The notes below the pieces were generated by a model, which was not told the origin of the DNA, searched no databases, and saw only the letters and a list, made by a program, of their open reading frames with translations. DNA of 32,143 nucleotides from assembly GCA_000613065.1 (NCBI GenBank), contig CBZS010000009.1:1-32143 (forward strand), given 5' to 3'. Shown one piece after another: positions 1 to 32,143 of this stretch. Position 1 is the first letter of the stretch; every line of letters starts with the position of its first letter. A program made the position numbers and the translations under genes. Source of the stretch: Richelia intracellularis (GTDB lineage: Bacteria > Cyanobacteriota > Cyanobacteriia > Cyanobacteriales > Nostocaceae).

Positions 1-605
1 TGGGTAACAACCACCATAGTCATCCCATCCTTAGCAAGTGTTCGCATTACATCCAGTACTTCCCTTACCATCTCTGGATCTAAAGCTGAAGTTGGTTCAT
101 CAAACAACATAATTTTAGGTTGCATAGCTAAAGCACGAGCGATCGCAACCCGTTGTTGCTGTCCCCCAGATAGTTGTCCGGGATACTTGTTGAACTGTTC
201 GAGAATACCTACCCTTTCTAATAACTGCATAGCCAAGTCTTGAGCTTGAGCTTGAGAACATTTACGTACCCAAACGGGGGCTAAGGTAATGTTTTGCAGA
301 ACAGTCAAGTGGGGAAATAAATTGAATTGCTGAAACACCATTCCCACTTCGCGACGAATAGCTTCTATATTACGTAAATCGTGGCTGAGGATAATACCAT
401 CAATTTCAATTATGCCTTGTTGATATGCTTCTAAGGCGTTGAAAGTTCGAATAAAGGTCGATTTCCCAGAGCCAGAAGGTCCCATTAATACTACTACTTC
501 CCCACGGCTAACGGTTAAGTTCACGCCACGGAGTACATGGAATTGACCGTACCATTTGTGGACATCTTCAGCAATAATTATGGGTGCTTCTTCTGATATG
601 GTCAT
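1..605 (-). CDS. Polar amino acid ABC transporter ATP-binding protein (partial, 3' end outside window)
   Basis: About 201 codons are visible, starting at the ATG at 605. The protein is the cytoplasmic ATPase that drives import of glutamine, glutamate or basic amino acids (GlnQ/BgtA/AapP class). Visible motifs in order are Walker [10 protein letters not shown], the Q-loop [14 protein letters not shown], the ABC signature LSGGQQQR, Walker [14 protein letters not shown], and the start of the switch histidine stretch at the window edge. The FNLFPH Q-loop is characteristic of the polar amino acid subfamily. The C-terminal 45-50 residues lie beyond base 1. Permease and binding-protein genes are not visible, so the substrate cannot be fixed from this window. 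Confidence 0.92.
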
Positions 606-826
606 TCAAAATCCTCATTATTCAATGTTAGGGAATCAAGGCATCAATTTGTATATTTTTGCAGCAATTATGAGTAAATCAACAAAATAGTATGAAAATT
701 ACTTCATCTAAGGGTTAAATTTCAGCTTAAGCTAATTTAAAATATTTAATTCTACATATGAAATCAGTAAAACTACTCTAGACATAGCTGAAATAATCTG
801 CCAATATTTCCATATTCTTATGATTA

Positions 827-840
827 GTATACTTGTGTAC
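827..840. promoter_or_regulatory. Possible NtcA-type palindrome GTA-N8-TAC
   Basis: The sequence GTATACTTGTGTAC matches the GTA-N8-TAC core bound by the nitrogen regulator NtcA. It lies 58 bases upstream of the CAP-protein start and 222 bases upstream of the divergent amino-acid transporter ATPase. No clear TAN3T minus-10 box sits at the expected distance on the plus strand. This pattern occurs by chance several times in 32 kb, so the call is weak. Confidence 0.2.
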
Positions 841-897
841 CAAAGAACTTAAGAACAGGGTGTACGTCCAATCACGTTGTACGTTATTTAAGTTTCC

Positions 898-1551
898 ATG
901 TTCCGACAAACTGCTTTTGGCATTGCTTTGAGTACGCTTGTCCTTGGCAGTGGATTAACGACTATTCCTGTGCCGGGTCACACTTCTACAAACAAAGGCG
1001 TTGCTGAATCAGGGGATGATTCCACTAAATTTTCAACGATTTCTCAATGGTTTCGAACGCTAATTCATCCCGCACTTATGCAACGCCCAAACAAAAATAG
1101 CGATCCCAAACCCAATTCTACTGTCTCCCACTTATTTGCCAAATCGACTAATTTCCATGCCATTACCATAGAAAAGTCAGTTTTTGAGCAAATTAATCGC
1201 TATCGCGTTCAGCGAGGGTTGCAAAAACTGACCTTAAATAGAAAAATCTCTCGGCAGGCAAGATATCATAGTCAAAACATGGCTTTAGAAAAAGTGCCTT
1301 TTAGTCACCAGGGATTCAAGCAAAGGGTGAGCGTAATTCCCATACCCTACAATAGTGCAGCAGAAAATGTTGCTTATAATCAAGGCTACCAAGATCCCGC
1401 AGCCCAAGCTATGGAGGGTTGGCTCAATAGTCGTGGACATTTAAAAAACATTCAAGGTAATTTTAATTTAACTGGTATTGGTGTTGCTATTAATGATCGT
1501 GGGCAAGTTTATATCACACAACTTTTTTTGCGGACTCAGCGCACGAAGTAG
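898..1551 (+). CDS. Secreted CAP-domain (SCP/PR1-like) protein carrying an in-frame repeat element
   Basis: A 217-residue protein. Residues 1-30 look like a signal or membrane-anchor sequence. The CAP domain fills about residues 92-213, with the typical N-terminal INRYRVQRGLQKLTLN helix, a SHQGF histidine region, AENVAYN, WLNSRGHLKNI with the second conserved histidine, and GIGVAI. Cyanobacterial CAP proteins of this type are extracytoplasmic with no settled biochemical role. Residues 34-64 are not family sequence: they are translated from an inverted-repeat element at 997-1088 that also occurs outside genes at 2295-2386. The insertion sits in the linker between signal and CAP domain, where it should be tolerated. 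A terminator-like hairpin follows the gene. Confidence 0.85.
   Translation: MFRQTAFGIALSTLVLGSGLTTIPVPGHTSTNKGVAESGDDSTKFSTISQWFRTLIHPALMQRPNKNSDPKPNSTVSHLFAKSTNFHAITIEKSVFEQINRYRVQRGLQKLTLNRKISRQARYHSQNMALEKVPFSHQGFKQRVSVIPIPYNSAAENVAYNQGYQDPAAQAMEGWLNSRGHLKNIQGNFNLTGIGVAINDRGQVYITQLFLRTQRTK
997..1088 (+). repeat. ~92-bp inverted-repeat (MITE-like) element, copy 1, inside coding sequence
   Basis: The element starts GGCGTTGCTGAATCAGGGG and ends GCACTTATGCAACGCCC; ends are imperfect inverted repeats sharing GGCGTTGC and GGATGA. It is flanked by AAACAAA on both sides, a plausible 7-bp target duplication, so the whole insertion is 99 bp, exactly 33 codons. It reads open through the CAP gene. 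It differs from the copy at 2295-2386 at roughly eight positions. Confidence 0.88.
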
Positions 1552-1577
1552 ATTTAATTTCTAATTTTTGCACCATA

Positions 1578-1629
1578 ATGTAGTGTCTAGAGAGACTGCT
1601 GTTTGCTAGATACTACATTTTATTTTTGA
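1578..1629 (+). terminator. Rho-independent terminator-like hairpin
   Basis: ATGTAGTGTCTAG at 1578-1590 pairs with CTAGATACTACAT at 1606-1618, giving a 13-bp stem with one G-T wobble and a 15-base loop. A T-rich run (TTTTATTTTTG) follows. It separates the CAP gene from the RNase D-like gene. Confidence 0.65.
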
Positions 1630-1636
1630 GTAGATT

Positions 1637-2266
1637 ATGACTTTACCAGATTTTCATGTTTGCGATCACGATCTGAGTGATAATGCAGTAGCTGAGTATT
1701 TGCAATCAACTGCGATCGCTGTAGATACGGAAACCATGGGGCTATTACCACAACGCGATCGATTATGTTTAGTACAGTTGTGTAACTCTGAAGGTAAAGT
1801 TACGGTGCTTTTAATAGAAAAGGGACAAAAGGAAGCACCCAACCTGAAAAAGCTAATGGAAGCGGCAAATATCTTAAAGATATTCCATTTTGCCCGATTT
1901 GATTTGGCAGCTTTAAACTACCATTTAGGTATTAATGTTAATCCTGCTTTTTGTACCAAGATTGCGAGTAAATTAGCTCGTACCTATACCCCACGCCATG
2001 GATTAAAAGATGTGGTGAAAGAATTGGAAGGTGTAGAACTGGATAAAAGTGCTCAAAGTTCTGACTGGGGTAATGCAGCTAATTTAACAAAAGCACAATT
2101 AAGTTATGCAGCCAATGATGTTCGTTACTTAATTGGTGTACAGCAAAAATTGCAAGCAATGCTGCAAAGAGAAGAAAGGTGGGACATTGCCCAGGAGTGT
2201 TTTCAGTGTTTACCAACAATGATTAAGTTAGATTTATTGCAATATCAAAATATATTTGAGCATTAA
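1637..2266 (+). CDS. Ribonuclease D-like 3'-5' exonuclease (short form)
   Basis: A 209-residue protein with the DEDD exonuclease fold. Exo I is DTETMG (D30, E32), Exo II lies in FHFARFDLAAL, and Exo III is YAANDVRYLIG. It has only the nuclease domain and lacks the C-terminal HRDC domain of E. coli RNase D, as is usual for the short cyanobacterial homologues. The expected role is metal-dependent trimming of RNA 3' ends in the cytoplasm; the substrate is not known. It seems to be monocistronic, bounded by a terminator upstream and a repeat element downstream. Confidence 0.85.
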   Translation: MTLPDFHVCDHDLSDNAVAEYLQSTAIAVDTETMGLLPQRDRLCLVQLCNSEGKVTVLLIEKGQKEAPNLKKLMEAANILKIFHFARFDLAALNYHLGINVNPAFCTKIASKLARTYTPRHGLKDVVKELEGVELDKSAQSSDWGNAANLTKAQLSYAANDVRYLIGVQQKLQAMLQREERWDIAQECFQCLPTMIKLDLLQYQNIFEH

Positions 2267-2294
2267 AAACAGAATTTATACCAATAAAAAAAAA

Positions 2295-2386
2295 GGCGTT
2301 GCTGAATCAGGGGATGATTTCACTAAATTTTCAACGATTGATCAATAGTGTCAAAGGCTAATTCATCCCGCACTTATGCAACGCCC
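2295..2386 (+). repeat. ~92-bp inverted-repeat (MITE-like) element, copy 2, intergenic
   Basis: Same ends and orientation as copy 1 (GGCGTTGCTGAATCAG ... TTATGCAACGCCC), flanked by A-runs on both sides that could be a target duplication. It carries no gene. It is the intergenic counterpart that shows the CAP-gene segment is a mobile repeat. Confidence 0.9.
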
Positions 2387-2410
2387 AAAAAAATATCAAG
2401 ACCAACATAG

Positions 2411-2429
2411 GGGCGCAATTATTGCGCCC
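2411..2429. terminator. Short hairpin GGGCGCAATTATTGCGCCC
   Basis: A perfect 9-bp inverted repeat around a single base, effectively a 7-bp stem with a 5-base loop, 145 bases after the RNase D-like stop. The following TTGTTC is only weakly T-rich, so a terminator role is plausible but not firm. Confidence 0.4.
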
Positions 2430-2501
2430 TTGTTCAAAATTTAGTCACAATATTGAATAAGGGGTACTCCCAGACAAGTTAAAACTTACCTTACATCAAT
2501 T

Positions 2502-3713
2502 ATGGTCTCCACCTTCTCCAACTCTTCTGTTAATTTATCTCCTATAAGGTTGGAAATTCAGGCATTACAACCACAGTTGGTAGAGTGGCGACGGCAAATT
2601 CACCAACATCCAGAATTAGCTTTCCAAGAAAAGTTAACCGCCAGTTTAGTATCCCATAAATTGGGGGAATGGGGGATTGAGCATGGAACAGAAATTGCAG
2701 AAACAGGTATTGCAGCTATTATTCAGGGTAAACCTGCCTCAAAAGTATTGGCGATTCGGGCAGATATGGATGCTCTACCCATCCAAGAACAGAACCAAGT
2801 ACCTTACTGTTCGCAGCATGATGGAATTATGCATGCTTGTGGACATGACGGACATACTGCGATCGCTCTAGGTACAGCTTACTATCTGCATCAACATCGA
2901 GAATCTTTCACTGGCACTGTCAAAATTATCTTTCAACCAGCAGAAGAAAGTCCAGGAGGTGCTAAACCGATGATTGAAGCGGGAGTACTGAAAAATCCTG
3001 ACGTAGATGCAATTCTTGGTTTACATCTGTGGAATAATCTACCCTTGGGAACCATTGGTGTGCGTCCGGGTGCATTAATGGCGGCGGTTGAACTATTTCG
3101 CTGTCAAATCTTTGGTAAGGGGGGACATGGGGCAATTCCTCACCAAACAATTGATTCTGTAGTGATAGCAGCCCAAATTGTTACCGCTTTACAAACCATT
3201 GTTGCTCGTAATGTCAATCCCATTGATTCGGCGGTGGTAACGGTGGGGGAACTTCATGCGGGCACTGCCAATAATGTAATTGCTAATACTGCTAATATGA
3301 GTGGAACTGTCAGGTATTTTAACCCTGATTTTGCTGGATTTTTCCACCAGCGTATAGAACAAATTATTGCTGGGATTTGCCAAAGTCACGGGGCAAATTA
3401 TCACTTAGATTACTGGAGTCTATATCCACCAGTCATTAACGATCGCAATATGGCAGAATTAGTCGAGTCTGTTGCCGAGAAAGTGGTCGAAACTCCCATG
3501 GGAATAGTACCAGAATGCCAAACAATGGGGGGCGAAGATATGTCTTTATTTTTACAAGAAGTCCCTGGTTGTTACTTCTTTTTAGGTTCTGCTAACCCAG
3601 AGAAAAATCTCGCTTATCCCCACCATCATCCCCGGTTTGATTTTGATGAAACAGTTTTACAAATGGGGGTGGAAATGTTTGTCCGTTGTGTAGAAAAATT
3701 TTTCGGTAATTAA
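2502..3713 (+). CDS. M20-family amidohydrolase (N-acyl-amino acid / IAA-amino acid hydrolase type)
   Basis: A 403-residue metal-dependent amidohydrolase of the HipO/AmhX/ILR1 group, which cleaves N-acyl amino acids. Visible signatures are RRQIHQHPELAFQE near the N-terminus, RADMDALPI, the metal-binding HACGHDGHTA, QPAEESPGGAKPM with the catalytic glutamate, LGLHLWNNLP, the GKGGHGAIPH dimer-domain histidine, and the C-terminal GGEDMSLFL and HHHPRFDFDE. Length is normal for the family and all metal ligands appear present. The natural substrate cannot be inferred from the neighbourhood. Confidence 0.93.
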   Translation: MVSTFSNSSVNLSPIRLEIQALQPQLVEWRRQIHQHPELAFQEKLTASLVSHKLGEWGIEHGTEIAETGIAAIIQGKPASKVLAIRADMDALPIQEQNQVPYCSQHDGIMHACGHDGHTAIALGTAYYLHQHRESFTGTVKIIFQPAEESPGGAKPMIEAGVLKNPDVDAILGLHLWNNLPLGTIGVRPGALMAAVELFRCQIFGKGGHGAIPHQTIDSVVIAAQIVTALQTIVARNVNPIDSAVVTVGELHAGTANNVIANTANMSGTVRYFNPDFAGFFHQRIEQIIAGICQSHGANYHLDYWSLYPPVINDRNMAELVESVAEKVVETPMGIVPECQTMGGEDMSLFLQEVPGCYFFLGSANPEKNLAYPHHHPRFDFDETVLQMGVEMFVRCVEKFFGN

Positions 3714-3862
3714 GTATTTTGCAGGCTTTCTCATATCTTCATCTCGTCACCCTTAACCATTTCCCAACTTTCGAGCTTAATATTACATGCCAGTGGCATA
3801 CAGGAAAGAGTTATGATGTTGTTTCAGTTATTATTATGGATTGAAACTTCTTCCCACCTCCT

Positions 3863-4513
3863 ATGTCTCAACAATTGCGGGTTTATGTCCCCCCCCATCC
3901 CTTAATTAAGCACTGGTTAGCAGTTGCTCGTGATGTAAATACACCCTCCGTATTATTCCGGAGTGCCATTACAGAATTAGGTCGTTGGTTAACCTATGAA
4001 GCAGCTAGGGAATGGCTACCGACTAGAGATATGGCGGTACAAACTCCCCTAGATACCTGTAATGCTACCTTTGTTGATGCAGAAGTGCCAGTGGCAGTTA
4101 TACCCATTTTGCGGGCAGGATTAGGGCTACTGGAGGGGGCACAAACACTATTACCTTTAGCTTCCATTTATCATTTGGGTTTGCAGCGCAATGAAGAAAC
4201 ATTGCAACCCAGTTGTTATTTAAACTCCATGCCAGAAAAATTTGACCCCCAAACACGGGTTTTAATTACCGATCCCATGTTAGCGACGGGGGGATCAATT
4301 ATGGCAGGCATGTCTGAATTAGTACAACGGGGTATAGATCCATCTTTAACTCGAATTGTTTGTGTTGTTTCGTCTCCCCTGGCTTTACAAAAGTTGGGTG
4401 CAGATTATCCTGGTCTTATTATTTACACAGCAACAATTGATGAGACCATAAATGACCAGGGTTTTATTGTACCTGGGTTGGGAGATGCTGGCGATCGCAT
4501 CTTTGGTACTTAA
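3863..4513 (+). CDS. upp: Uracil phosphoribosyltransferase
   Basis: A 216-residue enzyme that makes UMP from uracil and PRPP in pyrimidine salvage. The PRPP loop VLITDPMLATGGSIMAG, the VPILRAGLGL segment, and the C-terminal uracil-binding GFIVPGLGDAGDR are all present. Length matches the bacterial family. The start MSQQLRVYVPPHPLIKHWLA matches the expected N-terminus. Confidence 0.96.
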   Translation: MSQQLRVYVPPHPLIKHWLAVARDVNTPSVLFRSAITELGRWLTYEAAREWLPTRDMAVQTPLDTCNATFVDAEVPVAVIPILRAGLGLLEGAQTLLPLASIYHLGLQRNEETLQPSCYLNSMPEKFDPQTRVLITDPMLATGGSIMAGMSELVQRGIDPSLTRIVCVVSSPLALQKLGADYPGLIIYTATIDETINDQGFIVPGLGDAGDRIFGT

Positions 4514-4588
4514 GCTAGGATCCAGCTAAGGTGGGGTAGTAGATCAACACCCCTACATTCGCAAAATTTATTGGTAGTGGTAAAGATT

Positions 4589-4930
4589 ATGACTCAGCGA
4601 GAAGGTTTTGCAAGTGGGTTTTTAGCCGGGACGATTCTTGGTGGTGTAGTGGGGGGTATTCTTGGTACTGTCCTTGCTAATCGTCGGGATATGGAATCAT
4701 CTCCAGAAGAAGCACAACTCAATAATAGTTCTGGGGAAGATCGCCAAGGTTCTGGAAAACGGAAACAGATGAAAGCTAGTAGCAGCGAGATTGATATGGA
4801 AATGACTCGGCGAACGCTAGAAGATAAAATTGCCCAGTTAAATGCCACAATTGATGAAGTCAGACAGCAGTTGGGAAATGTTAGTCAAAATTCAATACCC
4901 ACAAATAGCGATCACACCACCAATCCCTAG
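4589..4930 (+). CDS. Small YtxH-like membrane-anchored protein
   Basis: Start placed at the ATG giving MTQREGFASGFLAG (113 residues), preferred over an upstream non-ATG start. Residues about 9-33 form a glycine-rich hydrophobic segment (FLAGTILGGVVGGILGTVLANRR) typical of YtxH-type anchors. The rest is polar and ends in a predicted coiled coil with a heptad pattern (TLEDKIAQLNATIDEVRQQL). Such proteins are common and uncharacterised in cyanobacteria. It follows upp by about 75 bases on the same strand. Confidence 0.75.
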   Translation: MTQREGFASGFLAGTILGGVVGGILGTVLANRRDMESSPEEAQLNNSSGEDRQGSGKRKQMKASSSEIDMEMTRRTLEDKIAQLNATIDEVRQQLGNVSQNSIPTNSDHTTNP

Positions 4931-4968
4931 AATACAAAATGGGGTTAGGGATTATTAGCTAACTAATT

Positions 4969-6690
4969 TTAGAATCTCCCTAGCTCCCAATCGTAGTTAA
5001 TACTAAAGAACCAACCATCGAAATCAATTCTATTATCAGTAGAATCACCCAAAGCTACACCACCTTGAAGATTAATATTACTAGTTTTAGAGAGGGCATA
5101 GGTCAAATTGCCATATAGCCGATGATAACTATCTTCGCGATAGCGTTTAGTAAAATCAGAAAAATTAAATTGGTAATTTAATCCGACCTGGAGTGGTTTT
5201 TGGCAAAAATATTTGAGAGATAGCCATAAAGAATTAATTGCCCGATTGCGGTTCTCAGGATCGGCAATACTATAACGAAACTCGTAAAAGCTATCCAGTA
5301 CTAGCTTAGGAGCAATTGAGTCTCTTCTAGATAAAGATAGTGTGAAAGAGTTTTCCTTTAAAAAGCGATCACCAGAAGAAAAGGAAGGACCATCCCCAGC
5401 ATAAAATAAATTTTGATGACTCCAACCTATCCCCCCATACATTTGAGATGTTAGCTGTTGGTACAGCTTGAGATTAAGTCGGATTTGATTATAACTAAAC
5501 TCTGACTGATTAATATAGCGAATCAGATAGCCATCAATAGATCCATTCAAAATGGTATTTTTGCCCAGACGTATAGGAGCAGAAGCCAAGGTTAATCCAG
5601 CATAAAATAAACTGTCCTCTAGGGGATCTACTTCCGCAGAAAATATGTTGCTTATGGCAAAATAGCCCACATTGCTCAAAAAATAACCCGCAGGAATGGC
5701 CTGACGTTCGGGCTTTGGGGTTTTCGGTAAGGAAGGCTGCTCTAGGGGTGGTGGGGATGTTGTCAAACTTCCATCGTTAATTTGCCTTACTTTTAGTATT
5801 CCTAATTCCCCCTGACTTTCTTCTGGCTGACTCTCTTCTAGATTGGGGGACTGTTTTTGTTTTGGCAAACTTCTGCGTAGTCTTTCTATCTTATCCTCTC
5901 TAGTATTTAAGGGGGGTGTCAATGGAGAGTTTTCTCTGGGAGAAGATGTAGGTAAATTCGGTTGTCCTTCTAAAGGTGGGGGATTGTTTGCTTGAGATGT
6001 GGTACGGGTAATGTTTTGTTGGGGATTAGCTTGGGAAATTTTCAGAGGTAAATATGTATAGTTCCTGACACAACTGACTTTTTCATCTTCACAAGATAGG
6101 AAATTTATTTTTTGTAAATCTGAGAAAGAATGGACAGAAAAAAAATCTGACCAAACATCAAAACTAATTTTATTTGTATACCTATCAAAAGAAATATTTT
6201 CTTGACCAAAATAGACAAACATATTGTTGGCCAATTCATTATTTTTTTTCAGCTGAGTACTAGCAAGTTGGGGAGAAGATAAATAACATAAGCTTTGGAA
6301 ATTGCTAACTGTATCCTCTGGATTACAAATTGTTTCGACACCCACAGACATCTTAGTATCGGTAATAATGCAAGAAAAAATGGCGGCAAATGTAGTTAAT
6401 GCAATTGAGATATGAGAGTACAGTTTCTGATGATAGAAGCCTGGCTTCTTGATAACTATGGTTTGCTGTTCAATTAATTTGGGAAACGATTGCTGTCCTT
6501 TCAGTTGAGTATGAAAAGGAGAAAAAAAGAAAAGGCAACTTTTCTCTAATAAGGGTTGAGAGGAAGTTTCTGCTTCCTTCTGTGGCAGACTTTTCCTCTG
6601 CCCTTTTCCTATTCTCGTTAACCCCAAATATCCGATATACTTTAGTACCTGAGGATAACTATTTATTGGTTTTTGATTTATCTGAGCCAC
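4969..6690 (-). CDS. Predicted outer-membrane beta-barrel protein with long proline-rich linker
   Basis: A 573-residue protein with no named family that I recognise. A hydrophobic segment (ISIALTTFAAIFSCIIT) begins about residue 95 after an atypically long polar N-terminus, so the true start could be downstream. Residues 230-330 are proline-, serine- and glutamate-rich. From about residue 340 the sequence alternates hydrophobic and polar residues in a beta-barrel pattern (GYLIRYINQSEFSYNQIRLNLKLYQQL and similar) and ends in phenylalanine, as outer-membrane proteins recognised by the BAM machinery do. It is divergent from the secreted FecR-domain gene 432 bases away, suggesting a shared envelope role. 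Confidence 0.6.
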   Translation of the reverse strand: MAQINQKPINSYPQVLKYIGYLGLTRIGKGQRKSLPQKEAETSSQPLLEKSCLFFFSPFHTQLKGQQSFPKLIEQQTIVIKKPGFYHQKLYSHISIALTTFAAIFSCIITDTKMSVGVETICNPEDTVSNFQSLCYLSSPQLASTQLKKNNELANNMFVYFGQENISFDRYTNKISFDVWSDFFSVHSFSDLQKINFLSCEDEKVSCVRNYTYLPLKISQANPQQNITRTTSQANNPPPLEGQPNLPTSSPRENSPLTPPLNTREDKIERLRRSLPKQKQSPNLEESQPEESQGELGILKVRQINDGSLTTSPPPLEQPSLPKTPKPERQAIPAGYFLSNVGYFAISNIFSAEVDPLEDSLFYAGLTLASAPIRLGKNTILNGSIDGYLIRYINQSEFSYNQIRLNLKLYQQLTSQMYGGIGWSHQNLFYAGDGPSFSSGDRFLKENSFTLSLSRRDSIAPKLVLDSFYEFRYSIADPENRNRAINSLWLSLKYFCQKPLQVGLNYQFNFSDFTKRYREDSYHRLYGNLTYALSKTSNINLQGGVALGDSTDNRIDFDGWFFSINYDWELGRF

Positions 6691-7122
6691 TGGACATGAT
6701 TTTGGATAATTTTACTAAAAAAAGTCGTAAAGCTATTATTTAAAGATTTTATAGATCAAGCCCCTGATAATACTCTAACCAAAATTAAACACGAAGCATG
6801 CTGCTCACAGTAAGTTTCGAGATACGATAGACCAATTTATCTTAACTTTTGATAAACTATAAGCATAATTACGTAAAAATATTTGCTATCCTGAACAAAG
6901 AAAATTTTTATTTTACAGATTATCACTGACAATGAAACTTAAATAAACAGTCCGAAGGAAAATTATTACGTGAATTTACATACTCTGAGGATGTGAAAAC
7001 TCAACAACGTTATTTATATTGTCTGAGTCAATATACTCTGGTAAAAGATATTCTGTTGAGGTTATGGTTATTGGTGCATCTGGATTGATATCGCAGTTAC
7101 AAATTATCCCCAATCACCAGGT
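6691..7122. other. Intergenic region between divergent envelope genes
   Basis: 432 AT-rich bases. Both flanking genes point outward, so their promoters should lie here. I see no convincing operator, RNA gene or repeat. One plus-strand stretch near 6990-7085 is open for about 30 codons but resembles nothing I know. Confidence 0.4.
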
Positions 7123-8007
7123 ATGTCTTACAAATTACTACCATTATTAATAACAGCAGTATGGGGAGCGATCGCCCTACCCCTACCTCATCAGGCTGAT
7201 GCTACTACACCCCTTGTCAGGGCGGTGATTAAGGATCTACGTAACTGGGTACAGTTGATGCCCAAAAATAGACCGAAACGCAATGCTAGGCGATCTGATG
7301 CCATGTCTCCAGGAGATGGGCTATCTACGGGTAGGTATTCCTTAGCAGAATTATTATTTAATGATGGTTCCCTGGCACGGGTGGGTGAAAGGGCTGTATT
7401 TAACTTTTTAGCAAGAGCCCGTAACTTTAGATTAAATAATGGAACTGTATTGCTATTAATCCCACCAGGAAGGGGGCGAACTAAAATTCGTACTCCTAAC
7501 GCAGCTGCAGCTATTCGTGGATCAGCATTGTTTGTACGGCATGATACAGCCTCAAATACAACCATTGTGGGAGCATTAACCAATAGTGGAATTGAAGTAT
7601 TTAATCAAAAGGGTTCCCGAAGTAAAGTCCTCAAAGCTGGACAAATGATGGTGGTACGCAACGGTAGGTTGTGGCGCTTATATGAATTTGATTTGAGAAA
7701 TTTTTACCGTACCAGCGATTTAGTCAAGGATTTGGAGTTAGACAACCCAAATAGTGTGGTGATACCAGATCCAGCCCTTGCTACTGTACGGGCAGAAACT
7801 ACATCGGCAATCAAGGAACAAACACCCCTACAAGGTAAAGATGTAGTAGAAAATCCATCTTTTGTGGCACTTACTGATGGGAAAAAAAGACCTGACTCTG
7901 AAGAACTTGATGGTGAAAAAGATGAATCAGAAGAAGATTCCTCTGTAATTGCAACAGATAATAATCCCGTAACTGTAACAGATAATAATAGCGTTCGCGG
8001 AAATTGA
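7123..8007 (+). CDS. Secreted FecR-domain protein
   Basis: A 294-residue protein with an N-terminal signal peptide (LLPLLITAVWGAIALPLP, cleavage near ADA at about residue 27). The FecR domain spans about residues 40-180: it includes FNDGSLARVGERAVFNF, the GTVLLLIPPGRGRTKIRTPNAAAAIRG core, and the VLKAGQMMVV end. The C-terminal 100 residues are acidic and low-complexity. In cyanobacteria, stand-alone FecR proteins of this type lack the cytoplasmic sigma-regulatory region and probably act in the periplasm. No SD-like sequence is evident before the ATG. Confidence 0.8.
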   Translation: MSYKLLPLLITAVWGAIALPLPHQADATTPLVRAVIKDLRNWVQLMPKNRPKRNARRSDAMSPGDGLSTGRYSLAELLFNDGSLARVGERAVFNFLARARNFRLNNGTVLLLIPPGRGRTKIRTPNAAAAIRGSALFVRHDTASNTTIVGALTNSGIEVFNQKGSRSKVLKAGQMMVVRNGRLWRLYEFDLRNFYRTSDLVKDLELDNPNSVVIPDPALATVRAETTSAIKEQTPLQGKDVVENPSFVALTDGKKRPDSEELDGEKDESEEDSSVIATDNNPVTVTDNNSVRGN

Positions 8008-8069
8008 CCACATTATTTAGCACAGTAATCGCCAATATAATCGGTTATGGAGGAAGAAAGATAAATACC

Positions 8070-8728
8070 CTATTTCCTTTGGATGGGGAGTTTTATCTAC
8101 CAGCACAGCAATATTCTCATGGACTAAGACAGGGATATTATCCATGTGATTGAGTTTTTGTGGAAAGCTGCATTTGTCTTTTATTCTCAGACTTCAACAC
8201 AGGCAGAAGCTTGGGAGAGCAAACGTTTACAGCTTATCCTTGAAGGTAAATCAAGTTCAGTTGCCCCAGGTATGGGCCGGAGTGCGACTTTACCCAAACT
8301 CACCCCCCCAATAACGTAAACCCGTGGATACCTGTGCTAGATATTTACTTAACAATGCCAAATCCCTCAAATATGACGATTACTTAAAAGCTGGATTTCC
8401 CATGGCCACGGGGGTGATTGAGGGTGCTTGTCCCCACCTGATAAAAGACAGGATGGATATCACTGGGGCTAGATGGACCATGAGGGGTGGTGAGGCTGTT
8501 TTAACCCTGGGTTCTTTATACATCAGTGGCGATTGGGATGAGTCTTGGCAGTTTCATCTACAACAAGAACATAAACGCAATCACCTGGCTTTGTACTCTA
8601 GTGGTATTCCTTTGATCAAGCAAGTTCTCAAAGCAAAGCTCGTTGTTCTACTACCCCTCCACCTGTTCCAATACCTGTCTAAGTTCCACTCCCCGTCTTA
8701 CTACAAGAGTCGCACCCTAATCAATTAA
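8070..8728 (+). pseudogene. ISKra4-family transposase remnant
   Basis: Three fragments in different frames make up a decayed transposase. Near 8070 PLDGEFYLPAQQYSHGLRQ matches the N-terminal half of ISKra4-type enzymes. From about 8132 VIEFLWKAAFVFYSQ continues the family. From 8324 the frame with KAGFPMATGVIEGACPHLIK and RMDITGARWTMRGGEAVL gives the highly conserved C-terminal region. Stop codons and frameshifts separate the parts and the central catalytic region is largely missing. No inverted-repeat ends were found. It begins about 60 bases after the FecR gene. Confidence 0.8.
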
Positions 8729-8852
8729 GTCATAACACTATTGAAAGCTAATATTTCTATATTAATAATCTTTACTACTTATTACTTGCGCATATTTAGG
8801 AGAAATGTGTATTAGTCATACTAGAGTTTACACAATCGCTTAGGAGTAAAGT

Positions 8853-9443
8853 ATGCGGAATGCATTTAATAAAATGATGGGTCGGACTCGCTACGTAGTC
8901 TGTAGATTATTTGTCCATTTAAGTGGCTCTGATGTTGCCCCCATTTTGGGAGTATTAAATGATGCAGCCCGTGAAGCGATCGATGCAGATGGTGATTTAG
9001 AAGTTTTGGGGGAAAAGTTAGTAGAAGTTTGCCAAACTCTATTGCAGTATGATGAAAACTGGTTATCTGCTGCCAATGAGGGAGATGTCTTTTGGGATGA
9101 AGGTGAAGCTGGAGATTTTGTCAATGAACTATTTACTGATTCTGCTGAACGTTATCTGAGTGAACCTAGTGACGTTGAAGTAGACGATAACGATCCCTTG
9201 TCCCTCCCAGCAACTCGCAATGTTGTGGTTATGATTACGGTGGCTTATGAAGGAGAAGTAGAAGAGTTAGAAACCAACTTGGCTGATATGGCAGCCCTAA
9301 AAACAGGCTTAAAAGCCATGATTAATTTACATTACAATGAACAACTCCAGGCAATTCAAATCCACTTTTCTCCTGCTCAATTTGGAGATGAGCTTACCAA
9401 TGACCAATTAATTCAGTATTACCCAGAATTGATCCCATTGTAG
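8853..9443 (+). CDS. DUF1517-related protein
   Basis: A 196-residue soluble protein. The C-terminal half (NVVVMITVAYEGEVEELETNL ... AIQIHFSPAQFGDELTNDQLIQYYPELIPL) resembles the C-terminal part of DUF1517 proteins, which are confined to cyanobacteria and plastids. The N-terminal membrane region of typical DUF1517 members is absent. No function is established. The start is supported by TAGGAG about 8 bases upstream. Confidence 0.65.
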   Translation: MRNAFNKMMGRTRYVVCRLFVHLSGSDVAPILGVLNDAAREAIDADGDLEVLGEKLVEVCQTLLQYDENWLSAANEGDVFWDEGEAGDFVNELFTDSAERYLSEPSDVEVDDNDPLSLPATRNVVVMITVAYEGEVEELETNLADMAALKTGLKAMINLHYNEQLQAIQIHFSPAQFGDELTNDQLIQYYPELIPL

Positions 9444-9460
9444 AAATGAAGGCAGGGGAT

Positions 9461-9506
9461 CAGGGGGATTAAATGGTTGTCAGTTGACAATCATTTAATC
9501 CCCCTG
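9461..9506. terminator. 22-bp near-perfect hairpin after the DUF1517 gene
   Basis: CAGGGGGATTAAATGGTTGT at 9461 onward and its complement ending at 9506 form a 22-bp stem with one G-T wobble and a 2-base loop. There is no T-run after it, so it could be a non-canonical terminator, a processing site or a small palindromic repeat. Confidence 0.5.
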
Positions 9507-9572
9507 TGAGGTTGTCCCTACTTGACCATCAACCGAGACAAATTGTTAAGCTCACAAAGGGATTATAGTGAA

Positions 9573-10460
9573 ATGCTGATGAAAATCTTAGGAAAATTTA
9601 CAGTTGTTTTTTTGACGCTAACTTTGTGCATTACCACAGTAGCCTGTGGTAGTGATGTTAAGCAAACTACTAGTCAAACTAGCAGAAATAATCAAACAAC
9701 AAGAGTCTCTCAAACTCGAATTAGCGACGGGCAATATCCTGTACAGCAAGCTAGTTACAATGATGAGGACGGTGAGTATACGTTATTTTTACTCAACAGT
9801 CCTACGCCTACTTATACTACCGATAAGCTACAAATGGCAAGGCTGATGGATGAGCAGATTAAACAAGGTGAAAAAACCTATCTTAAGGTAGACAGTGGAC
9901 AACCAGTGCTGTATCTCACAGAAGATTTTAAAATTGAGTACGTACACAACGTTACCGAAAATAGAACCAATCCCCAAACAGGACAACAAGAAACGGTAAT
10001 TGTCCGTCGGGAAAGTAACTTCTGGACACCTTTTGCTGGAGCATTAGCAGGTCAAGCTTTGGGTAGTCTATTATTTAGACCCCAATACTATGTACCACCT
10101 GTTTATCAATCAGGTACTATCCTCAGTGGTTATGGTGGTTATGGTAATAGCTATAATGCAGCAGTAGATAGTTATCGTCAACGCTACAATAATCCACCTG
10201 CTGCGGTGAGAAATCGCACAGTGTTCCGTAAAACTGGCTCCCTACGACGCTCTACTAGCAACACAAATGTACGCACACCTACTAAACAAAAAGCAGGTAG
10301 CCGCAGTACTGGTTCTGGATTTGGTAGTAGTAAGTTGAAAAATACTGGTAAATCTAGTTCTGTAAAAAGACGTAATTCCAATAGTAATTTTGGTAGCAAT
10401 CATCGTTCTAATACTCGCCGTCCTACTAGGAGTTTTGGTAGTAGGAGAGGAAGACGTTAA
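9573..10460 (+). CDS. Putative lipoprotein with basic Ser/Arg/Gly-rich tail
   Basis: Start set at the ATG (MLMKILGKF) preceded by AAAGGGA; a TTG 51 bases upstream is also in frame. The N-terminus is a lipoprotein signal with lipobox TVAC, so the mature protein should be lipid-anchored. The middle part (DGQYPVQQASYNDEDGEYTLFLL, then LYLTEDFKIEYVHNV) is well ordered. A short hydrophobic stretch GALAGQALGSLLF follows at about residue 160. The last 100 residues are low-complexity and strongly basic (SRSTGSGFGSSK, GSRRGRR). I do not recognise the family. Confidence 0.7.
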   Translation: MLMKILGKFTVVFLTLTLCITTVACGSDVKQTTSQTSRNNQTTRVSQTRISDGQYPVQQASYNDEDGEYTLFLLNSPTPTYTTDKLQMARLMDEQIKQGEKTYLKVDSGQPVLYLTEDFKIEYVHNVTENRTNPQTGQQETVIVRRESNFWTPFAGALAGQALGSLLFRPQYYVPPVYQSGTILSGYGGYGNSYNAAVDSYRQRYNNPPAAVRNRTVFRKTGSLRRSTSNTNVRTPTKQKAGSRSTGSGFGSSKLKNTGKSSSVKRRNSNSNFGSNHRSNTRRPTRSFGSRRGRR

Positions 10461-10469
10461 GAAAGGTGC

Positions 10470-10502
10470 TTGTTGATGATTCTCTTAATCAACAATACTT
10501 TT
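10470..10502 (+). terminator. Terminator-like hairpin after lipoprotein gene
   Basis: TTGTTGAT (10470-10477) pairs with ATCAACAA (10488-10495), a 10-base loop between, followed by TACTTTT. Short AT-rich stem, so moderate support. Confidence 0.45.
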
Positions 10503-10646
10503 CTAGGCGAATCAACCCTTGTACCATTTCAAATAATGTTGACGATAAGATAGTTATTCCTAGGGGTTTAGCAATAGTAAACCCCTACCCATGTGTGTAT
10601 CCTTTCTTCAAACTTTAAAATGACATAAATTTCAGTAGCTAATACT

Positions 10647-10684
10647 AAAAAAAGGGCGATCACCATACCTGAACGCCCTTTTTT
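10647..10684. terminator. Bidirectional rho-independent terminator
   Basis: AAAAAAGGGCG at 10648-10658 pairs with CGCCCTTTTTT at 10674-10684 around a 15-base loop. The A-run and T-run let it act on both strands. It lies between the convergent lipoprotein and DAHP synthase genes, 20 bases after the latter's stop. Confidence 0.85.
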
Positions 10685-10704
10685 ATATACTTAGTAAAGG
10701 TATT

Positions 10705-11763
10705 TTATACTACAGCAACTTCTGGTTGTTGCCAACGTCCCATGGCTTTACCCACCACTGATAATTCTTGCATCAATTCGTCAAAAGCTTCTGGTGTGAT
10801 GGATTGAGGACCATCAGATAAAGCCTTCGAGGGGGTGGGATGGACTTCAATCATTAATGAATCACAACCAGCTGCGATCGCGGCTTTTCCCATGGAAGGT
10901 ACGTAGGATGACCAACCTGTACCATGGCTAGGATCAATCATAATTGGTAAGTGAGTTAAGTTGCGTAATACCGGAATTGCTGACAAATCTAGGGTATTAC
11001 GAGTATATTGGCGATCGAAGGTACGGATTCCCCGCTCACATAAAATAACATTGGAGTTTCCTGATGCCAAAATATACTCAGCAGCCATCAACCAATCTTC
11101 TATAGTTGCAGCCATCCCACGCTTCAGTAAAACAGGTTTTGGCTGTGCTCCCACCTTCTTCAACAAGGAAAAATTCTGCATGTTCCTTGCTCCCACCTGG
11201 ATTACATCTGCAACTTCCGCAATGATATCCAAATCGGCGGCATCCATAACTTCCGTGATAATACCTAAGCCACTGGCTTTACTTGCTGTTGCTAATAATT
11301 CCAAAGCACTCTCACCATGTCCTTGGAAAGCATAGGGAGAAGTACGAGGTTTATATGCACCACCGCGCAAAAATCTTGCACCCGCAGCTCTCACACGCTT
11401 GGCTGTTTCAATAATCATCTCCTCGTTTTCCACAGAACAAGGACCAGCAACCACTACCAAAGGTTGGTTTTCCCCAAATACCACATCTCCTTCCGGGGTA
11501 TTTACTACTACCTCAGAAGCTTCTCCATGACGGTACTGACGGCTAGCTCGTTTATAGGGTTGTTCTACCCGTAATACTTGCTCAATCCAAGGACTAAATT
11601 CTTGAATTTGTAGTGGATCTAAATCAGCAGTTTCACCAACTAGACCGATAACGACTTTATGCTTACCAACAATTTTCTCCGGAGTCAGACCCCAGGTGCT
11701 GAGTTCATCAGTCACTCTGCTAATTTCTGCTTCCGGAGAGCCAATTTTCATTACTACAATCAT
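10705..11763 (-). CDS. aroF: 3-deoxy-7-phosphoheptulonate (DAHP) synthase, type I-beta
   Basis: A 352-residue enzyme that condenses phosphoenolpyruvate and erythrose 4-phosphate, the first step of the shikimate pathway. An N-terminal ferredoxin-like regulatory domain (residues 1-70, MKIGSPEAEISRV) precedes the barrel. Barrel signatures are VVVAGPCSVEN, GGAYKPRTSPYAFQGHG, QVGARNMQN, KPVLLKRGM, ILCERGIRTF, PIMIDPSHGTG and IEVHPTPSKALSDGPQS. All expected metal and substrate residues are visible. This N-terminal extension is typical of the Thermotoga/cyanobacterial class. Ends at a strong terminator. Confidence 0.95.
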   Translation of the reverse strand: MIVVMKIGSPEAEISRVTDELSTWGLTPEKIVGKHKVVIGLVGETADLDPLQIQEFSPWIEQVLRVEQPYKRASRQYRHGEASEVVVNTPEGDVVFGENQPLVVVAGPCSVENEEMIIETAKRVRAAGARFLRGGAYKPRTSPYAFQGHGESALELLATASKASGLGIITEVMDAADLDIIAEVADVIQVGARNMQNFSLLKKVGAQPKPVLLKRGMAATIEDWLMAAEYILASGNSNVILCERGIRTFDRQYTRNTLDLSAIPVLRNLTHLPIMIDPSHGTGWSSYVPSMGKAAIAAGCDSLMIEVHPTPSKALSDGPQSITPEAFDELMQELSVVGKAMGRWQQPEVAVV

Positions 11764-12131
11764 GCTAAATTCCCTGACTGTGTTAAATTTGCTTTTTAAA
11801 TAACTTGCTGACGATAGTCAAAGATATGATTTGATCTCGACTCAACTAATCAACTAAATATCCGTATATTTATTTTCCTAACATTTCTCGTGACAGTTGT
11901 GGTTAAAAATCAAATATTTTTTCTTAATTTATGATTGATGTAGAGTGTGTTACTAAAAATGCGCTCAGACAATATTATACTTAGTTGTATTGGGTATAAG
12001 ATTACTATAGTTATTTTTATTAACTGATGTTGAAGAATCTAATATGAGTTAGGATTAGAAAAACATTACCTTCAACATTCTCATTACATAATTTACCCAA
12101 TATCAATAAGTTTGTATCTGAACGCTATTGA
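11764..12131. other. Intergenic region upstream of DAHP synthase
   Basis: 368 AT-rich bases between two minus-strand genes. It should hold the promoter of the DAHP synthase gene and the 3' end of the PAM68-like transcript. I find no convincing hairpin, repeat or RNA gene. Confidence 0.4.
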
Positions 12132-12608
12132 TTATACTTTTTTTTGCTTACTCTCACGCCAGGCAGTCATCATTCGTTCAGAATTGGTATTGAACTCTTG
12201 CCAACCTATAATCCCTCCTGCCTTGTCTTCTTCCCAGGAAGCAGAAATTACACCATAGGTAATACCAAGAACTCCCAATCCAAAGAAGCCTAAATTTAAC
12301 AATAATACGGCCACTGGAGGCAATTTAACCTCGGTGTAGGTCAAAATAAAATAACTGGCAATGAGAGTTGAGATACCTAGTAGGGTTGGTACACCGCAGA
12401 ATGCAGCAACTCGCCTCATCATTCGCTGGCTAACTACCTTGGGTATTGCCAGTTGCTCTTTCGTATCAGTGGATTTTTTGGATTGTTTTGTTTGCTTAGC
12501 AGAGACTTTCTCAACAGTTTTTACTGTTTTAGCCTTAGCCTTGGTTGACTTTTGGCGTTTTTTAGTGGGTTCAAAAGGCAACCGATTTTCTTCTGATTCT
12601 GTAGACAT
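12132..12608 (-). CDS. PAM68-like photosystem II assembly protein
   Basis: Start taken at MSTESEENRLPFEP (158 residues), which leaves 10 bases after rpsO; a start 18 bases earlier would overlap rpsO. A lysine/threonine-rich N-terminal 60 residues is followed by IPKVVSQRMMRRVAAFCGVPTLLGI, two membrane segments (residues about 85-105 and 115-137), and SWEEDKAGGIIGWQEFNTN. This arrangement matches PAM68, a thylakoid protein that helps assemble photosystem II in cyanobacteria and plants. It sits directly downstream of rpsO and is probably cotranscribed with it. Confidence 0.85.
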   Translation of the reverse strand: MSTESEENRLPFEPTKKRQKSTKAKAKTVKTVEKVSAKQTKQSKKSTDTKEQLAIPKVVSQRMMRRVAAFCGVPTLLGISTLIASYFILTYTEVKLPPVAVLLLNLGFFGLGVLGITYGVISASWEEDKAGGIIGWQEFNTNSERMMTAWRESKQKKV

Positions 12609-12618
12609 AGGCGAAAAC

Positions 12619-12888
12619 CTATCCACGAATACCTAAACGACGAATTAAAGCTTGATAATGCTCGGGATTGTACTTTTTTATATATCCCAGAAGGCGCTTG
12701 CGTTGACCAATAATTTTCAATAGACCGCGACGGGAAGAATAGTCCTTTTTATTAGCTTGCAAGTGACTACTGAGGCGTTGAATCCGCTCCGTCAACATTG
12801 CAACTTGCACATCAGAGGAGCCAGTATCAGTCTCGTGAACTTGGTATTGGGAAATAATTTCTTGCTTTTGCTGTTGCGTCAGAGCCAT
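12619..12888 (-). CDS. rpsO: 30S ribosomal protein S15
   Basis: Start at [16 protein letters not shown] gives 89 residues, the standard length; an upstream in-frame start would add 13 non-conserved residues. Conserved segments are [38 protein letters not shown] and [20 protein letters not shown]. The protein binds 16S rRNA in the platform of the 30S subunit. It is followed after 10 bases by the PAM68-like gene. Confidence 0.97.
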
Positions 12889-13141
12889 AATTACATGAAT
12901 ATCTAAATTTATGCAGCAGTCTTCCATATTATCACAACTACTCGAATATGTGGCTATGTTTTGGGTAAATGGGTACTAGAGTACTCAATAATGAATCCCA
13001 AAATTCCTGGATAAGTGAAGGAATGAGGTGTTGAAAAGTTTGCCTTGGTTAGCCAACCCATAGTATGTCCGCCGGACTTATATCGAAAGGAGCCGAAGTG
13101 GACTAGACAAGGAGAGTAGTTTTGACTGTCAACCAAGGATA

Positions 13142-13507
13142 TTACTCAATTTGCTGCATACAATGTAATAACCAGTTGGCAGCAGTTGCTCTACGGGTTT
13201 GCCTAGGACCAAATTCACCAACTTTATATCCTTGAAAGCCCAATTGTTCTTTCAATAATTGTTTGTGTTCTTTAGGGATGGAGCGTGTAAGTTTAACTGT
13301 TGCAGGACGGCTATCGATGAAGTCTGGCGGTTGGGGATATTCATTCTGCCATTCTGGAGATACTTGACTGATATCCCACTGCTGTGATGATGTCTTGTAG
13401 CGATAACCCAAATAGTGCCACACCAATTGGTTAACTGTATTATCATCAATTGTTTCGTTTAAGATTGCCCAGATTGTTTCTGTTGTTAGCGTTGGCAGGT
13501 TAGACAT
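13142..13507 (-). CDS. DUF1823 family protein
   Basis: A 121-residue soluble protein. The run from TIWAILNETIDDNTVNQLVW to RPATVKLTRSIPKEHKQLLK and GEFGPRQTRRATAANWLL matches DUF1823, a family of unknown function restricted to cyanobacteria and plastid-bearing organisms. Length is normal. It stands alone between rpsO and the divergent acylphosphatase gene. Confidence 0.85.
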   Translation of the reverse strand: MSNLPTLTTETIWAILNETIDDNTVNQLVWHYLGYRYKTSSQQWDISQVSPEWQNEYPQPPDFIDSRPATVKLTRSIPKEHKQLLKEQLGFQGYKVGEFGPRQTRRATAANWLLHCMQQIE

Positions 13508-13655
13508 GGTACCAGAAAATGATGGTATAATTCCTATACTTGTTGTGATTTATGGGGATCAGGGTAAGTGTAATTAGCGATCACTTTCACAAATCATACC
13601 AGCCCTACTCTTAAAATTAACCCTCAATAATCATCACCAAAATTGAGAAGATTGA

Positions 13656-13991
13656 TTGACCAGGGTATTTAATAATCTGTCTTTATGCAACGCCGAATTT
13701 TCTTATATCATCCGAGCTCATTTTTTGATTTCAGGACATGTGCAAGGGGTAGGTTATCGCTACGCAACTGTTGATACTACTCAGATGGGATTAAGTGCTT
13801 GGGTACGGAATCTACCAGATAAACCTGTGGAGGCAGTATTTGAAGGGTGGCATACCACGGTAACAGAAATGATTCGTTGGTGTCATCAAGGTCCCCCGGC
13901 TGCTGTTCTAGAATATGTGGTGGTTGAGTATGAAACCTCAGAAGGCTTGGCTGGATTTGAACTTAAGGGAATGGGGAGTATTGAGAATTGA
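13656..13991 (+). CDS. acyP: Acylphosphatase
   Basis: Acylphosphatases hydrolyse carboxyl-phosphate bonds. The core is clear: HFLISGHVQGVGYRYATVDT with the phosphate-binding loop and catalytic arginine, then GLSAWVRNLPDKPVEAVFEG with the catalytic asparagine. The first 20 residues (MTRVFNNLSLCNAEFSYI) are not family-like and there is no in-frame ATG, so translation would start at TTG 13656 or another weak codon. The bases TTATGCAACGCC at 13684 within this leader match the end of the local MITE-like element, so the normal N-terminus may have been replaced. Confidence 0.8.
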   Translation: MTRVFNNLSLCNAEFSYIIRAHFLISGHVQGVGYRYATVDTTQMGLSAWVRNLPDKPVEAVFEGWHTTVTEMIRWCHQGPPAAVLEYVVVEYETSEGLAGFELKGMGSIEN

Positions 13992-14098
13992 TGGTTGTTA
14001 GTTGATAGTCAAAATTGTATCTCCTTTCCTCCTTCCCTCTCCTCTGCACCCTTCTCCTGTACAATATGACGGTTGTTGTATGTACTCTGTGGCGGATT

Positions 14099-15394
14099 GT
14101 GATTGAGCGTTATACTTTGCCGGAAATGGGCAATCTCTGGACTGATAACTATAAACTTCAAACTTGGCTACAAGTAGAAATTGCTGTATGTGAAGCACAG
14201 GCTGAGTTGGGGTATATTCCCAAAGAGGCAGTTGCAGAGATAAAGGCAAAGGCTTGTTTTGACCCCCAACGGGTACTAGAAATTGAGGCTAAAGTCCGCC
14301 ATGATGTAATTGCATTTTTGACAAATGTGAATGAATATGTAGGTGATGCAGGACGTTATATCCATGTGGGTTTGACTAGTTCGGATATGCTAGATACGGC
14401 CTTGGCATTACAACTAGTGGCTAGTTTGGATTTATTGCTACAACGCTTGGAAGATTTAATCGTGGCAATTCGTAACAAAGCCAGGGAACATAAGTATACG
14501 GTGATGATTGGTCGTTCCCATGGTATTCATGCAGAACCTATTTCTTTTGGTTTTAAATTAGCTGGCTGGTTGGCTGAAGTTTTACGCCATCAAGAACGTC
14601 TAACTAAGTTACGGGAAACTATTGCTGTAGGTAAAATTTCCGGTGCTGTGGGGACTTACGCCAATGTAGAACCTAGGGTAGAAGCGATCGCTTGTGAGAA
14701 GTTAGGGCTACAACCAGATACTGCTTCGACTCAGGTAATTTCTCGCGATCGCCATGCCGATTATGTGCAACTATTAGCACTAGTTGCCGCGTCCATTGAG
14801 CGTTTTGCTGTGGAAATTCGCAACCTGCAAAAAACTGATGTTTTGGAGGTGGAGGAATACTTTTCTAAAGGTCAAAAAGGTTCTAGTGCTATGCCTCACA
14901 AGCGCAATCCCATCCGTTCAGAGCGTCTTACTGGAATGGCAAGGATGATTCGGGGTTATGCCGTGGCTGCGGTAGAAAATGTGGCATTGTGGCATGAAAG
15001 AGATATTTCCCATAGTTCTGTGGAAAGGGTAATGTTGCCGGATGCTTGTATTTTGACCCATTTTATGTTAAATGAAACAACTGATTTAGTCACTAATCTC
15101 CTCGTATACCCTGAGAACATGGCACGGAATATGAATTGCTATGGGGGTGTAGTTTTTAGTCAACGACTGTTATTGACTTTGGTAGAAAAAGGTATGAGCA
15201 GAGAAGAAGCTTACGCACTAGTACAAGAAAGAGCCCACAAGGCTTGGAATAAACCAGATGGAGATTTTCGTAATTTAATTAGTCAAGATAGTCGTGTTAA
15301 TGCCAAGTTATCTCCTGAAGAGATTGCCGCTTGCTTTGATCCCCAGCACCATCTTCAACATTTAGATCGTGTATATCAACGCCTCGATATATAG
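14099..15394 (+). CDS. purB: Adenylosuccinate lyase
   Basis: Start set at GTG 14099, giving VIERYTLPEMGNLWTDNYK and 431 residues, the usual length; the longer open frame to 14015 adds non-conserved residues. The enzyme catalyses two steps, SAICAR to AICAR and adenylosuccinate to AMP, in purine synthesis. Signatures are DMLDTALALQ, IGRSHGIHAEPISFG, and the lyase signature GSSAMPHKRNP with the mobile catalytic serine loop. It follows acylphosphatase on the same strand. Confidence 0.95.
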   Translation: MIERYTLPEMGNLWTDNYKLQTWLQVEIAVCEAQAELGYIPKEAVAEIKAKACFDPQRVLEIEAKVRHDVIAFLTNVNEYVGDAGRYIHVGLTSSDMLDTALALQLVASLDLLLQRLEDLIVAIRNKAREHKYTVMIGRSHGIHAEPISFGFKLAGWLAEVLRHQERLTKLRETIAVGKISGAVGTYANVEPRVEAIACEKLGLQPDTASTQVISRDRHADYVQLLALVAASIERFAVEIRNLQKTDVLEVEEYFSKGQKGSSAMPHKRNPIRSERLTGMARMIRGYAVAAVENVALWHERDISHSSVERVMLPDACILTHFMLNETTDLVTNLLVYPENMARNMNCYGGVVFSQRLLLTLVEKGMSREEAYALVQERAHKAWNKPDGDFRNLISQDSRVNAKLSPEEIAACFDPQHHLQHLDRVYQRLDI

Positions 15395-15768
15395 AAATCA
15401 ATAATTCATCTTTCTATAAAATTGCAGTCATGGTTCTTTATCTATGGCTGTTTCTCGATATATAAACGCTGTATTTAGTTTGAACTAATTAAGGATTTTT
15501 ACTGACTGCAATATAGATACTATGGTGTAAAAATTGGTATGTGTGATTATATATTTCCAATGTAGATAATTTGCATACTCCAATATTAGCCAATTGGTAA
15601 CAGATTAATACTATTGATTTAAGCCTACAAACAAGGGTGGAAATATTAAATATTAAGTATCAGGTTTAGTATCGTGCCATTTTATGTAATTTGTTAGCAG
15701 TTTGTATCAGCAATAAGTTATACAAATATACACAAAAAGTTACTGTATTAAGTTACATCGGTGCCTTT
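15395..15768. other. Intergenic region after purB
   Basis: 374 AT-rich bases without a supported gene, strong hairpin or repeat. An open frame from TTG 15691 extends the next gene upstream but its sequence is not hydrophobic like the protein proper. Confidence 0.4.
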
Positions 15769-16314
15769 ATGATGGATATTCTAGCTGCCCTTTCTGCTTC
15801 CGCAGCAGCAGGAATACGTACTGCTTTACCGTTACTTATTATTGGTATTTTACAAGGTGAAAAACTCTGGTCACAAATACCAATCCTGTCTCATATTTAC
15901 TCACCAATTCTAGTCGTATTACTTAGTATTTGCTCTCTTATAGAGTTAATTGCTGCTAATAAATTACTTGGGCAAAGAATATTACAGGTGATGCAATTAT
16001 TCCTATCTCCCATCGTGGGGGCAATTATGGGATTAAGTGTAGCCTCTGCAACGGCAACGCCTCAGTGGATAATTGCTTGCATTGGAGGAACTTTAGCTTT
16101 TATCCTGCAAATAGTCCAAGTTGGTTGGTTTTATCGTTTGCGCGGTTTGCCCCGTTGGGCTGTATTTATCCAAAATAGTTTGTGCGTTGTGTTGGTAAGT
16201 TTTGCTGTTACGGCTCCTTCATCAGGAGGACTAATAGCACTGATTTTGCTATGGTTCGGTGTGTTAAGTGGTAAATATTGGTATCGCTGGTATTGGCGTG
16301 GAAGACAGTCGTGA
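15769..16314 (+). CDS. DUF4126 membrane protein
   Basis: Start chosen at the ATG pair giving MMDILAALSASAAAGIRTALPLL (181 residues). Four to five hydrophobic segments cover most of the length: around residues 5-27, 40-58, 80-98, 104-122 and 140-168. The N-terminal ASAAAGIRTALPLL followed by membrane helices fits DUF4126, an uncharacterised inner-membrane family. No SD sequence is obvious. Confidence 0.65.
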   Translation: MMDILAALSASAAAGIRTALPLLIIGILQGEKLWSQIPILSHIYSPILVVLLSICSLIELIAANKLLGQRILQVMQLFLSPIVGAIMGLSVASATATPQWIIACIGGTLAFILQIVQVGWFYRLRGLPRWAVFIQNSLCVVLVSFAVTAPSSGGLIALILLWFGVLSGKYWYRWYWRGRQS

Positions 16315-16417
16315 TGAAGAAGTTCTCACCATCCAAGGTGTAATGATAGTATTGAGAAGTTTTTATCTACGTAACTAATATGGGATACCCTATGCATCAG
16401 GGGAGTTACTGGGAATC

Positions 16418-16445
16418 CCACACTTACAGCTTGGTGTAAGTGTGG
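16418..16445. terminator. Hairpin between convergent genes
   Basis: CCACACTTACA (16418-16428) pairs perfectly with TGTAAGTGTGG (16435-16445) around GCTTGG. It lies between the DUF4126 gene (plus) and the ferredoxin gene (minus), where a shared terminator is expected, but neither side has a T-run. Confidence 0.5.
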
Positions 16446-16479
16446 AACTATGTCATCTATTGTTTGCAAATACCATTAA

Positions 16480-16704
16480 TTATGGAGTTTTTTGCAAATC
16501 AGGTCTTTCCTCAGGAACGATGGCATTCTCAACAGGACATACTTGAAAACATATACCACAGTCAATACAAGTGGCAAAGTCAATCCAGTACCAATCAGTA
16601 CCTTTTACATTTTTCCCTGGTCCTGGGTGAATACAAGCGACTGGACAGGCATCTACGCAGTCTGCAACACCTTCACAGACTTCTGTTACGATTGTGTGTG
16701 GCAT
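16480..16704 (-). CDS. Bacterial-type two-cluster (4Fe-4S / 3Fe-4S) ferredoxin
   Basis: Start at MPHTIVTEVCEG, supported by GAGGGG upstream, gives 74 residues. The first cluster region is CEGVADCVDACPVACIHPG and the second is CIDCGICFQVCPVENAI with a complete CxxCxxCxxxCP motif. The first motif has the spacing C-x5-C-x3-CP, so that cluster may be 3Fe-4S or 4Fe-4S. The protein is a soluble low-potential electron carrier; its partner is unknown. It reads toward the DUF4126 gene. Confidence 0.9.
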   Translation of the reverse strand: MPHTIVTEVCEGVADCVDACPVACIHPGPGKNVKGTDWYWIDFATCIDCGICFQVCPVENAIVPEERPDLQKTP

Positions 16705-16906
16705 GTTCCCCTCTGTTGTCAATTTTGGATTACTTTATGGAAAAGCCGCTAGCGTCTATGGATTTGAAATTTTCCCCGTTTTCCTTGTTGGTGTGTTATC
16801 GAAGGATGATGGGTATACTCCGTAAGCTATGACTTTAATCAAATATCAAGTCTAAAGGATAAAACTATTGTTTGCTTGGTTTATGGATTGAATAATCTAA
16901 TTACTG

Positions 16907-18133
16907 CTATTTTCCCTGGGAATCTTGTACTAATTCAATGACAGGTGAAGCATCTGTTTTAACCCAAGCAATTTGTACAATAGCGCGATCGCTAGCATAT
17001 TGTTTAATCTCTGGGACTGTTTTTCCACCCAAATCTATTTCGACCCTGACTAAATGGTGAGAATCCCTGAGCTTTTGAGCATAGGCAAAGGCTGAACCAT
17101 AGGCATCGGGAGTTTCCGGAATTACTAACCAGTTAGTAGTGGGCGTTGCCTGTGGTAATTGCTGGTTTTGTACAAGTGCTTGGTATAAATCTTCTATGAA
17201 AAAAGCAAAACCGATACCAGGTATATTTTCTCCTTGGGGATGGTATAGCCCTAATAATTGATCGTATCGACCACCTCTAGCTAGAATATTTGCTCCTGTA
17301 CTTGTATCGCTAACTACTTCAAATACTATTCCTGTGTAATAATCAATGGTTTGAATTAGGCTCAAATCCAGGATTAAAGGAAAATTACCTTGGGATTCCA
17401 GTAAACCTACTAATGCTTTCAGGTTATTTACTGCTGACTGTTGTGATGGCTCTAAACTAAGGTTAAGAACCTTTTGTAATACATCATGGGGATTTCCACG
17501 TAAATCCAGGATCATTTTTGCACGCGACCGCAACTCATCGCTCAAGGGTAATTGATCAATGGTAATTCTATCTAGGTGAGCGATTGCCTGACGTACTCGA
17601 GGGCGTACCTGCTCGGGGAAAGCTTGCAACAGCGTTCGGGTAATTCCCGCTTCCCCAAGAATTAAATGCCAGGGACTAATTGCCAAACCTTGCAAACAAT
17701 CGGCAATAATCATCAACACTTCAGCATCAGCAATCAATCCACCACCACCAAGCAATTCCACCCCAGCTTGAAAAAATTCCTGGGGTTGATTGTGCTGTAA
17801 ATTAGGTGGGCGTTGGAAAACGTTACCGTTGTAATAAAGGCGTTGGGGGTAGGAATTACCAGCCATGCGAGTTACCACTGTACGGGCAATGGAGGCTGTT
17901 AATTCTGGACGTAACCCCAATTCCTCATTGTCGACATTTTGCAGTTGAATCACCGTGGAGCTTTGAATTGCACCCCCTGCCATTAAGGTATCCATACGCT
18001 CAAGGGTTGAGGTAATGATCCTGTGATATCCCCAACGGTGAAACACTTGTTGTAACTTATCTTCAATCCAGCGTTTTTGAGCTACATCTAAGGGTAATAG
18101 ATCTCTAGCTCCCGCCGGAGGTTGATACACCAT
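16907..18133 (-). CDS. hisZ: ATP phosphoribosyltransferase regulatory subunit
   Basis: A 408-residue class II aminoacyl-tRNA-synthetase-like protein that activates the short HisG in histidine synthesis and does not charge tRNA. The N-terminus PPAGARDLLPLDVAQKRWIE, LGLRPELTASIARTV, FQAGVELLGG, DYYTGIVFEV and ARGGRYDQLLGLY are typical. Length fits HisZ, and the C-terminal anticodon-binding domain of HisRS is reduced to a short version. Its ATG overlaps the stop of the upstream J-domain gene as TAATG, so the two are translationally coupled. Confidence 0.9.
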   Translation of the reverse strand: MVYQPPAGARDLLPLDVAQKRWIEDKLQQVFHRWGYHRIITSTLERMDTLMAGGAIQSSTVIQLQNVDNEELGLRPELTASIARTVVTRMAGNSYPQRLYYNGNVFQRPPNLQHNQPQEFFQAGVELLGGGGLIADAEVLMIIADCLQGLAISPWHLILGEAGITRTLLQAFPEQVRPRVRQAIAHLDRITIDQLPLSDELRSRAKMILDLRGNPHDVLQKVLNLSLEPSQQSAVNNLKALVGLLESQGNFPLILDLSLIQTIDYYTGIVFEVVSDTSTGANILARGGRYDQLLGLYHPQGENIPGIGFAFFIEDLYQALVQNQQLPQATPTTNWLVIPETPDAYGSAFAYAQKLRDSHHLVRVEIDLGGKTVPEIKQYASDRAIVQIAWVKTDASPVIELVQDSQGK

Positions 18134-19116
18134 TATTTTTTCTTTCCACCAAACAAACCACCAAACAAACCGCCACCCTCAGATTTATTTGCTGATTTAG
18201 CTCCAGCCGAACTTGCTTTGGGCTTGTTAGCACTGGATTTTGCTAAAATCTGTTCAACTCCACGCTTGCCCGCCGATGCTTGTTCATCATTGGGGTCTAG
18301 TTGTAGGGCACGGTCAAAATGCACTTTTGCCATTGTGGTTTGATTTTGCCTTAAATAGACCACTCCAATCAAGCTATGACAAGCACTATTATTTGGCTCC
18401 ATCTTCAATGCATCTTGTAATTCCACCCTTGCAGCCTCGAATTTATTTTTTGCCACTAAATCTTGGGCGCGGCGGATGTATTGAACTACACGGGACTCTT
18501 CAGTCGCAGGTGGTGATTTTTTCGGGGGTGTGCTGGTTTTACTGGAAGGAGGAGCAGTGGTAGTTTGCTCTGGTTGAGTTGGAGGAGTAGGAGGCCATGG
18601 TGCGGGGGTGGGTACTGGTTGTTTGGCTAGGCTGTTCCCCCCAGTCCGAATTAAGTAAACTAAATTTAATTCGCTGATGATAGAAATTTTAGCGTTCGCG
18701 TCTTTTAAGGAGTCATACTGTTCGCTGGCAATTTTAGCGATCGCACCTTTGTAAGCTTGTTCTACATTGGGTGTTTTTGCTAATTGTTTTGCGATATCGC
18801 TGCTCAACTCTACCGAGATAGAGTCTGTTTGTAAACGTTTAGCTGTTTGAGAAAGAATTAACACATATTCAGCGTAGTCCTGTTCTACTGACAGCTTTTC
18901 ATAAGCTGGATTTACTAACTTTGATAGCAACCGGTTTGCCAATTTGTTCTCATCTTCGCTCACCTGTCGCAAACTATCAGGATGTAAGCAACGTACTATT
19001 TTTAGGTATCTTTTACGGACATCCTTAACTGTGCCATCTAAGGGAATACACAAAATAGCATGGTAATCAATGAAATCATATTTAAACAAACCACGATCTA
19101 ATTGAAAAGATAACAT
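18133..19116 (-). CDS. J-domain-like / TPR protein
   Basis: A 327-residue protein. Residues 17-60 form a J domain (DYHAILCIPLDGTVKDVRKRYLKI, then LHPDS with the HPD motif). A proline-rich linker (PVPTPAPWPPTPPTQPEQTT) spans about residues 168-200. TPR repeats follow: AARVELQDALKMEPNNSACHSLIGVVY and AKVHFDRALQLDPNDEQAS. The C-terminus is lysine/glycine-rich (GGGLFGGLFGGKKK). It is probably a DnaK-linked co-chaperone or scaffold. It overlaps hisZ by TAATG, which suggests a shared transcript without a known functional link. Confidence 0.85.
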   Translation of the reverse strand: MLSFQLDRGLFKYDFIDYHAILCIPLDGTVKDVRKRYLKIVRCLHPDSLRQVSEDENKLANRLLSKLVNPAYEKLSVEQDYAEYVLILSQTAKRLQTDSISVELSSDIAKQLAKTPNVEQAYKGAIAKIASEQYDSLKDANAKISIISELNLVYLIRTGGNSLAKQPVPTPAPWPPTPPTQPEQTTTAPPSSKTSTPPKKSPPATEESRVVQYIRRAQDLVAKNKFEAARVELQDALKMEPNNSACHSLIGVVYLRQNQTTMAKVHFDRALQLDPNDEQASAGKRGVEQILAKSSANKPKASSAGAKSANKSEGGGLFGGLFGGKKK

Positions 19117-19210
19117 AGGAACATAGAAAAATTACTTAGTAAATTAAGTCTTTCAGATGCTTTCTAGTTTACTTTACTTATTGTATACAGCGACAAATTT
19201 AACATTGGTT

Positions 19211-20023
19211 CTAACCCCATGTACTCAGTGCTGGTACTTGTAGTAATTCTTGACTTAAACTGCTGTAAATTAAGCCATTAGTAGCTAAAATTCTCCCAGA
19301 ATATAACTCTAGTGGACTGCCATCATAGGCGGTAACTTTCCCTCCAGCTTCTTGGACTAAAATCACTCCAGCACTAATATCCCAGGGAGACAAGCCTCTT
19401 TCCCAGTATCCATCAACACGTCCGCAGGCTACGTGTGCTAGATCGATAGACGCAGATCCACTACGCCTTACTCCCTGGGTTAGGTGGGTAAGATGACAAA
19501 ATTCTGCATAATTATTATCCGTTGTTTCTCGGCGATCGTAAGCAAATCCCGTAACTAACAAAGATTTACTGAGTTCAGTAGTTTTAGACACCTGAATGGA
19601 ACGACGATTAAGTGTAGCTCCTAAGCCTGCAGCAGCCCGGAAAAGTTCCTTGTGGAAGGGATCGTAAATTACACCCAGTTGAGGTACGCCATTAATTAAT
19701 AAACCGATGGAGACAGCAAAACAAGGATATTGGTGGGCGAAATTGGTGGTTCCATCTAAGGGGTCAATTGCCCAGAGATATTCATTTTGCTGGTTTCCTA
19801 ATTTACCGGACTCTTCCGCCAAAATTGCGTGTTCGGGAAAATGACGATGTAAATAATCTAACACAACTGTTTCAGATGCTTTATCTGCTACAGTGACTAA
19901 ATCTCCCGGTCGCCCTTTTTCTGTAATTGCATCTTCTACCTTACCCAAATAGTCTTGTAAGACTGCTCCAGCAGCTAAAGCCGCTTCCGTGGCAACATCG
20001 AGAAATATTTGTAAGTTAGACAT
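19211..20023 (-). CDS. suhB: Inositol-1-monophosphatase family protein
   Basis: Start at MSNLQIFLDVATEAALAAGAVL (270 residues), matching cyanobacterial homologues. It is a Mg-dependent, Li-sensitive sugar-phosphate phosphatase. Metal ligands are visible in LAEESG, IDPLDGTTNF and the C-terminal SPWDISAGVILVQEAGG. In cyanobacteria such enzymes hydrolyse inositol monophosphate and sometimes fructose-1,6-bisphosphate, so the exact substrate is uncertain. It is one of several minus-strand genes in a row. Confidence 0.9.
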   Translation of the reverse strand: MSNLQIFLDVATEAALAAGAVLQDYLGKVEDAITEKGRPGDLVTVADKASETVVLDYLHRHFPEHAILAEESGKLGNQQNEYLWAIDPLDGTTNFAHQYPCFAVSIGLLINGVPQLGVIYDPFHKELFRAAAGLGATLNRRSIQVSKTTELSKSLLVTGFAYDRRETTDNNYAEFCHLTHLTQGVRRSGSASIDLAHVACGRVDGYWERGLSPWDISAGVILVQEAGGKVTAYDGSPLELYSGRILATNGLIYSSLSQELLQVPALSTWG

Positions 20024-20040
20024 TATAAATTTTGGATACT

Positions 20041-20062
20041 TCGACAAGCTCAGTACAAGTTT
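20041..20062. repeat. Short dispersed repeat TTCGACAAGCTCAGTAC
   Basis: The motif TTCGACAAGCTCAGT is a short sequence I recall as recurring between genes in many cyanobacteria. It occurs once here, just upstream of the phosphatase gene. Identification is from memory. Confidence 0.35.
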
Positions 20063-20105
20063 TGGATTTTTTATTCGTGCCTTTCTCTTTTACCTTTGCC
20101 CTCCT

Positions 20106-20654
20106 TCAACGGTACTGACGGCGAAACTGATAAGGGGTAAGGGGCATAGGCTTTGCTGGGTTCCAAATTTCTTCAGCCATCAATCTTGCCCATTGTTGGG
20201 CGCGTTCTAAGCGGGGATTATATTTTTGATTAGGCGAATGTGCTACATATAAGACATAACCTTCTTCAACTAATTGCTCATTTAACAGTGTGCCATCTTT
20301 CCACACATAGGCCAGGGTTCTACCAATTTTGTCTCGGGCAAGAATATCAAATTCTAGGGTGACTGGTTCTTCTTTCCCAATCAGTTCTTGTAATCTTTTT
20401 CTTGCCCTAATTCCCCAAGGACGTTGACGTAAATCAGGTGCTTCCACACCAATCAACTTCACTTGAGAAATCAATGTAGGTTGATTCCCCATACCCAGGA
20501 CTTCCAAAGTTTGCCCACTAACTACCCGACTTACATTTACCTGTATTTTGACCGGTTGTTGTGACTTTTTACCAAATTGACATCCCCCTAGCAGAAAAGC
20601 GACACAAAAACCCGAAACTAATAGATGAGGCGGAAAAATTATCCTATTCAACAT
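20106..20654 (-). CDS. Thermonuclease-family (SNase-like) lipoprotein
   Basis: Start at MLNRIIFPPHLLV (182 residues). A lipoprotein signal with LLGGC cysteine at about residue 24 precedes the SNase fold (VNVSRVVSGQTLEVLG ... VKLIGVEAPDL ... ARKRLQELIGKEEPVTLEF ... DKIGRTLAYVWKDGTLLNEQLVEEGYV). The usual catalytic D-x-DT pair is not intact: the position of the usual GDT is SGQT, so nuclease activity is uncertain. Predicted to be anchored outside the cytoplasm. It lies between the phosphatase and ferredoxin genes. Confidence 0.85.
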   Translation of the reverse strand: MLNRIIFPPHLLVSGFCVAFLLGGCQFGKKSQQPVKIQVNVSRVVSGQTLEVLGMGNQPTLISQVKLIGVEAPDLRQRPWGIRARKRLQELIGKEEPVTLEFDILARDKIGRTLAYVWKDGTLLNEQLVEEGYVLYVAHSPNQKYNPRLERAQQWARLMAEEIWNPAKPMPLTPYQFRRQYR

Positions 20655-20717
20655 ACCACTCCACGACTCATGGTAATCACACATGAAACAAGTTAACCAC
20701 AAGGGTTACCCCTTCCT

Positions 20718-21086
20718 CTATTCTTCATCCAAAGGTAAACCTGCTTTCACTTTACCCTTGCCAAAAAATCTGCCAAACTGAAGCTCATATACCTCATCTT
20801 CATCCTGGGTTTCGACTTCCAAGTCAGAGCGAGCATAACTAACACACAAAAGTGCATAGCCTTTTTTCCGTAATACTGGGGATAAGCCTACTGCTTCTGG
20901 CTGATAAATCTCTCCCTGCAATACCCTCACAGCACAAGTCGTACAAGCACCGTTACGACAAGAAAATGGCAACTCCATACCCTGTTGTTCGGCACAGTGG
21001 AGGATATAACGGTCATCGGGAACTTGTACAGTATATTTAATATCTTTAGTGCGAACGTTAACCTGAATCTTGTAATTTTGGGGCAT
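20718..21086 (-). CDS. [2Fe-2S] ferredoxin with C-terminal extension (FdC2-type)
   Basis: Start taken at MPQNYKIQVNV (122 residues); an alternative start is 51 bases upstream, and longer ones overlap the tRNA. Cluster cysteines are in CRNGACTTC and a fourth in LLCVSYARSDLEVE. The C-terminal EDEVYELQFGRFFGKGKVKAGLPLDEE is the extension that marks plant and cyanobacterial ferredoxin C2, which differs from photosynthetic PetF. FdC2 is linked to photosynthetic electron use in plants, but its electron partners are unsettled. Confidence 0.85.
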   Translation of the reverse strand: MPQNYKIQVNVRTKDIKYTVQVPDDRYILHCAEQQGMELPFSCRNGACTTCAVRVLQGEIYQPEAVGLSPVLRKKGYALLCVSYARSDLEVETQDEDEVYELQFGRFFGKGKVKAGLPLDEE

Positions 21087-21167
21087 TTTCAGTACCAAAT
21101 TTGAGAAATATTCTTTAATGATTGCAGTTTCTGACATTTCATTGTACGATAGAACATCGTGGCACCT

Positions 21168-21254
21168 GGAGAGGTGGCCGAGTGGTTGAAGGCGCAGCAC
21201 TGGAAATGCTGTTATGCGGCAACGTATACGAGGGTTCGAATCCCTCCCTCTCCG
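21168..21254 (+). tRNA. tRNA-Ser (GGA anticodon)
   Basis: An 87-nt class II tRNA. The acceptor stem GGAGAGG/CCTCTCC with discriminator G is perfect. D-arm TGGCCGAGTGG is followed by the anticodon stem CAGCA/TGCTG with loop CTGGAAA, giving anticodon GGA for UCC/UCU serine codons. A long variable arm and the T-loop GGTTCGAATCC follow. The 3' CCA is not encoded, common in cyanobacteria. Confidence 0.96.
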
Positions 21255-21512
21255 TTATGACCAAGAAATTAAAATATAAACTGCTGTAATAAAAGCAAGA
21301 TATCTTGCAGATTTTCTAGGTAGTGATATTTATAAAATAATTACACAAGATTATTATTGTCCGATTTATCTGTTTCACCTGGAATAGGTTTAGTAGGGGA
21401 TGCGATGATTGACCTTGTTATTTTGCTTTGCGATCGCTTGTTAGACAAATCTCATGTCTAGTACAGCACGGCGTAAATAAAGTAACCATATTCCTAATTT
21501 TACTCAACTTTA

Positions 21513-21847
21513 GTGAAACTCAACAAATCTAATCATACTTGCAATGGACAGTGGCTAGTTTTAGCATCAATAGTAGTATTAGGTTTGTTAGTGTCAGTAA
21601 TGCTATAAAAACCTTTAAATACAATCCTGCTAGTTGCAAATTACATTCGCAGTTTGGGTTTATCGGTCCAACAAGCAAGATTTTGGATTGTTACCAGTGC
21701 CTCTTTTTCTGTATGGGATAACTCCATTTGTATCGCAGTTTGTTCAAAACTTCAGATCACCGCATACTACTCCCTGCCGTCATATTTGTGGGTCCAATTC
21801 TGGCTTTAATTGCAGATTTACTCTCACAATTATCAGTCACTGAATAA
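21513..21847 (+). pseudogene. Decayed FecCD-family (BtuC-like) permease fragment
   Basis: A possible N-terminus from GTG 21513 has one membrane segment (WLVLASIVVLGLLVSVML) and stops at 21606. After a gap, fragments in all three frames resemble the C-terminal half of FecCD permeases: SLGLSVQQARFWIVTSAS from 21651, then [13 protein letters not shown], then [20 protein letters not shown] ending in TAA at 21845. In intact permeases these parts lie in that order. The central transmembrane region is missing. The following cobalamin riboswitch suggests, but does not prove, a former vitamin B12 transporter. Confidence 0.45.
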
Positions 21848-22077
21848 TGGGAGATAGAAGATATAAATTATAGTTGTTCTACTTATTTTATTTTTCTTCT
21901 AAGTTAATAAATAAAATTATGTCAGTAGGGAATTGAAGTAGGGAGCAATGTTTTAAATCTACCGCTAAACTTGAGAATCAGTCCAAGACTGGCTGCACCA
22001 CAAGCTAAGTTATACAAACAATTAAAACTTAAGTTGTCCATTGCTTCCATATAGTATTTTGCTGTATGATTCCTAAC

Positions 22078-22200
22078 AAATAAGGTTCTAGTGAAAAGCA
22101 GCCACTAGAGGTAACGGGGAAAGTCTGGTGTAAATCCGGCACTGTCCCGCAGCTGTAAGCAAGGAAAAAACTTACCTTGTAAGTCAGAATACCCGCCAAA
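22078..22200 (+). promoter_or_regulatory. Cobalamin (AdoCbl) riboswitch
   Basis: The conserved core is present in order: AGCCACTAGAGG (B12-box region), GGGAAAGTCTGGTGTAAATCC, GGCACTGTCCCGCAGCTGTA and AGTCAGAATACCCGCC. It ends 36 bases before the start of the DUF1636 gene, so it is expected to repress that gene when cobalamin is plentiful. Confidence 0.93.
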
Positions 22201-22236
22201 AAATCAACACAACATAGCTAAATCTACGAGGTATAG

Positions 22237-22662
22237 ATGGCAGCAAATACAATATTCGTTTGTACGACCTGTGCAAGCAGGTGGGAGAATGGTAAGCGTG
22301 TTGGTGAAAGTGGTGGTGAAAAGCTACTCAAGCGCTTGCAGTCAGATTATCCCAACTGGGAATTAAACCAAGAATTTGTGATCCAACCAGTGGAATGCAT
22401 GAGTGCTTGCAGTCGTTCTTGCGTAATTTCCTTCGCTTCACCTGGTAAAACTACTTATGTTTTCGGAGAGATTTCACCTGATTTAACTCCCACAGAAGTT
22501 GATGGTGTTTTTTATTGTGCCGGTAAGTACTACGTACATCCAGAAGGTTCCTTACCTTGGTCAGAACGTCCCCAACCACTTAAAAAGGGACTTTTAGCAA
22601 AAATTCCAGCAGTTCCCATCCCCAGAGAAAAGAAAAATACTGAATTGGAACTGTGTAATTGA
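22237..22662 (+). CDS. DUF1636 metal-binding protein under cobalamin riboswitch
   Basis: A 141-residue protein with cysteine pairs in FVCTTC (residues 7-12) and VECMSACSRSCVISF, plus a late YCAGKYYVHPEGSLPW. This matches DUF1636, thought to bind a metal or Fe-S cluster through these cysteines. Such genes commonly sit under B12 riboswitches or near CobW/cobalt genes in cyanobacteria, so a role in cobalt or cobalamin supply is likely but unproven. No other B12 gene remains intact beside it in this window. Confidence 0.85.
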   Translation: MAANTIFVCTTCASRWENGKRVGESGGEKLLKRLQSDYPNWELNQEFVIQPVECMSACSRSCVISFASPGKTTYVFGEISPDLTPTEVDGVFYCAGKYYVHPEGSLPWSERPQPLKKGLLAKIPAVPIPREKKNTELELCN

Positions 22663-23007
22663 GAATTTGGGAATTTAATTGCAGCAAAATTTTGTCCTGA
22701 TTAAACCTTATCCTTGTCTAAATCTGGAGCCAGTCAAGGAATATAAGGTGCTGCTTAATAGGGCGCTTCCTCCCATAAAGGGAAATAAACAGATATTCAG
22801 GCTAACCTGTCAAAAACTATGGATTTCAGATTAGATGAGTTTTAATTTGAAGTCGAGGAAGCTAACTGGAAAACCCAATGAGATAAAGGTATTGATCAAA
22901 TTTGAATTGATAATACAACTTGACGAGCATATCCTTGAGGTTTTGCTTGCACAAACAGAATTGGGGCGTTGCTGACAGGACAATATTACTCATAGGATTA
23001 ATGTCTA
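22663..23007. other. Gap with a possible short reading frame and a repeat-end remnant
   Basis: 345 bases. An open frame from ATG 22835 to TGA 22975 would encode 46 residues (MSFNLKSRKLTGKPNEIKVL...), with no recognisable family. Its last codons overlap GGCGTTGCTGA at 22965-22975, which equals the end of the MITE-like element, so the frame may be a gene truncated by an element end. No terminator is obvious. Confidence 0.25.
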
Positions 23008-23496
23008 ATGCGAATAGGAAATGAACTCTGGCAAGGATATTTTGGTTACTGGCAAAACCGATTTATTCACCATAATATTTTGACTATTGGATACACCGCC
23101 TGGGATGGTTACATGAATGTAGGTAAGGGATGGGATGGTTACATGAATGTAGGTAAGGGAATGGTAGTTTGCGATGTTGTCGATGCAATCCCTCTCTTCA
23201 TAGATTGGAGTGTTGATGCGGTAACCTTCAATCAAGCATTCGTTCCTCAAGGGCAAGTAGTTTCGTATCTGCAAGCAATGGAGGTGAAGAAATATGTGGT
23301 AAGCGCACTGTATAAAGCGATCGCCACTTATGATCCCACCCAAGCAATAGTTATTCTGATTGTCGGTAACAGTACGGTAGATATCAACCTGCTACAAAAT
23401 CTAGGTATTCCCCTTGCTGAATGTTACAAGCAGGTACAGCAACGTCGGGTAGAATTTCAGCCTGCTCTAACTACTGTACCAAGGAGGGACTTATGA
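23008..23496 (+). CDS. Uncharacterised protein, first of a coupled paralogous pair
   Basis: A 162-residue protein of no family I recognise. It is related to the next gene over most of its length: IHHNILTIGYTAWDGY, the AFVPQGQVVSYLQAM region, ATYDPTQAIVILIVGNSTVDINLLQNLGIPLAECYKQV and a VEFQPA end all have counterparts. A perfect 30-bp tandem duplication adds WDGYMNVGKG a second time. No signal peptide or membrane segment is seen. The stop overlaps the next start as ATGA, implying coupled translation and a joint function. Confidence 0.6.
   Translation: MRIGNELWQGYFGYWQNRFIHHNILTIGYTAWDGYMNVGKGWDGYMNVGKGMVVCDVVDAIPLFIDWSVDAVTFNQAFVPQGQVVSYLQAMEVKKYVVSALYKAIATYDPTQAIVILIVGNSTVDINLLQNLGIPLAECYKQVQQRRVEFQPALTTVPRRDL
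23101..23160 (+). repeat. Perfect 30-bp tandem duplication inside a gene
   Basis: TGGGATGGTTACATGAATGT plus AGGTAAGGGA occurs twice with no mismatch at 23101-23130 and 23131-23160. It is frame-neutral and repeats ten residues. The paralogous neighbour has a single copy of the corresponding segment. Confidence 0.97.
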
Positions 23497-24050
23497 GTGA
23501 ATCTCCTAATACTCTGGACTGGCAGCAAGACTTTATAGCCACAAATTTATTAGCGATCGGTTACAATGCCTGGGTTGGGTATTCAAGCGGTGAACGCGGT
23601 GCGACCATTTGCAGTACTGATTCCCCTGCAATGCGGATTGCAGGGGAAACTTTCAAAAGCTATTTTGTACCCCGTTCTCGTTTACCCCCATTTTTGAATG
23701 TCTGGTTAGCAACTCCCGACACAGTTATTTTACGTCATCACTTTATGAATACCCATATTTTGGAAGCCGCAAATACCTATAATCCCGCAACTCAAGCCTT
23801 ACTATTACTGGAATCTTGCCACCAAACGACCTTCTTCTACTTAAAAAATTTGGGTTGCTGAATCAGGGGATGAATTAGCGTTTGAAACCATTGATAAATC
23901 GTTGAAAATGTAGTGAAATCATCCCCTGATTCAGCAACCCAAAAAAATTTACCCCTTACCCCACCCCAATGTTACGAACAGGTTTGCAAAGAGTGGACAG
24001 AATTTCAACCACAATCTACTCAATTATTGAAACAAAAACAATATGATTGA
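23493..24050 (+). pseudogene. Second paralogue of the pair, interrupted by a MITE-like element
   Basis: Starts at ATG 23493 after a strong AAGGAGGGAC and overlaps the upstream stop. The intact frame runs from MSESPNTLDWQQDF to FYLKNLG and then hits TGA at 23858-23860 supplied by the inserted element. Deleting 99 bases (element plus one target copy) restores FYLKNLPLTPPQCYEQVCKEWTEFQPQ and a stop at 24048. This restored tail aligns with the first paralogue (LQNLGIPLAECYKQV ... VEFQPA). As it stands the protein would lack about 35 C-terminal residues and may or may not work. Confidence 0.75.
23851..23941 (-). repeat. ~91-bp inverted-repeat (MITE-like) element, copy 3
   Basis: The ends TGGGTTGCTGAATCAGGGGA and TCCCCTGATTCAGCAACCCA are perfect inverted repeats. 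The core is the reverse complement of copies 1 and 2 (TGGTTTCAAACGCTAATTCATC read on the minus strand). An 8-9-bp target duplication AAAAAATT(T) flanks it at 23843-23850 and 23942-23949. It carries no gene. Confidence 0.92.
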
Positions 24051-24102
24051 TGTTCAATTAATTAGTCATCTCAAAAATCACCTACAATCCAATCCGGTTT
24101 AG
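24043..24102 (+). other. Possible 19-residue overlapping reading frame
   Basis: ATG 24043 overlaps the stop of the preceding gene (ATGATTGA) and reads MIDVQLISHLKNHLQSNPV before TAG at 24100. It could be the remains of a third coupled gene or noise; too short to decide. Confidence 0.2.
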
Positions 24103-24115
24103 GATCGAAAAAATT

Positions 24116-24937
24116 ATGGATAGCAATTTATCTCAATTCAAGTCAGTTTCTCCTAGACCAAAAGTAATTATTTTTACTTCTATACTTCATCTGGCAGTAT
24201 TATTAGTATTCCTACCCCACACCTTTAGTTGGTCTGCTGTGGGGGTAGCGGTATTTTTACATTGGATAACCATTGGTCTGGGAATTTCTTTTGGTTTTCA
24301 TCGTTTGGCTGCCCATCGAAGCTTACAAACTCCCAAATGGTTAGAGTATTTTTTGATTTTGTGCGGTACTTTAGCTCTTCAAGGAGGAGTACTTGGCTGG
24401 GTGGGATATCACAGACTACATCATTTGTATTCTGATAGACAAGGAGACCCTCATAACTCCAACCAAGGATTTTGGTGGAGTCATATCAATTGGTTAATGC
24501 ATTCGGTTCCCATGAGAACTGAACTTTCCCGCTTCACCAAAGACATTGCCAACGACTCATTTTATCGTTTTTGTCATAGATATTATGTTGAACTACAAAT
24601 AGCCTTAGCCGTAATCCTATATTTTCTCGGTGGGTGGTCTTTTGTAATTTGGGGAATCTTTGTCCGTTTATTTGTAGGACTTCACTCTACTATGTTTGTC
24701 AATAGTGCTTGTCATATGCTTGGCTATCGTACTCATGATTCACAAGACCAGTCTACTAACTGTTGGTGGGTTGCTTTGCTAACTTTTGGAGAAGGTTGGC
24801 ATAATAATCATCATGCCTTTCAATATTCAGCCCGTCATGGTTTGCAATGGTGGGAAATTGATATGACTTGGATCACAATTAGATTACTGCAATTCCTCAG
24901 ATTAGCCACTAATGTCAAGACTATAGACCAGAAATAA
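24116..24937 (+). CDS. Membrane fatty acid desaturase, Delta9 (acyl-CoA/acyl-lipid) type
   Basis: A 273-residue di-iron desaturase that introduces a cis double bond into acyl chains. Histidine boxes are HRLAAH (residue 62), HRLHH (residue 99) and HNNHH (about residue 230), the set of DesC-like Delta9 enzymes. Four membrane segments surround them (residues 17-37, 40-60, 80-97 and 155-185). It is complete and has no stops. The CFA-synthase-like pseudogene begins 43 bases later on the same strand, so the two were probably one operon for modifying unsaturated acyl chains. Confidence 0.9.
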   Translation: MDSNLSQFKSVSPRPKVIIFTSILHLAVLLVFLPHTFSWSAVGVAVFLHWITIGLGISFGFHRLAAHRSLQTPKWLEYFLILCGTLALQGGVLGWVGYHRLHHLYSDRQGDPHNSNQGFWWSHINWLMHSVPMRTELSRFTKDIANDSFYRFCHRYYVELQIALAVILYFLGGWSFVIWGIFVRLFVGLHSTMFVNSACHMLGYRTHDSQDQSTNCWWVALLTFGEGWHNNHHAFQYSARHGLQWWEIDMTWITIRLLQFLRLATNVKTIDQK

Positions 24938-24980
24938 TCCATGGTAACCTGCTGAAATGATCAAGAAGAATTAAAGAAAT

Positions 24981-25610
24981 ATGACTCAAACCCAAGAGCC
25001 CCATCAACAACATAGAGAAATCATTACCCCATCAAGCCAGAATTGGAGCGTTCGCATTTCTAGTTTACCTAGTGGATAACCCTATCTCTACCAACTTTTT
25101 AGCTATATTCAAGAGGGAAATTTAACAGTCATGAACCCAGCAGGTATGGTTTTACATTTTGGTAGAGATGAATTGTCACCAGCTCTGCGGTTACGCATTC
25201 ATAATCCCCATACCTATGACCGTATTTTGGCATTTTTTGGCGCACTTGGGTTTTGTGAAGCCTACATGGATCAGTGATGGGATGAGGAAAATAATAATCT
25301 TGTTGAGTTCATTGGGTTGTTTTATCGTAGTAACGTATATTCAAAAGCAAATAAACGGGTAACAATTCCATTGCTGTTTAAGGTGATAACTCAACGGCTG
25401 AGAACAGTCCCGACTCGAATTCAAAATAGCCGCAATAATATACAGTATCACTACGATTTAGGCAATAATTTCTATCAGTTTTTTCTCGATCCAACTTTGA
25501 CCTATTCCTGTGGTTATCAGATGCGATAAACCGATTCCCTAGAACAGATGCAACTTCAGAAACACGAATCATCTCTCTTCTGTCACTATCCGGATATTAT
25601 CAATAAAAGA
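24981..25610 (+). pseudogene. Cyclopropane-fatty-acyl-phospholipid synthase-like gene, 5' part
   Basis: One continuous frame begins at ATG 24981 (MTQTQEPHQQHREI) and carries stops at 25077 (TAA), 25275 (TGA) and 25527 (TAA). Between them are recognisable pieces: PYLYQLFSYIQEGNLTV, LGFCEAYMDQ-stop-WDEEN, and [23 protein letters not shown] followed by DSLEQMQLQKH. These are landmarks of the CFA/SAM-methyltransferase family. The TGA falls where many relatives have tryptophan (DGWWD). The SAM-binding core that should follow is missing where the IS cluster begins. The 3' part is at 29116-29547. Confidence 0.8.
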
Positions 25611-25746
25611 ATAAAAAAATAAAACTCTGAAAGGAAAGTGGGGCAATGGATCTAGAGTTACAAATCCTGAAACATTTAGCAAGAGATGCTCACCCAACAA
25701 TTGCCATCATAGATGAATATTGTGCAGAGTATAAGGACTTATTTAA

Positions 25747-26660
25747 GAGGATGTTTTAAAAGTCGAAGTGAGTTACAAATCATGCAAGTCCCCTGACCAT
25801 GATACGTATCATTGGAATATAGATAAAAGTCTCAGAAGTTTCAGGTAGCCTTTCATAGTCCTTACTTAATCTTCTACACCAATTGAGCCACCCGAAAGTT
25901 CGTTCTACAACCCAACGTTTTGGTAAAAGGGTAAAACCCTTCTTTTTTAAGGGTCTGAGAACCACTTCCACAATCCAACGAAAAACATCGATTATCCAGT
26001 GGGCAAAATCTTCCCCCCGATATCCTCCATCCATCCAGATCGTGTGCAGTCTTTTAACTTTATCTTTCATCTGAGAAACCTACCAGAACGTTTAGTTTAG
26101 CCCCTGCACGTTCTGGCACACTTGCAGAAGCAACCAAGACTCGCAAAACTAGCCCTAACAAGTCAACCGTAATAAATCCCTTACGTCCATGTATTTGTTT
26201 TCCTGGGTGGAAACCAACATCCGTACAAATCATGGTTGCGGTTTCAACTCATTGGCTATCAAAGGCTGCTTCCGATGGACTTGGTTCTCGACTGGCTGCT
26301 ACCCGAACCCATTGATATAGTTTGTCATGAACCTGAAGCCAAGTACGGTCTTTGCGCCATCTTCTGAAATAGCCATAGACTGTAGACCAAGGTGGTAATC
26401 TCCTGGTAATGCCCGCCATGTACATCCTTGACACAGTAGGTATAAAATCGCGTTTACTACTGGGTACATACATGTTGTTGTACCTGGACGACCACCTGGT
26501 TTTGCCTCTGGTAACAGCTGTGGGATTAACTCCCACTGTTGCCACGTTAAATTGCTAGGATAATTCTTAGTCATTTGCTCACGGGGTGCTGTTTTCTATA
26601 ATTCTCAGCATATGCCTTGTCAGCTTTTTTATGATACCTCCCACCTTTTAAAACATCCTG
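25747..26660 (-). mobile_element. IS5-family element (914 bp) inserted in the IS701-like transposase
   Basis: Left end GAGGATGTTTTAAAAG and right end CTTTTAAAACATCCTG are inverted repeats (perfect AGGATGTTTTAAAAG core of 15 bp). TAA flanks both sides (25744-25746 and 26661-26663), the TNA-type target duplication typical of the IS1031 group. Deleting the element and one TAA restores the host frame. Confidence 0.9.
25780..26574 (-). pseudogene. IS5-family transposase, frameshifted
   Basis: Starts at MTKNYPSNLTWQQWELIPQL (ATG at 26574). After TWRALPGD the frame shifts to LPPWSTVYGYFRRWRKDRTW, continues to AAFDSQ, meets a TGA at 26249-26251, and goes on as GFHPGKQIHGRKGFITVDLLG. A second shift returns to the first frame at MKDKVKRLHTIWMDGGYRGE, then LLPKRWVVERTFGWLNWCRRL to the stop at 25780. 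The DDE-type regions are present but split. The element is intact at its ends but cannot encode a full transposase. Confidence 0.85.
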
Positions 26661-27949
26661 TAAGGAAGTAATACATTATGAGTGTTTCAAATATTTACAC
26701 TTAGAAATAATATCAACGATAAAAAGGAAATCATTACCAGAGATAGGGAAGGTAGTAAGTATAAACTCAGCCCAGTCATTACATCATTTCCTAGCTAATT
26801 CAGATTGGTCAGTAGATGAATTAAAACAACGAAGATTAAATAAACTTAAGCAAGTATTGAATGGTCAGGCGATTACAGTAGTAATAGATGAAACCGGAGA
26901 TATAAAAAAAGGTAAAAAGACTGATTCTGTAGCGAGACAATACTTAGGAAGTGTGGGAAAAGTTGATAATGGAATCGTTTCAGTCAATGCTTATGGAGTC
27001 TACCATAATATAACATTTCCATTAATCGTAAAAGTGTTTAAACCAGAAGGGACGTTAAAAGAAGGAGATAAATATAAAACTAAAAGAGAGTTAGCGTCAG
27101 AAATAATTACAGATTTAATTGAAGAGAACTTTAATATCGAATTAGTACTGGTAGATAGTTTATATGGTGAAAGTAGTCAATTTCTGAGAAAAGTAGATGA
27201 ATCGAACTTAGCTTATGTAGTTGCAATTAGAAGTAATCACGGAGTCTGGTTGCCATTAGGGCAAAGTGTTAGAGAAAACAAGTGGTGTAAATTTGAGAGA
27301 ACATTTAGTAATAAAAAATCATAAACTAGATACATTAGAGAAATAATTGATGGTAAAAAAAGAGTCATAACTTACTGGGAAATAACTAATGACCCAGAAA
27401 CGATGCCAGAAAATTCTACCTCCTTCGTAATGACGAATCTTCAAGGTAGTTTGAAAAAGACTTTAGGCAACTTATATGGATTCATAACCTGGGTCGAATA
27501 TGGGTTTCGTCAGTGTAAACAAGAATTAGGTTGGACAGATTATCCGTTTACACACTTTCAACATATTGAGAGGTGGTGGGAGATTATTTTTTGTGTTTAC
27601 ACGATGATTAGTTTGAATTCTCCAGCATTATTAGCCTTAAATCAATCTTGTCAAGTTAAGACTGAGCGGCAAATAAATAGTCATATTGATTTTTCTTATC
27701 ATCAACAATGGAATAATGAATGTGGATGGAAGAATGTTTTAAATAATCTGCGTCTAATCGTCCAACCACTTTTACTATTTTGGTTGATTTATCCCTCGAT
27801 TGATATTTTTCCTAATTCACAGTTCTTACTGGGATTCAATCATTTAATTGCTGCTATGAATCAATTCAAATCCTGTTATGTTTCTGGATGATTTAGCTCC
27901 TGAACTATTTGCTTATTTCGGAGAATGACAGAAAAAAAATGTACTTGAG

Positions 27950-28803
27950 ACGGCTACAAATTGGACTTTTTCAAATATCTGAAACTCGAGAGTCAATAAG
28001 CTGTTTAACTTCTTCTGCTTATCAGTATGAGCGGTAGCAATGCAGTTAGAGATTGCTGCCTTAAAATCTGCAAAATTAGCATATTACTTAGAGTATAAAC
28101 ATTCATTTATAAGAAATTTACAAAATCTTTCAATCAAATTTAATTGTGGAGAATCGCAAGGTAAATAACATAGTTGTATACCTACTGATATCGCATATTT
28201 ATGTACTAATTTACACTTCTGATATCTGGCATTATCTCGTACAATAACAATTGGTTTATTTAGCCCCAGATTAGCTAATTGAAATAACAACTGGCACAGA
28301 CTTTCTGAATTAATTTAAGTTTCATTTCTAATTGTAATTATTTCCTTAGTAACTGCATTAACTGCTCCTAAAACATTAAATCGTTTTCCACCGGAAGGTG
28401 AACAGATAAATGTTCTTGTAAAACACCATAAAAATCCTAAGTATGCTCGATGTACAAAGTGGGCTGCGTCAACAAAAAAAACTACTTACTTTCCGCTAAT
28501 AGCTTCTTCCAGTAATGCTAATAGCTTTTTTTGTCTATATTTTTATACCTCTTCAATCTTTTCTGGGTCTACTGACTTTCCCGGCACATACCCCACTTTT
28601 AAGCAACGCAAACCTGTTCTGAGCAGAAATTCTCTTACCTGAGTTGGACTGCGCTTAATACCAGTTATTTTTTCAATGGCATCACTCCCTTCTGCAATAC
28701 TTGTAGCTGGATGTTTCTCAAAATATTCTTTCAAAATATCACTATACTGATTTAATTCACTTGGCTCTCCTTTGTGGTGTATTTTTTTTAGTTCTTCTAC
28801 TCC
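27950..28803 (-). pseudogene. IS630-family transposase remnant
   Basis: One uninterrupted frame with four in-frame TAA codons (28543, 28486, 28315, 28084). In order it reads VEELKKIHHKGEPSELNQY, IEKITGIKRSPTQVREFLL (helix-turn-helix), VVFFVDAAHFVHRAYLGFLW, NKPIVIVRDNARYQ and LPCDSPQLNLIERFCKFL, followed after the stop by YANFADFKAAISN. The VDAAH, RDNA and PQLNLIE segments are the DDE residues of IS630. The extreme N-terminus is missing. No inverted repeats or TA duplication were found. Confidence 0.85.
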
Positions 28804-29115
28804 TCCTCATTGATATTGTTTAATGTAAACTATGAATTAATGTTGTTTTTTATATTTTACACAAACGACAAATATCTTTATGCTTTATACCCTGACTTTT
28901 TATATACATAAATTACATATTTTTCTGTACTAATGGATGATGATAATGATATCATTCAGAATGAAGTTTATCAATGTATTCTTGCGTAAAATCTATTTTT
29001 TACATCAGACTTTACCTGGTTTCTCAAGTAATATTGTTTATTAATTTATAATACTTGTTATTCCCGCTATAGAAAAGTCCAGCTTTTAACCGTTCTTAGT
29101 ATAACCCCCAATGGG
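28804..29115. other. AT-rich spacer between IS630 remnant and CFA 3' part
   Basis: About 300 bases, very AT-rich, with no supported gene or repeat. The open frame of the CFA 3' part can be followed back to about 29060 (LLTVLSITPNGVG), where family resemblance fades, so the original junction probably lies there. Confidence 0.4.
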
Positions 29116-29547
29116 GTGGGAATGTTACACACAATTGTCACTCAAAGTAATGAAAGAAACGGTGGTTGGAGTGCTAAATATATTTTTCCTGGTGGTTATG
29201 CACCACCACTTCATGAAGTGATTCAGGAGCTTTGGACAGCAAAACTACCAGTTGCCCATTGTGAGAATCTAAAGCCTCACTATGCGGAAACTATGAAGCG
29301 GTGAGCAATTAATTTTACAAATAACCAAGATAAAATTGCATCATTGGGAGCTACTTAAGATCAGCGTTTATTACGTATGTGGTATCTTTATTTGCAATCT
29401 TTTGAAGCTTCCTTTAGATATGGTAGCCTACAGGTTTATCAAAAATTATTTCATAAAGGAAAACAATGGCACTTAGATTTTCCTTTAACATTTAATCCGA
29501 TAGTTTCACTCAAAGGGAATGAAAATCAGATTTATACAAATCAGTAA
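29116..29547 (+). pseudogene. Cyclopropane-fatty-acyl-phospholipid synthase-like gene, 3' part
   Basis: A single frame of 144 codons with stops at 29302 (TGA) and 29356 (TAA) before the natural end TAA at 29545. It contains MLHTIVTQSN, YIFPGGYAPPLHEVIQELW, CENLKPHYAETMKR-stop-AINF, and RLLRMWYLYLQSFEASFRYG-SLQVYQ-LF. This is the C-terminal domain of CFA-type methyltransferases. It is in the same strand and order as the 5' part at 24981, so both are pieces of one gene split by ISs. Confidence 0.8.
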
Positions 29548-29615
29548 TAATATTTATGGGAAAATTGAGGTGAACATTTTCACTAAAATCACAATAGCAC
29601 TCACATAATGCTATC

Positions 29616-29933
29616 AACCCACATTCCGCAGGTTCAATCAACAAGCTTGGTCTTTTTATAATTCAGTTAAAACGACGCTTTCAGAGATTCAGTGAATATG
29701 AGTGCATTCAGCGAGACTCCCAAAGGTAACTGCACCTTAGATAAGAACGGAAGCATTAGTTGAGAATGATATCAATTGGGTATGATTTGGCGATTCCCGC
29801 TAATTATCAAATTAGCAGTAAGCGAAGCTATGCCGTTAGGCTTATCGCGATAAAACTTAATTTCCGAAAACCCTTACCATACAAGTGTTTTGAAAATATA
29901 GAAATTTTTTCCTTTACGTGCGGAATGTGGGTT
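29616..29933. repeat. 318-bp segment bounded by 15-bp perfect inverted repeats
   Basis: AACCCACATTCCGCA at 29616-29630 and TGCGGAATGTGGGTT at 29919-29933 are exact inverted copies. The interior has no credible gene. It could be a MITE or a deleted IS whose ends remain. No clear target duplication was seen. Confidence 0.6.
29821..29850 (+). repeat. Short dispersed repeat (AGCGAAGCTATGCCGTTAGG type)
   Basis: AGCGAAGCTATGCCGTTAGG followed by CTTATCGCG matches a short repeat I recall as widespread in Nostocales intergenic DNA. It lies inside the 318-bp inverted-repeat segment. Confidence 0.5.
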
Positions 29934-29978
29934 CAAAACTATCTGAGCAGATAAATAAAGTATTCTAGTTATATTTGA

Positions 29979-30836
29979 CTAACTGTGTGTTTGTAATGTT
30001 TTCACTAAAAGTCCATGCTTGGGTGCAAAAATCATTGCAATCACAAATAATAGAGTCTGCAACACTACAATACATCCACCTGTTGCAGCATCAAGATAAT
30101 AACTAATATAAGTTCCCATAACACCGGAAAAGACTCCAGAAATAGCAGCAATTAATGTCATTTTGCCAAAGTCATCGCTCAACATATAAGCAGTTGCTCC
30201 TGGAGTGAGTAGCATCGCAATGACTAAAATAATTCCCACAGTTTGTTGCGCTGCGACAATAATTAAAGCTAATAATGTTAATAAAATATAGTATAAAGCA
30301 GTGGTATTTAATCCAATACTGTGGGCATGGGTTGCGTCGAAACAGAATAGGAGTAGATCTTTCCGCAATATCATCAAAAATACTATCGTAACAGCACTAA
30401 TAATGATTGTTTGCATTAAATTTTGGTCTGAGATTCCCAAGACATTGCCAAATAGAATATGCATTAAATCGACACTAATTCGTGTTTTAGAAATTAGCAC
30501 TAAACCAAAGGCAAAAAAACCAGTAAAAACTAACCCCATTACTGTATCTTCTTTGACTCTGGTTCTGGCTTTAATAAATCCAATAGAAATGACAGAACCT
30601 ACACCAAATACAAATGCTCCAATAGCGAGGGGCACATTTAAAATATAAGCAATTACAACTCCTGGAAGGACTGCATGGGATACAGCATCTCCCATCAAAG
30701 CCCACCCTTTAAGAGTCAAATAACATGAAAGAACGGAACACACAAATCCTACTAGGGCACTTACAAATATTGCCTTAAGCATAAATTCAAACTGCAAAGG
30801 TGCAACAAACCATTGCCAAACTATTTCGACACTCAC
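29979..30836 (-). CDS. mntB: Manganese/zinc-type ABC transporter permease (MntB-like)
   Basis: A 285-residue integral membrane protein with about eight hydrophobic segments. Family signatures are the GDAVSHAVLPGVVIAY motif, VGIILVIAMLLTPGATAYML and LDAATGGCIVVLQTLLFVIAMIFAPKHG near the C-terminus. It is the permease of an ABC-3 family metal importer. It is last in a minus-strand series binding protein, ATPase, permease, the order of cyanobacterial mntCAB. Manganese is favoured because of the binding protein fragment, but zinc or iron cannot be excluded. 189 bases separate it from the ATPase gene. Confidence 0.88.
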   Translation of the reverse strand: MSVEIVWQWFVAPLQFEFMLKAIFVSALVGFVCSVLSCYLTLKGWALMGDAVSHAVLPGVVIAYILNVPLAIGAFVFGVGSVISIGFIKARTRVKEDTVMGLVFTGFFAFGLVLISKTRISVDLMHILFGNVLGISDQNLMQTIIISAVTIVFLMILRKDLLLFCFDATHAHSIGLNTTALYYILLTLLALIIVAAQQTVGIILVIAMLLTPGATAYMLSDDFGKMTLIAAISGVFSGVMGTYISYYLDAATGGCIVVLQTLLFVIAMIFAPKHGLLVKTLQTHS

Positions 30837-31025
30837 AATATCTTGCTCCAGAAACTTTCTTTTAGTCTGATTCAGATGACATTGGTCATTAAAAAATCAA
30901 TGAGGTTAAATTCAGAGTTATATAATTCGTAATAGACCTGATAAGTTATAACTTTTATAGCAATTGATATATTAGTTAGGACAGTCTTTTTTGCTTAGAG
31001 AAATGTCAAGAGGAAAACATACTAA

Positions 31026-31775
31026 CTATCTCCCATTCAATACACCCTTAGCTGGCATCATTCCTTCAAAAGTTAAGGCGATATTCTCTTCCGTAAAAAC
31101 TTCCCTGGTAGGACCATATGCCAAAACGGTACGATTAATTAAAACTACATCATCACAAAATGTAGAAATTGAAGATAGATCGTGAATTGAAATTAGAATT
31201 GTATGACCCTTCTCTCGTAATTCTAGTAAAAGTTCAATAATAGCTTTTTCTGTTTTAATATCTACTCCCGCAAAGGGCTCATCTAAGAGAATTATTTCTG
31301 CTTTTTGTGCCAATGCACGGGCTACAAAAGCTCTCTTCTTTTGCCCCCCTGAAAGCTCTCCAATTTGTAGATATTTGAATGGATTCATATTGGTTATAGC
31401 TAAACTTTCTGCTACGGCTTGCCTATCCTTTATACTAGGGATTCTCAGTAAGTTCATGTAGCCATAACGTCCCATCATGACTACATCTTGTACGTTGATA
31501 GGAAAATTCCAGTCCACATCTTCAGATTGGGGAATATAAGCAACTAAGTTTTGCTTTTGCGCCTGTTTTATGGGCATTCCTTTAATCAATACACGCCCAC
31601 CTATTGGAGGCACAAATCCCATAATTGCTTTAAATAAGGTTGACTTTCCAGAGCCATTCATACCCACCAAACCAATTATAGAACCAGCTTTTAACTCTAG
31701 ATGAGCCTCATGCAAAGCAACTTTACCATTATAAGTAACTGTAAGCTTTTCAACTTTAACTGTAGTTCTAGACAT
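31026..31775 (-). CDS. mntA: Manganese/zinc-type ABC transporter ATP-binding protein (MntA-like)
   Basis: A 249-residue ATPase. Walker A is GLVGMNGSGKST, Q-loop VAYIPQSEDVDWNFP (typical of the metal-import ABC-3 group), signature LSGGQKKRAFVARAL, Walker B IILLDEPFAGVD, and the switch histidine ISIHDLSS. It energises metal uptake with the permease encoded next. Complete and without lesions. Gap to the upstream binding-protein gene is 117 bases. Confidence 0.92.
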   Translation of the reverse strand: MSRTTVKVEKLTVTYNGKVALHEAHLELKAGSIIGLVGMNGSGKSTLFKAIMGFVPPIGGRVLIKGMPIKQAQKQNLVAYIPQSEDVDWNFPINVQDVVMMGRYGYMNLLRIPSIKDRQAVAESLAITNMNPFKYLQIGELSGGQKKRAFVARALAQKAEIILLDEPFAGVDIKTEKAIIELLLELREKGHTILISIHDLSSISTFCDDVVLINRTVLAYGPTREVFTEENIALTFEGMMPAKGVLNGR

Positions 31776-31892
31776 AATATTTTATGACCCATTAAATTTT
31801 CTTGAATACGGTCATTATTTATAGACTTTATATTAATAAATAATAACAGAATCAAACTTACTCTATTTACAGATAAATCTAGTATGTAATCA

Positions 31893-32143
31893 TTAATATT
31901 TTGACTTTCTCAAACCATTAACTAAAATATTAATGTTGTATTTTAATAACTTAAAATAAGTCGGTGCAACACCATTCACATCAGTCAGAGAATCAACATA
32001 AAAAACTCCGCCGAATTTAGCATTGCTTTCCTTTGCTACTTGCTTTTGAGCATCTGCACTGACGGTACTTTCACAAAAGACTACGGGGACTTGATTATTC
32101 CGCACTGTTGTAATTACTTGTTTTACCTGTTGCGGAGTTGCTT
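31893..32143 (-). CDS. mntC: Metal ABC transporter substrate-binding protein (MntC-like), C-terminal part
   Basis: The frame is open to the right edge, so only the last 83 residues are seen. ATPQQVKQVITTVRNNQVPVVFCESTVS, GGVFYVDSLTDVNG, and the C-terminal KYNINILVNGLRKS match the C-terminal lobe of Mn-binding periplasmic proteins. FCESTVS and the YVDSLTD aspartate (metal ligand position) resemble cyanobacterial MntC more than zinc-binding ZnuA. The gene's start, signal peptide, promoter and any Mur/Fur box lie outside this window. Confidence 0.82.
   Translation of the reverse strand, partial: ATPQQVKQVITTVRNNQVPVVFCESTVSADAQKQVAKESNAKFGGVFYVDSLTDVNGVAPTYFKLLKYNINILVNGLRKSKY

Follow-up and report, generated by a model that had tools for sequence, protein, structure and literature searches.

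A CAP (cysteine-rich secretory protein family) gene of the cyanobacterium Richelia intracellularis carries a short mobile repeat within its reading frame, and the question it raises is whether mobile DNA has here become part of a protein while leaving the gene in working order. The gene (positions 898-1551, plus strand) lies in the window, the whole stretch of 32,143 nucleotides that was analysed, which is one of 857 contigs of a 5.49-Mb genome. It encodes 217 residues with the insert and 184 without. The PF00188 profile matches the 217-residue product with an E-value of 1.4e-13 over residues 97-210 (profile positions 2-117 of 117), the full-length CAP domain scores 52.1 bits against a curated cut-off of 21.1, and the PDB holds a relative, 4ifa (E 8.7e-6).

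The insert and its empty site

An earlier note, made from the letters alone, had described a 92-bp inverted-repeat element with a 7-bp target copy inside this gene. The element does lie within the open reading frame, and the sum of 99 bp, or 33 codons, was right, but its division is 91 + 8. The MITE copy occupies 997-1087 on the plus strand in the A-to-B orientation, runs from GGC to GCC, and differs at 2 of 91 bases from the consensus of 132 copies. It is flanked by an 8-bp target duplication, CAAACAAA, whose left copy (989-996) and right copy (1088-1095) agree at 8 of 8 positions. Because GGC and GCC are the conserved termini in 145 sampled copies, and the base after GCC is unconstrained there (A.30, C.26, G.27, T.17), C1088 was assigned to the target copy rather than to the MITE. 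The element reaches from base 1 of codon 34 to base 1 of codon 64, agreeing with the residues 34-64 that had been named, for a net gain of 33 residues; the frame is open and continuous through it, as had been claimed, and its single open frame reads GVAESGDDSTKFSTISQWFRTLIHPALMQR. The two differences in 91 bases and the perfect duplication indicate that this copy is young.

The note had proposed an alignment of orthologues as a check, which was carried out. When 60 relatives were searched with the CAP protein, the orthologues matched residues 1-35 and residues 66 onward, with nothing between. In a protein alignment 30 of 30 CAP orthologues (177-196 residues long) lack exactly these 33 residues and are conserved on both sides, so that no orthologue shares them, and no frameshift was found. 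Aligning codons against the five nearest sequences gave a gap of exactly 33. A further alignment took in 28 CAP orthologues whose public genomes have names, Calothrix rhizosoleniae SC01 among them, and places the host in the Nostocaceae near that species. The literature mentions three Richelia genomes (PMC12596568). In a same-genus genome, G001, the neighbourhood is syntenic from the ABC-transporter ATPase side through CAP to the exonuclease gene, and a blastn comparison with the window gave blocks at 1-996 and 1136-2268, the first ending one base before the MITE. This genome thus shows the empty site in synteny, and the insertion probably postdates the split from the sequenced sister lineage.

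A second copy, also seen by the earlier note, lies downstream between the exonuclease gene and an M20 peptidase gene (2295-2385, plus strand), with flanks matching at 7 of 8 positions and 5 of 91 bases off the consensus; together the two copies account for a 112-nt direct repeat of 90% identity (987-1098 and 2285-2396). With another copy 1.3 kb off, hundreds more in the genome and an assembly of 857 contigs, one might suspect that a repeat copy was misjoined into the CAP gene. We consider such an artefact extremely unlikely, as the duplication CAAACAAA is perfect and private to the CAP site, the sister genome matches both flanks at a single syntenic locus, and the copy has substitutions of its own.

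A MITE family with IS1-type ends

One 20-nt end of the MITE has 527 matches in the 5.49-Mb genome at up to 2 mismatches, and its reversed control has 0; the copy number is several hundred. We surveyed 1.30 Mb of contigs including the window, mostly picked for holding matches, so that the shares given here are estimates. Among the 184 two-ended copies recovered, 179 are exactly 91 bp long, and the 8-bp duplication is perfect in 76 and matches at 7 of 8 positions in 35 more (111 with at least 7 of 8). For the first 145 copies the corresponding counts were 57 and 31, against at most 3 perfect matches when control flanks that were shifted or of other length were taken from the same copies, and the per-base flank match at 8 bp was 74% versus 28-41% at other lengths or shifts. 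Insertion targets are rich in A+T (77% versus 61%). The A-to-B consensus (132 copies) is GGCGTTGCTGAATCAGGGGATGATTTCACTAAATTTTCAACGATTTCTCAATGGTTTCAAACGCTAATTCATCCCGCACTTATGCAACGCC, with ends GGCGTTGC...GCAACGCC and imperfect terminal inverted repeats of about 23 bp; the median copy departs from it at 3 sites, and the element has no transposase reading frame, its longest open frame being about 30 codons. Symmetrical copies of the same 91-bp length also occur, 23 with two A ends and 24 with two B ends, which suggests exchange between MITE halves.

The host genome further contains elements of about 750 bp with ends GGCGTTGCATAA..GGGATGAAT and 8-bp duplications, perfect in one and 7 of 8 in three. 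Their reading frame matches the IS1 transposase profile PF03400 (E 5e-19), and their ends, GGCGTTGCATAATAGAGGGATGAAT and GGCGTTGCATATTTGCGGGATGAAT, are close to the MITE B end, GGCGTTGCATAAGTGCGGGATGAAT. The MITE thus has in common with the IS1 family the 8-bp duplication and a closely matching terminal stretch of about 25 bp; lacking a transposase frame, it is like the family in its ends. Because ends and duplication length are shared, we look to these elements for the supply of transposase, and the comparison suggests that the MITE was probably moved in trans by it. By every feature tested (terminal inverted repeats, fixed duplication, copy number, a matching autonomous element, mobility) the repeat is a MITE.

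In several of the 750-bp copies an upstream frame of about 60 codons is followed by one of about 145 codons in another frame. Two frames of this kind are known from IS1, and the copies concerned (L114 7145-7893, L117 5405-6159 and L110 5418-6169) are possibly still active through frameshifting as in IS1. A further candidate for a full insertion sequence, L112 2107-3694, was rejected: it consists of two MITE pieces around a gene broken by several stops, and illustrates how genes decay in this host.

Another cyanobacterial MITE, Nezha, is reportedly longer than 91 bp, at about 134 bp. For Nezha (Zhou et al. 2008), ISNpu3-like elements have been put forward as the source of mobility (PMC3049150), and by this description it resembles the present MITE in belonging to the Nostocaceae and in its proposed trans mobilisation by an insertion sequence with matching ends.

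We hold it highly probable that an IS1-type MITE, moved in trans, entered codons 31-33 of the CAP gene after the split from the sister lineage and added 33 tolerated codons in a linker. A 91-bp element mobilised by an IS1-family transposase would have inserted there with duplication of its 8-bp target, landing in the sole stop-free one of six combinations of orientation and phase. Because 91 + 8 is a multiple of three and the landing frame has no stop, the gene would have gained its 33 codons between signal sequence and CAP domain and survived. Passive tolerance, rather than selection, most likely accounts for the added peptide.

Reading frames and in-frame insertions

The family is not confined to this genome. 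A translated search found it in 84 of 218 Nostocaceae genomes and 31 of 56 genera, and of 27 checked copies whose 8-bp duplication could be read, 26 were 91 bp long, a share biased by a search that favours full-length frames. Two of these genomes, G189 (21 matches) and G010 (10 matches), have expansions of their own; that in G189, with near-identical copies and perfect duplications, is probably recent.

Such constancy of the 91 + 8 bp across genera, together with the fact that one of the six frames of the asymmetric copies is open in 103 of 137, would fit a specialised protein-inserting element, selected to stay open and a multiple of three in length, as has been proposed for the Rickettsia palindromic elements (RPEs). 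The other five frames, however, are nearly always stopped, and transposition itself may determine the length. Moreover, the unique variants in the open frame (101 N : 27 S : 8 stop) are what the same substitution spectrum predicts under neutrality (100.5 N : 27.7 S : 7.9 stop). Substitutions in this frame are neutral, and the frame is therefore not kept as code, which largely refutes selection for protein insertion and leaves it very unlikely.

The distribution of copies argues in the same direction. In the survey of host contigs, 25 copies lie within reading frames of at least 120 codons, and 23 of them bring a stop, over various frames and both strands; the two that are open in the gene's frame are those in the CAP gene and in a sortilin-like protein gene. 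Allowing for a single suitable combination of orientation and phase out of six, with the frame open three quarters of the time, we estimate the chance expectation at about 3 of 25, and there is no excess of in-frame copies over chance among the 25. The MITE is not specialised for protein insertion.

The sortilin-like protein (host contig C395, L061 5139-7925) has 928 residues with Sortilin-Vps10 and 3-keto-disaccharide hydrolase domains, and its MITE sits in frame just past a signal-like N-terminus, with a duplication matching at 7 of 8 positions. An orthologue in G095 (81% identical) lacks the insert and a few neighbouring residues; a candidate orthologue in G024 was set aside, having only the signal region in common. 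In another Nostocaceae genome, G139, a 1110-residue NACHT protein holds a diverged in-frame copy, also with a 7 of 8 duplication, and a homologue in G053 (49% identical) is without it. In-frame insertion is thus found in three unrelated genes. Five further candidates were not clean in-frame insertions, because the MITE lay upstream of the likely start or at the end of the frame, or, in G189, was 92 bp long and shifted the frame: the 5' extension of a BlaI-like gene (L071), the N-terminal fusion L086, the C-terminal tail L264, the 587-residue frame of G189 and the 682-residue frame of G076. A still broader reading is that the family keeps a frame-neutral footprint of 91 + 8 = 99 bp throughout the Nostocaceae, with recurrent low-damage inserts of 33 residues, and that neutrality of frame is favoured for survival in genes; we regard this as quite unlikely.

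The event in the CAP gene is real and clean, and it is of a rare kind that is already known: in-frame insertion into protein genes is established for the RPEs (PMC10969869; PMC3733652), and a 2024 review considers in-frame mobile insertion into proteins conceivable in other prokaryotes (PMC10969869). Set against the RPEs by description rather than by sequence, the MITE is like them in its features, being short inverted-repeat mobile DNA, read through by an open frame, that has repeatedly entered unrelated protein genes in frame with the host protein apparently kept. RPEs belong to another host phylum and are about 150 bp long, and open reading frames hold about half of the RPEs in the first reports (PMC10969869; PMC3733652), whereas the MITE is 91 bp long with IS1-type ends and an 8-bp duplication, has a frame that evolves neutrally, and lies mostly outside genes or breaks them; its 2 in-frame cases, out of 25 copies inside genes and 184 sampled, fall short of an RPE-like share. 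Our literature search on cyanobacterial repeats inserted in frame, or on MITEs of IS1 type in this phylum, returned no earlier report, and as far as that search shows, the link of the MITE to IS1-type elements, the frame-neutral footprint and the null test are new.

Outside Rickettsia, the locus offers a bacterial example in which the states before and after mobile DNA turned into protein sequence can both be clearly seen. Since the MITE family occurs widely and has a footprint divisible by three, one can count across a bacterial family how often inserts of this sort appear, persist and disappear, and the neutral substitutions and chance-level in-frame share provide a null model for claims that selfish DNA makes proteins.

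The CAP gene with its insert

Several lines of evidence bear on whether the CAP gene still works, as had been claimed. Its reading frame and domain are intact, and the residues invariant in 29 sequences are all present. Its dN/dS against five relatives is 0.18-0.24, similar to the values between the relatives themselves, and both G001 and G024 show conservation of its 5' region. An AlphaFold2 model gives pLDDT mostly above 90 for the CAP domain and below 50 for residues 8-73, which include the insert; the insert is thus probably an unstructured linker between signal sequence and CAP domain, in a region that appears poorly conserved among the orthologues. This agrees with the linker position given in the earlier note, of which the putative signal sequence is judged from a conserved hydrophobic stretch at the N-terminus. 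Likewise, its view of a mobile repeat adding protein sequence is borne out by the empty site and the open frame, and translation of the insert would be expected from that frame and from selection on the gene. We infer that the protein is still secreted with its insert and that the insert brings no benefit.

The gene might instead be an incipient pseudogene, in which the insert impairs export or expression through an altered N-terminal linker and a hairpin 99 nt past the start, stops having not yet gathered. The copy is only 2 of 91 bases off the consensus and therefore little time has passed, and as the copy is young the purifying selection measured on the gene may predate the insertion. As RNA the insert is predicted to form a hairpin of -25.8 kcal/mol (z -3.05), which could slow expression; moreover, the host genome has many elements inside genes, and 23 of the 25 gene-interior copies bring a stop. 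Against this stand the intact frame with its invariant residues, a dN/dS within the relatives' range and the placement of the insert in a variable linker, and we think such decay unlikely.

The opposite alternative, that the 33 residues are favoured as a useful longer linker or as surface of a secreted protein, draws on the fact that both changes from the consensus inside the insert alter the peptide and on a second secreted protein, the sortilin-like one, which carries the insert in a similar position. Selection cannot be read from as few as two changes, however, the insert is predicted to be unstructured, and in-frame cases are no commoner than chance, making exaptation highly improbable. 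Returning to the tolerated MITE insertion, we also compared it with the developmentally excised elements of heterocyst-forming cyanobacteria, which are likewise DNA inside genes in the same order (PMC4874684). Those are removed during heterocyst differentiation (PMC4874684), whereas the CAP element, at 91 bp and without a recombinase gene, stays in frame, and a programmed excision element was accordingly rejected.

Elsewhere in the window, a third, diverged copy of the MITE (23851-23941, plus strand), first detected as an inverted repeat match at 23849-23943, is symmetrical with two A ends and has a perfect 8-bp duplication, AAAAAATT. The reading frame that it entered is truncated, with a stop 8 nt inside the MITE. 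Two overlapping frames at 23008-23861 (162 and 146 residues, in different frames, the second being the one shortened by this copy) gave no Pfam match and may represent one decaying gene. Within the first of them (23008-23496), a perfect 30-bp tandem duplication at 23101-23160 doubles WDGYMNVGKG in frame.

Follow-up and report, generated by a model that had tools for sequence, protein, structure and literature searches.

INTRODUCTION

The closest described counterparts of the gene examined here are the CFA synthases of PDB entries 6BQC, 5Z9O, and 7QOS, which we take to be E. coli Cfa and the enzymes of L. acidophilus and Aquifex, respectively. An intact cyanobacterial relative of our gene aligns with all three over approximately residues 70 to 426, including the motifs YSC, DIGCGWGG, FEHVG, and LHT/HGI. 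CFA-synthase-type genes have, as in the family studied here, already been published from a cyanobacterium, i.e., the marine Moorea producens; in the available passages of that report, CFAS genes are linked to lyngbyoic and majusculoic acids, and cyclopropane fatty acids are reported from cyanobacteria (PMC6213206). A SAM-dependent change is likewise made at the double bond of oleic acid in the 10-methylstearate pathway, which, in the portion of the source at hand, consists of a CFA-like methyltransferase and an FAD oxidoreductase, the latter being required (PMC5660069).

Here, we describe a 32,143-nucleotide stretch of Richelia intracellularis DNA (contig CBZS010000009.1; hereafter, the window) that very probably carries a recently inactivated CFA-synthase gene, which stands second in a conserved desaturase-CFA cassette and for which a ring-forming role is predicted from its homologues. 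The window copy differs from the synthases of 6BQC, 5Z9O, and 7QOS in that the DIGCGWGG/FEHVG core is absent and five stops are present; the cyanobacterial group, moreover, often adjoins its own desaturase. By analogy with homologues, the predicted enzyme would have bound SAM and put a methylene across a cis double bond of membrane acyl chains, with that double bond being supplied by the paired desaturase. The pseudogene itself represents routine gene decay in an IS-rich genome; what it exposes is a conserved and little-studied desaturase-CFA pair in cyanobacteria. Among the best-ranked matches in the open-licence literature, we found no description of such a pair or operon, and nothing relevant was found in that literature on cyclopropane lipids in Calothrix or on desaturases in Richelia.

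RESULTS

Two ends of one CFA-synthase gene

Comparison with intact relatives confirmed that positions 24981-25569 and 29102-29547 of the window correspond to the two ends of one predicted CFA-synthase-type gene (Pfam CMAS; Table 1). More specifically, residues 1-196 of the intact relative L041 (genome G071) align with 24981-25571 (84% identity) and its residues 299-433 align with 29101-29505 (91% identity). Across the 13 intact loci of the family, the match of the N piece ends at residues 181-229 and that of the C piece begins at residues 289-337 within a single open reading frame (ORF), supporting the proposal of the first-pass annotation that the two pieces are collinear; the possibility that the fragments derive from different methyltransferases was tried, and both fit the same CFA-type ORF. 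Similarly, the CMAS profile (PF02353, length 273) is matched at 4-53 and 155-272 by the window pieces, with scores of 72.6 and 49 bits that both exceed the curated cut-off (27 bits; 296 bits for the intact relative).

At the DNA level, homology to the intact gene ends at 25569 and restarts at 29102. These positions replace the borders initially placed at 25610 and 29116, as the C piece truly starts 14 bp before 29116 and IS701-type sequence has begun by about 25578. Between the remnants, 309 bp (103 codons, residues ~196-299) are missing, and 3,532 bp of IS sequence occupies their place, in agreement with the loss of the SAM-binding core and the cluster of about 3.5 kb that had been proposed. 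The 5' remnant retains the YSC motif. The SAM-binding motif DIGCGWGG and the catalytic Glu are absent from the window copy; DIGCGWGG and E281 are invariant in 13/13 relatives. With five in-frame stops and the 3.5-kb replacement, no open reading frame runs through the gene, and the CFA gene is dead in this genome. A search of the Richelia assembly found no second intact CFA copy, and its other matches were short methyltransferase-core stretches.

Table 1. Features of the desaturase-CFA locus in the window (+, forward strand; -, reverse strand)
Feature	Position	Strand	Evidence
Delta9-type acyl-lipid desaturase, intact, 273 aa, partner of CFA gene	24116..24937	+	PF00487, E 4e-19
5' remnant of predicted CFA synthase gene, residues 1 to ~196	24981..25569	+	84% identity to intact relative; homology ends at 25569
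In-frame stops, 5' remnant	25077 TAA, 25275 TGA, 25527 TAA	+	Reading frame of gene
IS701-type element, DDE_5 transposase, end repeats TTCTGTCA/TGACAGAA	25578..27933	+	DDE_5, E 8.6e-22; end repeats
IS5-type element, DUF4096 and DDE_Tnp_1_2 pieces, within IS701-type element	25748..26660	-	Pfam; 15-bp perfect inverted repeat
IS630-type element, transposase frame broken	27942..29101	-	Borders from genomic copies; DDE_3 piece 28087-28290, E 4.6e-10
3' remnant of predicted CFA synthase gene, residues ~299 to end	29102..29547	+	91% identity to residues 299-433
In-frame stops, 3' remnant, ahead of terminal stop	29302 TGA, 29356 TAA	+	Reading frame of gene

Three IS elements in place of the core

The DDE_5 element, which we take to be a member of the IS701 family, is split by the nested IS5-type element, and an uninterrupted copy exists at L098. 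It has 28 matches in the genome, counting itself and fragments, and no target repeat was found in its flanks (25570-25577 and 27934-27941). Alignment to the uninterrupted copy revealed the 4-bp target repeat of the IS5-type element (TAAG, at 25744-25747 and 26661-26664), which has at least 41 matches in the genome (40 of 129 candidates scored). The DDE_3 element, presumably of the IS630 family, also has at least 41 matches; it is bordered by TA on the right (29102-29103) and TG on the left (27940-27941), and TA stands on both sides in four of the five genomic copies inspected. We infer that the CFA gene received an IS701-type insertion and, separately, an IS630-type one, and that the intervening DNA was lost as far as the left end of the IS630-type element. 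The IS5-type element, in turn, entered the IS701-type element.

Short reads misjoined across IS elements could in principle generate such a split, and the multicopy state of all three elements as well as the division of the genome into 857 contigs would favor such an assembly artefact. However, the two flanks belong to one gene and keep its order, an arrangement not expected from a random misjoin; the five stops lie outside the repeats; and a search of the assembly found the missing core nowhere else. We regard an artefact as highly improbable.

Tempo of decay

We compared window-only changes by codon position, restricting those in the CFA pieces to sites at which L024, L025, and L030 agree (68 changes). 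Relaxed selection on the CFA pieces was not significant (17/10/41 versus 20/4/44 for the desaturase, p 0.72 by Fisher test; p 0.46 in a second comparison), and nonsense changes were not in excess (5 versus 3.5 expected of 68 if all were neutral, p 0.28). Since no significant codon-position shift was detected, the CFA loss looks recent; it is also consistent with a diatom symbiont undergoing genome reduction. As a separate observation, five nonsense changes are also compatible with a longer neutral period, counter to a recent loss.

The partner desaturase

The adjacent desaturase is intact, as had been noted, and is 92% identical to its G071 orthologue, which adjoins an intact CFA gene. Selection on it is purifying (dN/dS 0.07-0.13 in seven pairs with the window). 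By eye, four histidine boxes can be recognized (HRLAAHRS, YHRLHH, HSTMFVNSACH, and GEGWHNNHHA), with small differences from the published motifs. The four boxes are common to this protein and the cyanobacterial Delta9 desaturases DesC1 and DesC2, whose third histidine-bearing box is given in the available part of the source as HFTWFVNSATH, in contrast to HSTMFVNSACH here (PMC4390868). In a comparison that included 15 other DesC proteins from the family, the paired desaturases (27 rows) form a distinct clade of their own.

A conserved desaturase-CFA cassette

Judged by gene order and co-occurrence, desaturase and CFA constitute a conserved two-gene cassette of cyanobacteria. The CFA gene is whole in 13 family genomes, and in 13/13 the same desaturase lies directly upstream on the same strand (spacers of 4-364 bp), bearing out the expectation of an intact pair in relatives. 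Among the neighbors of these 13 loci, which are partly annotated, only desaturase and CFA are present in all 13. The desaturase clade (at least 71% identity) occurs in 16 of 145 genomes, with the CFA gene intact in 13, a pseudogene in the window, cut by a contig end in one, and lost in one; conversely, orthologous CFA (at least 74%) occurs in 15 genomes, all 15 of which have that desaturase. Distances between desaturases correlate with those between CFA proteins (Mantel r 0.85, p 0.0001; 22 loci). At some loci, one or two proteins with a CcmS fold precede the pair; this fold came without a sequence-level match, and fold matches with Z <5 were disregarded.

A wider scan with exact peptide patterns yielded 44 named CFA loci, 40 of them with >1 kb of upstream DNA. 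At 23/40, a DesC-type partner immediately precedes the CFA gene in the same orientation; at one (L082), it lies on the other strand, and two (L060 and L061) have a different, DesA-like desaturase in the partner's position. No desaturase was found in the flank examined at the remaining 14/40, so the link is not obligatory. The two genes might be neighbors simply because they were transferred together, with nothing connecting them biochemically; these 14 loci, the genome that keeps the desaturase without CFA (G043, below), and the differing histories of the two genes in L024 versus L030 (dS 0.065 for the desaturase, 0.53 for CFA), which show them to be separable by recombination, would allow this. 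In contrast, co-occurrence in 15/16 family genomes (window pseudogene and cut copy included), same-strand adjacency in 13/13, and the DesA-like desaturase that takes the partner's place at L060 and L061 argue against mere shared transfer, which we regard as improbable.

Predicted product of the cassette

Instead of being a ring-forming synthase, the CFA-type enzyme could be a methyltransferase that places methyl branches in mid-chain, for example the one behind 7-/8-methylheptadecane. The SAM-dependent methyltransferase for methylheptadecane is unassigned, and vaccenic acid the likely precursor, in the available passages of Coates et al. 2014 (PMC3903477). The gene belongs to the right superfamily, the pair would make and then modify a double bond, and Calothrix, a branched-alkane maker according to the title of a reference in PMC5642901, accounts for 4/44 named loci (L041, L049, L051, and L076). 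In contrast, 0/44 fall in the maker genera Nostoc/Anabaena, Nodularia, Aphanizomenon, Gloeobacter, Fischerella, Chlorogloeopsis, and Planktothrix, as named in those two sources (PMC3903477, PMC5642901, each in part), an absence that is suggestive only, since the scan used exact peptide patterns. Moreover, no oxidoreductase family was observed to be conserved beside the 13 family loci (neighbors partly annotated) or to recur beside all cyanobacterial pairs, whereas the 10-methylstearate pathway, according to the accessible part of its description, needs one (PMC5660069). A branching methyltransferase is unlikely in our estimation, and a ring-forming synthase is the preferred prediction. A complete absence of branched-alkane makers from the named loci was also considered and is ruled out by Calothrix. 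Moorea is absent from the 44 loci, and the available passages on its genes leave desaturase pairing unmentioned (PMC6213206). An AlphaFold model of the CFA family was poor (pLDDT 48, 13 rows) and was set aside.

Cyclopropane chains are more oxidation-resistant than unsaturated ones, as stated in the accessible part of PMC6461809, so the pair could alter the response of membranes to light and oxygen. The lipid can be sought in the named relatives that have intact pairs; the gene is accompanied by its desaturase in Calothrix parasitica NIES-267 and Plectonema LEGE 06105, and in Leptolyngbya PCC 7375 it occurs with no desaturase in the flank examined.

A desaturase kept without CFA

In G043, of the same genus, the desaturase is present and CFA has apparently been lost, leaving a weak 52-bp remnant. 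Two references support this remnant when aligned as DNA, others do so more weakly or not at all, and translated comparison was not significant. A desaturase without CFA, which would speak against the annotated pairing, was found in 1/16 family genomes, with CFA intact in 13/16. The G043 desaturase is under purifying selection (dN/dS 0.04-0.10 in all seven pairs with G043), as is that of the window, which suggests that the desaturase has a role of its own; having outlasted CFA while still selected, it points to monounsaturation alone being useful to the cell. The lost acyl-chain modification pathway postulated at first pass is supported insofar as a CFA-type gene has been lost and the pair co-varies (Mantel r 0.85, above); a desaturase that served CFA solely is not supported.

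Tentatively, the cassette (a dedicated DesC-clade desaturase and CFA, at some loci with CcmS-fold proteins) may make a cyclopropane or methyl-branched membrane lipid, and within Richelia it may have been lost stepwise from life outside to inside the host, CFA first, with the desaturase kept. Genome sizes suggest that diatom symbionts form such a series of losses, the order of which can be read from the three symbiont genomes, provided that these are rightly identified.

A CFA-type gene interrupted by insertion sequences

In the genome carrying the window (5,488,377 bases, 857 contigs), a gene of the cyclopropane-fatty-acid (CFA) synthase type (Pfam CMAS) follows an intact desaturase after a 43-base spacer, in the same direction, and cannot be read through. 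The first-pass annotation had taken two separated pieces to be parts of one gene, and they are indeed collinear with the same intact relative (locus L024, genome G071); the inner borders, placed there at 25610 and 29116, are corrected to 25569 and 29102. Together the pieces cover positions 4-53 and 155-272 of the 273-position CMAS profile and contain five in-frame stops; no frameshift is required in either, and the N piece has one additional codon relative to L024. Absent from the window relative to L024 are 309 bp, corresponding to residues about 196-299 and including DIGCGWGG and FEHVG. The CFA-type gene in the window is a pseudogene made by ordinary IS activity.

Features of the desaturase-CFA region in the window
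Feature	Position	Description
Two tandem small genes	23008-23861	upstream of desaturase; family without a name, about 150 aa
85-bp repeat	23854-23938	resembles its own reverse complement
Fatty-acid desaturase	24116-24937	273 aa, intact; same direction as CFA gene
CFA N piece	24981-25569	84% identity to residues 1-196 of intact relative
Inserted DNA	25570-29101	3,532 bp in place of the missing 309 bp
IS701-type element (DDE_5)	ends 25578 and 27933	split by IS5-type element
IS5-type element	25748-26660	nested in IS701-type element
IS630-type element	27942-29101	transposase frame broken; minus-strand piece matches DDE_3 (E 4.6e-10)
CFA C piece	29102-29547	91% identity to residues 299-433 of intact relative

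A full copy elsewhere (L098) gives the uninterrupted IS701-type element, and the nested IS5-type insertion has a 4-bp direct repeat, TAAG. All three elements are multicopy, with 28 matches in the genome for the IS701-type element and at least 41 for each of the other two (40 candidates scored each). TA lies on both sides of four of the five other IS630-type copies inspected, and on the left only of the fifth. Because TA remains only on the right of the window copy, adjoining the CFA remnant, and its left flank reads TG, the deletion probably reached as far as the element's left edge.

The desaturase-CFA pair in related genomes

The C piece recovered the CFA gene in 14 of the 145 family genomes, the window genome included, and the full protein query added G105, whose contig ends inside the gene; the next full-length homologue, in genome G004, shares only 37% identity. 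The partner desaturase stands directly upstream on the same strand in all 13 intact loci (spacers of 4-364 bp), and apart from these two genes every gene family occurs in at most 6 of the 13. One genome among the 13, G085, is marked as 38% contaminated and contains the pair twice. The partner desaturase (71-92% identity) is present in 16 of the 145 genomes; best desaturase matches in the remainder reach at most 66% identity among the matches listed, those beyond scoring lower still. Within these 16, the CFA gene is intact in 13, a pseudogene in the window, cut in G105 and missing from G043, the sole other genome of the window's genus in the set.

Scanning named genomes with exact peptide patterns yielded 44 loci, 42 of them with most of the CFA gene or a contig-cut part; L050 and L065 have less than 100 bp upstream, leaving 40 usable for the upstream partner. 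Of the 40, 23 have a DesC-type partner immediately upstream in the same orientation, and one (L082) has it on the opposite strand. A DesA-like desaturase replaces it in two, L060 and L061, both missed by the window desaturase in tblastn (the DesA-like family search concerned L060; L061 falls in the same cluster). In 14 of the 40, tblastn, with a Pfam scan of some neighbours, found no desaturase in the available flank.

L083 and L084, in a Scytonema and a Rhizonema MAG, each hold only a 49-residue CFA stretch (4001-4147 in both) that looks like a remnant, and in the Leptolyngbyaceae MAG locus L079 the gene reads in two frames near 4798; these are possible further losses or, for L079, sequencing errors. 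A second methyltransferase gene (280-329 aa) lies 3' of the CFA gene in L060 (5289-6131), L061 (from 5291) and L050 (from 1471).

Partner desaturases (27 rows, window and G043 included) formed one clade in the tree and 15 other DesC proteins another (SH-aLRT 100 each), and desaturase and CFA distances were correlated (Mantel r 0.85, p 0.0001, 22 loci). Comparing L024 with L030 (genomes G071 and G023) gives a dS of 0.065 for the desaturase and 0.53 for CFA; this discrepancy between the same two genomes points to recombination inside the gene pair.

Timing of the loss and the state of G043

Sorted by codon position, the changes unique to the window split 17/10/41 for the CFA pieces and 20/4/44 for the desaturase, with no difference (p 0.72). 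Because the two patterns are indistinguishable, we read most of the window branch as spent under constraint and the death of the CFA gene as probably recent. Of the proposed loss of a desaturase-CFA pathway, the CFA step is indeed lost; the desaturase, however, kept a role, and the proposal is therefore half right. Over 7 pairs each, desaturase dN/dS spans 0.07-0.13 with the window copy and 0.04-0.10 with that of G043.

G043 DNA aligns with the window across the desaturase and its 3' spacer, ending one base before the CFA start. Beyond that point the sole CFA-like stretch is 52 bp, whose score was reached, in 500 dinucleotide shuffles each, by 0 for L024 and L030, 5 for L025, 9 for L026, 80 for L032 and 140 for L031; its translated comparison with CFA was not significant. 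These nucleotide scores hint faintly at a CFA remnant.

PMC8776783 puts Richelia RintRC01 at 5.48 Mbp and RintHH01 at 3.24 Mbp; PMC12596568 describes them as periplasmic and cytoplasmic endobionts, respectively, and Calothrix rhizosoleniae SC01 as a facultative symbiont. If the window genome is RintRC01, G043 is RintHH01 and G023 is SC01, the CFA gene would be whole in the facultative, IS-broken in the periplasmic and nearly erased in the internal symbiont.

Enzyme function and possible product

The intact relative aligns to the solved CFA synthases 5Z9O (E 6e-73), 7QOS and 6BQC. As we read this alignment, its C176, E281, H308 and Y359 line up with C139, E239, H266 and Y317 of the E. coli enzyme; the window retains counterparts of C176, H308 and Y359, and E281 and the SAM motif are gone. 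In L034, Ala replaces the His adjoining E281.

According to PMC6461809, E. coli cfa produced cyclopropane acids in Synechocystis; therefore, cyanobacterial lipids permit cyclopropane formation. Moorea producens has cyclopropane fatty acids and CFA genes on record (PMC6213206). Alternatively, the window-type gene could encode the methyltransferase for methylheptadecane, an enzyme that PMC3903477 describes as not yet identified. Calothrix, a branched-alkane genus by a reference title in PMC5642901, is among the named CFA loci; however, none of these comes from Nostoc/Anabaena, Nodularia, Aphanizomenon, Gloeobacter, Fischerella, Chlorogloeopsis or Planktothrix, in a scan that is no proof of absence.

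Small genes upstream of the desaturase

The small-gene family occurs in 11 of the 44 named CFA loci. For one relative, the structure prediction (pLDDT 85) resembles CcmS (Foldseek E 9e-6 to 9iur; against 8zlh, Z 8.6, rmsd 4.3, 120 aligned, 17% identity), and no match was found at sequence level. CcmS is a carboxysome chaperone according to the title of PMC11635287. The 85-bp repeat occurs in at least 40 genomic places (best 40 of 656 candidates). Because it stands where the 3' end of the second small gene is missing relative to L024, this second gene of the neighbourhood also looks damaged.
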